Assembly: GCA_031277475.1 (NCBI GenBank)
Contig: JAITMJ010000001.1
Span: forward strand, 1 to 58,295
DNA length: 58,295 nucleotides
Origin: Flavobacteriaceae bacterium
GTDB taxonomy: Bacteria; Bacteroidota; Bacteroidia; Flavobacteriales; Weeksellaceae
Direction of reading: 5' to 3'
Shown: positions 1-58,295 of the stretch, piece by piece
How positions within the stretch are numbered: the stretch's first letter is position 1
Layout of the letters: each line of letters starts with the position of its first letter
Made by a program: the position numbers and the translations under genes
The notes under the pieces: generated by a model
Told to the model about the DNA's origin: nothing
The model's database searches: none
What the model saw: only the letters and a program-made list of their open reading frames with translations

Positions 1-244
1 TCCCGTTAATCGCAGAAAGACCTCCGGTTTTTTTGTTTTATACACTGAGAATACATCCATCCCACAAATATATACATTTTATTTAATATCAGTTGGTTAT
101 TATGGAAAGATGTCTAATAAGAAATAATATGATTGAGTGCCTATCATTGTTTTTGTCGGATAATCAGAGATATTATCATCCAATATTTTTGTCGAAGAGT
201 CAGCGTGACAAAGCAAAAAGCAAAAAGCAAAAAGCCAATCGCCA

Positions 245-1891
245 TCAACCAACTTCCGTGAGATTCAATATTTTATCCGCACGTTTCGCGCTGCTTTCGC
301 GGTGTGTGATGATGATGGAAGTGCAGTTTTCTATTTCCTGATCGATGTTTTGGAGAATATTTTCCTCGGTTTCCGTATCCAAAGCCGAAAGTGCATCGTC
401 GAAAATTAAAATTTTCGGTTCTTTTATCAAAGCGCGAGCAATGCAAATTCGCTGTTTTTGTCCGCCCGAAAGCATCACGCCGCGTTCGCCGACCATCGTT
501 TTGTATTGCTCTTTAAAATGAATAATATTTTTATGAACATCCGCTTTTTTGGCGTATTCCATCACTTTTTCACGAGTCGGGCGGTCGATTGCAAAACCGA
601 TATTATTTTCAATCGTGTCCGAAAAAAGGTAACTTTCCTGCGGAATATAGCCAATAAATTTGCGGTAATTCTCCAAATTGTGGTCTTTCAAATTTTTGCC
701 GTCAATCAAAATTTCGCCTTCCGTCGGGTCTATCAATCGGCAGAGCAAAAGCGCGATTGTAGATTTTCCGCTTCCGGTTTTTCCCATTATTGCGAGGCTT
801 TCGCCGGCATTTACTTTAAAACTCAAATTCTCCAAAGCCTTAATTCCTGTGTTCGGATAAACGTAGGAAACATTGCGAAATTCGATGTCGCCTTTTATCG
901 GATATTGTTCAAAATTTTTGTTAATGATTTCGGTCGGCTGTTCCAAAAATTCATTAATTCTCGACATTGACGCTTCGGCTCTTTGATTGATGGACGTAAC
1001 CCAACCCACCATCGAAAAAGGAAAAATCAAAGTATTGACGTAGAGAAAAAAGTCCGCAATTTTCCCGACAGAAAGTTCGTTTCCGATGTATTTTTGTCCG
1101 CCGATGTAAAGAATCACCACGTTCAGCAAACCGATTACAAAAATGATAATCGTAAAAAAATAAGATTCGGTTTTTGCCAAATCCAACGCTTTGTTTTGAT
1201 AATCAGATACTTTCACGCCGTAATTTCTTTCGATGTATTTTTCTTTGGCAAAAAATTTAATCACGCGAATTCCCGAAAAACTGTCTTGCACAAAGGTAGA
1301 AATCGCCGACTGACTTTTCTGCATGGTTTTCGATTTTTGGTTGATGATGGAACTCACTTTGTAAATCGCGAAAGACAAAAACGGAAGCGGAATCAGCGTC
1401 CAGAGCGTCATTGCTTCGTTGGTGCGCCACATAAAAATACTTGTGATAATCAGCAAAACCAAAAGATTGGCAACGTACATCACGCCCGGTCCCAAATACA
1501 TTCTCACCGCCACAATATCTTCACTCAAACGGTTCATCAAATCGCCGATTGTGGTTTTTTTGTATTGCGAAAGCGACATTTCTTGGTATTTGCTAAAGAT
1601 TTTGTTTTTCAGTTCGTATTCAATTCTTCGCGAGGCAACGATGATGGTTTGCCGCATCATAAACGTGAAAAAGCCCGTCAATAAAGAGGAACCAACGATA
1701 ATTCCGACGTAAATCAAGATTTCTTTATTAAAACCAAGTTTCCCCGATTCCGAAAGTTGATCCACCGATTTGCCCACAAATTGAACTTTGAAAATATTAA
1801 AAAAATTGCTGAGAACGATGAACAAAAATCCCCAAAACAAAAGGATTTTGTGTTTCCAAAAATACGGATTTAAGGTTTTTAATGCGTTCAT
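245..1891 (-). CDS. ABC transporter, fused permease and ATPase (MsbA-like)
   Basis: This 548-residue protein joins an N-terminal six-helix exporter domain (about residues 15-300) to a C-terminal nucleotide-binding domain. The ATPase shows a Walker A motif (GKTGSGKST), the ABC signature (LSGGQKQR) and a Walker B motif (ILIFDDALSALD) followed by an H-loop (IITHR). This half-transporter layout works as a homodimer in the inner membrane and exports lipids or drugs. The exact substrate cannot be read from sequence, but lpxA next door makes a lipid A or lipid link plausible. The ATG at 1891 fits the usual family start (MNALKTLNPYFWKHK). A TAnnTTTG box lies on the minus strand about 85 nt upstream. 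Confidence 0.9.
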   Translation of the reverse strand: MNALKTLNPYFWKHKILLFWGFLFIVLSNFFNIFKVQFVGKSVDQLSESGKLGFNKEILIYVGIIVGSSLLTGFFTFMMRQTIIVASRRIEYELKNKIFSKYQEMSLSQYKKTTIGDLMNRLSEDIVAVRMYLGPGVMYVANLLVLLIITSIFMWRTNEAMTLWTLIPLPFLSFAIYKVSSIINQKSKTMQKSQSAISTFVQDSFSGIRVIKFFAKEKYIERNYGVKVSDYQNKALDLAKTESYFFTIIIFVIGLLNVVILYIGGQKYIGNELSVGKIADFFLYVNTLIFPFSMVGWVTSINQRAEASMSRINEFLEQPTEIINKNFEQYPIKGDIEFRNVSYVYPNTGIKALENLSFKVNAGESLAIMGKTGSGKSTIALLLCRLIDPTEGEILIDGKNLKDHNLENYRKFIGYIPQESYLFSDTIENNIGFAIDRPTREKVMEYAKKADVHKNIIHFKEQYKTMVGERGVMLSGGQKQRICIARALIKEPKILIFDDALSALDTETEENILQNIDQEIENCTSIIITHRESSAKRADKILNLTEVG

Positions 1892-1975
1892 TGGGTTGCC
1901 GGCTACTATTTTAATAGATTATTTTTGTTGAAAATTTCACCGTGAGAAATCAGTATTTTTTATAAAACTTTGTGG

Positions 1976-1983
1976 CAAATTTA
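1976..1983 (-). promoter_or_regulatory. -7 box for the ABC exporter
   Basis: On the minus strand this reads TAAATTTG, a perfect match to the Bacteroidota -7 consensus TAnnTTTG, upstream of the exporter start. No clear TTTG box is seen at the expected -33 distance. Confidence 0.45.
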
Positions 1984-2138
1984 GCAAAAAAAGTAATCTG
2001 AGTAGAATTTTTTATTTTTTGAAAGGTTGGGATAGGTATAATTAATGCAATACGTTTTCTGTTTGGTGATTCAAATAAAAATTCTGAATTTAGCCGAAAT
2101 TTAAAAAAAGTCTTTTCAAAATTTAAACAAAATTCCAA

Positions 2139-2927
2139 ATGATTCATCAATTAGCCGCCGTTGATAAACGTGCAAAAATTCGTAAAAATGTAGTGGTAGA
2201 ACCGTTTACCACAATTGCCGGAGATGTAGAAATCGGGGAAGGAACTTGGATTGGTCCGAATGTTACAATTATGGACGGTGCGAGAATCGGGAAAAATTGT
2301 AGGATTTTTCCCGGAACCGTAATCTCCGCAATTCCTCAAGATTTAAAATTCGACGGCGAAGACACGCAAGTTATCATCGGAGACAACACCACCGTTCGAG
2401 AATCCGTAACCATAAATCGCGGAACAAAAGCATTGGGATACACAAAAATCGGAGACGATTGTTTAATTATGGCAACTTCTCACATCGCCCACGATTGTGT
2501 CATCGGCGACCACGTCATCATCGTAAACGGTTGCGGAATTGCCGGACATGTGGAAATCGGCGATTATACTGTGATGGGCGGACTTTCGGCGGTTCATCAA
2601 TTCGGAAAAATAGGAAAACATGTGATGATTTCCGGAGGAACACTCGTGAGAAAAGATATTCCGCCATACATAAAAGTAGCAAGAGAACCAATGAGTTATG
2701 CGGGAATTAATTCGGTTGGTTTGAGGAGACGCGGTTTCAGCAACGATAGGATTTTTGAAATTCAGAAAATTTACCGTTATCTTTTTCAAAGCAAAATGAA
2801 TATTTCGCAGGCTGCAAAATATATCGAAAAAGAAATGCTGCCTACCGCTGAACGAGACGAGATTTTGGAATTTATCAAAAACTCGCCGCGCGGAATCGTG
2901 AAAGGCTATGGAACGGGGAAAGAATAG
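2139..2927 (+). CDS. lpxA: acyl-ACP--UDP-N-acetylglucosamine O-acyltransferase
   Basis: The enzyme transfers a 3-hydroxyacyl chain from acyl carrier protein to UDP-GlcNAc, the first step of lipid A synthesis, in the cytoplasm. The 262 residues are close to the usual family length. The N-terminal two thirds consist of hexapeptide repeats (for example VEIGEGTWIGPNVTI) that form a left-handed beta helix. The HIAHDC motif is at residues 115-120; its second histidine (H118) corresponds to the catalytic base of the family. The C-terminal part is helical, as expected. In many Flavobacteriia lpxA follows a fused lpxC/fabZ gene; here it stands alone between an exporter and a convergent thioredoxin-like gene. 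Very confident of the family. Confidence 0.97.
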   Translation: MIHQLAAVDKRAKIRKNVVVEPFTTIAGDVEIGEGTWIGPNVTIMDGARIGKNCRIFPGTVISAIPQDLKFDGEDTQVIIGDNTTVRESVTINRGTKALGYTKIGDDCLIMATSHIAHDCVIGDHVIIVNGCGIAGHVEIGDYTVMGGLSAVHQFGKIGKHVMISGGTLVRKDIPPYIKVAREPMSYAGINSVGLRRRGFSNDRIFEIQKIYRYLFQSKMNISQAAKYIEKEMLPTAERDEILEFIKNSPRGIVKGYGTGKE

Positions 2928-2959
2928 ACGCGGAACAATTTGGTACTCATGTTCCTGCA

Positions 2960-3535
2960 CTATTTCCCGAAAATCTCGCCAATCACGGATTGATTATCTT
3001 TTTTAATGATTTCCAAAAGGTCTCTTTCGAGCCAACCGGAATTTGGAGCCTCGATGATTCTGCCGATTTCTTTCCCATATTTTTTCACGATAATAGTCGG
3101 AACATATTGAATATTGAAACGCGTTTCTTCACCGCTCGGAGATTCTTTTTTCCGGTTTACGGCAACAATCGTCAGTTTTTGTTCGGGATAATTCAATTCT
3201 TCGAGGATTTTCATCAAACGCGGAAATTCTCTGTGGCTGTCTTCGCACCAAGTTCCCAAAAAAACGCTGATATTGTAGGAATTTAATTTTTCTTTCCTCA
3301 AATCTTTTATCGCCTCTTTGTCCATCGCGTATTCAGCGTGTTCTTTGTCGTACCAATCGCTGTAAGGCGATTTTGAAAACTGACTTTTCGTTTGCGTTCC
3401 CAACAGCATTTTTCCGTCTCTTTCGTTATCGACTTCACGATTTACGATTACTTTTTTTACCGGACCGCAAGATTGAAGTATTATTAAAATTAAAGCAACA
3501 CACAAAATTCCGGTTAAAATATTTCTTGTTTTCAT
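2960..3535 (-). CDS. thioredoxin-fold lipoprotein
   Basis: This 191-residue protein starts with a lipoprotein signal peptide (hydrophobic stretch, then LQSC with Cys at about residue 23), so it is probably anchored in the envelope. The C-terminal half has a thioredoxin fold: a beta strand leading to GTWCEDS, with a single cysteine in a CxxS active site, and a later cis-proline segment (YVPTIIV). The CxxS form suggests disulfide handling or a structural role rather than a full CxxC redox cycle; this is inference. The stop lies 33 bp from the end of convergent lpxA, and the MazG-like gene lies just upstream in the same direction, so the two may be co-transcribed. Confidence 0.8.
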   Translation of the reverse strand: MKTRNILTGILCVALILIILQSCGPVKKVIVNREVDNERDGKMLLGTQTKSQFSKSPYSDWYDKEHAEYAMDKEAIKDLRKEKLNSYNISVFLGTWCEDSHREFPRLMKILEELNYPEQKLTIVAVNRKKESPSGEETRFNIQYVPTIIVKKYGKEIGRIIEAPNSGWLERDLLEIIKKDNQSVIGEIFGK

Positions 3536-3554
3536 TGTTTTTATTTAATTAAAT

Positions 3555-4022
3555 TTATTTTTCTAAAACGGATTTCAAATCGGCGGGAGAATAGTATTTG
3601 TTTTTCAGGACTTTATCGTCTGATTTTCGGTGAACATTTATTTTTTCGCCGGAAATTTTGGTGTAGGCATCTTCGCCTTTTTGTTTGTAAAACTCGATGG
3701 TTTCATTCGCTTGTTGCTGATTATCACACGCTTTCGACATATTGGAACGCTGAACTTCGTTAAAAAGTTCCACAAATTTTTCACCCAAACCAAATTCCAA
3801 AACGGCACCGCTCAAAACGTATTGCAAATCGCAAAGTGCATCGGCAATTTCCACGATATTGCGGTCGGCGATGGCTTGCTGAAGTTCATCTAATTCTTCC
3901 TGCAAAAGTTTCACCCGAAGTTCGCATCGTTCTTCCGAAGGAATTTGCGGCGCATTTAAAATCGGGGCGTTAAACGTTTTATGAAATTCCGCCACTTGGT
4001 TTAGGCTGTCGATTTTTTCCAT
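3555..4022 (-). CDS. MazG-like nucleoside triphosphate pyrophosphohydrolase
   Basis: This 155-residue all-alpha protein shows the metal-binding pattern of the MazG/phosphoribosyl-ATP pyrophosphatase superfamily: EELDEL near residue 41 and DALCDLQY near residue 62. Such enzymes hydrolyse nucleoside triphosphates to monophosphate and pyrophosphate, and often clean up non-canonical nucleotides. The C-terminal third (EFYKQKGEDAYTKI onward) matches the stand-alone type common in Bacteroidota. The substrate is unknown. It lies 19 bp upstream of the thioredoxin-like gene and shares its direction. Confidence 0.8.
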   Translation of the reverse strand: MEKIDSLNQVAEFHKTFNAPILNAPQIPSEERCELRVKLLQEELDELQQAIADRNIVEIADALCDLQYVLSGAVLEFGLGEKFVELFNEVQRSNMSKACDNQQQANETIEFYKQKGEDAYTKISGEKINVHRKSDDKVLKNKYYSPADLKSVLEK

Positions 4023-4221
4023 ATTTTTATTAGACTTTGAGGGTAAAGATAAGAGAATTTAAGAAGTGAAATTCGTCGATTTCTTTAAAAAAATAAGATA
4101 AGAGAAAAATAATAAACACTTTAATTTATTGATTTACATATGGTTTTTATTAGGATTGATTTAATATAAAAATTTGAACAAATATAATAAAAAGCAAAGA
4201 CTTGTTTTGATAAATCGGAAA

Positions 4222-4507
4222 TCGAAGACACACATTAAAATTTCAAATATTCATAGCAAATAAATTGAATATGTTTAGTAATTGCGAAATATTTAAGTAT
4301 AATTTTAATGCAAAGAATTTTTATAAAGGTTTGAAAATATTTTAAACACAAAGTCGTTTCACTCTGCAACCGGAAAAACGTATTGAGAGAACGCGAGCCT
4401 TTGCTAAATAAAATGCCTTTGCACTTTCGAAAAATCAAGATAAAAATATGGCGAACCTTTAGTTAAAAAAAAGACGGTGGATTAACATTTTTAATGCGTT
4501 TAGCCTG
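4222..4507. mobile_element. diverged copy of the 0.28-kb MITE-like element
   Basis: By eye this stretch aligns over almost its whole length with 9446-9730, including the shared block GCCTTTGCTAAATAAAATGC and the right end TTAATGCGTTTAGCCTG. The left terminal repeat is degenerate (only CATTAAAA is kept at 4233-4240) and no target duplication is visible, so this looks like the older copy. It encodes no protein. Confidence 0.65.
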
Positions 4508-4547
4508 GTGTTTATAAAACACATCAGCGTTTAAATTTTAAATCTTT

Positions 4548-4555
4548 TATCTTTG
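4548..4555 (+). promoter_or_regulatory. -7 box of the transaldolase gene
   Basis: TATCTTTG matches TAnnTTTG exactly and ends 25 nt before the ATG at 4581, which puts the expected transcription start in a short AT-rich leader. Confidence 0.6.
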
Positions 4556-4580
4556 TTTAAAAAAAAATCAAAAAATCTTT

Positions 4581-5234
4581 ATGAAATTTTTTATTGACAC
4601 AGCAAATCTTGACCAAATAAGAGAGGCACAAAACTTGGGAATTTTGGATGGCGTAACCACAAATCCATCTTTGATGGCAAAAGAAGGAATCAGTGGAAAA
4701 GCGGCAATCATGCAGCATTATAAAACGATTTGCGAAATCGTGGACGGCGATATTTCCGCAGAAGTTCTTTCCACAACCTACGATGAAATGATAAAAGAAG
4801 GCGAAGAATTGGCAGCCATTCATCCGAATATTGTGGTAAAAATCCCAATGATTAAAGACGGATTGAAAGTTCTGAAATATTTTTCCGACAATGGAATCCG
4901 AACGAATTGCACTTTGATTTTTTCTTCCGGACAAGCACTTTTGGCAGCAAAAGCCGGAGCCAATTACGTTTCTCCGTTTTTGGGAAGATTGGACGATGTT
5001 TCTACAGACGGACTGAATTTAATTGAAGAAATCCGCCGGATTTACGACAATTATATGTTTGAAACCGAAATTTTGGCAGCATCTATCCGAAATTCGATGC
5101 ACATTATTAATTGTGCAAAACTCGGTGCAGACGTTATCACTTCGCCGCTCGCTCCGATTTTGAGTTTATTAAATCATCCGTTGACGGACAAAGGTTTGGA
5201 GCAATTTATCGCAGATTCTAAAAAAATGATTTAG
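4581..5234 (+). CDS. fsa: transaldolase / fructose-6-phosphate aldolase (TalC/FSA family)
   Basis: This 217-residue TIM-barrel protein belongs to the small class I aldolase family that contains E. coli FSA and the short transaldolases (TalC/MipB). The Schiff-base lysine is in VVKIPM at residue 87; GVTTNPSL near the N terminus and NCTLIFS near residue 113 are family signatures. The TLIFS segment is more like short transaldolases than E. coli FSA, so a role in the pentose phosphate pathway (moving dihydroxyacetone units between sugar phosphates) is more likely than free aldol cleavage. It probably has its own promoter at 4548. Confidence 0.92.
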   Translation: MKFFIDTANLDQIREAQNLGILDGVTTNPSLMAKEGISGKAAIMQHYKTICEIVDGDISAEVLSTTYDEMIKEGEELAAIHPNIVVKIPMIKDGLKVLKYFSDNGIRTNCTLIFSSGQALLAAKAGANYVSPFLGRLDDVSTDGLNLIEEIRRIYDNYMFETEILAASIRNSMHIINCAKLGADVITSPLAPILSLLNHPLTDKGLEQFIADSKKMI

Positions 5235-5292
5235 AAAAAAGGATTGCGGATTTTGCCTGCAATGACGCAAAAAGCCATAAGCCAACAGCCAA

Positions 5293-5973
5293 ATGATAAT
5301 TTTCCTTCTCATATCAAGCGTTGCCATCGGGATTTTTCTGGGAAAATATTTCGGGAAAGAGGAAAAATTCGCGAAAAATCTTTTGATTTTCAGCGCGGGT
5401 TTTTTGATTACGATTTGCCTGAACGAAGTTTTTCCGAAAGTTTATGTTTCGCAGACCAAAAATATCGGACTTTTTGTGATTGCCGGTGTTTTGCTGCAAG
5501 TACTGTTGGAAAATCTCACGAAAGGTTTTGAACACGGGCATTTTCATCATCACGAGGAACGCGATATTTTTCCGATTGCTTTGATGATTGGTTTGTTCGT
5601 TCACGCTTTTATCGAAGGGATTCCGCTTGCTAATGAAACCGAAATTTTTTCGCCGTATCTTTTGGGAATTTTGGTTCACAACATTCCGATTTCGTTTGTT
5701 TTGGGCGTGTATTTATTTCGGCAAAAAATTAAAATTTCGGCAGTATTCATCAGCATTTTGTTTGCATTGGCTTCACCTTTGGGAATGTTTCTCGGCGAAT
5801 ATTTTAACACCGATTGGCAGCCGTATTTTCTTGCGATTGTCGGCGGAATTTTTCTACATATTTCGTCGGTCATTATTTTTGAAAGCAACAAAAACCACAA
5901 GATGAATTGGAGCAAAATTCTCCTCGTGATTTTCGGTGTTTTGCTTGGATTTTTGGGGCATTTGTTGGGTTGA
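5293..5973 (+). CDS. ZIP-family metal transporter
   Basis: This 226-residue inner-membrane protein has about seven or eight hydrophobic helices and a histidine-rich loop (HGHFHHHEE) near residue 83, as expected of ZIP transporters for zinc or other divalent metals. The metal-site motifs are HAFIEGIPL in the fourth helix and HNIPISF in the fifth. The ATG at 5293 begins the first transmembrane helix directly. The gene follows fsa by 58 bp, within which lies a dispersed repeat fragment (GCCATAAGCCAACAGCC). The transported metal cannot be told from sequence. Confidence 0.85.
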   Translation: MIIFLLISSVAIGIFLGKYFGKEEKFAKNLLIFSAGFLITICLNEVFPKVYVSQTKNIGLFVIAGVLLQVLLENLTKGFEHGHFHHHEERDIFPIALMIGLFVHAFIEGIPLANETEIFSPYLLGILVHNIPISFVLGVYLFRQKIKISAVFISILFALASPLGMFLGEYFNTDWQPYFLAIVGGIFLHISSVIIFESNKNHKMNWSKILLVIFGVLLGFLGHLLG

Positions 5974-6274
5974 TTATAGAGTTGAAAAATATTAATTGGA
6001 TGAAAATTCAGTTTGTCGGAATTTTCGACACACTGCCGCTGACGGTAAAAATTATCAATCGGATTTTGATAAATTGGTTTCTCAAACACAGAATTTTTTG
6101 AACGATAGACCGGAATAATCGCCGATTAATCGAAGGAAATACAGATGATTTTTTTTTACAAAAAGAAAAATTAGCAGTAGAAACTCCGATGAGATTTACA
6201 CATTAACAATAAATTGTAAAATTTTGAAATATGGAAATCGAAAACCTGTATTCAATTTGTAACTATATTTAAAA
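5974..6274. other. intergenic region, no gene seen
   Basis: This 301-bp AT-rich stretch holds short open frames without a recognisable family or good start. I see no RNA gene or strong hairpin in it. Confidence 0.5.
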
Positions 6275-6985
6275 ATGAAATCATCGAGAGTTTTGCAATC
6301 AAGCACCAATTATCAACAAATGACTTTGGAAGAAATACAATCCGGACAGATTTTTTTGGTGGACAAACCCCTGAATTGGACGTCTTTTCAAGTGGTGAAT
6401 AAAATAAAACACCGATTGAAAAAAGAATTTGGATTGAAAAAAATAAAAGTAGGACACGCAGGAACTTTAGACCCGAAAGCCACCGGATTGCTCATCGTTT
6501 GCACCGGAAAAGCCACGAAAAATATTTCGCAAATTCAGGATGCTCCGAAAGAATATCGCGTGGAAATAAAAATCGGAGTGCAAACCGAAAGTTTTGATAC
6601 TGAAAAACCGGAAATTTTACATTGTGATTTTTCCCACATTTCGGAAGAGAAAATTTTGACCACGCTTGAAAAATTCATCGGAGATATCGAACAAAAGCCG
6701 CCCGTTTTTTCTGCCGTAAAAATCGCCGGAAATCGTGCTTACGACCTCGCAAGAGCAGGAGAAAAACCGGAAATGAAAACCCGAAAAATTTTTATTTTTT
6801 ATATTAATGATATTGAAATTTCTTTGCCCTTTGTCCGGTTTACGGTCGGCTGTTCCAAAGGAACCTACATCCGAAGTCTGGCTCATGACATCGGTCAGAA
6901 ATTGTCTGTTGGCGCCTATCTCACGCAACTTCGAAGGACAAAAATCGGAGAATATCTTGTGGAATGTACCAATTTATCCGTGTAA
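6275..6985 (+). CDS. truB: tRNA pseudouridine(55) synthase
   Basis: TruB converts U55 of tRNA to pseudouridine in the T-loop. The catalytic aspartate is in GHAGTLDPKATG (D66 with this start), and the substrate-binding motifs KPPVFSAVK and CSKGTYIRSLAHDIG follow in the right order. The protein is short of the E. coli length because it lacks the C-terminal PUA-like extension, which is usual in this phylum. The start is uncertain: family members usually begin about five residues before the IFLVDKP motif, so the ATG at 6320 is a serious alternative to 6275. Confidence 0.95.
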   Translation: MKSSRVLQSSTNYQQMTLEEIQSGQIFLVDKPLNWTSFQVVNKIKHRLKKEFGLKKIKVGHAGTLDPKATGLLIVCTGKATKNISQIQDAPKEYRVEIKIGVQTESFDTEKPEILHCDFSHISEEKILTTLEKFIGDIEQKPPVFSAVKIAGNRAYDLARAGEKPEMKTRKIFIFYINDIEISLPFVRFTVGCSKGTYIRSLAHDIGQKLSVGAYLTQLRRTKIGEYLVECTNLSV

Positions 6986-7139
6986 TAATTATTTAAAATC
7001 AACCTTCATGAACTTCGTTCGCTGACTTTTCGTCTGTGCTCAAGTTTATGGTTTATTTGTTCACTTTTCTGTTAGATTTTTCTACTTCTTGTCAGGCTAA
7101 GCGAAATCGAAGCCTTAAACCCTTAAACTTTTAATTTAA

Positions 7140-7147
7140 TATATTTG
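7140..7147 (+). promoter_or_regulatory. -7 box of gpsA
   Basis: TATATTTG fits TAnnTTTG and ends 17 nt before the gpsA ATG at 7165, implying a very short leader. Confidence 0.5.
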
Positions 7148-7164
7148 TAAATCAACCGCGAAAT

Positions 7165-8196
7165 ATGTCTAAAAATAATACTGAAAATACACCAAAAACC
7201 GATTTAAAAAAAGCATCCGTAGGCGTTGTGGGAAGCGGAAGTTTTGCGACTGCAATCGTGAAAATGCTGGTGGAAAATTCTGAAACCGTGCATTGGTGCG
7301 TTCGCGGGGAATATGTGAAAGAATCCATAGAACGTCGCGGACACAATCCGGAATATCTTACGGCGGTGCATTTTAATCTTAAAAATCTGAAAATCACAAC
7401 CGATATTAATGCGTTGGTTTCCGCTTGCGACGTGATTGTTTTGGCAACACCGTCCATTTATCTTTCGAATATGCTGGATAAAATGACGTGCGATTGTTCG
7501 GGAAAAATTTTTGTTTCCGCCATCAAAGGCGTAGTTCCAAAAGTAAACGATATTGTGGCGCATTATCTTCGAGATGAATTTAAAATCGGTTTCAAATCTC
7601 AAGCCGTGATTGCCGGACCCTGCCACGCCGAAGAAGTAGCGATGGAACGTTTGTCTTATCTCACGATTGCAACGGCGGAAGACGAAACCTCCGCAATTTT
7701 GAAACAACTTTTTGAGTCGGATTTCATTCGCGTGCGCTCCAGCAAAGATATTTTGGGAAATGAATACAGCGCGATTTTGAAGAATATTTATGCCATCGGA
7801 GCGGGAATTGCAAACGGATTGGGATACGGCGATAATTTTACGGCGGTTTTGGTTTCCAACGCTATTCGCGAAATGGAAATTTTTCTTGAAGCCGTTTACG
7901 AAGCACCGAGAGACGTGAACGAAAGCGCATATTTGGGAGATTTGTTGGTAACGGCTTATTCGCTATTTTCTCGGAACCGAAATTTGGGAAATCTGATTGG
8001 GAAAGGCTACACCGTGAAATCTGCGATACAATCTATGAATATGGTTGCCGAAGGCTACTACGCCGCAAATTCCATTTATAAAACCTCTCAACAAAAAAAA
8101 TTGAACACACCAATTATAGACACCGTTTACAGAATTTTGTATGAAGAAAAAAATGCGGAAAAACAATTTAAAAAATTGACAGCAGCGTTGGATTAA
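7165..8196 (+). CDS. gpsA: NAD(P)H-dependent glycerol-3-phosphate dehydrogenase
   Basis: GpsA reduces dihydroxyacetone phosphate to sn-glycerol 3-phosphate, the backbone for phospholipids. The 343 residues include the Rossmann dinucleotide motif GSGSFAT (near residue 23), the VSAIKGV segment, the GPCHAEEV loop and the C-terminal catalytic region NEYSAILKNIYAIGAGI with its conserved lysine. The N terminus carries about 15 polar residues before the Rossmann strand, typical of Bacteroidota versions. A promoter box lies immediately upstream, so it is probably transcribed alone. Confidence 0.96.
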   Translation: MSKNNTENTPKTDLKKASVGVVGSGSFATAIVKMLVENSETVHWCVRGEYVKESIERRGHNPEYLTAVHFNLKNLKITTDINALVSACDVIVLATPSIYLSNMLDKMTCDCSGKIFVSAIKGVVPKVNDIVAHYLRDEFKIGFKSQAVIAGPCHAEEVAMERLSYLTIATAEDETSAILKQLFESDFIRVRSSKDILGNEYSAILKNIYAIGAGIANGLGYGDNFTAVLVSNAIREMEIFLEAVYEAPRDVNESAYLGDLLVTAYSLFSRNRNLGNLIGKGYTVKSAIQSMNMVAEGYYAANSIYKTSQQKKLNTPIIDTVYRILYEEKNAEKQFKKLTAALD

Positions 8197-8240
8197 ACTA
8201 CGAATTTCCAATTCTTGAAAAATCGAGCTTTATTTTTAGT

Positions 8241-8900
8241 TCAAAACTTATACGCCAAACTCCACGCAAAACCCAAGTTGAATTTTGTGGAACTTTTGCC
8301 GAAACCCGGAACTATCATCGGGAAAATATTTTCCTGTTTTGTGGTGTAAATCAAATATTTAGGTTGAATATTGACATCTATAAAAAATTTGGAATCGAAA
8401 AGTTGAACCCTTCCGCCAATCGCCGCTTCCAACCAATATGAAGATTGCGAAGATTTTGGAAAAGCAACCGTGAAATCGCCGCCGCCGAAACCGCGAACCG
8501 GAATTGCAAAATATTCCTGATTGTAGGTTGAACCCGCCAATTTTCCGCCGGCATAAAATCCGTTAAACACGTTTTCTGCATCTTGTGCCAACATATAAAA
8601 AGCACCGAGTTTTAGGAAAATGCCGTTTGCATCAACATCATAACCGTTTTTTTCGTAAATATTTTTTTCAAAACCTGCTTCTGCAACAGCGTGAAGCCGT
8701 TTCCCGATTTTTGAAGAAACAAATCCTTGATACACTTTTCTGTCTGAAAAAAAAGAAAGCCCAACGTTCAACACATCCACACCAACTGTAAAATTAGGCG
8801 TGTATTTTCGGGGTTTTGCAGACGCAGAATCTATTTTTTGTCCGAAATTTAAGATAAATAAAAAACTAAAAAATAAGGTAAAGATGGGTTTTGTCTTCAT
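8241..8900 (-). CDS. DUF6048-like envelope protein, probable small beta barrel
   Basis: This 219-residue protein has a Sec signal peptide (MKTKPIFTLFFSFLFILNFG) followed by alternating hydrophobic/polar strands typical of an outer-membrane barrel and ends in an aromatic residue (SLAYKF). Its gene begins inside the last 35 bp of the upstream lipoprotein gene. The pairing with a small DUF6452-like lipoprotein is common in Flavobacteriia, which supports the DUF6048 assignment; this is from memory of the families, not from a search. Function is unknown. Confidence 0.7.
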   Translation of the reverse strand: MKTKPIFTLFFSFLFILNFGQKIDSASAKPRKYTPNFTVGVDVLNVGLSFFSDRKVYQGFVSSKIGKRLHAVAEAGFEKNIYEKNGYDVDANGIFLKLGAFYMLAQDAENVFNGFYAGGKLAGSTYNQEYFAIPVRGFGGGDFTVAFPKSSQSSYWLEAAIGGRVQLFDSKFFIDVNIQPKYLIYTTKQENIFPMIVPGFGKSSTKFNLGFAWSLAYKF

Positions 8901-9360
8901 TTAAAATTTCGGTTTGATTGATTTCCACATTCAAAATCGGATTGGGATTTTCTACGCTTGCATCGAGGTTTTCATATAGTTTTTTCATTCCGCAAGCCGG
9001 AGAAACATATTCGGTTTTTGTGGTATAATTTACTTTTAATTTCGAAGAATCCCCGATTTTTGAAGTTCGGAAATAGATGTTGGTAAATCCGTTCTCGTCC
9101 ACGCGTAACGGCACGAATACGGAATCTACGTTCAGAAATACGGAACTCGAATTATTCGGTTGCAAATGCGTGATTTCGCCGTCTTTGTATTCCACGCTCA
9201 CAAAAAGCGAATCCAGCGTTTTTATTTTTCCGTCCGTCGCTTTGAATTTCACTTTCATTCTTGGCGTTCCTTCTCCGCTTGTGCAAATATCGTCATCGCT
9301 TCCGCAAGAAACTATGGAGAAAGAAAAAATTAAAAGAAAAAAAATCTTATGGAAATTCAT
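8866..9360 (-). CDS. DUF6452-like lipoprotein
   Basis: This 164-residue protein has a lipoprotein signal peptide ending in VSCGSDDD (Cys at residue 19) and then a mostly beta protein with two further cysteines (CTSGEG and CGMKKL) that could form a disulfide. It overlaps the following DUF6048-like gene by 35 bp, a strong sign of translational coupling, so the two proteins probably act together in the envelope. No enzymatic motif is visible and the function is unknown. Confidence 0.7.
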   Translation of the reverse strand: MNFHKIFFLLIFSFSIVSCGSDDDICTSGEGTPRMKVKFKATDGKIKTLDSLFVSVEYKDGEITHLQPNNSSSVFLNVDSVFVPLRVDENGFTNIYFRTSKIGDSSKLKVNYTTKTEYVSPACGMKKLYENLDASVENPNPILNVEINQTEILNEDKTHLYLIF

Positions 9361-9811
9361 GATTTATCAAAGTAAAAAAACTTGTCCCGACTTATCGAGA
9401 AGACAAAATTATACAATTTATATTTTCCGCAGGTCAAATTTATGTCAGGTTAAACGCATTAAAATTTTCAATTTTTATAATGAATAAATTAAATATGTTC
9501 AATAATTGTTCAATATTTCAGTGTAATTTTAATACAAAAGATTTTGAAAAAGGTTTGAAAAATATTTTAAACGCAATGTCGCTTCACTCAGCAAATGGGA
9601 AAACGTATTAGGAGAACATGAGCCTTTGCTAAATAAAATGCCTTTGCATTTTCGAAAAATTTGGATAAAAACATAGAAATCTTTGCGTTAAAAAAGACGA
9701 CTGATTAATATTTTTAATGCGTTTAGCCTGAATTTATGTCGGGTAATTTGAGGTTTTCATAATTAAGGATTCTCGCAAAAATCTATCGTATTTTTTTATC
9801 TCATCACATTA
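9361..9811. other. intergenic region mostly occupied by a MITE-like element
   Basis: This 451-bp gap between two genes on the minus strand is filled mainly by the repeat at 9446-9730. No gene is seen in the remaining flanks. Confidence 0.7.
9437..9739. mobile_element. MITE-like element with inverted termini and 9-bp target duplication
   Basis: The element spans 9446-9730 (285 bp). Its ends are 19-bp inverted repeats with one mismatch: the left starts CAGGTTAAACGCATTAAAA (9446-9464) and the right ends TTTTAATGCGTTTAGCCTG (9712-9730). It is flanked by a perfect 9-bp direct repeat, AATTTATGT, at 9437-9445 and 9731-9739. There is no transposase or other reading frame inside. A diverged copy lies at 4222-4507. 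The ends and target duplication point to movement in trans by a transposase encoded elsewhere in the genome. Confidence 0.8.
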
Positions 9812-11551
9812 TTAAATTGATACTTCATCAAAACCTTTTTCTATTTCGCCGTACAATTCCCGTAAACTTCCGGAATCGGAAAGCGGAGCGTATTTTTCGG
9901 CGGTTATTTTTTCTGAAATTCGGGTGTATGCTTCGGATTTTTCGCTGCCGAAATTTTGTTCGAGATAGGTTTTAATATCGGAATAATTATTTTTAACAAG
10001 TTGATTTTCAATTTGTTTAATCAGTTCGTCATAAACTTCAAAAAATTTCTCTCGGTTGTTTTCTCCGGCTAAATATTTTAAATAATGCAAATCGTCTTTT
10101 AAAGAAGTTTGATTTTTTGCACGAAGTTTTTTCTCGGTTTCGGAAATGTTTTCTATCGGTTTTTCGAGATTGGCAAATGTCTTTTGTCTTGTTTCTTTTG
10201 TCTTTTGTCTTTTTTTAACCAAAATGATGATAACTAAAATGATGATAACAGCAACGATTCCCGAAAAAATCAAATTCCAATTCAAGCCTTTTTTGGTAAC
10301 CACTTTAAAATCTTGGGTTTTCAGAGGAACATTCACTTTTTCCAAAACATTTTTTGTGTATTCGTTCACCTTTTCGAGCGTGGATTTCGAACCGATTAAT
10401 TCTTCATTTAAAACATTGATTTTCAAAGACTTTCTGCCGATATTCACATATTCTTCATCTGCCGGATTGAAATAAGAAAAATTTTCCGTAGAAATAGAAA
10501 TCTCTCCCGATTTCACGGGAACCACCACATATTCTTCGGAAATTTCGCCTTTCATTCCGTTTTCTCCGGGCTCAATTTTATTGGTGATTTTCGGCGGATA
10601 AAGACGATAGTTTTCGCTTTGCAAAAGTTTCGGAAGCGCGAGATTTGAAAGGTTTCCTTCGCCGGAAATTTTCACGACCACGCTGATGGGTTTTTCAATT
10701 TTCTCGGGCTCGTCGCTCAGAATTTTTTCGATGCTCAATTCATATTTTCCGACAGCATTTTTAAAATTTTTCGGCGATCCGTCCGGAAGTTTCCGAACAT
10801 TCAAATTCACTTTGTTGGAAAGAATTTTCACGTTTTCATCTCGTCCGAAAGCCGTAATCGGTTCCACTTCCACGTTTCCGGGTTGGTTTGGAAAAATCAT
10901 ATAAACGGCGATGATTTGTGAAGCCAAATCGCTGCCTCTGTAAAACGGTTCAATATCTGATTTTCTGTAACTTACGGTTTGAAAACTCACCTCGTTTTGT
11001 TTCGGCAAAACAATGTTTTCCAACTTTCTGAAATTGCTGTAATTTCTGGAATACGCCCGCAAAACCGCGATTGTAGGTTGATTGGCATAAACTTCCTTTT
11101 CTTTGATTTCCATATTCAGATAAACATCGTTTACAGCCAAATCTTCGGGAGATTTTTTATCGGAATCGCTCACAAAAATATCGAAAGGCTCGGTTTTATA
11201 CATCTTTCCGTTCACTTGCACCAATGCCGAACCGATTTTCAATTTTCCGGTTTGTTTCGGCTGAAGCACCATTTGATAAACAATTTGGTTGATGACGATA
11301 TTTTTTTCCGGATCCACAATCGTGTTTCTATCCGAGCCGGAACCAATCGTATTGAATTTTGAAAAATCGGGCAAGCGAAGCGGCGTTTCCTGAATGTATT
11401 CGTTTCCGGAAATTTCCAACACGAAAGTTACGGTAAATTTCTCGTTGATTTTCAGGTCTTTATCTTCATTTATCGCCAACAAAGTAACTTGGCTGTACGA
11501 AAATACCGCCGATAAAACGAATAATATGTTCAGGAATTTATGTTTTTTCAT
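9812..11551 (-). CDS. batD: BatD-like protein
   Basis: The 579-residue protein starts with a signal peptide (cleavage near AVFSYSQ), has a long beta-rich periplasmic region of the BatD type (about residues 25-425), one transmembrane helix (LIFSGIVAVIIILVIIILV, near residue 430) and a helical cytoplasmic tail of about 120 residues. Bat proteins are linked to aerotolerance and envelope stress in Bacteroidota. The ATG at 11551 overlaps the batC stop by one base (TGATG), which indicates translational coupling; a TTG 6 nt upstream would add two residues and is less likely. The usual partners batA and batB (von Willebrand proteins) are not adjacent. Confidence 0.88.
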   Translation of the reverse strand: MKKHKFLNILFVLSAVFSYSQVTLLAINEDKDLKINEKFTVTFVLEISGNEYIQETPLRLPDFSKFNTIGSGSDRNTIVDPEKNIVINQIVYQMVLQPKQTGKLKIGSALVQVNGKMYKTEPFDIFVSDSDKKSPEDLAVNDVYLNMEIKEKEVYANQPTIAVLRAYSRNYSNFRKLENIVLPKQNEVSFQTVSYRKSDIEPFYRGSDLASQIIAVYMIFPNQPGNVEVEPITAFGRDENVKILSNKVNLNVRKLPDGSPKNFKNAVGKYELSIEKILSDEPEKIEKPISVVVKISGEGNLSNLALPKLLQSENYRLYPPKITNKIEPGENGMKGEISEEYVVVPVKSGEISISTENFSYFNPADEEYVNIGRKSLKINVLNEELIGSKSTLEKVNEYTKNVLEKVNVPLKTQDFKVVTKKGLNWNLIFSGIVAVIIILVIIILVKKRQKTKETRQKTFANLEKPIENISETEKKLRAKNQTSLKDDLHYLKYLAGENNREKFFEVYDELIKQIENQLVKNNYSDIKTYLEQNFGSEKSEAYTRISEKITAEKYAPLSDSGSLRELYGEIEKGFDEVSI

Positions 11552-12306
11552 CACCAATCTTTTTCCCTGCTTTCGGGAAAAGAATACGAACTTTTGTTCA
11601 TAATTTTTCTTGCTGTTTCTTTTTCTTTCTCCGAAATTTTGTCTAAAATTTTTTGCTGTTGGCTGTTGTTGATTGTTGGTTGTCGGTTGTCAGTTGTCGG
11701 TTCTTGGCTCTTGGCTCTTGGTTCTTGATTCTTATTTTCGCCGTTTTTCGGAGTTTGATTTTGTTGGTTTCCACCGTCTTTTTTGGAGTTTTTATCTTGA
11801 TTTTTGCCGTCTTGCTCTTGGTTCTTGCTTTTCGAATCCCGATTTTTGTCTTGTGTCTTTTGTCTTTCGTCTTGCATCTTTAATTTAGCGATTTCATAAT
11901 TTCTGCGCGTATCTTCGCTTTTGGGATTTTGTTTCAACGCTTGTTTATAAATTTCCGCAGCCTGTTGAGAATCATTGGTTTGCATATAAGAATTTCCGAG
12001 ATTGTGAAGTGCGGCGGCTTTGTCTGCAGAATTTTGGGCTAATTGATTGGCTTTTTGATATTCGGATTTTGCTTCTTCGTACATTTTTCTTTTGTAGTAA
12101 GAATTTGCCAAATTGTAGTGCGCCGCGAAATCTTTGGTATTAATTTTTTCGGCTTTGGAAAATTTTCCGGAAGATTTTTCGTAGTCTTTATTCTTGAAAT
12201 TTCGGTTTCCTTCAAAGAGCAAACGGTTATAACTTTCCTGTGCATTACTTTCAACAAAACAAAGAAATGCCGAAAACATCAAAAAAAGAATTTTTTTGTT
12301 CACCAT
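11551..12306 (-). CDS. batC: BatC-like TPR protein
   Basis: This 251-residue protein has a signal peptide ending near ESNAQ, about three tetratricopeptide units (residues 25-140, for example AAHYNLANSYYKRKMYEEA and AALHNLGNSYMQTNDSQQA) and then a long low-complexity tail rich in Lys, Gln, Asn and Glu. Such TPR proteins act as periplasmic scaffolds for Bat partners. The DNA of the tail at about 11640-11720 resembles the GGCT/GGTT-type intergenic repeats seen elsewhere in the window, so part of the linker may derive from a captured repeat. It is coupled to batD through TGATG. Confidence 0.85.
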   Translation of the reverse strand: MVNKKILFLMFSAFLCFVESNAQESYNRLLFEGNRNFKNKDYEKSSGKFSKAEKINTKDFAAHYNLANSYYKRKMYEEAKSEYQKANQLAQNSADKAAALHNLGNSYMQTNDSQQAAEIYKQALKQNPKSEDTRRNYEIAKLKMQDERQKTQDKNRDSKSKNQEQDGKNQDKNSKKDGGNQQNQTPKNGENKNQEPRAKSQEPTTDNRQPTINNSQQQKILDKISEKEKETARKIMNKSSYSFPESREKDW

Positions 12307-12642
12307 TATTTTGCAAAATTATTCCTTATTATGTTAAAATCACTTACAAAAATTGTTAAAATTGGGTTAAAAAGACATAAAATATGAGTTCTGAGGCTTG
12401 AAATTCGAGATTTGAGGCTCAAGTTGTTGCGCTGAGCGAAATCGAAAACCCTATTGATGCTATGCTAAAACTATCGCCTACAAGGAAAGGAATTTCCTTT
12501 CGATGGTAGAATTTAAAAATTTTGGAAATCAAACAAACCGACTGCTAATAATCAATTTAATCGGATTCTGATATTTCTCACCTCCCGATTTCTTAATATT
12601 TTCTTAAATTTGTGGAACTTCAATTTATTTAAAGAAAAAATT
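12307..12642. other. divergent intergenic region between batC and sdhC
   Basis: This 336-bp region separates oppositely directed genes and must contain both promoters. It holds a dispersed fragment (GCTGAGCGAAATCGAA, about 12431-12446) and the sdhC -7 box. A weak TAATTTTG box for batC lies at 12314-12321 on the minus strand, only 7 nt from the start codon. No gene is seen. Confidence 0.5.
12605..12612 (+). promoter_or_regulatory. -7 box of sdhC
   Basis: TAAATTTG matches TAnnTTTG and ends 30 nt before the sdhC ATG at 12643. It overlaps the TTG at 12610, which argues against using that TTG as the start codon. Confidence 0.55.
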
Positions 12643-13311
12643 ATGTCGCGATTTTTAAATTCTACCATCGGAAGGAAATACGCAATGGCTGCGTCTGCAA
12701 TGTTTTTGTTGATTTTTTTGATGATTCATCTTGCCGTAAACACGCTTTCGGTTTTCAGTGAATCGGCGTTCAACGGAGCGTCTTATTTTATGGGCTACAA
12801 TTGGGCGGTGCAATATATTATGCAGCCGATTTTGATGTTTGCCGTCTGTTTCCATTTTATTATGGGATTTGTTTTGGAACTCAAAAACAATAAGGCAAGA
12901 CCTGTGAAATACGCTGTGAACGGTTCGCCGAGCAATTCCTCGTGGATGTCTCGAAATATGATTTATTCGGGATTGGTCATTTTAATATTTCTGGCGGTTC
13001 ATTTCTACGATTTCTGGCTCCACGAAATGCAATACAAATACATTCCCGGAACCGGCGATGCCGAAAATACCACGAGATTTTGGGAAGAATTGCACTTGAA
13101 ATTTGCAGATTTGTGGCGAATGATTTTATATGTGGTTGCCTTTATTTTGTTGGGTTTGCATTTGGCGCACGGATTTCAATCCTCGTTTGTGTCGCTCGGA
13201 ATGAGGCATCCGAAATATACGCCGTTTATCAAAGCACTCGGAAATTGGTATTCCGTTTTGATTCCCGCAGGTTTTATTTTTATTGCGGTTTATCATTTTT
13301 TGACGCAATGA
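12643..13311 (+). CDS. sdhC: succinate dehydrogenase / fumarate reductase cytochrome b subunit
   Basis: This 222-residue membrane protein has five predicted helices and the histidines expected for a di-haem type B anchor (IHLAVN, FHFIMGF, VHFYDFW, LHLAHGFQSSF, YHFLTQ). It anchors the flavoprotein and iron-sulfur subunits to the inner membrane and passes electrons to the quinone pool. The ATG at 12643 (MSRFLNSTIGRKYAM) is preferred over an upstream TTG that lies on the -7 box. Normally sdhA follows at once; here 1.8 kb of accessory DNA intervenes. Confidence 0.93.
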   Translation: MSRFLNSTIGRKYAMAASAMFLLIFLMIHLAVNTLSVFSESAFNGASYFMGYNWAVQYIMQPILMFAVCFHFIMGFVLELKNNKARPVKYAVNGSPSNSSWMSRNMIYSGLVILIFLAVHFYDFWLHEMQYKYIPGTGDAENTTRFWEELHLKFADLWRMILYVVAFILLGLHLAHGFQSSFVSLGMRHPKYTPFIKALGNWYSVLIPAGFIFIAVYHFLTQ

Positions 13312-13365
13312 GATGAGTTACGAGTTACGAGATTCGAGGTTTAATTAAGCAAAAAAAGTAAGGTA

Positions 13366-13611
13366 ATGAAAACCTGTGAAATAAATGATTTTAAAATTTT
13401 TTGGGATATGGATGTTAAGAATCTTAATCTCAAAAAAGATGCTTTTGCCATCATTAAAAGAATTATTTTGAAAGGCGGAAAAGAAGAAAGAATTTGGATG
13501 TTTGAAAATTTTGATAAAGGAACCATAAAAAACACCATTTCGATTTCGAGAGAAATTCCCGAAAATGTGAAACAAATTTATTTAATGGCACTAAAAAATG
13601 CAGGCAATTAA
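13366..13611 (+). CDS. small DUF6922-like protein
   Basis: This 81-residue protein has the pattern FWDMDVKNLNLKKDAFAIIKRIILKG..ERIWMFENF, which resembles the DUF6922 domain (a short helical domain often found next to nucleotidyltransferase or toxin-antitoxin genes). The assignment is from pattern memory and is tentative. No partner gene of that kind follows; instead there is a broken antitoxin-like ORF and a DUF1016 nuclease. It lies 54 bp after sdhC, inside the split sdh locus. Confidence 0.55.
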   Translation: MKTCEINDFKIFWDMDVKNLNLKKDAFAIIKRIILKGGKEERIWMFENFDKGTIKNTISISREIPENVKQIYLMALKNAGN

Positions 13612-13663
13612 AGGATTAAAGAAAATATAGAAAAGCATCTTAATTTATAAAAAAGTAAAAAAA

Positions 13664-13858
13664 TGGAAACCATAACATTAGAGCCTAAAACAAAAAAAGA
13701 ATATGAAATCATCAAGGGAATTGCGGGTGTTTTAAAAATTCCGATTAAGAAAACATTATAATCCGGAATTTGTAGAGAAAATTAAGCAAGGTATGGCTGA
13801 TAAAAAAGCAGGAAAAGGAAGATTTGTAACCATAGAGGAATTGGAAAGTTTATACTGA
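13664..13858 (+). pseudogene. frameshifted small antitoxin-like gene
   Basis: An ATG at 13664 opens a frame (METITLEPKTKKEYEIIKG...) that ends at a stop near 13762. One base out of phase, the sequence continues as YNPEFVEKIKQGMADKK...TIEELESLY and stops at 13858. Joined, the two parts look like a complete antitoxin of about 64 residues of the type found before RelE-like toxins (N-terminal part followed by YNPEFV.KI). A single-base frameshift explains the break. No RelE-like toxin follows. Confidence 0.6.
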
Positions 13859-13952
13859 AAAGACACTAATAACCGGAAAATTTTAATAAATTAAATCATT
13901 AATAAAAGAAAAAATCCAAAATCTAAACTCTCAAAATCCAAAATTCCAAACA

Positions 13953-14984
13953 ATGAGCAATGAAATTACGCAACATCGCGAATACAAGAATTGGGCAGAA
14001 TTTATTACTGCCAAAATCAAACTTGCTCATACTCAAACAGCATTTAAAGTCAATGCAGGAATGCTTACGCTTTATTGGGAAATCGGAAATTCCATTCTTG
14101 AAAAACAAAATCAAAATGGTTGGGGAAGTAAAATAATTGACCTTTTGGCAAACGATTTGGCTAAAAGTTTTCCCAATAATTCGGGGTTTTCGGTGCGAAA
14201 CCTCAAATATATGCGGTCATTTGCCGAAGCCTATCCACAGTTTCCAATTGTGCAAGTTCCGCTTGCACAGTCGCAAAATGAATTTGTGCAAGTTCCGCTT
14301 GCACAAATCACTTGGTATCATCACATCAGTTTATTAACCAAAGTAAAAGAGACGACCGAAAGGGCGTTTTACATCGCCGAAACCGCCAAAAACGAATGGA
14401 GCAGAGATGTAATGCTTTTGCACATTCAAAGCAAACTTTACGAACGAGACGGAAAAGCATTAAACAATTTTGAACTCACTTTACCCGATTATCAAAGCGA
14501 TTTGGCAAAAGGCATTTTCAAAGACCCATACAATTTTGATTTTTTAATGCTTTCACGCAAAGCAAAAGAGATAGAAATTGAAAATCTATTGACACAAAAA
14601 ATCACTGATTTTCTTTTGGAATTAGGGAAAGGTTTTGCTTTCGTAGGCAAACAATACAAAGTTGAAGTGGACGACTCAGACTATAAAATTGACTTGCTTT
14701 TCTATCACACTGTTTTGCATGCTTACGTTGTAATTGAGTTGAAAACAGGCGAATTTTTACCCGAATACATCTCAAAACTCAATTTTTACATCAGTGCTAT
14801 TGACGATAAACTGAAAACACCTATAGACGAGCCAACAATCGGACTTTTATTATGTGCTTCAAAAAATAATGTGAAAGTAGAATATGCAATGCGTGGTCTG
14901 ACGAAACCCTTGGGAGTGGCTTCTTATGAATTGGAACAATTAGTAAAAGAAAATATGGATAAGATTGACCAATCCGACGAATAA
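13953..14984 (+). CDS. DUF1016 (YhcG-type) PD-(D/E)XK nuclease-domain protein
   Basis: This 343-residue protein has the two-part layout of the YhcG family: an N-terminal helical DUF1016_N domain (residues 10-160, including LTLYWEIGNSI and SVRNLKYMRSF) and a C-terminal nuclease domain (190-330) with the catalytic pattern YKIDLLFYH...YVVIELKTGEF, that is D, then ExK. Members are suspected to act in mobile-element, restriction or repair contexts; the precise role is not known. Residues 100-118 contain the octapeptide-like unit VQVPLAQ twice, encoded by a duplicated DNA palindrome. It sits between sdhC and sdhA. Confidence 0.85.
   Translation: MSNEITQHREYKNWAEFITAKIKLAHTQTAFKVNAGMLTLYWEIGNSILEKQNQNGWGSKIIDLLANDLAKSFPNNSGFSVRNLKYMRSFAEAYPQFPIVQVPLAQSQNEFVQVPLAQITWYHHISLLTKVKETTERAFYIAETAKNEWSRDVMLLHIQSKLYERDGKALNNFELTLPDYQSDLAKGIFKDPYNFDFLMLSRKAKEIEIENLLTQKITDFLLELGKGFAFVGKQYKVEVDDSDYKIDLLFYHTVLHAYVVIELKTGEFLPEYISKLNFYISAIDDKLKTPIDEPTIGLLLCASKNNVKVEYAMRGLTKPLGVASYELEQLVKENMDKIDQSDE
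14251..14310 (+). repeat. duplicated palindrome inside the DUF1016 gene
   Basis: The 20-bp unit GTGCAAGTTCCGCTTGCACA occurs twice about 36 bp apart. Each copy is a hairpin with arms TGTGCAAG and CTTGCACA around a short loop. Both are translated in frame as VQVPLAQ. Confidence 0.75.
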
Positions 14985-15110
14985 TATGTTAGCAAATTAA
15001 AAAAAAGTATTAAATTAGTAAATATCAAAATCTATAATCCAAAATTCCAAAATATGAGCAAATCGAGGAACGAGATTCGCGAATACCATTAAATAAAAAT
15101 AAACAAAAAT

Positions 15111-17123
15111 ATGAGCACATTAGATTCAAAAATTCCGGCAGGTCTGTTGCAGGACAAATGGAAAAATCATAAAGACCACATGAATTTGGTCGCCCCGAAT
15201 AATCGGGATAAAATCGACATTATCGTTGTCGGAACAGGTTTGGCAGGCGGTTCTGCTGCCGCTACTTTGGCGGAACAAGGCTACAACGTGAAAGCATTTT
15301 GCTATCAAGATTCCCCGAGACGCGCACATTCCATCGCCGCGCAAGGCGGAATAAATGCCGCTAAAAACTATCAGGGAGACGGAGATTCTATTTACAGATT
15401 GTTCTACGACACGATAAAAGGCGGCGACTACAGAGCAAGAGAAGCCAATGTTTATCGCCTCGCCGAAGTTTCCGCAAACATCATCGATCAGTGCGTTTCG
15501 CAGGGCGTTCCTTTCGGAAGAGATTACGGCGGACAGTTGGACAATCGCTCTTTCGGCGGCGTGCAAGTGAAAAGAACATTTTACGCCAAAGGACAAACCG
15601 GACAGCAACTGCTTCTGGGAGCCTATTCCGCAATGAGCCGACAAATCGGGAAAGGCAGAATAAAAATGTACAATCGCCACGAAATGATGGATTTGGTAAT
15701 CGTGGACGGAAAAGCACGCGGAATCATCGCCAGAAATTTGGTAACGGGAAAATTGGAAAAACATTCCGCACACGCCGTTGTCATCGCTTCCGGAGGCTAC
15801 GGAAATGTGTATTTTTTATCCACAAATGCGATGGGTTCAAACGTTTCCGCATCGTGGAAAATTCATAAAAAAGGGGCGTATTTTGCGAATCCGTGTTTTG
15901 TGCAAATTCACCCGACTTGCATTCCGGTTCACGGAACTCAACAATCCAAACTGACGTTGATGTCCGAATCTTTAAGAAATTCCGGAAGAATTTGGGTGCC
16001 GAAAAAAATCGAAGATGCCACAGCCATTCGCGAAGGAAAAATAAAAGCCAAAGATATTCCGGAAGAAGACAGGGATTATTATTTGGAACGAAGATATCCC
16101 GCTTTTGGAAATTTAGTTCCCAGAGATGTGGCTTCCAGAGCGGCGAAAGAAAGATGCGATGCCGGATTTGGAATCGAAAACAACGATACGAAAGAAGGCG
16201 TTTTCCTCGATTTTTCTACCGAAATCATTAAAAAAGGAAAAGAAGCGGCTTTGGAACAGAACATTCACAACCCTACGGAACAGCAAATTTATGATTTGGG
16301 TAAAGAATGGATTGAAGAAAAATACGGAAATCTTTTTGTAATGTATGAAAAAATTACCGCCGACAATCCCTACGAAACGCCGATGAAAATTTATCCTGCC
16401 GTGCATTACACGATGGGCGGCGTTTGGGTGGATTACAATTTGATGTCCACAATTCCGGGATGTTTCGTGATCGGTGAAGCCAATTTTTCCGATCACGGCG
16501 CAAACCGATTGGGTGCTTCCGCATTGATGCAAGGTTTGGCAGACGGATATTTCGTTTTGCCATATACCATTGCCAATTATCTTTCCGAAGACATCCGAAC
16601 CGGAAAAATCTCCGAAAATACCGCCGAATTTGCCGATGCCGAAAAATCCATTCAAGATAAAATTGATTTTTTCCTCAACAATAAAGGAACTCATTCCGTA
16701 GATCATTTTCATAAAAAACTTGGACACATTATGTGGAACAAAGTAGGAATGGGGCGCACGCCGGAAGGTTTGCGGGAAGCCATCAAGGAAATCGAAGAAG
16801 TGCGCGCAGATTTTTGGAAAAACGTGAAAGTAACCGGCGATGCAAACAATATGAATCCCGAATTGGAAAAAGCATTTCGCGTAGCCGATTTTCTGGAATT
16901 GGGACAACTGATGGCTATAGATGCCTTGCAAAGAAACGAATCTTGCGGCGGACATTTTCGGGAAGATCACTCCACGCAAGACGGCGAAGCAAAACGGGAC
17001 GACGAAAATTATAAATTTGTAGCCGCTTGGGAATATCGCGGCGAAGACATCAACAAAGAAGAAATGCACAAAGAAGACCTAATCTACGAAAATATCGAAG
17101 TGAAAACGAGGAGTTATAAGTAA
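15111..17123 (+). CDS. sdhA: succinate dehydrogenase / fumarate reductase flavoprotein subunit
   Basis: SdhA oxidises succinate to fumarate with covalently bound FAD. The 670 residues begin with a Rossmann motif ([12 protein letters not shown], near residue 39) and the FAD-attachment histidine is H73 in [11 protein letters not shown]. The catalytic and substrate region includes HPTCIP and the later [21 protein letters not shown]. The length and the C-terminal [13 protein letters not shown] segment match the Bacteroidota type that pairs with a single five-helix anchor (sdhC). The iron-sulfur subunit gene sdhB, which normally follows directly, is absent; repeats and non-coding DNA follow instead. 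Confidence 0.96.
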
Positions 17124-17699
17124 GCGATTGGCTTTTTGCTTGTCACTTGTCACACTGAGCGAAGTCGAAGTGTTGAACTTTATCACTTTGAACTTTGAAC
17201 GAAGTGTTGAACTTTGAAAAGTCCGTAGGTAAAAGTCTATGGAAAAAAGTAAAAACTTCCAAATCCGCACTTTTTCCCCTCTTTTGAGGGGCTGGGAGAT
17301 GAGGCAGGACAAAAGATTTGGGATTGCTAAATTATGTATCGTTTTTTAACAATTTTAGTGTTGTTTTTTCAATAATTTACATTCATAAAACCACCTATAG
17401 TTTAGAAATCCAGATTAATATTTAAAAAAACTTACTCATTCAAAAACATTTTCTGTCTGCCAATATGTCAGAAAACACACAAACACTATAAAATTCCAAA
17501 ACGGATTTTGAACGAAAGACATGACGAAACAACAACGGAGAAATAAAGTCCACTTTTCGTGGCAAATCCGTTTCGATGACTATATTTTCGCAATCAAAAT
17601 TCAATGAATCGTATTGCCGATTATATAGAAAACAATATATTGCTGTGGGATAAAGACATTTTTCAACACAAACCCTTTGAAATAGGAACACTGTTCCCC
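17124..17699. other. repeat-rich intergenic region after sdhA
   Basis: This 576-bp gap lacks sdhB and shows no credible gene. It contains a string of short dispersed repeats: a GCGATTGGCTTTTTGCTTG tract, the palindromic CACTGAGCGAAGTCGAAGTG at 17153-17172, several GTTGAACTTTGAA units, a decayed copy of the 85-nt hairpin repeat (about 17217-17268) and a CCCCTC...GAGGGG hairpin near 17277. The last 350 bp are featureless AT-rich DNA. Confidence 0.65.
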
Positions 17700-20600
17700 C
17701 TACTGCTTTATCCTAATCCTCAAATGCGGGTTTACCGGAATGCCGGAAGGTATAACCTCTATCGCAATGCTGCTTGGCGAGGTTTCGTCGCCGCAAAAGC
17801 GATCAAACAGGCGGGAGATGGTTACCTTACCCGGAGCAACGCCGGTTACTACGCCTGTAGTGGGATTTACGGTTGCGATGTTCGGGTCTGAACTGTAGTA
17901 TCCGCCAACTACCGCATCTACACCGAAGACGGTGGTTATCATGATGGTGCCTCCTACGGCTACCGTAGTGTTCGGTCCGTCAATAAAACCTTTGGGAAAC
18001 ACTAACGGTGCTGGCGTAAGTCTGGAAACATTGTCTCCCAAGCCAAGTTGTCCGGAACTGTTGTCTCCCCATACATACAGTATATCAAAAATACCTGCTT
18101 TTTGCCCTATCGCGTGTTTGCCACCTAATGAGGGACCTCTTACAACTCCGTAACTAATACCATAAAACTGATCATATACCCCCCAAGGATCAGTATCTAC
18201 TCGGGTAATAACGTCTAAATTAATGTCATCTCCGGTTCCCAACTGTCCCTCATCGTTTAAGCCCCACATATAAAGCCCCTCCTCAATACCCGGTTGCAGT
18301 ATACTTGGAACTGCTGTGGAAAATCCGTTTTGTGTTTGGGCACTATCCCACCAACCTCTATCGTCAATGATTGTAACTATATCATAACTCTGGTTCAGCC
18401 CGTCTCCCAACTGCCCGCCGCTGCCGTCTCCCCATCCCAAGATAATCTCATCAATATAGGCGCCGCCAATGGGACTCTGAGGATTATAGTTGGCAAGAGA
18501 TGTACCGTCTCCGGCTGAAACAGAGATACAGGTGATTTGTTCACCAAAACTGATATCTCCGAAAGGAGTGAGATCCATTACAGGTGTTGGCACAGTTACG
18601 ATGGCAGGGGCAGAACTTCCCAAACCGAGCTGTCCATGTTCGTTGCCTCCCCAAGCCCAAAGTCCTGAAGCCAAGTCAAGCATTAGGGTATGGTTGGCTC
18701 CGGTGGATTTGATAGTATTCAGCGAGATACCAGTCGCACCGCCTGGGTAGTCCATTCCCCATTCGGTTGCAAGTAAGTCGGGATCCGGTATTGGCGTCGG
18801 TGCGTTTTTGTTATCCGTGGTTCCGTCTCCTACTTGACCGCTGGTGTTCAGCCCCCAACCGTAGAGTTTTCTGTTATTCTTCAAAGCAAAGGCATGGTTT
18901 GATCCGGAACCGGACACAATGTCCGCCCAATCGTCTTCGATTCCTATCTGCGTAGGCACACTCACGAAAGGAACATTGTTGTAAGCATCACCCAACCCAA
19001 GTTTGCCGTACACGGTGTTTTCATCATTGTTGCTGCTGTCTCCGTCAAAATCATTGCTTCCCCAAGCCCACAGCGTGCCGTCTGTTTTTACGGCGATGGT
19101 AAAATCTTTTCCCATGGTAAAGGCTGCCCAATCCAATGTAAGCAGAGGTCTGGGGCGGTTTTGCGCGATGGTGGTTCCGTCTCCCAGTTGCCCGTAGGTA
19201 TTGTCTCCCCAAAGCCACAACGAATTGTTGGAAGGCTGTAAAACGCCGGTGTGTTTACCTCCGGCAAGAAAGATGTTGCAAAGAACATTATCTTCGGGGT
19301 CGTGCAAGAGTTTTACAATCCACCAATCAATAAAACCACGAGTATTATTATAACCTGTACTGCCTCCACCCGGATCTTCGGGGTTAGCAATAATTGAATT
19401 GGTTTCTCCAGCTACGATATAGCCGCCGTCTTCGGTTTCCTGAACAGCAAAGCCCTGATCAAAATTACCTGTTCCGCCCAAACTTTTTGTCCACTGAAGT
19501 TCAAGTCCATAACTTAATTTCGCCAACCAAAAATCCCATTCACCGAAAGTGCCGTGATGGTCATTAACTTCACCGCTGTTAGAAGAATTCGATCTCCCTG
19601 CCACAATATAGCCGCCGTCTCCGGTAAGCCCAACCGAACGGGCTATATCTTGATTGATTCCGCCCAATCTGATCTGCTTGATGATTTTGCCTTTGCTGTC
19701 TAATTTTACGATTAAAAAATCCTCCTCAAAATGACCGGTACCAGGCGCTATCACGTTACCAAGATTAAGAACTTCCGGAAATTCGGGTGGCATTGTGTAT
19801 CCTGCTACTATATATTCTTCCCCGCTCGGAAGCGGAATGGCTTTAATATCGTAGGCAGCCTCATCGCCATTGCTGCCGATGACCTTTTGCCATATCACGT
19901 CTCCTCTTTGGTCACCGCCGAGGTTGGGATCGTCTGTGCTTCTTATTTTTGCAATCCACATATCCGTCCCGCCGGTAAACTGAACGCCCGAAACATCACC
20001 GTTATTGATGGTACTGGTCTCGCCTGCCACAATATAATTTCCGTCTGAAGTTAAATCAATCGCATAGGCTGAATCTTCTCCCGAACAAGTATTAATCTGA
20101 CTACCCGGGGTAGCACCTCCACCCAGTGCATTTTGCCATTCGAAATTTCCGTCTGCATCTATTTTTACCACCCAAAAATCTCTGCCGCCATCATGAAAAT
20201 CTACATTAAAATCAGTGATGGTATTATTCGAGTCGTTATCATCGGCGGAGACAAAATGTCCTTGAACACCGCTTGTAATTCCGGCGATGATGTATCCGCC
20301 GTCCGGAGTTTGCTTAACGGAATTTGCTTGTTCATCACCACCCGCACTACACTCTTGAGGAGGCGGAGTACTTCCGGGACTTGTTCCCACCATACGATGC
20401 CATTCGACCTCGCCTGACGCGTCTAATTTTAATATCCACCAATCCATAGGACCATAACTGCCGCCTATTGGAGGTTGATTGCCAAATGACGGTATACCGC
20501 CGCCTGTCTCTCCTACTACAATATATCCGCCGTCTGATGTTTGCTGAACGGAATTTGCTTGATCATTACCTGAGCAGCCATACACCTTTTGCCAATCCAT

Positions 20601-20864
20601 AGTTCCGTCTTCCTTTAATTTTATGATATACAAATCACCATTGCCGCCATAACCCGTGAGACCCGTGAGCGTTCCGGTACCAATAGATGCTGATAATACC
20701 AATCCTACCGCAATATAACCCCCGTCTGATGTTTGCTTGATATCAAAACAATTTTCTGTATTGCTGCCGCCAAATGCATGATGCCACGCAATATTGGGAG
20801 CCTGCGCAAAGATTAATGAAGTAAAAGCGAAGAGTATCGCCGGAATAATCAGAAACTTTTTCAT
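17700..20864 (-). CDS. secreted protein with QTSDGGYI repeats, RCC1 repeats and an Ig-like domain
   Basis: This 1054-residue protein has a signal peptide (MKKFLIIPAILFAFTSLIFAQ). Residues 25-520 carry about seven repeats around Q(T/E)xDGGYIVVGE, a beta-propeller-like pattern. Residues 525-960 carry RCC1-type units (LWGDNTYGQLGDGT, YGWGLNTSGQVGDGT and others). Near 970-1035 lies a BIG2-like Ig domain (SSDPNIATVNPTTGVVTGVAPGKVTI). It is presumably exported to the surface. No recognisable T9SS sorting domain is present: the protein ends in PVNPHLRIRIKQ. It starts 5 bp after the gene at 20870 and is likely its operon partner. Function is unknown; adhesion or ligand binding is a guess. Confidence 0.85.
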   Translation of the reverse strand: MKKFLIIPAILFAFTSLIFAQAPNIAWHHAFGGSNTENCFDIKQTSDGGYIAVGLVLSASIGTGTLTGLTGYGGNGDLYIIKLKEDGTMDWQKVYGCSGNDQANSVQQTSDGGYIVVGETGGGIPSFGNQPPIGGSYGPMDWWILKLDASGEVEWHRMVGTSPGSTPPPQECSAGGDEQANSVKQTPDGGYIIAGITSGVQGHFVSADDNDSNNTITDFNVDFHDGGRDFWVVKIDADGNFEWQNALGGGATPGSQINTCSGEDSAYAIDLTSDGNYIVAGETSTINNGDVSGVQFTGGTDMWIAKIRSTDDPNLGGDQRGDVIWQKVIGSNGDEAAYDIKAIPLPSGEEYIVAGYTMPPEFPEVLNLGNVIAPGTGHFEEDFLIVKLDSKGKIIKQIRLGGINQDIARSVGLTGDGGYIVAGRSNSSNSGEVNDHHGTFGEWDFWLAKLSYGLELQWTKSLGGTGNFDQGFAVQETEDGGYIVAGETNSIIANPEDPGGGSTGYNNTRGFIDWWIVKLLHDPEDNVLCNIFLAGGKHTGVLQPSNNSLWLWGDNTYGQLGDGTTIAQNRPRPLLTLDWAAFTMGKDFTIAVKTDGTLWAWGSNDFDGDSSNNDENTVYGKLGLGDAYNNVPFVSVPTQIGIEDDWADIVSGSGSNHAFALKNNRKLYGWGLNTSGQVGDGTTDNKNAPTPIPDPDLLATEWGMDYPGGATGISLNTIKSTGANHTLMLDLASGLWAWGGNEHGQLGLGSSAPAIVTVPTPVMDLTPFGDISFGEQITCISVSAGDGTSLANYNPQSPIGGAYIDEIILGWGDGSGGQLGDGLNQSYDIVTIIDDRGWWDSAQTQNGFSTAVPSILQPGIEEGLYMWGLNDEGQLGTGDDINLDVITRVDTDPWGVYDQFYGISYGVVRGPSLGGKHAIGQKAGIFDILYVWGDNSSGQLGLGDNVSRLTPAPLVFPKGFIDGPNTTVAVGGTIMITTVFGVDAVVGGYYSSDPNIATVNPTTGVVTGVAPGKVTISRLFDRFCGDETSPSSIAIEVIPSGIPVNPHLRIRIKQ

Positions 20865-20869
20865 CGCTC

Positions 20870-21589
20870 TTATTTTTTAATCAAGATGATGGTTGCAAAC
20901 TCACCGACAGGAGGTGCTATATCAGTGCAATCGTAGGTCATTTTTCCGTCCGGATCTATGACAATATTCTTAATACTGTCCGTAGGATAATGAGTTATCA
21001 CATAGTAAAAATCCGTAGCGGCTCGAAATCCGGGTAAGATCGCAGGTGCTCCGGGGCTTGCAACAGATGTTGTCACAAAGTCCTCAAAATTTTCCGTGTA
21101 TTTTTCATATAAATCAACCTCTATACCTTCTTCTTCCTCAATCCATTCGAGGTCAAACGGCGGCATATATATCCATTCTGCCGTCCCGAAAGACTGCCAT
21201 TTTCCGCTTCCGATAATGGCATCGCCCGTCCATTGGAAAAAATAATATCCGATGGAAGTGATGTTTACGGTTTGGTCGGTCGGTTCGTATAGCGGATCTG
21301 TTCGTACGTCAACATTATCTACATAAACGATTGTTCCATTTTGGGCAATGGTGTAGAGGCTGGTTGCCGGAGGTCCCGGAAAGAAAACTGCGGCGTCGTC
21401 CAAATCTTTAAGCGAAAGTTTCGGCGCGATGATGCCTTCGGGTTTTGTAATTGTAGTTGCGGGTGCTTTAGCCCTCACGTCTAATGTTGCATTGGGAGTT
21501 GTGGTATTGATGCCGACACCCGAAGGCGTTACTTGTGCATACACTGGGATGCTTATGACGAGTAGGAACAGCAGGAAGTTGTGTTTCAT
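20870..21589 (-). CDS. secreted hypothetical protein with a GVGINTTTPNATLDV motif
   Basis: This 239-residue protein has a signal peptide (cleaved near IPVYAQ) and then the motif VGINTTTPNATLDV, which opens many Bacteroidota surface and tail-fibre-like proteins. The rest is beta-rich, with an acidic patch (LEWIEEEEGIEVDLYE). No enzymatic motif or sorting domain is seen. Its gene ends 5 bp before the RCC1-repeat gene on the same strand, so the two are probably co-transcribed and may work together at the surface. A TAAATTTG box lies at 21687-21694 on the minus strand. Confidence 0.75.
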   Translation of the reverse strand: MKHNFLLFLLVISIPVYAQVTPSGVGINTTTPNATLDVRAKAPATTITKPEGIIAPKLSLKDLDDAAVFFPGPPATSLYTIAQNGTIVYVDNVDVRTDPLYEPTDQTVNITSIGYYFFQWTGDAIIGSGKWQSFGTAEWIYMPPFDLEWIEEEEGIEVDLYEKYTENFEDFVTTSVASPGAPAILPGFRAATDFYYVITHYPTDSIKNIVIDPDGKMTYDCTDIAPPVGEFATIILIKK

Positions 21590-21891
21590 CTTTATAAAAT
21601 ATTTAGGGTTGCACTTCTATATAAGTTTTGCTCCTCCGATTTCAATAAAAATTAAATAAATTGAAAATCAGTTTCTTTTCAAATTGCAAATTTAAGAATT
21701 TTTTAACATAGATAGTTGTTTTTAAGATTTATTTATAAATGATAATCATCACGTTACCGAAAATTTACAGGATTCAAGTGATTTTTTGTTGCAGACTTTT
21801 TGCCTGTGTTTAGTCCAACAGCATATAACCAAAAGCCAATCGCCATTTGCCAACAGCCAATTATTCACTACTTTTACGCTTTGAAAAAAGC

Positions 21892-22782
21892 ATGCAAAAA
21901 TCCGCAGTTTTCAGGTTGCATTTCATCGTTTTTCTTTGGGGATTTACGGCAATTTTGGGTAAATTGATACACTCCGGCGCACCAATTCTCGTGTTTTACA
22001 GAATGTTTTTCGCGGCGGTGTTTCTCTATATTTTCATCCGATTTGTGAAAAGAAAAAGCCTGAAAATTTCCAAGAAAATTTTTGTGGAACTCGCTGTTTT
22101 GGGAACATTTATGGCGTTGCATTGGTTTTGTTTTTTTCATGCCATCAAGATTTCAAACGTTTCCGTTGCGCTCAGTTGTCTTTCGCTGTCCACGCTTTTT
22201 GCGGCGATTTTGGAACCCATTATTTTCAAACGAAAAATTGACGTTTCGGAAATCGTGATGGGAATCGTGATGGTAGCCTGCATTTCCACGATTTTCAAAA
22301 TGGAATTTCAATACAGAGAAGGTATTTTCTACGGCATTTTGTGTTCGCTTTTTGCAACGCTTTTTTCGGTTTTTAACGGAAAAATGTTCAGAAAAACAAG
22401 TGCCGAAACCATTATTTTCTACGAAATATTTTGCGGCTGGTTGGTTTTATTGGTTTTTTACACCTTTTCGGGACAAATTTTCAGCCTCAACGAAATAAGT
22501 TACAGAGATTTAGCGTTAATATTTTTGCTGGCGGCTGTTTTTACGGCTTATCCGATGTTGGAATCTGTAAGTTTGATGAAATATTTTTCTCCGTTCACAG
22601 TGATTTTAACGGTGAATTTGGAGCCGGTTTACGGGATTATACTTGCATTTTTTATCTTCGGAGAATCGGAAAAAATGAGCCTTGTTTTTTATTTTGCGGC
22701 ATTGGTTATGATTTTGTCCATCGTCGTAAACGGCATCATTAAATCAAAAAAACAACAAAAATTGAACAAAAATTTAGAATGA
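21892..22782 (+). CDS. EamA-family (DMT) transporter
   Basis: This 296-residue inner-membrane protein has about ten hydrophobic helices arranged as two EamA repeats (LHFIVFLWGFTAILGKLI at the start, and a second unit after about residue 150), the layout of drug/metabolite exporters of the RhaT/RarD class. Substrate unknown. The ATG at 21892 (MQKSAVFRLHF) is chosen because the 15 codons before it are encoded by a dispersed repeat tract (GCCAAAAGCCAATCGCC) and would add a non-membrane leader. Confidence 0.87.
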   Translation: MQKSAVFRLHFIVFLWGFTAILGKLIHSGAPILVFYRMFFAAVFLYIFIRFVKRKSLKISKKIFVELAVLGTFMALHWFCFFHAIKISNVSVALSCLSLSTLFAAILEPIIFKRKIDVSEIVMGIVMVACISTIFKMEFQYREGIFYGILCSLFATLFSVFNGKMFRKTSAETIIFYEIFCGWLVLLVFYTFSGQIFSLNEISYRDLALIFLLAAVFTAYPMLESVSLMKYFSPFTVILTVNLEPVYGIILAFFIFGESEKMSLVFYFAALVMILSIVVNGIIKSKKQQKLNKNLE

Positions 22783-23207
22783 AAATTAACTTTGAACTTT
22801 TTTAATTAATTGATTCACATTGAATTAGGAGCGTTTAATTTGAGATTGGGCGATTAAAAAAGATTGCATTCCTACGGAAATCGGAGATTCGCTGATTCCT
22901 TTGAAAACAGAAAAATGGATGAGGCAATGCCGTTGTTTGGGGGAACGTTTTTTACCAAGATTTTTTCCCTACGGGAAAATTCTATCGGGAATTACAACTC
23001 AGTGAAATTTTCACAAATATTTTTCCTTGAAAAAATTCCGTTAGGAATTATATCTTGGTAGAAATCACAGAACGACCAATCAAACGCATGCCGTAGGTAT
23101 GCGAACAAAACGTAAAAAAATAAATTTAGAAATTAAAATTTAAAGATTAAAAAGAATAAATTATTAGGGCTTTCCCCCTTCGGGGGACAGGAGGCTTAAA
23201 ACTTACA
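22783..23207. other. repeat-bearing intergenic region
   Basis: This 425-bp stretch holds no gene. It contains a copy of a repeat (about 22880-22927; GAGATTCGCTGATTCC...) shared with the 3' end of the tetR gene at 31806-31855, hairpin-forming CCGTAGG-like segments (GCATGCCGTAGGTATGC near 23088), a pair TACCAAGATTTTTTCC / ATATCTTGGTA, and a CCCCCTTCGGGGG hairpin (about 23167-23183) just before the next gene. Confidence 0.6.
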
Positions 23208-24284
23208 ATGAAAAAAATCGGTTTCCTCATATTTACCTTTATTTTCACTTGCTTTCCGTCTCAAATCGTGAGAAAATATTCCAACGAATTTTTGAACATC
23301 GGAGCCGGAGCAAGAGGTTTGGCAATGGGTGGAGCCGTGATTTCCAATCAAAACGATGTTTATGCGCCAATGTGGAATCCTGCAGGTTTGATGGGCGTGG
23401 AAAACGATTGGCAAGCGGCAGGAATGCACGCGGAATATTTTGAATCCATCGCGAAATACGATTATATCGCTTTTGCAAAACCTATCGACAGAAACGGCGG
23501 CGTTTTCGGAGTTTCCATCGTGCGTTTGGGAATTGATAATATTTTGAATACCACGCAAATGATTGATTCCGAGGGAAATATAGACTACGATAAAATCACG
23601 AAATTTTCGCAAGCAGATTATGCGGGACTGATTTCCTACGCTTTTCGTCCGAATCAAAAATTGGATGTCGGCATCAATGCGAAAATCGTTTATCGAAATG
23701 TCGGGAAATTCGCTTCCGGTTTTGGTTTTGGTTTTGATATCGGTGCGATTTATCATTCGGATATCGGCTGGAATTTCGGTGCTATTTTGCGAGATGCCAC
23801 TACCACCGTAAATTTCTGGAACATTGATCAAAAAGCACTTTCGGTAGTGGTGAACGGCGAGGAATTTAATCCCGCTCCGGCGGATAAAATGGAACTGACG
23901 ATGCCAAAACTGAACGTCGGGATGAGCCGAACTTTTGAACTGAACAGAGATTTGGAACTCCTTCCCGAAGCCGGATTGAACGTAGATTTTGCCAAAACCG
24001 CTTCCTTAATTTCCACCGATTTTGCGAGCATTTCGCCGTACGCCGGCGCAGAATTGAATTATCAAAATACGGTTTTCGTGCGCGTGGGTTTCAATAAATT
24101 TCAAAACATTACCGATATCGAGGATTTAAAAAGGAAACTTTCCATTCAGCCGAGTGCCGGAATCGGCATAAAATATCGCGGTTTGACGTTGGATTACGCC
24201 ATCACGAACACCGGAGTCGGCGGTTCCAATTTCTATTCCAATTTCTTTTCCTTGAAATTGGATTTGCGGGATTTTAGGAATTAA
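23208..24284 (+). CDS. porV2: PorV2-like outer-membrane protein of the T9SS PorV/PorQ family
   Basis: This 358-residue protein has a signal peptide (MKKIGFLIFTFIFTCFPSQ) followed by the family opening FLNIGAGARGLAMGGAVISNQNDVYAPMWNPAGL, read here in two pieces (GAGARGLAMGGA and MWNPAGL). The rest alternates in the manner of a FadL-like 14-strand barrel. PorV carries substrates of the type IX secretion system from the translocon to the attachment complex; PorV2-type proteins are a flavobacterial variant whose exact role is less clear. The presence of T9SS substrates at 50-58 kb fits. It is followed by a 350-bp gap, so it is probably monocistronic. Confidence 0.78.
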   Translation: MKKIGFLIFTFIFTCFPSQIVRKYSNEFLNIGAGARGLAMGGAVISNQNDVYAPMWNPAGLMGVENDWQAAGMHAEYFESIAKYDYIAFAKPIDRNGGVFGVSIVRLGIDNILNTTQMIDSEGNIDYDKITKFSQADYAGLISYAFRPNQKLDVGINAKIVYRNVGKFASGFGFGFDIGAIYHSDIGWNFGAILRDATTTVNFWNIDQKALSVVVNGEEFNPAPADKMELTMPKLNVGMSRTFELNRDLELLPEAGLNVDFAKTASLISTDFASISPYAGAELNYQNTVFVRVGFNKFQNITDIEDLKRKLSIQPSAGIGIKYRGLTLDYAITNTGVGGSNFYSNFFSLKLDLRDFRN

Positions 24285-24634
24285 GCGATACATCGAGAAC
24301 TCGAAATTTTAGAACTCATATCTTGATTTGAAGTCCCTCTTTCTCTCCGGCAAAGAAGATTAACGAAAATACGAATAAACCCATCAGACCATACATTTTC
24401 AAAAAATCAAAATTTAACAGTATTAACAATCATAAAATCAAATAGATACAATACAAAATAAATATAGCCCAAGAGCTAAATTAAATTTTTACACTCCAAA
24501 AGAAATTTTCTTCCTAAATTTAGAAAATAAAAAAGTTGCATTCAGTAGCTGAAACTACCATGTAAAATAAATTGATAGAAAGTTTGATAAAAAATAAAAT
24601 TTAGATAAATTACATTTTAAATACAATAAAAAAA
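24285..24634. other. AT-rich intergenic region, nothing recognised
   Basis: This 350-bp region is very AT-rich, with poly-A tracts and no gene, RNA or convincing hairpin. Confidence 0.5.
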
Positions 24635-25273
24635 ATGAAACACTTTTTAATTTTAACATTTGCATTTTTCACAATTTTTGCAAACGCACAAACCGAAATC
24701 GACACTACGGAAATTGAGCAGGAAATTGAAATCAATGATGTGGTAGATTTGCTTTCGGTTCCCGGTCCTGTGGAGTTCGGCGCGGGAAATGAACTGTTTT
24801 TGACTTGGAGCAAACAGCAGTCCAACACATTTTCTACGCAACAATATTTGCCGAGAGATGAAAGAATTGAAGACTTTAATCAGCTTCTTACTTTTTCTTT
24901 TTTTAATAAAGAGATAGACATTGAATATGCCGTGAGAGATAAAATGGATCAGGTTCAAAAGAAAATTGACAAAGATAAATTCGGAAAAGTGAATCTCACG
25001 GAAAATCCCGATGGAACAGAGTTTATCATAGATTATACTTTTTCGGATGACCGTGATGAAAATTTACCTTTCGTGGAATATACATTGGAACGTTTCAAAA
25101 AATATGAAAAATCATTTCTGATTTTATCTTATTCCAAAAGAATTTATGGCGATTTCAAAGCCGCTTACAAAACGATTTCCAAACAAAGAGATCAACTGAT
25201 GACCACAATGATAGAATATAAAATTCCCAAAATTACGCTTATCAATCAACAAGATTTGAGAAGAAAAAAATGA
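24635..25273 (+). CDS. secreted hypothetical protein
   Basis: This 212-residue protein has a signal peptide (MKHFLILTFAFFTIFANAQ), an acidic linker (TEIDTTEIEQEIEINDV) and a mixed alpha/beta body that opens with LLSVPGPVEFGAGNELFLTWS. I do not recognise the family and see no catalytic motif. It precedes the M48 protease gene by 96 bp with a terminator-like hairpin between, so co-transcription is doubtful. Confidence 0.7.
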   Translation: MKHFLILTFAFFTIFANAQTEIDTTEIEQEIEINDVVDLLSVPGPVEFGAGNELFLTWSKQQSNTFSTQQYLPRDERIEDFNQLLTFSFFNKEIDIEYAVRDKMDQVQKKIDKDKFGKVNLTENPDGTEFIIDYTFSDDRDENLPFVEYTLERFKKYEKSFLILSYSKRIYGDFKAAYKTISKQRDQLMTTMIEYKIPKITLINQQDLRRKK

Positions 25274-25310
25274 TTTGGCAGTTGATTTTTTGATGATTGA
25301 TGTTCAATAA

Positions 25311-25345
25311 AAAAAATCAGATTGATTGTATCCGATTTTTTTTTT
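25311..25345. terminator. terminator-like hairpin
   Basis: AAAAAATCAGA and TCCGATTTTTT pair around a TTGATTGTA loop and run into T residues, between the hypothetical gene and the M48 gene. Confidence 0.5.
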
Positions 25346-25369
25346 AACTTCGATAAAAATTTCAAACAG

Positions 25370-26173
25370 ATGAAAGTGTATAAAATTTTTGGTGTAGGAA
25401 CTCTCGCCGTTTTATTATGGACTTGCACCACAAATCCGATTACCGGAAGAAAATCTTTGCAAATCGCCAACAATCAGGAATTGACATCAATGGCGTTGCA
25501 ACAATACCAGCAAACGCTGAAAGAATCCAAAGTGATTACCGGAACTCCGCAAGCGAAAAGCATTCAAAATGTAGGTTTGAGAATAAAACAAGCCGCAGAA
25601 AATTATTATGCTAAAATCGGCAGAAGTGCAGATCTGGCAAATTATCAATGGGAATTTAATCTCATCGAAAGCGACCAACTGAACGCTTGGTGTATGCCCG
25701 GCGGAAAAGTGGCAGTTTATACGGGAATTTTGCCGGTAACCAAAGACGATGTAGGTTTGGCGGTGGTTCTGGGGCACGAAATTTCTCACGCTATTGCAGG
25801 ACACGGAAACGAAAGAATTTCCCAAGGAATGATGGCTCAATACGGCGGCGCAATTTTGGGCGGCACGATTTCCAGCGATAAATGGGCTTCGGTTTTTCAG
25901 CAAGTTTATCCCGTCGGCGCACAAGTGGCATTATTAAAATACGGCAGAAATCAAGAGTTGGAAGCCGATGAAATGGGACTTTATTTGATGGCGATGGCAG
26001 GCTACGACCCGAGACAGGTGCAACCGTTTTGGCAAAGAATGGAAGCGATGGGAAGCAGCGGAACTCCGGAATTTTTGTCCACGCATCCAAGTCCGGAAAA
26101 CCGGCGTGCAGACATAGAAAAACATCTTCCTAAGGCTTTGGAATATTATAAACTTGCCGGCGGAAAATTGTAG
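25370..26173 (+). CDS. M48-family metalloprotease lipoprotein
   Basis: This 267-residue zinc protease carries the catalytic HExxH motif (VVLGHEISHAIAGHG, near residue 143) and the third ligand region ELEADEMGL about 55 residues later. The N terminus is a lipoprotein signal peptide (LLWTCTTNPITGRKS, Cys at about residue 19), as in the LoiP/YcaL type, so it probably works in envelope protein quality control. The ATG at 25370 is preferred to one at 25322, because the extra residues (DFFFNFDKNFKQ) lie on the preceding terminator-like hairpin. Confidence 0.92.
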   Translation: MKVYKIFGVGTLAVLLWTCTTNPITGRKSLQIANNQELTSMALQQYQQTLKESKVITGTPQAKSIQNVGLRIKQAAENYYAKIGRSADLANYQWEFNLIESDQLNAWCMPGGKVAVYTGILPVTKDDVGLAVVLGHEISHAIAGHGNERISQGMMAQYGGAILGGTISSDKWASVFQQVYPVGAQVALLKYGRNQELEADEMGLYLMAMAGYDPRQVQPFWQRMEAMGSSGTPEFLSTHPSPENRRADIEKHLPKALEYYKLAGGKL

Positions 26174-26228
26174 AATTTAAACTGAATAATCAGTAATCAT
26201 CAATAATAAGTGAAAATCCGATATTTTG

Positions 26229-26457
26229 TATCTTTGGAAACGGCTTCGGAAACGGAGGCGTAAAAAAAATTAAAAATTAATCCGTTAAAAAATTTTCACT
26301 GTTTGAGGGCGGCAAAACTTTAACTTATTTGTTCAAATTTGTCTTTCCGCCCGAGTTATGAAAATTTTAGGATAATCCTGAATTAAATTCAGGATTAATT
26401 TTTAGCCGAGTTTCCAAGCCTTGAATTTTTGGTTCTTTTGTTTCAAGACAAAAGAAC
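26229..26457 (+). ncRNA. candidate structured RNA or repeat cluster
   Basis: A -7-like box TATCTTTG at 26229-26236 precedes an outer stem AAAATTTTCA (26289-26298) with TGAAAATTTT (26359-26368), an inner stem GGGCGG (26307-26312) with CCGCCC (26347-26352), and then a hairpin GTTCTTTTGT (26432-26441) with ACAAAAGAAC (26448-26457). Internal loops between the stems are 8 and 6 nt. It may instead be a dispersed Bacteroidota repeat; transcription is not shown by sequence alone. Confidence 0.35.
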
Positions 26458-26531
26458 AAAATATAGAAAATCAAAGAGTTATGTCGAAATTGTAAATTTG
26501 TTACAAAAGCGGATATTCAATAAATTTTATT

Positions 26532-26539
26532 TAAATTTG
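26532..26539 (+). promoter_or_regulatory. -7 box of the small membrane protein gene
   Basis: TAAATTTG matches TAnnTTTG and ends 23 nt before the ATG at 26563. Confidence 0.45.
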
Positions 26540-26562
26540 ATAAATTTTAAATTCACAAAAAA

Positions 26563-26847
26563 ATGAAAGGTTTAATACTCGTAGGTTGTGTTTTGTTAGG
26601 AATTTCCGTGATTGTTTATTTCACGCTCGATTTTTCAAAAGTTACATTTTTCGCACCAACCACATTAATGGGAATTTCGGCAGGAGTAGGATTGGGGCTG
26701 ATTTTCGGAGGAATTGTCGGCTATATCAGCAAAGGTTCCGCGATGAAAGAAGAACAGAAACGCAATGAAATGAAACGTTTGCAAAAAGAAAAAGAAGACT
26801 TGCAAAAATTGGTGGTAAAACAAAAGGAAGAACAACAGAATCAATAA
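26563..26847 (+). CDS. small membrane protein with a coiled-coil tail
   Basis: This 94-residue protein has two transmembrane helices (about residues 3-25 and 32-56, the latter glycine-rich: GISAGVGLGLIFGGIVGYIS) and a charged C-terminal coiled coil (residues 62-94, rich in Lys, Glu and Gln). I do not recognise the family. Size and shape suggest a membrane anchor or small scaffolding protein. It has its own promoter-like box. Confidence 0.65.
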   Translation: MKGLILVGCVLLGISVIVYFTLDFSKVTFFAPTTLMGISAGVGLGLIFGGIVGYISKGSAMKEEQKRNEMKRLQKEKEDLQKLVVKQKEEQQNQ

Positions 26848-26928
26848 GTTATAGGCTATAAATAAAAATCCAAATCTCGAATTTGGCAATCCCTAACCTG
26901 AACCCCGAACCTCGTATCTCGCTCCGAA

Positions 26929-27465
26929 TTAATATTCCAACAAATGGTAAATTTCCGCATGGAATTGTTTGAGTTTTTCTTTCCCGTTCAAAAAATTTAA
27001 ACCGATTAAAAAACTGAATTGTGAAACAATTCCGCCTTGTTTTTGAACGAGTTTTGCAGCGGCTTCCGTAGTTCCGCCGGTGGCGAGCAAATCGTCGTGA
27101 ATTAAAATTCTTTGCCCGGGTTTCAGTTGATTTTCACGCATTTCAATTTCGGCAGTTCCGTATTCCAAATCGTATTTTTGTGAAATAAACGGCGGCGGCA
27201 ATTTTCCTTTTTTGCGAATCAAAATAAAAGGAACTCCCAAAGCAACGGCAACTGCGATTCCGAAAAGAAATCCCCGGCTTTCGATTCCGCAAACGGCATC
27301 TATTTTTCCTCTGCTGAAATTTGCCAAATCCGCAATAGTTTCCTCATATAATTGTGAATCTAAAAATATCGGCGAAATATCTTTAAACAAGATTCCCGGT
27401 TTGGGAAAATCCGGAATGCTTTGGATGGTTTTTTCTAATTTTTCGATGAGTTTGGGTGAAGCCAT
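26929..27465 (-). CDS. apt: adenine phosphoribosyltransferase
   Basis: Apt salvages adenine to AMP using PRPP. The 178-residue protein has the expected N-terminal region (IPDFPKPGILFKDISPI), the GIESRGFLFG segment and the PRPP-binding loop ILIHDDLLATGGT near residue 125. The start at 27465 gives the standard length. It is transcribed away from the small membrane protein gene and lies 83 bp downstream of the lipoprotein gene on the same strand. Confidence 0.96.
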   Translation of the reverse strand: MASPKLIEKLEKTIQSIPDFPKPGILFKDISPIFLDSQLYEETIADLANFSRGKIDAVCGIESRGFLFGIAVAVALGVPFILIRKKGKLPPPFISQKYDLEYGTAEIEMRENQLKPGQRILIHDDLLATGGTTEAAAKLVQKQGGIVSQFSFLIGLNFLNGKEKLKQFHAEIYHLLEY

Positions 27466-27548
27466 AATTTTGATAATGAGGTTGGATAATTAGATAATTT
27501 GGTAATAAAAAGTAATTTATAACGCAATTAAAAGCAAAAAGCCGGTCG

Positions 27549-28646
27549 CTAATTAACTTTATAACTCGAAATTTTCCATTCACCGTTGATGTTTTTTAAT
27601 CCGAAACTTACAGATAATGAAACCGTTTCACCATTTTTATTGGTTACGTCGTAAACGGCATCCACCGTTGCGGAATTTTCCGAAGCGTTTTTCGTGGAAA
27701 TATTTTTTACGTTTAGATTTTTCACGCCGCCAAAACCCGAAGTCGGATTTGCGAAATTGTCGTAAGAACCCCAACTCGGATTTGCCGATGAATTGTACGC
27801 CGCTCTTAAATTTTGAGCATTGAGATGATTTAAAAATTTTGAAACCGTAGATTTCGGATTATTTTCAGTGGGCGGATTTTCAGGGTTTTCAAGATTTTCG
27901 GTTTCTGTGGAAACGGAAAGTGCTTTCGGATTTACGGCAATTCCGATTTTTGACATTTTATGATTTTTCTTTGTTGTTTTTACGGAAATCGTAATGTCAA
28001 TTTTATCATCCGTAATTTTTTCTGCCGGAAGCGATGCGAATTTTAAATTAAATCCTCGAAAATTGCTGTCTTGCATAATGTTTTTTGAGGTTAAAAGTTT
28101 TTCTCCGCCACTGAAAACTTCCAAAACGGCTTCCAAAGTGGCTCCGCTAAACACCATCGGATTTCCGGAATCGTCCGTCAATTTTGGAATGATTTGAATT
28201 TCCTTAACACCGATTAAACTGTCCGAAATTCCCGATTTCACAATGATTTCCAACGCATTTGCATTCACATCATTCGGGTCGGTTTCTTTTGCGGTTTCAT
28301 CGTCAAAAATATTCATTTCGCCGAGGGAAGGCGGATCTGTACTTCTCCATTCGACTTCATTTTTTTTTGCGGTTTCATCGGCTAAAGCAAAAATTTCATC
28401 AACTTTTTTTCCGTTCAAAAGTTTTCCCAAAGCCTTCATTCTATCGGCATCGCTTTCCGCTTCGACGCCGAAAGTTTTCAAAACGTAAAGCGCTTCGTTG
28501 AATTTTATTTGTTTTATGGTTGGCAAATTTGACGTCATATCGTTGATGCTGGATTGAAAAGTTTTCGCATCAGTGCCGTCCACAGCCTCTTTTTTACAGG
28601 AAACGAGTAGGAATAAAATTGCGAAAATAAAACTGAATTTTTTCAT
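27549..28646 (-). CDS. hypothetical lipoprotein
   Basis: This 365-residue protein has a lipoprotein signal peptide (FLLVSCKKEA, Cys at residue 17), an N-terminal helical part with a sequence related to calculation of residues in DUF6694-like lipoproteins (QSSINDMTSNLPTIKQIKFNEAL), a beta region, a linker rich in Asn, Pro and Glu (residues 255-275) and a C-terminal NTF2-like or DUF4878-like domain (SWGSYDNFAN...GEWKISSYKVN). The DUF6694 link is tentative. It is transcribed divergently from the Fur gene, with a TAAATTTG box at 28663-28670. Confidence 0.7.
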   Translation of the reverse strand: MKKFSFIFAILFLLVSCKKEAVDGTDAKTFQSSINDMTSNLPTIKQIKFNEALYVLKTFGVEAESDADRMKALGKLLNGKKVDEIFALADETAKKNEVEWRSTDPPSLGEMNIFDDETAKETDPNDVNANALEIIVKSGISDSLIGVKEIQIIPKLTDDSGNPMVFSGATLEAVLEVFSGGEKLLTSKNIMQDSNFRGFNLKFASLPAEKITDDKIDITISVKTTKKNHKMSKIGIAVNPKALSVSTETENLENPENPPTENNPKSTVSKFLNHLNAQNLRAAYNSSANPSWGSYDNFANPTSGFGGVKNLNVKNISTKNASENSATVDAVYDVTNKNGETVSLSVSFGLKNINGEWKISSYKVN

Positions 28647-28662
28647 AAAAAAAGTATTTGTA

Positions 28663-28670
28663 CAAATTTA
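28663..28670 (-). promoter_or_regulatory. -7 box of the lipoprotein gene
   Basis: On the minus strand this reads TAAATTTG, 16 nt upstream of the ATG at 28646. It is part of the divergent promoter region shared with the Fur-family gene. Confidence 0.45.
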
Positions 28671-28719
28671 AAAAAGTATTTTGAGATATGAGTTTCTAAT
28701 TTTATAACTTAAAAAAAAG

Positions 28720-28741
28720 TAAATTTGTGAACAATTTTCAC
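28720..28741 (+). promoter_or_regulatory. -7 box and palindrome upstream of the Fur-family gene
   Basis: TAAATTTG at 28720-28727 matches TAnnTTTG. It runs directly into a palindrome with arms GTGAA and TTCAC (28727-28741) just before the ATG at 28743. The palindrome could be an autoregulatory site, but it does not match the classical Fur box well. Confidence 0.4.
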
Positions 28742-28742
28742 C

Positions 28743-29216
28743 ATGGAAATCACACGGAAAAAGAAAAATATCGACGTTATAAAAGAAGTTCTGAAGCAAT
28801 ATATTCGGGATAAAAATTTCCGAAATACACCGGAGAGATACACCATTTTGGAAGAAATTTACAATATGGATCAGCATTTCAACGTGGAAGACCTGTATTT
28901 GCTGATGAATGAAAAAAACTATCACGTTTCCAAAGCAACGGTTTACAACACGATTGATATTTTTTTGGATGCCGGTTTGATTCGCAAACATCAATTCGGA
29001 GAAAAAACCGGATCGCCGTCTTTTTACGAAAAATCGTATTTTGATAAACAGCACGACCATTTGGTGATTTACAAAAAGAAATCAGACAAAGAAATCGAAG
29101 AAATTATTGAATTTTGCGACCCCCGAATTCAGGGCATAAAAGAAGCTATCGAAAATGCTTTCAATGTCAATATTGATTCACATTCTTTGTATTTCTACGG
29201 AACGAAAAAAGCATAG
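28743..29216 (+). CDS. Fur-family transcriptional regulator
   Basis: This 157-residue protein has the Fur winged-helix domain (residues 25-90; RNTPERYTILEEIYN and SKATVYNTIDIFLDAGLI, the DNA-recognition helix) and a C-terminal dimerisation domain with HDHLVIYKK and EIIEFCDPRI. Metal-binding histidines are visible, but the two CxxC pairs that bind structural zinc in many Fur proteins are missing, a feature I associate with flavobacterial Fur. It likely controls iron uptake or a related metal response. The promoter at 28720 is shared across a divergent region with a lipoprotein gene. Confidence 0.9.
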   Translation: MEITRKKKNIDVIKEVLKQYIRDKNFRNTPERYTILEEIYNMDQHFNVEDLYLLMNEKNYHVSKATVYNTIDIFLDAGLIRKHQFGEKTGSPSFYEKSYFDKQHDHLVIYKKKSDKEIEEIIEFCDPRIQGIKEAIENAFNVNIDSHSLYFYGTKKA

Positions 29217-29254
29217 AAATTTTATTTTTAAATGCTTAAATCTTTAAATAAAAA

Positions 29255-31018
29255 GTGAACACATTATACAAAATAATATTAATCATCATTTTCCACATTT
29301 TCGGAACAGGGATTTTGTTTTCGCAAATCAGCATAAAACCAAAAGATTCGTTGGTGAAAGATCCGTATTTTGATAAAGTGCCACCGAATTACGAGCAGCA
29401 ACAAAGCGAAAAAGTAAAACTCATTCACTCGGATTTTGCAGGCGTGAAACCGGAAAAATACAACGGAAATTTCTATTTCGAGGGAAATGTGAAATTTTCT
29501 CATCAAGGTTCTGTGATTACCGCCGATGAAGTGGTGGTTTATCAGGAAGAAAATTTTGTGAAAGCCTACGGAAACGTGAAACTTGAAAATGCGGACGGCT
29601 CCGTCATCACTTCCGAAGAAATGGAATACGACGGAAATTCCGAGCGCGGCGTAGCCCGAAAAAATGTAACGCTCACCGATCCGAAACAAACCATAAAAAC
29701 CGAAACGCTGTACTACGACCGATTGTCTGACCAAGCGTATTTCGATACGGGCGGAACGATTTATACCGACCAAAGTGTAACTTATTCAAAAACAGGAACT
29801 TACTATATCGCTTCGAAAATTGTGGACATCGCCGGAAATGTGAAAATAGACGACAGCCAATACATTTTGGAGGGTGAAAAAATTTCTCAAAATCAGTTGA
29901 CAAACGTGGCAATTTTCTCGGGACCGACCACAATTACCAGCAAAAAAAACGCCGAACACAGCGTTTATACGGAAGGCGGTTCATACAATCAAAATACAAA
30001 AGAGGTTTTTCTCGACAAAAATTCCGTGATTTATTACAACGGAAAAATTCTGACAGGCGATAAAATGTATTCCAACCAAATCACCGGATTTTCAAAAGCC
30101 ACCGGAAATGTTCTGCTCCGCGATCCGAAAGAAAAACGCTTCATAAAAGGCGGCTACGGCGAAGTTTATGAAAAAAAAGATTCTGCGATAATCACCGACC
30201 AACCGCTCGCCGTGAAAATTTTGGAAAAAGATTCCGTCTATTTTTCAGCAGAGAAAATTTTGTCTTACCAAAGAGCCGATTCTGCCGATGCTAAAATTAA
30301 AAAAAGTTTCATGAGAGCCTTTAAAAAAGCCAGAATGTTCAAAACCAACGTTCAAGCGAGAGGCGATTCTTTGAGTTTTGACGAAACCGACGGCATCCTT
30401 CACCTGTTCACCAATCCGATTTTGTGGAGCGGCGAAAAACAAATTACCGGAGATAAAATCGAAGCCTATTTCAATACCGAAAAAGAAAATATAGATTCGC
30501 TGAAAGTTATCGGAAATGCTTTTGCCATCAGCAAAGCGGATTCTTTAAATTTAAAAGATGAATTTCACCAAGTGAAAGGAAGATTGATGACGGTTTATTA
30601 TAAAAATAATGAAATTAACATCGCAAAAGTGATTGGAAATGCGCAGGCAATCACCTATGCAGACGACCAAAACCAAAAAACCAAACAAACCGAAAGAATC
30701 GGCGTTGCGCTTTCCGTTTGCGGCATGATTGAAGCACTTTTTGAAGAGCGCAAAATTCAGATTTTGGAATGCAATATTGCTTCCAATACAGACATTTATC
30801 CGATGAGCAAAATCTCGAAAGAACAGCGTTTTTTCACGGATTTTAATTGGAACACAAAAGACCGGATTCGGAAATGGCAGGATATTTTTCTCGACACGCC
30901 GAATTATGAAGAAATAAAATACGAATCGGACGATGCACTTTTTAACCGCGCTCAAAAAGCCATCAACGATGCCAAAGCCGCCGAAGAAGCCAAAAAACCG
31001 AAGCGCGTGAGAAAATGA
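29255..31018 (+). CDS. OstA/LptA-like LPS transport protein
   Basis: This 587-residue protein has a signal peptide (about residues 1-24, FHIFGTGILFSQ) and several OstA-type beta repeats, for example KYNGNFYFEGNVKFSHQGSVITADEV and QKTKQTERIG, which form the beta-jellyroll bridge that carries LPS across the periplasm. The GTG at 29255 is the first start after an in-frame stop at 29249. The C terminus is lysine- and alanine-rich (AAEEAKKPKRVRK). It lies 38 bp after the Fur-family gene on the same strand, so the two may be co-transcribed. Confidence 0.82.
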   Translation: MNTLYKIILIIIFHIFGTGILFSQISIKPKDSLVKDPYFDKVPPNYEQQQSEKVKLIHSDFAGVKPEKYNGNFYFEGNVKFSHQGSVITADEVVVYQEENFVKAYGNVKLENADGSVITSEEMEYDGNSERGVARKNVTLTDPKQTIKTETLYYDRLSDQAYFDTGGTIYTDQSVTYSKTGTYYIASKIVDIAGNVKIDDSQYILEGEKISQNQLTNVAIFSGPTTITSKKNAEHSVYTEGGSYNQNTKEVFLDKNSVIYYNGKILTGDKMYSNQITGFSKATGNVLLRDPKEKRFIKGGYGEVYEKKDSAIITDQPLAVKILEKDSVYFSAEKILSYQRADSADAKIKKSFMRAFKKARMFKTNVQARGDSLSFDETDGILHLFTNPILWSGEKQITGDKIEAYFNTEKENIDSLKVIGNAFAISKADSLNLKDEFHQVKGRLMTVYYKNNEINIAKVIGNAQAITYADDQNQKTKQTERIGVALSVCGMIEALFEERKIQILECNIASNTDIYPMSKISKEQRFFTDFNWNTKDRIRKWQDIFLDTPNYEEIKYESDDALFNRAQKAINDAKAAEEAKKPKRVRK

Positions 31019-31116
31019 TTTTCTTTCTCTCTTCACTCAAATTCATTCGGTCCGCACGAAAATTGAAAAACCGCAAACAATCAGTAACCTGTAATAATTT
31101 CTGAATTAAAAAAAAC

Positions 31117-31148
31117 TTGCCCAAATAAAATATTTTATTTTATCTTTG
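31117..31148 (+). promoter_or_regulatory. promoter of the tetR gene
   Basis: TTG (31117-31119), 21 nt spacing, then TATCTTTG (31141-31148) is one of the best Bacteroidota-type promoters in the window. The predicted start site lies just before the palindromic operator at 31160. Confidence 0.65.
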
Positions 31149-31159
31149 CACCCGATTTG

Positions 31160-31182
31160 ACAATTTTGTTAAACAAGATTGT
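31160..31182. promoter_or_regulatory. palindromic candidate TetR operator
   Basis: A 23-bp palindrome consists of two 11-bp half sites, ACAATTTTGTT and its inverted partner AACAAGATTGT, around a central A; 10 of 11 positions are symmetric. It lies 12 nt downstream of the -7 box and 22 nt before the tetR start codon, a position where a bound repressor would block transcription of its own operon. Confidence 0.55.
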
Positions 31183-31204
31183 TATACATAAAAATTAAAC
31201 ACCC

Positions 31205-31849
31205 GTGTCAGCAACAAAAAATGATAAAGCAACGGAAGATTTGATAAAATCAACGGCGAAACGCTTGTTTTTCGGCGAAGGAAAATTCAATGCGACAACG
31301 CAAGAAATCGCCGATGAAGTGGGAATAAACCGCACGTTAATCCATTATTATTTTCGCTCGCGGGAAAATCTTTTCAACATTGTTTTTGAGGAAATTTGGC
31401 TGAACGAAGACCGAAAATCGAAAGACATTCTCTGCTCGGATTTGTCTTTTAAAGAAAAATGCGAAAAATACATTGATTATTCCATCAATCTCGCCTTGAA
31501 ATATCCGTATTTGTACACCTATTTGAACACACATTACGGAAAAAATGCCAAAAATATGGAAGAACGTGAAGAAATTTTCTCGCAGTTTTTCGCGCAATAC
31601 GAGCAGGAAATACAAAACAAACACATCGCCGACATCAAACCGATACAATTTCTGCTGAACCTGACATCGCTGGTTTCGCTGCCGATTATGATGAGACCGA
31701 TGTTTCAAGAAATTTTAAACCTGAACAACAAAGAATACGAAAAAATATTAAAAGAAAGAAAACAGATTATTATGGGGATGATTTTTAAAGCCCCCTATCC
31801 CCCAAATCGAAGATTCGCCGATTCCATTGAAAACAATAGAAATGAATGA
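31205..31849 (+). CDS. TetR/AcrR-family transcriptional regulator
   Basis: This 214-residue regulator has an N-terminal helix-turn-helix (residues 10-55; FNATTQEIADEVGINRTLIHYYF) and a ligand-binding helical domain. It uses a GTG start at 31205; an in-frame stop at 31196 rules out a longer form. It heads an RND efflux locus, as is usual for local repressors of such pumps. The last 20 or so residues (APYPPNRRFADSIENNRNE) are encoded by a dispersed repeat that also occurs near 22880, so the native tail was probably replaced or extended by repeat insertion. Confidence 0.9.
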   Translation: MSATKNDKATEDLIKSTAKRLFFGEGKFNATTQEIADEVGINRTLIHYYFRSRENLFNIVFEEIWLNEDRKSKDILCSDLSFKEKCEKYIDYSINLALKYPYLYTYLNTHYGKNAKNMEEREEIFSQFFAQYEQEIQNKHIADIKPIQFLLNLTSLVSLPIMMRPMFQEILNLNNKEYEKILKERKQIIMGMIFKAPYPPNRRFADSIENNRNE

Positions 31850-31954
31850 GGCAAAGGGGGCAAATGTCTGAACTATGATTGATTTGATTTTATTGAGGTT
31901 TAACACTTTGACAAAGTTGAAAATCTTTGACAAAGTTTGAAAAAACAAAAACTT

Positions 31955-33250
31955 ATGAAAAAATTAATAATTCTGCTTTTATCGGCAATCCCGTTATTAA
32001 GTTTCGGGCAAAAAATATTTACCGAAGATGTGAATAATTTTTGGAATGCCTACGATAAAATCGTTTTGGAAAAAGATTCATTAAAACAATTGGATTTAAT
32101 TAAAAATTTATACATCAACAAAGGAACGTCGGGTTTGGAGGGAATTATGAGAGCGAGAAGATATTCTGCGGAAGAATACGTTTATGCCATTAATCATTAT
32201 CCGAAATTTTGGCAATCGGTTCGAAATAATACTTTAAAATCAAAAGAAATTTCAAAGGAATTGGTGGGTGGAATAGAAAAATTAAAAGAAATTTATCCGA
32301 ATTTGAAACCCGTAAACATCTATTTTGAAATCGGCATTTTACGAACACCCGGAACTGCAATTGACGGAATGGCTGTAATCGGAAGCGAAGTTGCATTAAC
32401 GAACAAATCCGTAATCACAAGCGAATTTGACAACGTTTATCCTTATTTGAGAACCTTTTTTGATACGAATCCCATCAAAGATGTTGTGTTTTTGAATGTT
32501 CACGAATATGTTCACACACAACAAAATTTGCCTGTGGATAATTTGCTTTCTTATGTAATTTATGAAGGCGTTGCGGAATTTGTTGCGGTTAAAGCGTTGG
32601 AAATTTCGTCGCCAAATCCGCAGATTGAGTTCGGAAAAAATAATGCCGAAAAAATCAAATTAAGATTTGAAGAAGAAATGTTTTATATCAATAATCGCGG
32701 TAAATGGCTTTGGAGTAATGATTCTAATGAATTTGGAATGAGAGATTTGGGATATTACGTTGGCTATCAAATGTGTGAAAATTTTTATGAGCAGGCAGAA
32801 AACAAAAAAGGGGCAATCAAAACAATGATTGAATTGGATTACACCAATGATTCTGAAATTGACGATTTCGTAAAAAAATCGAATTATTTTTTGAAATCGC
32901 TCGACGAATTGTATCAAAATTTTGAGGCGAAACGCCCAACCGTAATCGGGATAAAACAATTTGAAAACAACAGTAAAAATGTCAGTCCGAACATAAAAGA
33001 AATAACGGTAGAATTTTCGGAACCTTTGAACGGACGTAGTACAGGCGTGGATTTTGGAGATTTGGGACAAGACGCTTTTCCTAAAAATGACGTAACGAAA
33101 AGATTTTGGTCAGAAGACCGTAAATCGTGGACTATTTCTGTGGATTTAGAACCAAATAAAAAATACCAAATACTGATTTCAAATAATTTTAGAACTGAAA
33201 ACGGCACTCCTTTAAAAGCATTTTTAATTGAATTTGAAACCGGAAATTAA
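31955..33250 (+). CDS. secreted HExxH metallopeptidase-like protein with C-terminal Ig-like domain
   Basis: This 431-residue protein has a signal peptide (MKKLIILLLSAIPLLSFGQ), a catalytic-looking region with HEYVH (in VFLNVHEYVHTQQN, about residue 190) and a downstream glutamate segment (YEGVAEFVAVKAL), a pattern like gluzincin or DUF2268 peptidases. Residues 330-431 form an Ig-like domain (ITVEFSEPLNG...TISVDLEPNKKYQILIS). The ATG at 31955 is preferred over a TTG at 31937. It lies between tetR and tolC but is unrelated to efflux and looks inserted. Upstream sits a doubled TTTGACAAAGTT motif. Confidence 0.75.
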   Translation: MKKLIILLLSAIPLLSFGQKIFTEDVNNFWNAYDKIVLEKDSLKQLDLIKNLYINKGTSGLEGIMRARRYSAEEYVYAINHYPKFWQSVRNNTLKSKEISKELVGGIEKLKEIYPNLKPVNIYFEIGILRTPGTAIDGMAVIGSEVALTNKSVITSEFDNVYPYLRTFFDTNPIKDVVFLNVHEYVHTQQNLPVDNLLSYVIYEGVAEFVAVKALEISSPNPQIEFGKNNAEKIKLRFEEEMFYINNRGKWLWSNDSNEFGMRDLGYYVGYQMCENFYEQAENKKGAIKTMIELDYTNDSEIDDFVKKSNYFLKSLDELYQNFEAKRPTVIGIKQFENNSKNVSPNIKEITVEFSEPLNGRSTGVDFGDLGQDAFPKNDVTKRFWSEDRKSWTISVDLEPNKKYQILISNNFRTENGTPLKAFLIEFETGN

Positions 33251-33270
33251 TGGAAAATAGCCGTAACACC

Positions 33271-33331
33271 TACTTTGACAAAGTTTGATCCTGAATTAAA
33301 TTCAGGATTTGTCAAAGTTTGAAAGAAAAAT
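33271..33331. repeat. nested inverted repeats before the 33476 gene
   Basis: TTTGACAAAGTTTGA and GTCAAAGTTTGA flank an inner palindrome ATCCTGAATT...AATTCAGGAT (33288-33309). The inner palindrome also occurs near 26374-26397. The arrangement looks like one repeat inserted within another. Confidence 0.6.
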
Positions 33332-33365
33332 AAGGGATTTCGGGGTCAAGCCCGCAATGACGACA

Positions 33366-33450
33366 GTCCGTAGGACTGAATGTGAATAACCGCAGGCGCA
33401 AGCCTGTGGAAAAAATAAGAACAACGAAAATCCGCTCGGAGAGCGGTACA
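33366..33450 (+). repeat. 85-nt three-hairpin repeat, copy 1
   Basis: The copy starts GTCCGTAGGAC, contains arms CCGCAGGC/GCCTGTGG and CCGCTC/GAGCGG, and ends 25 nt before the ATG of the small secreted protein at 33476. The same unit recurs upstream of 35531, 37135 and 39379. Confidence 0.8.
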
Positions 33451-33475
33451 ATTATAACAAAAGCAAAAAAAAATT

Positions 33476-33985
33476 ATGAATAAAATTAAATTCTTACTAT
33501 GCTTTTTGACGATTTTAATCTCGAAAATTTGTTTCGCACAAAATGGCATTGAATATAGAGGGGCTTTCACTTTAAAATTGACCGTTGATAGTTTAAAATT
33601 TTATGAACAAGACGTTTCATATTCCAAATATTTTGTAAAAGATAATGTTTTGCAAATTTATCCCGGAGAGCATTTATTTATTGAAGCCGACGTTGTGGGA
33701 AACGAAATAAAATCAATGAAAGTTGTAAAGGAAAATCTAAATCCGTCAAAAACCATCGAGTTGGAATTCCATCAAGAAACCAATGACAGAAACCACGAAA
33801 GAATGATTTTAAAAGTCAGCAATCCATTTGATAAAGAACTTAATTATGATGCGATGATGTTTGTTGTCGGAATGAGTAGTTGGATGAAAACAAGTATAAT
33901 CCCGATTCCTCCCAAATTAATGAACTTTGAATTATGGAACGATGTAATTATAACATTGGTTCTGGATAATTGGAGATTAAAATAA
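33476..33985 (+). CDS. small secreted hypothetical protein
   Basis: This 169-residue protein has a signal peptide (cleaved near SKICFAQ) and a beta-rich body ending in DVIITLVLDNWRLK. I recognise it only as a conserved hypothetical type found scattered in several phyla. There is no enzymatic motif. It is preceded by copy 1 of the 85-nt repeat and is followed 62 bp later by tolC, so it may be transcribed with the efflux genes without belonging to them. Confidence 0.65.
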   Translation: MNKIKFLLCFLTILISKICFAQNGIEYRGAFTLKLTVDSLKFYEQDVSYSKYFVKDNVLQIYPGEHLFIEADVVGNEIKSMKVVKENLNPSKTIELEFHQETNDRNHERMILKVSNPFDKELNYDAMMFVVGMSSWMKTSIIPIPPKLMNFELWNDVIITLVLDNWRLK

Positions 33986-34047
33986 TAATATTAAAACTCC
34001 AAAAAACCTTTAAACCTTTAAATCATAAAATACATTAATATAAAAAA

Positions 34048-35352
34048 ATGAAACTTATAACATATTTAGCAATTTGCACCTTCTCCGTTTCAGCGTTGCA
34101 AGCGCAAGAAAATCAAATGCTTACGTTGAAAGACGCGATAGATTTTGCGTTGCAAAACAAAGCCGATTCCAAAAAGGCAAAATTGGATGTTGAAAACGCG
34201 GAATATCAAATTGCGCAAGTGCGTTCCGCCGTTTATCCGGCGATAAATGCGAGCGGACAACTCGGCTACAACCCGATTTTGCAGCAAACCTACATCGAAG
34301 GTTTCGGTGCGATTGCGATGGGACAAACGTGGAACACCGCCGCCGCCGTTCAAATTCAGCAAAACCTTTTCAATCAGCAGGTTTTCACAGGTTTGAAAGC
34401 CGCAAAAACCACACGCGAATTTTATCAACTCAATTCCGAACTCACAGACGAGCAAGTGATTGAACGTGTGGCAACGGCTTATTACAACGTGTTTGTCGCG
34501 AAAAAGCAACTCAACACCATCGACAGCAGTTATGTTTTCACCGAAAAAACGCGGAATATTATTAAAAGCCTGTTCGACAATGGTTTAGCGAAAAAAATCG
34601 ACCTCGACCGCGTCAATGTTTCCCTCGTGAATATTCAATCTACGCAGCAACAACTCGCCAATGCCGTAAATCTGCAGGAAAACGCACTGAAATTTTATAT
34701 CGGAATGCAGATTTCGCAACAAATCACGCTTTCCGATGAGGATTTTGAAATCAATAAATATTTGTTAAACGATTCTGTGGAAGTGGAAAATCTCACCCAA
34801 ATGAAAGTTTTGGAAAAGCAACATCAACTTTTGGAACTCCAGAAAGAAACCGTGAAAGCCCGATTTTATCCCACACTTGCGCTGACGGGAACTTACGCCT
34901 ACGTTGGTTTGGGAAATAAATTTCCGTTGAGCAGCGGCACATATTGGTCGGATTACGCCACGATTGGTCTCAGTTTGAACATTCCGATTTTCAACGGATT
35001 TGCTATAAAGTCCGATGTACAAATGGCTGACATTGGTTTGCGAAAACTGCAACAAGATATTGACGATTCCAAACTCGGTTTGCAATTGGACTATCAAAAT
35101 GCAAAAGCGCAAATTGAAAACAACCTTTCGGTGATTGATTATCAGAAGAAAAACGTGGAATTGGCGCAGGAAGTGGTCGGCAATACGCAAAATAATTATA
35201 TGCAAGGTTTATCAAATCTGACGGATTTATTAGATGCCGAAAATGCTTTGGTTCAAGCAAAAAACAATTATTCCAACGCGGTTTTGCAATACAAACTCGC
35301 TGAGGTTCAGTTGCTTAAATCGAAAGGGGAACTTTTGAGGTTGAAAGAGTGA
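34048..35352 (+). CDS. TolC-family outer-membrane efflux protein
   Basis: This 434-residue protein has a signal peptide (cleaved near ALQAQE) and two OEP repeats of long alternating helices, for example DAIDFALQNKADSKKAKLDVENAEYQIAQVRSAVYPAI read in parts (DAIDFALQNK, AEYQIAQVRSAVYPAI) and the later NYMQGLSNLTDLLDAENALV. It forms the outer-membrane exit duct of the tripartite pump with the HlyD-like adaptor at 37906 and the RND pump at 39827. In a normal locus these would be adjacent; here accessory genes lie between them. Confidence 0.93.
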   Translation: MKLITYLAICTFSVSALQAQENQMLTLKDAIDFALQNKADSKKAKLDVENAEYQIAQVRSAVYPAINASGQLGYNPILQQTYIEGFGAIAMGQTWNTAAAVQIQQNLFNQQVFTGLKAAKTTREFYQLNSELTDEQVIERVATAYYNVFVAKKQLNTIDSSYVFTEKTRNIIKSLFDNGLAKKIDLDRVNVSLVNIQSTQQQLANAVNLQENALKFYIGMQISQQITLSDEDFEINKYLLNDSVEVENLTQMKVLEKQHQLLELQKETVKARFYPTLALTGTYAYVGLGNKFPLSSGTYWSDYATIGLSLNIPIFNGFAIKSDVQMADIGLRKLQQDIDDSKLGLQLDYQNAKAQIENNLSVIDYQKKNVELAQEVVGNTQNNYMQGLSNLTDLLDAENALVQAKNNYSNAVLQYKLAEVQLLKSKGELLRLKE

Positions 35353-35355
35353 AAT

Positions 35356-35382
35356 GCCCCCTGTCCCCCAAAGGGGGAACAA
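35356..35382. repeat. CCCCC/GGGGG hairpin repeat after tolC
   Basis: GCCCCCTGTCCCCC pairs with the GGGGG downstream. The same family recurs at 23163-23195, 35568-35599 (inside a coding sequence) and about 39752-39811. Confidence 0.55.
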
Positions 35383-35427
35383 TGGTAAAATTGAACATTG
35401 AATTTTTTGAACATTGAATTTTAAAAA

Positions 35428-35512
35428 GTCCGTAGGACTGAATGTGAATAACCGCAGGCGCAAGCCTGTGGAAAAAATAAGACCCCAAAAAATCCGCTCG
35501 TAGAGCGGTACA
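35428..35512 (+). repeat. 85-nt three-hairpin repeat, copy 2
   Basis: Same three stems as copy 1. The third hairpin has loop GTA instead of GGA between CCGCTC and GAGCGG. It ends 18 nt before the LRR gene start at 35531 and is preceded by two TTGAACATTGAATTTT-like units. Confidence 0.8.
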
Positions 35513-35530
35513 AAAAAAGAAAGCAAAAAA

Positions 35531-36934
35531 ATGAAAAATATAATCTTAATCGCAAGTATTTTCCATCTTTTCCCCCTTTGGGGGACAGGGGGCTTTTACG
35601 CCCAAAATATAAAATTTGAGGACGAAAATTTTAAACAAGCCCTGATTTCCGGAGGTATTGATAAAAATCGGGATAATGAAATTTCGATGCAAGAGGCGGA
35701 AGTGGTCGACTTTTTAGATGTAGCAGACAAAAATATTGCTTCTTTGCAGGGAATAGAATATTTTACGAATTTAAAAAAATTAGATTGTTCCGATAATATA
35801 CTTGCAACGCTGAATGCTTCTAAAAATATTAATTTAAAATATTTAGACTGTTCCGGAAACGGAAACGGATTTATGGCATTAAATGTTTCTAAAAATGTTA
35901 ATTTAAAGGAATTATATTGTTATGAAAACTTCCTTGAAACGCTAAATGTATCTAATAATGTTAATTTGGAAGTATTAGATTGTGGTTTTAATCAACTCAC
36001 AATTTTGGATGTTTCTAAAAATATCAATTTAAAGAAATTGGGATGTAATAATAACCAACTTACCGCATTGGATGTCTCCAAAAATACTCATTTGTCGGAA
36101 TTAGTTTGTTTTGCAAATCATCGACTTACAAGTTTGGACGTTTCCAAGAATATTAATTTAAAGAATCTGAAGTGTTCTGTTAATCAACTTACAACCTTGG
36201 ATGTTTCCAACAACATTAATTTAGAAGTTTTAGAATGTTCATTTAACCAACTTACAACCTTGGATGTTTCGCAAAATACCGCATTGACAGAATTGTGGTG
36301 CGATAACAATCCATTGGGTTCTTTGGATGTTTCAGATCATATTAATTTAAGAGATTTAGATTGTGCACATAACCAACTCACGGCATTGGATATTTCAAAT
36401 AATGTTAATTTAGAAATTTTAGATTGCAATACTAATGAACTTACTGCATTAGATGTTTCTAATAATGTTAGTTTACACATATTGGTTTGTAATGATAATC
36501 CACTTACAAAATTGGACGTTTCCAAGAACATTAATTTAAAAAGAATCAATTGTTCCAATAATCAACTTACAGCATTAGATATTTCTAAAAATATTAATTT
36601 GCAAACTTTGGGGTGCGACAGTAATCAACTTACAACATTGAATATTTCCGATAATGTTAATTTGGAGACTTTGGTTTGTCGTTACAATCTACTTAAAATA
36701 TTAGACGTTTCTAAAAATATTAATTTAACACATTTACAATGTCGTAACAATCAACTCTTTTCATTGTTTATGAAAAACGGAATAAATGAAGGTGTCCACG
36801 ATTTTAGAAACAACCCCAACCTCGCATTTATTTGTTGCGATGAAAACGATTTAGAAAAAATAAAAAATTATGTAACACAAAACAACATCGGCAAAAACCC
36901 GAAAATTACTTCGGATTGCGATGGTAAAAAATAA
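35531..36934 (+). CDS. secreted leucine-rich-repeat protein
   Basis: This 467-residue protein begins with an unusual signal region (MKNIILIASIFHLFPLWGTG, then GFYAQ), in which HLFPLWGTGG is encoded by a dispersed repeat (35568-35599). Residues 38-52 look like an EF-hand (DKNRDNEISMQEAE). Residues about 75-415 are some 15 repeats of 21 residues around LDVSKNINLKxLxCxxNQLT. LRR surfaces usually bind proteins. No T9SS sorting domain is present. It is unrelated to efflux and preceded by the 85-nt repeat. Confidence 0.82.
   Translation: MKNIILIASIFHLFPLWGTGGFYAQNIKFEDENFKQALISGGIDKNRDNEISMQEAEVVDFLDVADKNIASLQGIEYFTNLKKLDCSDNILATLNASKNINLKYLDCSGNGNGFMALNVSKNVNLKELYCYENFLETLNVSNNVNLEVLDCGFNQLTILDVSKNINLKKLGCNNNQLTALDVSKNTHLSELVCFANHRLTSLDVSKNINLKNLKCSVNQLTTLDVSNNINLEVLECSFNQLTTLDVSQNTALTELWCDNNPLGSLDVSDHINLRDLDCAHNQLTALDISNNVNLEILDCNTNELTALDVSNNVSLHILVCNDNPLTKLDVSKNINLKRINCSNNQLTALDISKNINLQTLGCDSNQLTTLNISDNVNLETLVCRYNLLKILDVSKNINLTHLQCRNNQLFSLFMKNGINEGVHDFRNNPNLAFICCDENDLEKIKNYVTQNNIGKNPKITSDCDGKK
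35568..35599. repeat. dispersed CCCCC/GGGGG repeat inside a signal peptide
   Basis: CTTTTCCCCCTTTGGGGG followed by ACAGGGGGCTTTTA matches intergenic copies elsewhere, but lies in frame in the LRR gene and encodes LFPLWGTGGF. Confidence 0.7.
35800..36770 (+). repeat. tandem 63-bp repeats of the LRR domain
   Basis: About 15 units of 63 bp encode the 21-residue LRR. The TTGGATGTTTC(C/T)AA(A/C)AA core is strongly conserved at DNA level, which suggests recent expansion. Confidence 0.75.
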
Positions 36935-36997
36935 AGGGATTGCGGGTCAAATGCGGAAAACTTTGAATATTGAACTTTAAACATTGAATTTCAAAAA

Positions 36998-37081
36998 GTC
37001 CGTAGGACTGAATGTGAATAACCGCAGGCGTAAGCCTGTGGAAAAAATAAGAACCCCAAAATCCGCTCGTAGAGCGGTACA
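36998..37081 (+). repeat. 85-nt three-hairpin repeat, copy 3
   Basis: Same stems as copies 1 and 2, 84 bp, with loop GTAA in the second stem region. It ends 53 nt before the ATG at 37135. Confidence 0.8.
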
Positions 37082-37134
37082 AAAAGAAGGGTGTTTTTGA
37101 ATTAGCGGAGAGCGAGCGATAAAGAATACAGAAT

Positions 37135-37830
37135 ATGAATAAAATTGATATAGATTTTGATTTTAGGCAAGACAGCAAATGTGGCGACCCCGATTCGGAT
37201 AGTCTAAAACTGTATGAACTTCATAAAGTTTTATGGAATAAGATGTTGCCGTGCGGAAAAATTTTTGATTTGGAAATTATTACATCAAGAGGTAAATATG
37301 GCAGATTACTTATAAAAAATAATTTATGTGATAATTTGTCAAGTGATAGAATGTGTCCGCATTTTGACGGAAAATATAATGATAAATTTAATGGATGGTT
37401 ATCTGATTTTGAGAGAGCGGAATTACAATATAAAGTCCGTACTATTGGAGGATATATAATTTTCCCCGCACACCAAAAGAATGGCTTTACAATAAACCAA
37501 GCCAGAGGAGTAAGCAGAGCAATTTGTGACAGGTTTGATTTAACTTTGGAGAGCATTCGACGTTTTTATAAAGGAGAGGAAAGTCCGCTCTATGACACAC
37601 TTATAAGATACAAAGATTTTTTTGATTTGTTCGTTGATTTTAGAGGTTATGTTGATTTCTTTATGTTGCAGGATTTTATAGACGAAAAAGAACAAATAAA
37701 ATTTTCCTTACCGTTTGATAATTTTAATCGCCCACCATTACCTCAAACAGTTAATGAATATAAACAATATCAAATACATACAATAGATTTGATAAATAAT
37801 AGAAACAAGAGAATTTTTAAAAGTCTATAA
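37135..37830 (+). CDS. DUF6994-like protein
   Basis: This 231-residue soluble protein has the opening DFDFRQDSKCGDPDSDSLKLYELHKVLWNK (read in parts: DFDFRQDS, GDPDSDS, YELHKVLWNK), the middle IGGYIIFPAHQKNGFTINQARG and the later LTLESIRRFY and LFVDFRGYVDFFMLQDFID. This order matches my memory of the DUF6994 family, whose function is unknown. There is no signal peptide. It sits between the LRR gene and hlyD, preceded by copy 3 of the 85-nt repeat. Confidence 0.72.
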   Translation: MNKIDIDFDFRQDSKCGDPDSDSLKLYELHKVLWNKMLPCGKIFDLEIITSRGKYGRLLIKNNLCDNLSSDRMCPHFDGKYNDKFNGWLSDFERAELQYKVRTIGGYIIFPAHQKNGFTINQARGVSRAICDRFDLTLESIRRFYKGEESPLYDTLIRYKDFFDLFVDFRGYVDFFMLQDFIDEKEQIKFSLPFDNFNRPPLPQTVNEYKQYQIHTIDLINNRNKRIFKSL

Positions 37831-37905
37831 AAAAAAACACATTTTACAAAAGAAAAATCAAAATACAATATACAACAATACATTAATACAATAACAAAAA
37901 AAATC

Positions 37906-38973
37906 ATGGTCAAAAAAATAATCACAGGAATTGTAGTAGTCGGACTGATTGGTTTGGCAATTTGGAAAGTGGCGGACAACAAGAAAAAATCGCAAGCCGA
38001 AACCGCGATTGTGGCAGCGGAAAATGAGGCTGTCGCCGTGAATGTGGCATCCGCAAAATACGAAAATATCAATACGGAATACACCGCAAACGGAACTTTC
38101 GAGCCGCTTCAACAGTTGAATTTCACCAGCGAAACCAGCGGAAAAATTATCCAAGTTTTCGTGGATGAAGGCAGTTTTGTTCGGGTCGGGCAAGTGTTGG
38201 CAACCGTGCGCGCAGACCAACGAAACATCAATGTTTCTACAGCTCAAGCGGCGTATCAACAAGCACTCGCCGATAATCAACGCTACGAAAACGCTTACAA
38301 AACCGGCGGCGTTACGCAGCAACAATTAGACAATTCGCGGCTGCAACTGAAAAATGCAAAAGCGCAACTCGATTTGCAACACATCAATTTGGGCGATTCG
38401 CAAATCCGAGCGACCATCAACGGCGTTATCAACGAGCGCAAAATTGAACCCGGCTCGTATGTCGCTTTGGGAACGTCAATGTTTGACATCGTGAACGTTT
38501 CTACTTTGAAACTCCGCGTGATGGTGGACGAATCTCACGTTGCAAACTTGGTTTTAGGACAAGAAATCGCGGTAAAATCCAACGTGTTTCCCGACCAAAA
38601 ATTCGGCGGAAAAATCACGTTCATCGCTCCGATTGCAGACGCCTCACTGAATTTTCCGGTAGAAATCCAAATCGAAAATACATCCGACCGCAAATTGAAA
38701 GCGGGAATGTACGGAACCGCAGTTTTCACGGCGGCAAGCGGCGCAAGCACGCAAAATATTTTGGTCATTCCGAGGTCGGCTTTCGTGGGCGGCGTTCAAA
38801 ATAATCAGGTTTTTGTGGTAAACGGCGATGCGGCAAAACTGACGAACATCGTTTCCGGCAGAAATTTCGGCGAGAAAATTGAAGTCCTCAGCGGTCTGAA
38901 AAACGGCGAAATAGTAGTAACCGGCGGACAAATCAATCTGACGGACGGAGCGAAAATAAAAGTGATAAAATAG
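37906..38973 (+). CDS. RND efflux periplasmic adaptor (HlyD/MFP family)
   Basis: This 355-residue adaptor has an N-terminal membrane helix (IITGIVVVGLIGLAIW), a barrel-sandwich/lipoyl part (NFTSETSGKIIQVFVDEGSFVRVGQVLATV, read in parts), an alpha-helical hairpin with coiled coil (AAYQQALADNQRYENAYKTG) and a C-terminal beta-barrel domain. It connects the RND pump at 39827 to the TolC-family duct at 34048. The order of the core genes is conserved, but the spacing is broken by accessory genes. Confidence 0.92.
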   Translation: MVKKIITGIVVVGLIGLAIWKVADNKKKSQAETAIVAAENEAVAVNVASAKYENINTEYTANGTFEPLQQLNFTSETSGKIIQVFVDEGSFVRVGQVLATVRADQRNINVSTAQAAYQQALADNQRYENAYKTGGVTQQQLDNSRLQLKNAKAQLDLQHINLGDSQIRATINGVINERKIEPGSYVALGTSMFDIVNVSTLKLRVMVDESHVANLVLGQEIAVKSNVFPDQKFGGKITFIAPIADASLNFPVEIQIENTSDRKLKAGMYGTAVFTAASGASTQNILVIPRSAFVGGVQNNQVFVVNGDAAKLTNIVSGRNFGEKIEVLSGLKNGEIVVTGGQINLTDGAKIKVIK

Positions 38974-39123
38974 CGGTTGGCAAATGGCTTTTGGCTTTTG
39001 GCAAAAGTCGTAAATGTCGCAAAAGTCCCTAAAAACAAGGGAAATTTGAAAAGTTGAAAAATGTGGTTTAACACTTTGTCAAAGTTAAAAATCTTTGACA
39101 AAGTTTGGAAAAAAGGGGAATCC

Positions 39124-39156
39124 AAACCTTCAAGGTTTCAAAAACCTTGAAGGTTT
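39124..39156. repeat. perfect inverted repeat AAACCTTCAAGGTTT
   Basis: Two 15-bp arms, AAACCTTCAAGGTTT and AAACCTTGAAGGTTT, are separated by CAA. Each arm is itself nearly palindromic. It may act as a terminator or be a repeat of unknown role. Confidence 0.7.
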
Positions 39157-39210
39157 AAGTAAAAAAAACACGGGATTGCGAGTCAAGCCCGCAATGACGA
39201 CAAAAGAAAC

Positions 39211-39296
39211 GTCCGTAGGACTGAATGTGAATAACCACAGACAAAAAGCCTGTGGAAAAAATAAGAATAATGAAAATCCGCTCGGAGAGCGGTACA
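39211..39296 (+). repeat. 85-nt three-hairpin repeat, copy 4
   Basis: The middle stem reads CCACAG paired with CTGTGG, where copies 1-3 have CCGCAGGC with GCCTGTGG; the G-to-A change restores full pairing. The other stems are as in copy 1. It ends 82 nt before the ABM-like gene. Confidence 0.78.
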
Positions 39297-39378
39297 AAAA
39301 AAATGAAAAATTTATGAATAACATCAGATTTTATTATGTCTTTGGACAATTTTAATCTTTAAATGTACATTTTAAAAA

Positions 39379-39690
39379 ATGAAAATAATAACAAGAATTT
39401 GGCACGGCATTGTGAAAAAAGAAGATGCCGAAATTTATAAAACGTATGTTGAAAATACAGGTCTTAAAAATTACAGAGAAATTGACGGTAATATTTCCGC
39501 TAAAATTCTGATGAGAACAGAAAACGATATTTGTCATTTCCTAACCGTAAGTGAATGGAAATCAATAGAAAGCATAAAAAAAATTGCCGGCGATGATTAT
39601 GAAAAAGCACGTTATTATCCCGAAGATTACAAATATTTACTTGAATTTGAAGAATTTGTAAAACATTATGAAACAATAATTTATGAATAA
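39379..39690 (+). CDS. ABM-like small protein
   Basis: This 103-residue protein has the short alpha/beta pattern of the antibiotic biosynthesis monooxygenase (dimeric ferredoxin-like barrel) fold: ITRIWHGIVKKEDAEIYKTYV at the start, then ILMRTENDICHFLTVSEWKS, YYPEDYKYLLEFEE. Such proteins are small oxygenases, heme-degrading enzymes or sensors; no specific activity can be assigned. It lies between hlyD and the RND pump gene, following copy 4 of the 85-nt repeat. Confidence 0.65.
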   Translation: MKIITRIWHGIVKKEDAEIYKTYVENTGLKNYREIDGNISAKILMRTENDICHFLTVSEWKSIESIKKIAGDDYEKARYYPEDYKYLLEFEEFVKHYETIIYE

Positions 39691-39751
39691 GATGAATTCA
39701 AATTTATGAGAAAAACATTAAAAAATTAAAAAAACGTAAAACAATCAGAGC

Positions 39752-39811
39752 CTTTTCCCCCCTTTCTCCCCTCCTTTGGAGGGGTCGGGGTAGGAGGGGA
39801 CAGGGGGCTTA
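39752..39811. repeat. CCCCTCC/GGAGGGG hairpin repeat before the RND pump gene
   Basis: CCCCTCCTTTGGAGGGG and the surrounding GGGGTAGGAGGGG/CCCCC tracts form a GC-rich hairpin ending about 15 nt before the ATG at 39827. It is the same family as the repeats at 23163 and 35356. Confidence 0.6.
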
Positions 39812-39826
39812 CAAATACAAAACAAA

Positions 39827-42800
39827 ATGAATTTACCTAAAATATCCATCACTCGTCCCACGCTTGTCGTGGTTTTGTTCACCATTCTCACGCTCGGAGG
39901 ATTGCTCAGTTACAAACTTTTGAGCTATGAACTCATCCCCAAATTTGAAATCAACGTCATCACGATTTCTACGGTTTATCCGGGCGCATCGCCATCGGAA
40001 ATCGAAAATACCGTAACCAAAAAAATCGAGGACGGCGTTTCGTCTATTGAAAATATCAAACACATCACGGCACAATCTTTCGAAGGTTTGTCGGTGGTAA
40101 TTATTCAATTAAACGACGGCGCAGACGTGAATCTCGCTTTAAATAATGCCCAGCGGAAAGTGAATTCCATCGTTGCAGATTTGCCGGACGATGCTCTGGC
40201 ACCTTCGTTAGACAAATTTTCGATGGACAATCTCCCCGTGATGCAAATTGCGGCAACTGCCAATATGAGCGGAACCGATTTCTACGATTTGCTCGACAAA
40301 AAAGTTCAACCCGAAATTTCGCGGATTCCGGGCGTGGCGCAAGTGAACATCATCGGCGGACAAGAGCGTGAAATACAGGTAAATATAGACCAAACCAAAC
40401 TCGAAGGCTACGGACTTTCCCTGCCGCAAGTTCAGCAATTAATCCTCGCTTCCAACCTCGATTTCCCGACAGGAAACATTAAAACCAGACAAAATACCAT
40501 TCTGATTCGGCTTTCCGGAAAATATAAAACTGTGGACGAACTCCGAAATATGGTGATTTCCTCCGGCGCAAATCAAGTGCGTTTGGGCGATTTTGCCGAT
40601 GTTCAGGACGCATCAAAAGACATTGAAAAAATTTCGCGGTTCAACCAAAATTCCGCTATCTTATTGCAAATCCTTAAACAAACAGATGCCAATACTGTGG
40701 AAGTAAGCAAATTAGCGACTGAAAAAATCACTAAATTACAAGAAGATTACAAATCGGAAAACCTAAAATTAACCGTTGCCAACGATCAAAGCACATTCAC
40801 ATTGGAAGCCGCAAACCACGTGATGCTCGACCTTGTGTTGGCAATCGTTCTCGTGGCATTCGTGATGTTGCTGTTTTTGCACAACATCAGAAACGCATTT
40901 ATCGTGATGGTTTCCATTCCCGCCTCGTTGATTGCCACATTTATCGGAATTTATTTTATGGGATACACGCTGAATATGATGTCGCTGGTAGCACTTTCTT
41001 TGGTGGTCGGAATTTTGGTGGACGATGCGATTGTAGTTCTCGAAAACATTCATCGGCACATGGAAATGGGAAAAAGCAAAATTCGTGCGGCGTACGACGG
41101 AACCACCGAAATTATGTTCACCGTAATGTCCATCACGCTCGTAATCATCGTGGTTTTCTTTCCGATTTCCATTATCGATCAAATCGTTGCGAATATTTTA
41201 AAACAATTCTGCGTTACGGTAATGATTGCCACCGCATTTTCACTTTTGGCATCTTTCACCATCGTTCCGTGGCTTTCCTCGCGTTTCGGAAAATTAGAAA
41301 GAATGGAAGGCAAAAATCTTTTCGGAAAATTCATTCTTTGGTTCGAGGCGAGAATGGATGCCTTCGCACATTGGATTTCCGATTTGCTCGAATGGTGTTT
41401 GAAAAGTTGGCGGCATAAATTAGCCACATTATTCATCGTCATCATCCTGTTTTTCAGTTCTTTTTTACTTCCGGGTTTTGGATTTATCGGTGGCGAATTT
41501 TTTCCTCAAATGGACCGAGGCGAATTTTTAGTTCGGGTAGAACTTCCCAAAGATGCTTCATTAGAACAAACCAATTTTGCCGTTCAAAAAGCGGAAAACT
41601 ATTTGCGTGCAAAATCCGAAGTTGTGAATGTGATTTCCACTGTCGGGCAAGTTACCGGCGGATTGGCGGTTCAGGCTACGCCTTACAAAGCTGAAATCAA
41701 CGTAAAACTGACCAATAAAAATGAACGCGAAACCAATACCGTGATTTACGCCGCCATTGTAAAACGCGAACTCGAAAAAATTCTTGTCGGTGCAAAAATT
41801 ACGACTGCTCCTGCCTCGATGGGCGGAGGAAATAATCCGCCGCTGCAACTCGTCATCACGGCTCCGAATGTGGAATCGGCTTTGGCTTTTGCAGAAAAAA
41901 CCGAAGATCTTTTACGAAAGATAGACGGTGCCACAGAAATCGATCTTTCCGTAGAAGACGGAATGCCGGAAATCAACGTGCAAGTGGACAGAGACAAAAT
42001 GGCGATGCTCGGTCTGAATTTATCAACAGTCGGAACTACGATGCAAACGGCGTTTAACGGAAATACCGATGCAAAATTCCGCGCCGGCGACAATGAATAC
42101 GACATCAACGTGCGATACGGCGAATACAACCGCTCCAATATTGACAACGTGCGAAATATCGTTTTCGTGAATAATCTCGGTCAGCCAATAAAACTCTCGC
42201 AATTCGCGGATATTTCGGAAGATACCGGTCCTACGCAATTAGACCGATACGACAGAACGCCGTCTGTAACCGTTTCCGCACAAGTAGTCGGTCGCGCCGC
42301 AGGAAGCGTAGCCGACGATTGGCAAAAAGAATTTGAAAAATTAAAACGACCGGCAGGCGTGAATTATCAATGGACAGGAACTCAAGAAATGCAAAGCACC
42401 GGTTTCGGCGTTTTGGGATTGGCACTTTTGGCGGCGATTATTATGGTTTATCTGATTATGGTCGGGCTCTACGACAACTACGTTTATCCGTTTGTGGTGC
42501 TGTTTTCCATTCCGCTTTCGCTCATCGGCGTGTTCGTGATTTTAGCATTAACCAACAATACACTGAATATTTTTACCATTTTGGGAATGATTATGCTCAT
42601 CGGCTTGGTTTGTAAAAACGCGATTTTGCTCGTGGATTTCACCAATCACAGAAAAGCCGAAGGCGAATCTACAAAAACCGCATTAATCCAAGCAAATCAC
42701 GCAAGACTTCGACCGATTTTAATGACCACCATCGCGATGGTTTTCGGAATGTTACCGATTGCACTCGCCAACGGACAAGGCGCGGAAATGACGAAAGGTT

Positions 42801-42976
42801 TGGCTTGGGTCATCATCGGCGGATTGATTTCATCGCTGTTCCTGACTTTAGTCATCGTTCCCGTAGTTTATTCGCTTTTCGACAGCGTGATGGCGCGTTT
42901 CGGCAAGAATAAAAAAATTGACTACGCAAAAGAAATCGAAGCGGATTATGAAAAGTCGGATGTGGAGGATGAGTAA
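39827..42976 (+). CDS. RND efflux pump inner-membrane subunit (AcrB family)
   Basis: This 1049-residue protein has the twelve-helix RND layout with two large periplasmic loops. Hallmarks include the N-terminal ITRPTLVVVLFTILTLGG helix, the TM4 proton-relay region LVVGILVDDAIVVLENIHRH, and the second-half GMIMLIGLVCKNAILLVDFTNH. It pumps drugs or other amphiphiles by proton motive force with the HlyD adaptor and TolC duct of this locus. It is full length with a usual C terminus. A terminator-like hairpin follows at 42983. Confidence 0.96.
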   Translation: MNLPKISITRPTLVVVLFTILTLGGLLSYKLLSYELIPKFEINVITISTVYPGASPSEIENTVTKKIEDGVSSIENIKHITAQSFEGLSVVIIQLNDGADVNLALNNAQRKVNSIVADLPDDALAPSLDKFSMDNLPVMQIAATANMSGTDFYDLLDKKVQPEISRIPGVAQVNIIGGQEREIQVNIDQTKLEGYGLSLPQVQQLILASNLDFPTGNIKTRQNTILIRLSGKYKTVDELRNMVISSGANQVRLGDFADVQDASKDIEKISRFNQNSAILLQILKQTDANTVEVSKLATEKITKLQEDYKSENLKLTVANDQSTFTLEAANHVMLDLVLAIVLVAFVMLLFLHNIRNAFIVMVSIPASLIATFIGIYFMGYTLNMMSLVALSLVVGILVDDAIVVLENIHRHMEMGKSKIRAAYDGTTEIMFTVMSITLVIIVVFFPISIIDQIVANILKQFCVTVMIATAFSLLASFTIVPWLSSRFGKLERMEGKNLFGKFILWFEARMDAFAHWISDLLEWCLKSWRHKLATLFIVIILFFSSFLLPGFGFIGGEFFPQMDRGEFLVRVELPKDASLEQTNFAVQKAENYLRAKSEVVNVISTVGQVTGGLAVQATPYKAEINVKLTNKNERETNTVIYAAIVKRELEKILVGAKITTAPASMGGGNNPPLQLVITAPNVESALAFAEKTEDLLRKIDGATEIDLSVEDGMPEINVQVDRDKMAMLGLNLSTVGTTMQTAFNGNTDAKFRAGDNEYDINVRYGEYNRSNIDNVRNIVFVNNLGQPIKLSQFADISEDTGPTQLDRYDRTPSVTVSAQVVGRAAGSVADDWQKEFEKLKRPAGVNYQWTGTQEMQSTGFGVLGLALLAAIIMVYLIMVGLYDNYVYPFVVLFSIPLSLIGVFVILALTNNTLNIFTILGMIMLIGLVCKNAILLVDFTNHRKAEGESTKTALIQANHARLRPILMTTIAMVFGMLPIALANGQGAEMTKGLAWVIIGGLISSLFLTLVIVPVVYSLFDSVMARFGKNKKIDYAKEIEADYEKSDVEDE

Positions 42977-42982
42977 ATATAA

Positions 42983-43001
42983 TTAATCAAGTTCTGATTA
43001 A
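42983..43001. terminator. terminator-like hairpin after the RND pump
   Basis: TTAATCA and TGATTAA pair around AGTTC, followed by A/T runs. Confidence 0.5.
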
Positions 43002-43064
43002 AAAATATTTTTTCAAATTTAATGAGAGTTTCAGAATGTTGAAAGTTTTTTCGAGTATTATGTA

Positions 43065-43271
43065 GTTCACTTCATCTTTACCAAAATAATACTCGTCGCC
43101 AAAATGCAGATTAAATGAAACACTCATGACAAAATATTGACACACAAACGAATGATTGTACAAAGTGTTCCATCTGACCGCTGAAAAAAATAAAATATAA
43201 ACAGATGAAATGCGCCGCTGATTAATCCATACAAAATCGGTTTCGGAATATTGGGATTCACGGCGATGTTT
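43065..43271 (-). pseudogene. decayed 3' copy of the membrane-protein gene at 44024
   Basis: This stretch aligns almost base for base with 44026-44232, the 3' two thirds of the 44024 gene. It has a one-base deletion in a T run (CAATATTTTGTC here against CAATATTTTTGTC there) that shifts the frame, and it has no start. Together with the intact copy it forms a direct repeat around the toxin-antitoxin pair. Confidence 0.75.
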
Positions 43272-43276
43272 GGAAA

Positions 43277-43681
43277 TTAAACAAAAGGATTGATAATCTT
43301 TAGCCGATTTTCTATTAACTGATTGTGCTGAAAGTCTTCGGAATAAAGTATTTCGCAACCTGCTTCAAGAGAAGAAGCGACTATAATACTGTCGAACAAT
43401 TGAAAATCATACGTGGAAATTAATTTCTGCGCCAAACGCAATGTGGACAGCGTTACAGGATGAATATTGCAGCATTCCAAATCGCTCAAACAGATATCAA
43501 GAATTTGTTCTTTAGAAAGTTTCAACAGCCGCTTGCTGACATTCAGATATTCGGAAACAACCTGTGAAGAAACAACGGGCGATAAATCTATTAAATCATT
43601 CGCTTTTTTCTGTTTTTCAGGGCTGTCAATATCGCGGAGATAGAGAAAAATATTTGTATCTATTGCAAAACTATTCATCAT
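43277..43681 (-). CDS. PIN-domain ribonuclease toxin
   Basis: This protein of about 134 residues has the PIN pattern: AIDTNIFLYLRD near the start (first Asp), VSEYLNV (Glu), and DFQLFDSIIVASSLEAGCEILYSEDF (Asp residues). Such proteins are Mg2+-dependent RNases of the VapC type. The start is taken as the ATG at 43681 (or 43678), which overlaps the end of the antitoxin gene by about ten bases, as is usual for these pairs. A longer upstream frame (to 43738) runs through the antitoxin and is unlikely. Confidence 0.82.
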   Translation of the reverse strand: MMNSFAIDTNIFLYLRDIDSPEKQKKANDLIDLSPVVSSQVVSEYLNVSKRLLKLSKEQILDICLSDLECCNIHPVTLSTLRLAQKLISTYDFQLFDSIIVASSLEAGCEILYSEDFQHNQLIENRLKIINPFV

Positions 43682-43928
43682 AATTATTTGCTTCTTCACG
43701 ATTAAATTTATAACCGAGCGAACGAAAACTGACAGCATATTTCTTGCTGTTCTCTTCCCGTTTTTTTCTATTTTCTATTACTTTTCCACTTGTTAGTGCA
43801 GACGAATTTGAGGCGTTAAACGGCTCATCTACGGGAAATGCAATAACCTCTATTTTTTGTCCGTACCAACTTTTTGGAATGGTAAGCGTCAAATCGCCAA
43901 CGGGGGACACGAATATTTGCCTGTACAT
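43671..43928 (-). CDS. antitoxin partner of the PIN toxin
   Basis: This 85-residue protein starts MYRQIFVSPVGDLTLTIPKSWYGQKIEVIAFP, read in parts, which resembles small antitoxins with an AbrB-like strand pair (LTIPKSWYGQKIEVIAF). The C-terminal half is charged. It overlaps the toxin gene start. A TACCTTTG box lies on the minus strand at 43955-43962. Confidence 0.7.
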   Translation of the reverse strand: MYRQIFVSPVGDLTLTIPKSWYGQKIEVIAFPVDEPFNASNSSALTSGKVIENRKKREENSKKYAVSFRSLGYKFNREEANNYDE

Positions 43929-43954
43929 ATTTCGCTAATTTAAAAAATCAACCA

Positions 43955-43962
43955 CAAAGGTA
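43955..43962 (-). promoter_or_regulatory. -7 box of the toxin-antitoxin operon
   Basis: On the minus strand this reads TACCTTTG, 27 nt upstream of the antitoxin ATG at 43928. Confidence 0.4.
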
Positions 43963-44023
43963 AGACCTTTTTATTACATAAACCGATTTCATTAGAACAT
44001 TCTGCGCGGAGCATTATATATAT

Positions 44024-44398
44024 TTAATTCATTTCATCATTATCAAAATAATACTCGTCGCTAAAATGCAGATTAAATGAAACACCCATGACAAAAATAT
44101 TGACACACAAACGAATGATTGTATAAAGTGTTCCATCTGACCGCTGAAAAAAATAAAATATAAACAGATGAAATGCGCCGCTGATTAATCCATACAAAAT
44201 CGGTTTCGGAATGTTGGGATTTACGGCAATGTTCACAGTGTTCGCAACCAAATAACCAATGCCGGTTAACAATCCAAATTCCACAGCACCGCCGCCGGAC
44301 GAAATATTTAAAGTTTTGTCGCCACTCAAACATCTGAAATTTTTTAACGAAAATTATTTAAAATTTCTTAACGCCTCCATTTCCGAGGTTGTTTTCAT
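44024..44398 (-). pseudogene. small membrane protein, possibly interrupted by an in-frame stop
   Basis: An open frame (44024-44329, TTG start, 101 residues) encodes a protein with three helices (GLLTGIGYLVANTVNI, ILYGLISGAFHLFIFYFF, IIRLCVNIFVMGVSFNL). Continuing upstream in the same frame leads through a TAA at 44354-44356 to an ATG at 44398 (MKTTSEMEALRNFK, then stop, then FSLKNFRCLSGDK). The upstream part reads like the natural N terminus, so a nonsense mutation is likely; alternatively the TTG is used. Its 3' part is duplicated at 43065. Confidence 0.5.
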
Positions 44399-44497
44399 AG
44401 ATACAAAATATCAGATTTTTACATATTATTGACGATTGCGGATAGTCATTTTAATGAATTTTTTTCGTTGTTTTCCCCCGTAATTTTTGCTATTGCT

Positions 44498-44505
44498 TAT
44501 CTTTG
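44498..44505 (+). promoter_or_regulatory. -7 box of the ABC-2 permease gene
   Basis: TATCTTTG ends 22 nt before the GTG at 44528 and lies inside the longer TTG-started frame. It supports the shorter start. Confidence 0.5.
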
Positions 44506-44527
44506 CAGCAAATTGATCAGCAATCCC

Positions 44528-45634
44528 GTGAAACAACTTTTCTCTTTCGTAAAAAAAGAATTTTATCACATTTTTCGCGATAAAAAAACGCTGCTGATGC
44601 TCATCGGTTTGCCGATTGTGCAAATTTTGCTCTTCGGTTTTGCGCTGACGAACGAAATTAAAAATTCCAACATCGTCATCTGCGATTACGCCAAAGATGA
44701 AGCCTCGCAACAGATTATCGGGAAATTGGAGGCGAGCCGAAATTTTGAAATCAAAAAAACATTGATGAGCCACAGGCAAATCGAGGAAGCATTCAAAGCG
44801 GGAGACATCAAATTGGCGATTATTTTTCCGGCGAATTTCAACAATGAACTCTCGCATCTGCATCAGGCTCAAATTCAAATCATTGCAGACGCTTCAGACC
44901 CGAACACCGCAAATACTTTGACGAATTATGCCACAGCAATTATTATGGATTACGGGCAAGATTTGATGAAAAATAATCAAATTCCGCTTCGCATCGTTCC
45001 GGAAATCAGAATGTTGTACAATCCCGAATTGAAAGGTGCCACGAATTTTGTTCCGGGCGTAATGGCGCTCGTGCTGATGCTGGTTTGTGTGATGATGACT
45101 TCCGTTTCCATCGTCCGCGAAAAAGAAACCGGAACTATGGAAGTGCTTTTGGTATCGCCGTTCAATCCGTTTTTGGTGATTATTTCAAAAGTGATTCCGT
45201 ATCTTTTTCTCTCGATTTTAAATCTTTGCATCATCCTGATTTTGAGCGTTACACTTTTGGATATGCCAATTAATGGCAGCGTTTTTTTGCTGTTCGCTGA
45301 AAGTATTTTATTGATTTTCACAGCGTTGGCACTGGGGATTTTTATTTCAAATACCGCAAAATCTCAACAAACGGCGATGCTGATTTCATTAATGGCAATG
45401 CTTTTGCCGACATTATTGTTCACCGGTTTTATGTTTCCGATAGAAAATATGCCGCTTCCGTTACGAATCATCAGCAACATCGTTCCCGCGAGATGGTACT
45501 ACATCATCGTAAAATCTGTGATGATTAAAGGTTTGGGTTTCAGCGCAATATGGAAAGAAACGCTGATTCTTTTTGCGATGGCTTGTTTTTTATTAATCAT
45601 CAGTTTCAAAAAATTTAAGACGAGGTTAATGTGA
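44528..45634 (+). CDS. ABC-2 type transporter permease
   Basis: This 368-residue membrane protein has one N-terminal helix (LLMLIGLPIVQILLFGFAL), a large extracytoplasmic domain (about residues 45-180) and five C-terminal helices (VPGVMALVLMLVCVMM, ... ) with the ABC-2 signature REKETGTMEVLLVSPF. This is the YbhR/YhhJ-like layout. The GTG at 44528 (VKQLFSFVKKEFYHIF) gives the normal start; a TTG frame to 44429 is unlikely. No ATPase subunit is encoded anywhere nearby, so its partner must be elsewhere or missing. Confidence 0.87.
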   Translation: MKQLFSFVKKEFYHIFRDKKTLLMLIGLPIVQILLFGFALTNEIKNSNIVICDYAKDEASQQIIGKLEASRNFEIKKTLMSHRQIEEAFKAGDIKLAIIFPANFNNELSHLHQAQIQIIADASDPNTANTLTNYATAIIMDYGQDLMKNNQIPLRIVPEIRMLYNPELKGATNFVPGVMALVLMLVCVMMTSVSIVREKETGTMEVLLVSPFNPFLVIISKVIPYLFLSILNLCIILILSVTLLDMPINGSVFLLFAESILLIFTALALGIFISNTAKSQQTAMLISLMAMLLPTLLFTGFMFPIENMPLPLRIISNIVPARWYYIIVKSVMIKGLGFSAIWKETLILFAMACFLLIISFKKFKTRLM

Positions 45635-45720
45635 TGTGGTTGTTGGAATAATGCTATTACGACCGCCGTATATTTTACAACTCGTCCAACGGACTTTTTA
45701 CGTTATTCCAAAATTTCATG

Positions 45721-45728
45721 TACTTTTG
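45721..45728 (+). promoter_or_regulatory. -7 box before the decayed ORF
   Basis: TACTTTTG matches TAnnTTTG, 21 nt upstream of the ATA where the decayed frame begins. Confidence 0.35.
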
Positions 45729-45749
45729 CATCAAGATAAAGAGTAGAAT

Positions 45750-46046
45750 ATAACAACCGTAAAAATCACAATAGATGACACTTTGCCGTTTTCTGACTTG
45801 AAAACGGCTCTATCGTTAATTCGCGGAATTGCCAAAATCGAAATTGCCGAATATTCAGATGAAACCGACAACAAAGAATATGAGCAATTGAAGAAAGCAT
45901 TTTTTAACGGCTCGAAACATTCTATGTCACAACATATAAGCAGATATATAGAATGAAAGTTTATCGTCCGAACGAACGGCGTAGGCGAAATTTCGGAAAA
46001 ATTCTTTGAAGCCATTCAAAATTCCGTGTTTAATGCTAAAAGTTGA
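45750..46046 (+). pseudogene. decayed small ORF, possibly an antitoxin
   Basis: A frame from ATA at 45750 reads ITTVKITIDDTLPFSDLKTA...SQHISRYIE to a stop at 45956, then continues in the same frame as KFIVRTNGVGEISEKFFEAI...FNAKS to a second stop at 46046. There is no ATG, GTG or TTG at the expected start (an upstream TAG blocks extension). Loss of the start codon (ATG to ATA) and a nonsense mutation at 45954 would explain it. The content is typical of small antitoxin-like proteins, but no partner is present. Confidence 0.45.
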
Positions 46047-46055
46047 AATGTTTGG

Positions 46056-46063
46056 TAACTTTG
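46056..46063 (+). promoter_or_regulatory. -7 box of obgE
   Basis: TAACTTTG matches TAnnTTTG, 24 nt before the obgE ATG at 46088. Confidence 0.4.
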
Positions 46064-46087
46064 AATCTCAAACCTTGAATCAAAAGT

Positions 46088-47071
46088 ATGAGCAATTTCG
46101 TAGATCACGTTAAAATCCATTGCGAAAGCGGACACGGTGGCGCGGGTTCTGCGCATCTGCGGCGGGAAAAATATATTCCGAAAGGCGGACCCGACGGCGG
46201 AGACGGCGGACGCGGCGGAAACATCATTATGAAAGGAAATTCCCACGAATGGACGCTTCTTCCGCTTCGATACACCCGGCATTTGAAAGCCGAACGCGGA
46301 GAAAACGGCGGAAAAAATCAACTGACGGGAGCCGCCGGAAAAGACGTAATCATTGAAGTTCCGATAGGAACCATCGCCAAAAATGAAAACGGAGAAATCA
46401 TCGGCGAGATTTTGGAAAATGCGCAGGAAATTGTTTTGATGAAAGGCGGAAAAGGCGGTCTGGGAAACGAACATTTTAAATCTTCCACCAATCAAACGCC
46501 GAGATATGCGCAACCCGGACTTCCGGGCGAGGAAGGCTACATCACTTTTGAATTGAAAATTTTGGCAGATGTTGGTTTAGTCGGTTTTCCGAATGCCGGA
46601 AAATCTACGTTGCTCGCCGCTGTTTCCGCAGCGAAACCCAAAATTGCGGACTACGCTTTCACCACGCTCACTCCGAATTTGGGAATTGTGAACTACCGAA
46701 ACTACAAATCTTTCGTAATGGCAGATATTCCCGGAATCATCGAAGGAGCGGCGGAAGGCAAAGGTTTGGGACATCGTTTTTTGCGGCATATCGAAAGAAA
46801 TTCTGTGTTGTTGTTTTTGATTCCGGCAGATTCCGAAAGCCATTATCGAGAGTTTCAAACTTTGGAAAACGAACTGAAAAAATACAATCCTGAACTTTTG
46901 GACAAAGCCTTTATTTTAAGTATTTCAAAATCCGATTTGTTGGACGACGAACTGAAAAAAGAAATCGCCGCAGAATTTCCCGAAAACCGCCAACCGCTCT
47001 TTTTTTCCGGAATCACCGGCGAAGGTATAGCAGAATTGAAAGATGAAATTTGGAAAGTTTTGGGAGATTAG
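46088..47071 (+). CDS. obgE: Obg-family GTPase
   Basis: ObgE is a large-ribosomal-subunit-associated GTPase. The 327-residue protein has the glycine-rich Obg fold (residues 1-158; [22 protein letters not shown], read in parts) followed by the G domain: G1 [10 protein letters not shown]3 [10 protein letters not shown]4 around SISKSDLL, G5 near FFSGITGEG. The Bacteroidota form lacks the C-terminal OCT domain, which fits this length. It is probably transcribed from the box at 46056. Confidence 0.97.
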
Positions 47072-47266
47072 GAACTCAAAAACACGCAGATAACGCAGAT
47101 TAGACAGATTTTCACGGATAGAAATCTGCATCTGTTCCTATAATCTGTGTCATCTGTGTGCTTAGGATTGTCTTTTTTTTCATATCCAAAAAAAATAATA
47201 ACTTTATCACCATTAATTTTAAAATTTTATTGAAGAATTAAATTTTAAATAAAAAACCTATTATTG
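47072..47266. other. short intergenic region with an imperfect inverted repeat
   Basis: ACGCAGATAACGCAGATTAGACAGATT pairs imperfectly with the downstream AATCTGTGTCATCTGTG tract (about 47083-47160). This type of repeat is common between genes in this phylum. No gene is seen. Confidence 0.4.
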
Positions 47267-48232
47267 ATGAACATTCCGGGCAACATCATCAAATTTTTTA
47301 AAATCGACAGAAGCCGCAAAATTGAGAATATTCAGCGGTTGAGATACGTTCGGCGACTGGGAATGCAAATAAAAAAAGAAATCCGAGACGCTTTTTTTAT
47401 TATGCTCGGAATCCTTTCGGCAGGTTTTGGATTAAAAGGTTTTTTGATTCCCAACAAATTGATTGACGGTGGCGTTACCGGAATCTCCCTGTTAATCAAT
47501 CATCAAACGCAGATGTCGCTTTCCGTGCTTCTCATCGTGATCAACATTCCGTTTTTGCTCTTGGGATATCGGCAAATCAGTTGGTTTTTCAGCCTGAAAA
47601 GTATCGTTTCGATTGGCGTTTTGGCGGTAGTTATCGCTTTTGTGCCTTATCCAATCGTTACGCACGACAAAATTCTGGTCGCCATATTCGGCGGATTTTT
47701 TCTGGGAGCAGGAATCGGATTGGTGATTCGCGGCGGCGCGGTCATAGACGGAACCGAAATTCTCGCCATTCATCTCAGCCGAAATTCAAGCCTCACGGTC
47801 GGCGATTTTATTCTGATTTTCAATATTCTCATCTTTAGCGTTGCCGCCTATTTGCTGTCCGTAGAAATTGCGCTTTATTCGGTGGTAACTTATCTTGCTG
47901 CTTCAAAAACCGTAGATTTTATATTAGACGGCATCGAAGAATACACCGGCGTTACCATTATTTCATCAAAAAGCAGACAGATCAGCGAGATGATTAAAAA
48001 CAGGTTGGGACACGGATTGACACATTATTCCGGCAGAAAAGGATTCGGAAAAAGAGGCGAAAGCGATAAAGAAATCGACATTATTTTCACCGTGATTACC
48101 CGTTTGGAAATCAACAGACTTGCTGCCGAAGTGGAAGGCATTGATCCTCACGCTTTTATCATTATGCAAAGCATCCGAGATACGCACGGCGGAATGGTGA
48201 AAAAAATAGCACTGAAAGAGAAAAAAAGATAA
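47267..48232 (+). CDS. YitT-family membrane protein
   Basis: This 321-residue protein has about five or six helices (FFIMLGILSAGFGLKGFLI, LLIVINIPFLLLGY, ILVAIFGGFFLGAGIGLVI and others) and a C-terminal DUF2179 domain (ITRLEINRLAAEVEGIDPHAFI). This two-part layout is the YitT/YqfU type, of unknown function. The ATG at 47267 is preferred to a TTG 3 nt upstream. A bidirectional terminator follows. Confidence 0.88.
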   Translation: MNIPGNIIKFFKIDRSRKIENIQRLRYVRRLGMQIKKEIRDAFFIMLGILSAGFGLKGFLIPNKLIDGGVTGISLLINHQTQMSLSVLLIVINIPFLLLGYRQISWFFSLKSIVSIGVLAVVIAFVPYPIVTHDKILVAIFGGFFLGAGIGLVIRGGAVIDGTEILAIHLSRNSSLTVGDFILIFNILIFSVAAYLLSVEIALYSVVTYLAASKTVDFILDGIEEYTGVTIISSKSRQISEMIKNRLGHGLTHYSGRKGFGKRGESDKEIDIIFTVITRLEINRLAAEVEGIDPHAFIIMQSIRDTHGGMVKKIALKEKKR

Positions 48233-48248
48233 TTTGTAAGTTCAACAT

Positions 48249-48321
48249 TTTCAGTGCAATACTGAAAATTCTTGGCATTTTAAATTTGGGATTGCTAAAC
48301 TATAGGTAGTTTAGCAATCCC
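48249..48321. terminator. bidirectional terminator, two hairpins
   Basis: Between convergent genes there is a stem TTTTCAGT/ACTGAAAA (48249-48268) and then a perfect 15-bp stem: GGGATTGCTAAACTA (48288-48302), loop TAGG, TAGTTTAGCAATCCC (48307-48321), followed by an A/T run. The GGGATTGCTAA part also occurs at 17320-17330. Confidence 0.75.
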
Positions 48322-48354
48322 AAAAATTTTCATATGATCAGGCTTGGGGTAATC

Positions 48355-49611
48355 TTATTTTGCCTCTATTTTCAGAATGGTATTGTCGTTACAGGTGCTT
48401 ACATACATATTGCCTGAAGGGTCAAAAGTGATGCCCGACATCAAAATGGTACCAATACCCGGACCGGTAGTAAACAGAGTGCTGACCATTCCGCCCGGCG
48501 TTATTTTGCGAACTGCTCTGTTAGCACCGTCTGCTACATAGATATTTCCTACGGCATCGGTAGTCATTCCGTAAGGATAATAAAAACTCGCATCGGTACC
48601 TTGACCATCGGAAAAACCGGAAGATCCGGAAGTGCGACCGGCAAATAAAACCGCTGTGTCGCTGCCTGATGATATTTTCCATATTTGCTGACCTTCCAAT
48701 ATTGATGCGTAGATATTTCCCGAAGCATCAAGCGCAACTCCATACGGATACAGAAATTGTGTATATGGAAGTTCATAAACATTGGTCGTATTTCCGGAAA
48801 CATCTATTTTTCTTATCAGTCTATTTTCCGAATCTACCACATAAATATTGCCTTGAACATCCTTTGCCAGTTGTGCGGAAGCAAACAAACCGTTCCCGAA
48901 TGAAACCGCTGTACCGCTGCTTGCCGGAATTTTCCAAAGATGGGTCATATTTTCTTCCGCTACATAAATATTTTCGTCTGCATCTACGAGTACACCTCTT
49001 GTCCTGCTGTTGTAACCGCTTACGGTTGTTACCATTCCTGTCGGCGTTATTTTACGCAGAGCCTTATTATTGCTGTCTGCCACATAAATATTGCCTTGTG
49101 CATCGCTTGCCAATTGGAGAGGTATATTAAACCTTGCTGCGCTACCCTGTCCGTCATTACTTCCGCTTTCGCCGGTGCTACTGCCCGCAAACAAGGTAGG
49201 TGTGGAAGAATAAGTCAGTAGGTAGGTAAAAGGCGTGTCAGAGACGGCTGTTTCTCCTGCTACAGTTACCCGAACCAATCCTGTGCATTCCTTATTTTGG
49301 GGAACGGTTACTTTTATTTCGGTAGATGTGGAAGAAACAACGGTGGTTAGTATATTGTTAAAAGTTACGCTGTTTTCACTCGGTGTTGCACTAAAACCGG
49401 TACCGGTAATGGTAACGGTTTCTCCATACTGCGCCGCTGCCGGAGCAAAGGAGATAATGCTTATTTCATCACTACCGCCAATCGGAGGAAAAGGAGGATT
49501 AATGGGGATTTCTATGGTTTCTGCTTCCCGCATTTCGAGGCAGGAAGTTACGCTCATACACAATGCAGTTGCTACAACTGCCGCTAAATAAGAAATGGTT
49601 TTCTTTTTCAT
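48355..49611 (-). CDS. lipoprotein with IPT/TIG and NHL-type repeats
   Basis: This 418-residue protein has a lipoprotein signal peptide (MKKKTISYLAAVVATALCMS...CLEMREAE), an IPT/TIG domain (residues 50-130; ISFAPAAAQYGETVTITGTGFSAT in parts) and then about five NHL-type beta-propeller units, for example QGNIYVADSNNKALRKITPTGMVTTVSG. Propellers of this kind bind proteins or sugars. A TTG-N19-TACATTTG promoter lies about 280 nt upstream, giving an unusually long 5' leader. Confidence 0.85.
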   Translation of the reverse strand: MKKKTISYLAAVVATALCMSVTSCLEMREAETIEIPINPPFPPIGGSDEISIISFAPAAAQYGETVTITGTGFSATPSENSVTFNNILTTVVSSTSTEIKVTVPQNKECTGLVRVTVAGETAVSDTPFTYLLTYSSTPTLFAGSSTGESGSNDGQGSAARFNIPLQLASDAQGNIYVADSNNKALRKITPTGMVTTVSGYNSRTRGVLVDADENIYVAEENMTHLWKIPASSGTAVSFGNGLFASAQLAKDVQGNIYVVDSENRLIRKIDVSGNTTNVYELPYTQFLYPYGVALDASGNIYASILEGQQIWKISSGSDTAVLFAGRTSGSSGFSDGQGTDASFYYPYGMTTDAVGNIYVADGANRAVRKITPGGMVSTLFTTGPGIGTILMSGITFDPSGNMYVSTCNDNTILKIEAK

Positions 49612-49892
49612 TTTTTTTGATTTTTTAGATGATTAATATTTATTTCCGTTAAATTCGGAATATGTTTTTTGCTTTTGGTGGGGATTAACTTCCAAAATAT
49701 CTACAAACGGTTTTTAATTATTTTTTTCACTCCCATCATTGTTGCCCTACCATTACTACTAACTCAAAAAATACTGACATCTTTATAAACTCTCTTCATT
49801 ATTATATTTTCTCTCCAATATAGTATTCCGGTTTTTGATAACGTTCAAGATATTGATAAATTTGAGATTCATCATGGTAATATTTAATAGAA

Positions 49893-49922
49893 CAAATGTA
49901 TAAAATTTTGTAAATAAAGCAA
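49893..49922 (-). promoter_or_regulatory. promoter of the IPT/NHL lipoprotein gene
   Basis: On the minus strand: TTG (49922-49920), 19-nt spacing, TACATTTG (49900-49893). This is a perfect Bacteroidota promoter, leaving a leader of about 275 nt. Confidence 0.65.
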
Positions 49923-49935
49923 TAGGCTGCTTGAC

Positions 49936-49974
49936 AAAAAAATCGGGTTCACAAAAAGTGAGCCCGATTTTTTT
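49936..49974. terminator. terminator of the large GEVED gene
   Basis: A 17-nt arm at 49936-49952 (AAAAAAATCGGGTTCAC) pairs with 49958-49974 (GTGAGCCCGATTTTTTT) around a 5-nt loop, with T runs on either strand. Confidence 0.8.
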
Positions 49975-50077
49975 AAAATATTAATTAAAAGTATCAATTC
50001 TTAAAGCCAACGCTTCGACTTCGCTCAGCGTGACAAAGCCATTAGCCAAGACCTGTCCCGATTTATCGGGAAGCATA

Positions 50078-53000
50078 TTACTTTTTAATCACTTTAACAC
50101 TTTGTGTTTCACCGTTGGTCATTCTCAGATTCACGATGTATGCTCCCGATGAAAGGTTGGAAAGATTCAACTCAGCGGTTGCGGTAGAGAAGGTTTTCAC
50201 CATTCTTCCCGTCATATCGACCACTATGATGGATTTCACGTCTTTCACATCGGAAATTTTCAGAATATCGGTTACCGGATTCGGATACACTACGATTTTG
50301 CCTTTGTTGGTTTCGGCAGTAGCCAATGCGCCAACGTGTACGGTATAATCTTCATATTCTCCGAAATCGAGCGGGTTATTCATACAAGGATCTCCTGTAA
50401 GTGGTCCGGCATAAGCTTGAATTCTCATTCTGTAGTTGCCGTCCGGTGTTCCTGCAGGAATAGTGATGTCTCCTTGTGTGGTTACTCCCTGTCCTCCGAT
50501 TCCAATTTCTCCGAAGTAATCTGATGGATCAAATATACCGTCGTTTCCGAAGTCAATCCACATTCCTACATGTTCATACCAACCATCTCCTACGGTTACA
50601 TACAGAGTATATGTTTCTCCTGCTTCTACGTTAGCAACCATATTGGTATAATCTCCGTATCCGTTCGGGCTGCAAGTTGTGGAATTATCAATTTCCTCAA
50701 AAGACACATTGAGAATGAGATCTCCGTCTGTACAGTTCAGATTCGGTTCGCAATATACCGCATTGTCATTTGTAGTGAACGTGATTTCATTGCTACACGG
50801 ATTAGCACCGCCTAAACTATTGAATGGTACTACGCTTGCATAATAAGTGCCGTTTTGACTTAATGTAACGGTTTGAGACGTTCCTGAAACATCTCCTCCA
50901 AATACATCCGTTCCTCCGGAAGTAGTTCCTACTTTCACATGGTAACCGGAAGCATTTGCTGCGGCGTTCCAAGTAATTGTAGTGCTTCCCGGATTCAATA
51001 CGGCTCCATTAGCAGGGTTGGTAATGGTAGTACAATCCGGAGCTGCTGTCGGCTGAATGACATTGAATTTATAATCTTCAAACTCAACGTATTGAGAGTC
51101 GGCTCCTGTCAAACATGGATCGGCAGGTCCTGTAGTATCAAGCCAATGGCATGCAATTCTCATACGGGTTTCGCCCGATAATGCAGATGAAGGAATGGCA
51201 AATGATCCTGACCATGAAGGTTGCCAAGCATTGGATTGGAATGCTACTTCGTTCACAGGGTCAAAAGTTCCGTCTTGGTTCCAATCTACCCAAATTCTGA
51301 ATCCGAAAGTTCCGCCTGCAAAATCTGCCGTGAAATTCACAGTTCCTCCTTCTATTTGAGATACGGTATGCGTATTATAGAAATCTCCGTATCCGCCCGG
51401 TGAGAATCCGCTTCCCAAATTGCTGATATTATCAGGGTTTCCTCCTGTGGTAGAGAAATTATCTATATATCTGGTAGAATTGGTTCCTTCAGGAATACAA
51501 TAAACCAAAGTATCATCGGTTTCAAATTCTACTTCATTGTTGCACGGATTGGCATCGCCCATATTGTTGTATGGCACTACACTCACATAATAGGTAGTGT
51601 TTGGTTGCAATGAAACAGATATTGAGGTTCCCGTAACATCATCGAAAAATACTTCACCACCTCCGGAAGAAGTTCCTACTTTCACATGGTAGCCGAAAGC
51701 ATTTGCAACGGCAGTCCAAGTGATGGTATTTAATCCGGCATTTATTATTATTGGTGCCGGTCCGCTCGGGTTGGTAATGGTGGTACAATCCGGTTTCACG
51801 GTTGGTAGCGGATCTACGGTGAATTTATAATCTTCAAATTCGCCGTAAGTAAATGCTGTGGTACACGGATCATCAGGACCTTCCGTATCGAGCCAATGAT
51901 TGGCGATTCTCATACGGGTGTCTCCCGGCAATGCCGTTGTAGGAACAGTAATGGTTCCGGATTGTGATGGTCCATAGCCACTTGATTGATATACTACTTC
52001 ATTTACAGGGTCAAAGGTTCCGTCTTGGTTCCAATCTACCCAAATTCTGAATCCGAAAGTTTGTCCCACATCTCCATGAATTGCATTGAAGTTCACGGTT
52101 CCGCCTACTACATTTGATACTTTGTGAGTAGCATAGAAATCTCCGTATCCTCCTGGTGAGAATCCGCTGTTCAAATTGCTGATATCATTACCGGTACCTC
52201 CTGTGGTGGTGAAATTATTGATGTATCTTGAAGAATTGGTTCCTTCAGGGATGCAATAGTTCAATACCAGAGTTCCGCACTGGATCATTCTTGCTCTGGT
52301 TGTGGTATTATCCGGTGTACAAGCAGAATCCAAGTGGGTATAGAAACGAACGTTTGCACTTGCAGTGGCAGTCCAAGTTACAGAACCTGTGCCGCTTGCC
52401 AATACTGTGGTTCCGGTATCATCGCCGATGGTGATGAAATCGGTGGCAACGGAACTTGAGAATATATATTCTGTTCCTGCGGTTACGGCTACTGTGGAAT
52501 ATTCTCCTGCCCAAGCGTCAGCAACAATAGTTTCCGGTGCTCCAATACATTGAGGCGTAAATACGCTGTGCGGATATTCGCCGTAAGGATCGGTGAGACA
52601 GCCTGTGGCCACCGCCATAATGTTTACTAAATAATCTTCTGTTTCAGAATATATTGTAGTAACGTTACAAGGGTCTAATCCGCTACCATCTTGGAAATAG
52701 GTATATTGAACTCTCAAACGATGTGTCCCCGGAGAATCCTCTACTGTGAAAGGAGGGAAATTCGTTGTGGTATTTGCAATAGCAGAGTTTGGAATATTGG
52801 TAACCATTTCGGATGTCGAGAAAACTCCGTCATCATTATAGTCAATCCAAATTGCTGCACCGTGGTTTCCACTTCCGCTATTGGTCGTCAATGATGCTAC
52901 TTGAGAAGAACCAACTTCCAAATCTGCCGGAGGCACGGTTCCTGTGTAGTCCATATAACCATTGGTTCCTTCACTTGGAGCAGAAGTGTTGTTAATGCTT

Positions 53001-55936
53001 CCCAAAGTAAAGTTGAGGATTTCATCCGAGTTATTTGTTGGTCCTGTCGGGATGCAATAGGTTAAAGTATTATTCGTACTGAAAGTATAATCTGCACAAC
53101 CTGTGGCATCGCCTTTATTATTAAACGGCACTAAACTTACATGATATGTAGTGTTTATCGTCAATCCGCTTACCGGATATGAAGTTCCCGATACTGTTGT
53201 TTCAGTAAGAATCTCATCGCCTCCGGCAGTGGTTCCTACTTTCAGTTTATAACCAAAAGCGTCAGTAACGGGATTCCATGTAATGGTAGTCAGTCCTGCG
53301 TTTACGGTTCCTGACGGAGCGGTAATTGTAGCACAACCCGGTGCTACTGTTGGCAATGGATCTACGATAAATTTGTAATCTTCAAATTCACCGCTGACGA
53401 ATCCGGTTTGACAAGGGCTTGTATCTCCTGAACTGCTTGACCAGTGGCTTACGATACGCATACGGGTTGGTCCCGGCAATGCAGTTGCAGGAACTGTAAT
53501 CGCTCCGGTATGATTGGAGAAGTAATTGAGCGATTGGTATGCTATTTCATTCACAGGGTCGAAGGTTCCGTCTTGGTTCCAATCTACCCAAACTCTAAAT
53601 CCGGCTGTTCCGCCGCTAATGTCCACACTGAAGTTTACGGTTCCTCCTACGGCTTGCGATACGGTTTGAGTATTGTAATAATCTCCATATCCGCCGGATG
53701 AAAATCCTGTTCCGAGATTGCTGATATTATTACCCGTACCTCCTGTGGTAGAAAAATTGTTTACAAAGCGTGTATTATTGGTTCCTTGCGGGATACAATA
53801 ATTCAAGGTAGTATTTGTACTGAAAGTATAATCTGCACAACCTGTGGCATCGCCTTTATTATTAAACGGCACTAAACTTACATGATAAGTAGTGCTTATC
53901 GCCAAACCTAAAGTATATGAAGTTCCTGTTAGTGTTGTTTCAGTGAGAACATCATCTCCTCCGGCAGTGGTTCCTATTTTCAGTTTATAACCAAAGGCAT
54001 CGGTAACAGGATTCCATGTAATAGTAGTTGATCCTGCGTTTACAGTTCCTGACGGAGCGGTAATTGTAGCACATCCCGGTACTGCTGTAGGCAATGGATT
54101 TACAATAAATTTGTAATCTTCAAATTCGCCGCTGGTATGTGTGGTAGAACACGGATCTATAAGTCCGGTACCGCTATTGTAATGGTTTACGACACGCATA
54201 CGGGTTTCGCCTTCCAATGCAGTTGTAGGCACAGTAATCGTTCCGGTGATAGTGTTTGCAAATACATAGCTGGATGTGAAGAATGCTATTTCATTACTTG
54301 TGGCAGAGGTATCAAAGATTCCGTCTTGATTCCAATCTACCCAAATTCTTGCTCCGTAGCCAAGTGTATCACCAAGATTTATGGTAAAGTTTACGGCTTG
54401 TCCAACTTCTTGCGCTACGGAATGGGTATTATAGAAATCTCCATATCCGCCGGGTGAGAATCCACTGTTCAAATTGCTGATATTGGTGGTGCCGCCTGTA
54501 GTAGAGAAACCATCTATACGGCGGGCAGCAACGGCTGTTCCTCCGGGTGTGCAATAGGTTGCAGGTGGTGCTGTAACGTTGATGGTATAGTCGTGAACTT
54601 GTCCGTTGCCTATATCGTTACAAGCATTTGCTATGTTATTGTGAATTGTAGTTGCACTACCAACGAAACCATATCTCACTCTCATTCGGGTAGGTCCGGG
54701 TAAGGCACCCGCAGGTACTGCAATATTTCCTGTTCTGGTAACTAATCCACCGGTAGCCGTACTTGTATTTAAAAGAGTTGATGATGTATTAAAATAATTT
54801 TCGCCCGCATCATCAAAATCACCATCTTGATTCCAGTCAATAAATACACTAAAGCCCCAGAAATTACCGGCTATACCCATTGCTGTCATATCAATAGGAT
54901 AGGTTTGTCCTGGATCCACATTAAAGGTATTGCTGATGAAATTCAAATGAGGCTGTAAAGTTGAAGAATTTGACCCTGTACTGACCGTATTGGTGTAGGT
55001 TGTACCATTCATGGTTACTACATTAAGCGAGAACATTGGAGCACCTGTTGATAGAATAGGTCCGCAATAAGGTGCAAAAGGATTTGGTCCTGTGTCAAAC
55101 TCTATCACTGAACAACCGATGGTAGTTCCCTGAGAATTGGTAGCATCTATCCTTGCATACAGATGCGTATTCGCAGGCAAAGCATTTGTTGAAGGAGGCG
55201 CGTATGAATTAGCGAAAGTGGTGGCATTCACAACGTCTGCGCCGCCTGATGTAGTACCTATTCTTACATTATAACTTTGCGCTCCCGGTGTAATAGGCCA
55301 GCTAATAGCACTGCGAACACCTACATTGGTAGCACCATTGGTCGGCGAAGTAATGCTGACACAATTCGGTGCAGCCGTTACATCCTGTGCTAAATCTATG
55401 GTGTTCAAGCCCCAGAGCATATCAGCCGTTGGCGTACCTGTTGCTGCTGCTGTTACCGTAATTCTAAATCTGAAACCTTGTCCCGAAGGAATAGTTCCCG
55501 TAGGGATGGTTCCGGAAGTGTCCACACAATCCTGTTCGGTGGTAAACGTAATAGGAGTTCCTATATTGGTAAAGGTACCTCCCGTAGTCCCCGCAGCATA
55601 AGCTATCTGAACGCTACCCCGTGCCTCAGTAGGATCACTGTAACCTAATACTCCCCAATTAAAGGCATAATCTATTGCCCCTCCATTGGAGGTTATTCCT
55701 GCCGGACTGGTATAGGTTAAAGTGTAAGCATTGGCACCTGCATACACATTTCCCATATAAGACAATGTCTCACACCAACCTGTGATGTTATAGATCCCCG
55801 TACCTCCGGTGAATCCTCCTGTTGCAACCAGACTCGGCGGTGGATTAGCCCCCGTTCCCGAATCATAGTTGAAAAAAATCTGGGCATTTGCCCCTAAACT
55901 CAGTGCTAAAAAGCACGATAATAGAAATTTCTTCAT
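50078..55936 (-). CDS. large T9SS-secreted GEVED-domain surface protein
   Basis: This 1952-residue protein has a signal peptide (MKKFLLSCFLALSLGANAQ) and a C-terminal type A T9SS sorting domain (VVYPNPVTDILKISDVKD...GAYIVNLRMTNG). Between them are about seven GEVED domains, for example RIWVDWNQDGTFDPVNE...GEFEDYKF, and several Fn3-like units (GYHVKVGTTSGG..V). A module like GAPETIVADAW..GEYSTVAVTAGTEYIFSSS occurs once and is shared with the next gene. Such proteins are exported and often mediate adhesion or gliding-related surface contacts. Its promoter is at 55960-55990. Confidence 0.9.
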   Translation of the reverse strand: MKKFLLSCFLALSLGANAQIFFNYDSGTGANPPPSLVATGGFTGGTGIYNITGWCETLSYMGNVYAGANAYTLTYTSPAGITSNGGAIDYAFNWGVLGYSDPTEARGSVQIAYAAGTTGGTFTNIGTPITFTTEQDCVDTSGTIPTGTIPSGQGFRFRITVTAAATGTPTADMLWGLNTIDLAQDVTAAPNCVSITSPTNGATNVGVRSAISWPITPGAQSYNVRIGTTSGGADVVNATTFANSYAPPSTNALPANTHLYARIDATNSQGTTIGCSVIEFDTGPNPFAPYCGPILSTGAPMFSLNVVTMNGTTYTNTVSTGSNSSTLQPHLNFISNTFNVDPGQTYPIDMTAMGIAGNFWGFSVFIDWNQDGDFDDAGENYFNTSSTLLNTSTATGGLVTRTGNIAVPAGALPGPTRMRVRYGFVGSATTIHNNIANACNDIGNGQVHDYTINVTAPPATYCTPGGTAVAARRIDGFSTTGGTTNISNLNSGFSPGGYGDFYNTHSVAQEVGQAVNFTINLGDTLGYGARIWVDWNQDGIFDTSATSNEIAFFTSSYVFANTITGTITVPTTALEGETRMRVVNHYNSGTGLIDPCSTTHTSGEFEDYKFIVNPLPTAVPGCATITAPSGTVNAGSTTITWNPVTDAFGYKLKIGTTAGGDDVLTETTLTGTSYTLGLAISTTYHVSLVPFNNKGDATGCADYTFSTNTTLNYCIPQGTNNTRFVNNFSTTGGTGNNISNLGTGFSSGGYGDYYNTQTVSQAVGGTVNFSVDISGGTAGFRVWVDWNQDGTFDPVNEIAYQSLNYFSNHTGAITVPATALPGPTRMRIVSHWSSSSGDTSPCQTGFVSGEFEDYKFIVDPLPTVAPGCATITAPSGTVNAGLTTITWNPVTDAFGYKLKVGTTAGGDEILTETTVSGTSYPVSGLTINTTYHVSLVPFNNKGDATGCADYTFSTNNTLTYCIPTGPTNNSDEILNFTLGSINNTSAPSEGTNGYMDYTGTVPPADLEVGSSQVASLTTNSGSGNHGAAIWIDYNDDGVFSTSEMVTNIPNSAIANTTTNFPPFTVEDSPGTHRLRVQYTYFQDGSGLDPCNVTTIYSETEDYLVNIMAVATGCLTDPYGEYPHSVFTPQCIGAPETIVADAWAGEYSTVAVTAGTEYIFSSSVATDFITIGDDTGTTVLASGTGSVTWTATASANVRFYTHLDSACTPDNTTTRARMIQCGTLVLNYCIPEGTNSSRYINNFTTTGGTGNDISNLNSGFSPGGYGDFYATHKVSNVVGGTVNFNAIHGDVGQTFGFRIWVDWNQDGTFDPVNEVVYQSSGYGPSQSGTITVPTTALPGDTRMRIANHWLDTEGPDDPCTTAFTYGEFEDYKFTVDPLPTVKPDCTTITNPSGPAPIIINAGLNTITWTAVANAFGYHVKVGTSSGGGEVFFDDVTGTSISVSLQPNTTYYVSVVPYNNMGDANPCNNEVEFETDDTLVYCIPEGTNSTRYIDNFSTTGGNPDNISNLGSGFSPGGYGDFYNTHTVSQIEGGTVNFTADFAGGTFGFRIWVDWNQDGTFDPVNEVAFQSNAWQPSWSGSFAIPSSALSGETRMRIACHWLDTTGPADPCLTGADSQYVEFEDYKFNVIQPTAAPDCTTITNPANGAVLNPGSTTITWNAAANASGYHVKVGTTSGGTDVFGGDVSGTSQTVTLSQNGTYYASVVPFNSLGGANPCSNEITFTTNDNAVYCEPNLNCTDGDLILNVSFEEIDNSTTCSPNGYGDYTNMVANVEAGETYTLYVTVGDGWYEHVGMWIDFGNDGIFDPSDYFGEIGIGGQGVTTQGDITIPAGTPDGNYRMRIQAYAGPLTGDPCMNNPLDFGEYEDYTVHVGALATAETNKGKIVVYPNPVTDILKISDVKDVKSIIVVDMTGRMVKTFSTATAELNLSNLSSGAYIVNLRMTNGETQSVKVIKK

Positions 55937-55959
55937 ATAAATAAATTTTATAATTGTCC

Positions 55960-55990
55960 CAAAAGTAATAATATTTTATTTAACACCAAA
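55960..55990 (-). promoter_or_regulatory. promoter of the large GEVED gene
   Basis: On the minus strand: TTTG (55990-55987), 19-nt spacing, TACTTTTG (55967-55960), 23 nt before the ATG. This is the best-matched promoter in the window. Confidence 0.7.
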
Positions 55991-56094
55991 CAAAAAAGAG
56001 GAGTTAAATTAAAAAAAAGAGCATTAAAACATTAAAAAAATTAAAATCCATCTGTTCGGCACAACAAATCCGCACATATTTCAAGCCACAAAAA

Positions 56095-56122
56095 AGCGGG
56101 CTCACAATTTTGTGAGTCCGCT
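56095..56122. terminator. terminator of the partial GEVED gene
   Basis: AGCGGGCTCACA pairs with TGTGAGTCCGCT (one G-T pair) around ATTT. A T run follows in the minus direction, downstream of the gene ending at 56205. Confidence 0.75.
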
Positions 56123-56204
56123 TGCATTAATTAAATATTTATTGCCAACAGCCATTAGCCATCCACCGCTCCCCTCTCCTTTGGAGAGGGGTCGGGGGTG
56201 AGGA

Positions 56205-58295
56205 TTAGTCTTTAACGATTTTAAAGGTTTCCACTTGTCCGTTTTCAAGTTTCACGCGGAATACATAAACGCCTTGAGACAATCTGCTCACGTTCACTTT
56301 TCCGTCTGTAACTTTAGATACCGTCATTACTTTCTGACCGGCAACGCTGTAGATTTCTACGCTTTCCACTTTCTGTTTAGATGTAATGTTCAATACATCT
56401 TTCACAGGGTTCGGATAGTATGCCAAGCCGGTATTTCCTGCTTCGCCTACTGACAATGTGGTGCAATCTCCGGCTACATAGAATACAGTGTTGTAATCGA
56501 GTCCCGAATCATCCGGTACCCAAGCAACACCTGACGTATTGCTCAATCTCACAGGCAATCCGGTTGAAGAAAGCGTTGTTACTTCCCAATATACGGTGCC
56601 GCCGCCATTGCTTATCGTTGGTTCCAGCCAGTAAGTTCCTGCTGAGAAATCAATAGGCGTAACCAAGTCAAATGTTAAACGATAGGCATCTAAACCAAAC
56701 GCACTACCGAATATTTGTGATGAAGAAGGTGCCATTGTAAATGTGTCTGAAACATCTCCCGGCAATCCTCCGTTATCATCGTGAATATTAATGGTAGCAT
56801 TAGTAATCGGCGCAGCAGAAAGCACGTTAATCGTTACTTGTTTCAAAGTAAACAATGTGCCTGTCGGTACGATGAAATCGTCTGCTACACGGAAAATATC
56901 CGTAGGATCTACGCCGTATCCGTTTTCAAGTCCGGACATTCCACCGTCTCCTTGATAGCAACTGTATGGAGGTGGCGGGAATGTAATCGGTGATCCGCAC
57001 TGAACCATTCTGTCTCTGCATACTGATTGAGCTCCGCAATTTGCATCAACGTGGGTATAGAATCTTACAACTTGGCTCGCGGTTGCAGTCCAAGTTACAG
57101 GACCTGTACCTGCTGCCAATGTTACAATTCCGTTTGCATCCGAAATGGTAATGAAGTCTGTACCGATTGAACTTGAGAATATATACTCAGTTCCGGCAGT
57201 TACCGCTACCAATGAATATTCTCCCGCATATCCGCAACCTGCAACAACTTGTGGTGCTCCATAACACGCAGGTGTGAATGTTCCACCCGGCCATTGACCG
57301 TTTGGTGCATTCGTACAGCCAATCGGAGAATCATCGGTTTGGAATAGAATTTCCTCAGTACATGCGGCGTCACTTATATTATTATATGGCGTTACGCTCA
57401 GATAATAAATAGTATCCGGATCTAATGAAACCGTGAGCGAAGTGGCTCCGATAACATCACCTCCAAATACTTCAATACCCCCGAAAGTAGTTCCCACTTT
57501 CACGTGGTAGCCGATAGAATTTGCAGCGGCAGTCCAAGTAAGGGTTACGTTTCCTCCGGCAATTACATCCTGATTTTCAGGGTAAGTGATTTCAAAACCG
57601 GTACAATCCGGAGCTGTAGTCGGTGGAATATCTACGGTAATGGTGTAGTCTTCCACTTGTCCGTAAGTGTCGCCTTCGCAAGGGTCAGTAAATGGAAATA
57701 CAAGCGGAGCTCCAAAACTGTAAACTTTTTTCACTCTCATCAGGGTGTTGCCCAATGTCGCTCCTGAAGGAACGGTAATCACTCCTGTTGCAGGCGGATT
57801 GCTCACGCCGTCTGAATCAATAAGGAACAAACTTCCGTCTCCGAAGTAAACTTCTCCTGCATCATTCAATACGCCGTTTTGATTCCAGTCAATGAATACT
57901 ACATAATAGTTTTCATAAGAGAAACCTATAGGGTCTGCATTTCCGTTCACACTGATTTGATAAGGGAATCCTTGTTTCACGTTGCCCGGTGCTACGGTAG
58001 TAGTGAAGTCTTCGTGGTCTGGTGTTCCGTTTATCGCCGGTGAAGTTTCATTATGAATTCCTGCGAAATCTACCAATGTAATCGGCTCTACATTAAAGTC
58101 GAAGACAATCGGTCCGCAATACGTCAATGTTCCGCATTTCACGGTTCTTGCTCTCAATGATTGATCATCCGGTGTACAATTAGAATCCAAATGAGTATAG
58201 AAACGAACGTTTGCACTTGCAGTTGCAGTCCAAACTACAGTTCCCGTTCCGCTTGCCAATGTGGTAGTTCCTGCATCATCGCTGATGGTGATGAA
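56205..58295 (-). CDS. partial T9SS-secreted GEVED-domain surface protein
   Basis: The gene continues past the right edge: the frame is open to 58295 and encodes FITISDDAGTTTLASGTGT, matching the middle of a known repeated module rather than a start. At least 695 residues are visible, with two copies of the GEYSLVAVTAGTEYIFSSS-type module, a GEVED domain (VFIDWNQNGVLNDAGE...YGQVEDYTI), an Fn3-like unit (GYHVKVGTTFGG) and a C-terminal T9SS sorting domain (AYYPNPVKDVLNITSKQK...VYVFRVKLENG). It is a paralogue of the neighbouring protein and shares DNA-level modules with it. Confidence 0.88.
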   Translation of the reverse strand, partial: FITISDDAGTTTLASGTGTVVWTATASANVRFYTHLDSNCTPDDQSLRARTVKCGTLTYCGPIVFDFNVEPITLVDFAGIHNETSPAINGTPDHEDFTTTVAPGNVKQGFPYQISVNGNADPIGFSYENYYVVFIDWNQNGVLNDAGEVYFGDGSLFLIDSDGVSNPPATGVITVPSGATLGNTLMRVKKVYSFGAPLVFPFTDPCEGDTYGQVEDYTITVDIPPTTAPDCTGFEITYPENQDVIAGGNVTLTWTAAANSIGYHVKVGTTFGGIEVFGGDVIGATSLTVSLDPDTIYYLSVTPYNNISDAACTEEILFQTDDSPIGCTNAPNGQWPGGTFTPACYGAPQVVAGCGYAGEYSLVAVTAGTEYIFSSSIGTDFITISDANGIVTLAAGTGPVTWTATASQVVRFYTHVDANCGAQSVCRDRMVQCGSPITFPPPPYSCYQGDGGMSGLENGYGVDPTDIFRVADDFIVPTGTLFTLKQVTINVLSAAPITNATINIHDDNGGLPGDVSDTFTMAPSSSQIFGSAFGLDAYRLTFDLVTPIDFSAGTYWLEPTISNGGGTVYWEVTTLSSTGLPVRLSNTSGVAWVPDDSGLDYNTVFYVAGDCTTLSVGEAGNTGLAYYPNPVKDVLNITSKQKVESVEIYSVAGQKVMTVSKVTDGKVNVSRLSQGVYVFRVKLENGQVETFKIVKD

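Follow-up and report, generated by a model that had tools for sequence, protein, structure and literature searches.

Sense-oriented hairpin repeats paired with subclass 1.2 Y1 transposases in a Flavobacteriaceae genome and its relatives

The repeats described in this work, four copies of which reside within an efflux operon in a 58,295-nt stretch of DNA (the window) from a Flavobacteriaceae bacterium, are likely to be non-autonomous, REP-like elements mobilised in trans by a Y1 HUH transposase of subclass 1.2, their antisense copies having been lost by selection. That they might be mobile repeats inserting upstream of genes was one of the options listed in the original prediction, and this option is supported by the dispersal of the copies, the presence of a cognate Y1 transposase gene between inverted copies, the occurrence of lineage-specific families, and the presence or absence of elements at orthologous gene pairs.

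The four copies had been placed on one strand, and both their positions and their common orientation are confirmed by exact repetition and by the scores of R1, a covariance model built from 18 copies found in the genome. Because the window copies and sister copies are among those used to build R1, the scores of copies 1-4 (98-112 bits, E 3e-19 or better) are not independent of the model, and it is the exact repeat, along with the ~27 copies in the genome, which independently tells that the matches are not due to chance. The decayed fifth copy surmised near 17217 was located by the same model. Elements and adjacent accessory genes, the latter given as context, are the following:

17190..17318, plus strand: decayed fifth copy, in a convergent gap, with an insertion in h3 (R1 27.7 bits, E 5e-4)
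33364..33451, plus strand: element copy 1 (R1 111.9 bits); h1 33364-33378, spacer 33379-33389, h2 33390-33409, linker, h3 33432-33446, tail TACAA
33476..33985, plus strand: accessory ORF of 169 aa, without a Pfam match, immediately after copy 1
35427..35513, plus strand: element copy 2 (R1 112.1 bits), in the gap between the OEP (TolC-like) gene and the LRR gene
35531..36934, plus strand: accessory leucine-rich-repeat (LRR) gene, after copy 2
36997..37082, plus strand: element copy 3 (R1 109.2 bits), in the gap between the LRR gene and the DUF6994 gene
37135..37830, plus strand: accessory DUF6994 gene, after copy 3
39211..39297, plus strand: element copy 4 (R1 97.8 bits), in the gap between the MFP gene and the 103-aa ORF; one A-C mismatch in h2, sense strand
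39379..39690, plus strand: accessory ORF of 103 aa with no Pfam match, after copy 4

Each element starts with a hairpin, h1 (5-6 bp, 3-nt loop), followed by an 11-nt spacer, AATGTGAATAA, and by h2 (8 bp, 4-nt loop); then come a linker which is rich in A and varies in length, h3 (6 bp, 3-nt loop) and, finally, TACAA or CACAA. The core is formed by h1, the single-stranded spacer of ~11 nt, with TAA or TAG at its end, and h2. Similar to h1 in loop type, h3 may represent the other end of the element. The same three hairpins had been recognised earlier, except that stem 1 measures 5-6 bp (CAGTCC/GGACTG or AGTCC/GGACT), and not 4. The last paired base lies ~20-90 nt from the next ATG, in keeping with the 18-82 nt formerly proposed. 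RNA folding of copies 1-3 returned exactly the three hairpins (z -5.3 to -6.3). The fold predicted for the sense strand of copy 4 is different: a G-to-A change does turn a G-T wobble of h2 into an A-T pair, the repair of pairing already noticed, but a second G-to-A change produces the mismatch. No Rfam family matched the window above the gathering score.

The structure is conserved well beyond the window. In an alignment of 18 elements from several lineages 97.8% of the cells pair, and 15 of the 20 pairs have changed on both sides; covariation scores 0.591, compared to 0.243 in shuffled alignments and at most 0.114 in slid structures. Covarying stems, together with the strong orientation bias described below, are the opposite of what would have spoken against a mobile repeat, and the claim stands. 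Wobble pairs in h2 fit the sense strand better than its complement, both in the genome of the window (15 vs 2) and in relatives (12 vs 1), the copies counted sharing ancestry. The strand which acts in single-stranded form, be it RNA or DNA, is therefore probably the sense strand.

When copies are counted across the genome (2.99 Mb in 156 contigs), ~27 R1 matches plus fragments are found. The Y1_Tnp domain (PF01797) was matched at five places, and an intact Y1 (HUH) transposase gene, coding for 149 aa, resides at 17053-17502 of contig C27. A direct element copy ends shortly 5' of its start codon, a degenerate inverted copy starts 3' of its stop codon, and two further direct copies are found within ~1.3 kb. 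The protein carries the motifs EHIHIL and YIKNQREHH, residues H53, H55, Y113, Q117, H120 and H121 being invariant. It scores 77.5 bits with Pfam Y1_Tnp and 55.7 bits with NCBIfam NF033573, whose cut-off is 55; IS200/IS605 is the nearest enzyme family by sequence, and a comparison with solved structures gave no sequence match. In Quentin et al. 2018 (PMC6006769), subclass 1.2 is defined by a Y---Q--HH motif and a length of ~148 aa, its members are described as relatives of IS200 transposases, and neither REP sequences nor typical IS200 ends are given for them. Judged by motif, the C27 protein (149 aa, YIKNQREHH) belongs to this subclass. The original prediction had suggested looking for a REP-type (RAYT) transposase; the one found is an IS200-like protein of subclass 1.2 and not a classical RAYT.

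The genome has a second gene of this kind, L031, likewise set between inverted elements. These belong to another family, identical in architecture but with other stems and loops, for which 19 matches, full or partial, were counted. The third gene, L033, is broken, and remnants of a further element variant adjoin it. Two pairs of second-family copies, L297 (contig C86) and L298 (contig C74), are close inverted pairs resembling REPINs.

Relatives of the transposase were found in 83 of the 148 genomes of the family sample. Beside the genes of the closer relatives lie units like GAACCCGAAGGGTTC-AATATGAATAG-CCGTAGGTGAAACCTATGG. Flanks were monitored at 80 transposase loci from named genomes, mainly Bacteroidota, with a handful of records labelled Planctomycetaceae, Spirochaetaceae, Kiritimatiellaeota and Verrucomicrobia, and with the isolate Oligosphaera ethanolica. 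A descriptor including a TA[AGT]-CC foot detected the core upstream in direct orientation in 36 of 78 cases and reversed in 4; on the downstream side it was inverted in 33 of 77 cases and direct in 7, shuffles being near zero. Freed from any sequence constraint, the descriptor found the core in 90 of 155 flank windows, with at least one for 63 of the 80 genes, compared to 1/155 shuffled windows and 3/141 windows 1 kb away. In most cases ATAA or ATAG forms the foot of h2, and GTAG does so only once in 90; the classical GTAG REP was discarded on these grounds. By analogy of position the foot recalls the GTAG guide of classical REPs, and TA[AG] before h2 is a candidate cleavage guide, of the sort that a tetranucleotide 5' of the hairpin provides for single-strand cleavage in IS200/IS605.

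Elements and close transposases tend to occur in the same genomes, since R1 matches are found in 17 of the 23 genomes with a close transposase vs 16 of the 125 without (p 7e-9). In the 16 genomes which carry elements and no close transposase, the elements may be relics. Six genomes have a close transposase and no R1 match, and there the elements differ. In genome G090 most dispersed copies are no more than 300 kb from the transposase gene; copies near the transposase gene have been reported for some RAYTs (PMC2817692).

Elements have been gained or lost among related species. Orthologous gene pairs were identified which host elements in three related genomes and none in a fourth, and one G090 element is replaced by another repeat at the orthologous gap in genome G123. 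Some copies are common to related species at orthologous gaps. Among the relatives with usable synteny, which are too diverged and whose gaps hold other repeats, no empty site exact to the base could be identified.

The orientation of the copies is manifestly uneven. Genes were called in four genomes with a home-made program based on codon usage. With transposase flanks left out, 66 of the 70 copies have both neighbours on their own strand, where random orientation in the given arrangement of genes would yield 37%; many copies are related by descent, some of the 70 being common to G090 and G123. In the genome of the window alone the figure is 22/23 (p 4e-9). Among 34 further copies from some 20 genomes, 30 are on the strand of both neighbours, 2 reside in convergent and 2 in divergent gaps, and none is antisense to both. 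Altogether, 96 of the 104 copies for which both neighbours were called reside between same-strand genes, and only 1 is antisense to both. Numerous copies are tightly fitted between adjacent co-directional genes, the median distance to the downstream gene being 14 nt. The second family is less strict, since of its seven readable copies in the same genome 3 agree with both neighbours, 1 is antisense and 3 reside in divergent gaps. The strand lock is hence not universal.

IS200/IS605 and RAYT enzymes cut and join single-stranded DNA at hairpins, and the subclass 1.2 transposase would in the same way cut and join the sense strand of the element. Antisense insertions would expose operons to hairpins which, with their T-rich tracts, resemble terminators, and would be purged by selection, leaving mainly sense copies. 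When copies are read backwards, the 8 nt following h2 and h3 indeed contain on average 4.1 and 4.6 T residues, respectively, vs 1.1 and 0.7 in the sense reading; antisense copies may have been removed because of these tracts. Selection alone does not obviously explain the scarcity of copies in convergent and divergent gaps. Insertion could instead be coupled to transcription, the displaced non-template strand being used with sense-only entry, and the hairpins would then be intercistronic RNA structures. We regard this as unlikely; if true, it would mean transposition aimed by the direction of transcription, and not by replication alone. It is equally doubtful that the element works chiefly at the RNA level and is kept for this reason, as a folded leader (5' or intercistronic) which tunes the stability or translation of operon genes, the transposase being no more than its origin. 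The sense orientation, the wobble pairs, the short gap to the downstream gene, and the copies which related species have in common at orthologous gaps fit such a role; yet single-stranded DNA explains the sense wobbles equally well, downstream genes have no common function, sequences are lineage-specific and tied to the local transposase, elements are gained and lost between related species, and Rfam offers no match.

It is improbable that orientation reflects replication only, with entry into the lagging-strand template and agreement with genes as a by-product of the leading-strand gene bias. Use of the lagging-strand template is known for IS608 and ISDra2 (PMC6006769), and 65 of 72 copies agree with the local GC skew. 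In genomes G090 and G053 the agreement (30/31 copies) exceeds the 72% expected from gene direction alone (p 4e-4), so that a lagging-strand component may add there, and replication may contribute in addition to gene direction. In the same two genomes, though, 31 of 34 copies agree with both neighbours vs 53% predicted by replication alone (p 1.5e-6), and replication as the only source of orientation was rejected on this comparison. Moreover, several copies in the genome of the window agree with their neighbours and disagree with the skew, and contig C118 hosts both orientations within 10 kb.

The least credible explanation is that the element is a gene-cassette joining site, entering operons along with an accessory gene, as the original prediction had also envisaged. 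In the window each accessory gene within the efflux operon comes after an element, and extra ORFs beside an element were noticed in other core operons of the same genome as well. The operon (31205-42976; TetR, OEP, MFP and RND genes) is split by five extra genes, and is contiguous in 17-18 relatives: the OEP gene adjoins the MFP gene in 18/18, and the RND gene comes next in 17/18. The notion of a repeat placed before accessory genes thus holds for the window. It does not hold in general, as core genes, too, have copies between them elsewhere. Two of the accessory genes were compared with their homologues: those of the DUF6994 gene were found in 8 and those of the PIN gene in 4 of 146 family genomes, and no element was detected upstream of any of them, three PIN paralogues of the window's genome included, with a descriptor which also missed the known element before the PIN gene itself and may therefore overlook variants. 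In G090 and its relatives, copies are set between conserved gene pairs and the extra gene is absent. For the window, the reading which fits best is that of an operon which has gained genes, and whose gaps have also received elements.

The element likely mobilised in trans by the subclass 1.2 enzyme would belong to a known kind, that of REP/RAYT systems, and the novelty would lie in the transposase partner, the architecture and the unusual sense-strand lock. In REP/RAYT systems (Nunvar 2010, PMC2817692; Quentin 2018, PMC6006769), a Y1 HUH gene similarly sits between inverted copies of a hairpin repeat, intergenic copies are dispersed, repeat families are specific to their transposase, and copies may cluster near the gene. 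The differences are that the protein is of class 1 (subclass 1.2) here, and of class 2 (TnpA-REP, Y--NP motif) there; that the GTAG/GTGG foot of the hairpin is missing here; that hairpins are two to three, in a fixed order, vs one in REPs; that copies are in the tens, vs hundreds for REPs; and that orientation is strongly biased toward the sense strand, whereas it alternates in REPs. The system probably works like REP/RAYT, and probably is one in the broad sense. Since the foot is not GTAG and the transposase is not of class 2, it has not been filed in the classical REP/RAYT family. The repeats accompanying TnpA of subclass 2.6 in Bacteroidetes are close by description (Quentin 2018): they occur in the same phylum, lack GTAG, lie beside a Y1 gene and have copies elsewhere in the genome, but the transposase motif is YIH[QN]NP, vs Y---Q--HH here.

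Like IS200/IS605 elements (IS608, ISDra2), the repeats have hairpins of one polarity which could serve as left and right ends. In IS200/IS605, however, the gene is set between one left and one right end and moves with them as a unit, whereas complete elements, in inverted orientation, are found here on both sides, and the copy number of the transposase gene is low, unlike in IS200/IS605. Palindrome-associated derivatives of IS200/IS605, of the PATE type, are short, have end hairpins and no gene, and are mobilised in trans; the likeness to the present elements, which are short and gene-less and have end hairpins, is one of description. To our knowledge, neither a tie to subclass 1.2 nor a sense-strand lock is a known feature of the PATE type. 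These elements were not found described in the open-access papers searched, a set that excludes the supplementary repeat sequences of PMC6006769. As subclass 1.2 had been described with neither IS ends nor REP sequences, its substrate had no known candidate. The elements, found beside most of the close members sampled, mainly in Bacteroidota, are the likely substrate, and the function of the enzyme becomes directly testable. The sense-strand bias poses the question of whether selection acts against terminator-like antisense copies, or insertion is guided by transcription.

Other repeats occur in the window. An inverted pair of CCCCCTTTGGGGGACAGGGGGC is found at 35572-35593 and 35356-35377, one copy being in frame within the signal-peptide region of the LRR gene; the peptide FPLWGTGG, as at this copy, recurs in an unrelated outer-membrane protein of contig C83. 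Two more dispersed repeats, GGGATTGCGGGTCAAGCCCGCAATGACGACA (33326-33365 and 39163-39202) and the TTTGACAAAGTTT palindrome (31894-31945 and 39062-39113), adjoin elements, and several repeat families therefore occupy the same gaps. A more distant transposase clade, with YILNQEEHH or similar motifs, includes L032 in the same genome as well as L059 and L062-L064; the flanking hairpins are of the GCTCCGTAGGAGCGACCTGTTAATAG type, with no clear h2, and possibly represent another repeat system. Lastly, at locus L035 (G000:C133:20592-20912) a Y1_Tnp domain (46.8 bits) is in frame within an Eco57I-type restriction-modification protein, where it sits between the methyltransferase halves; this is either a genuine domain fusion or a transposase inserted in frame.
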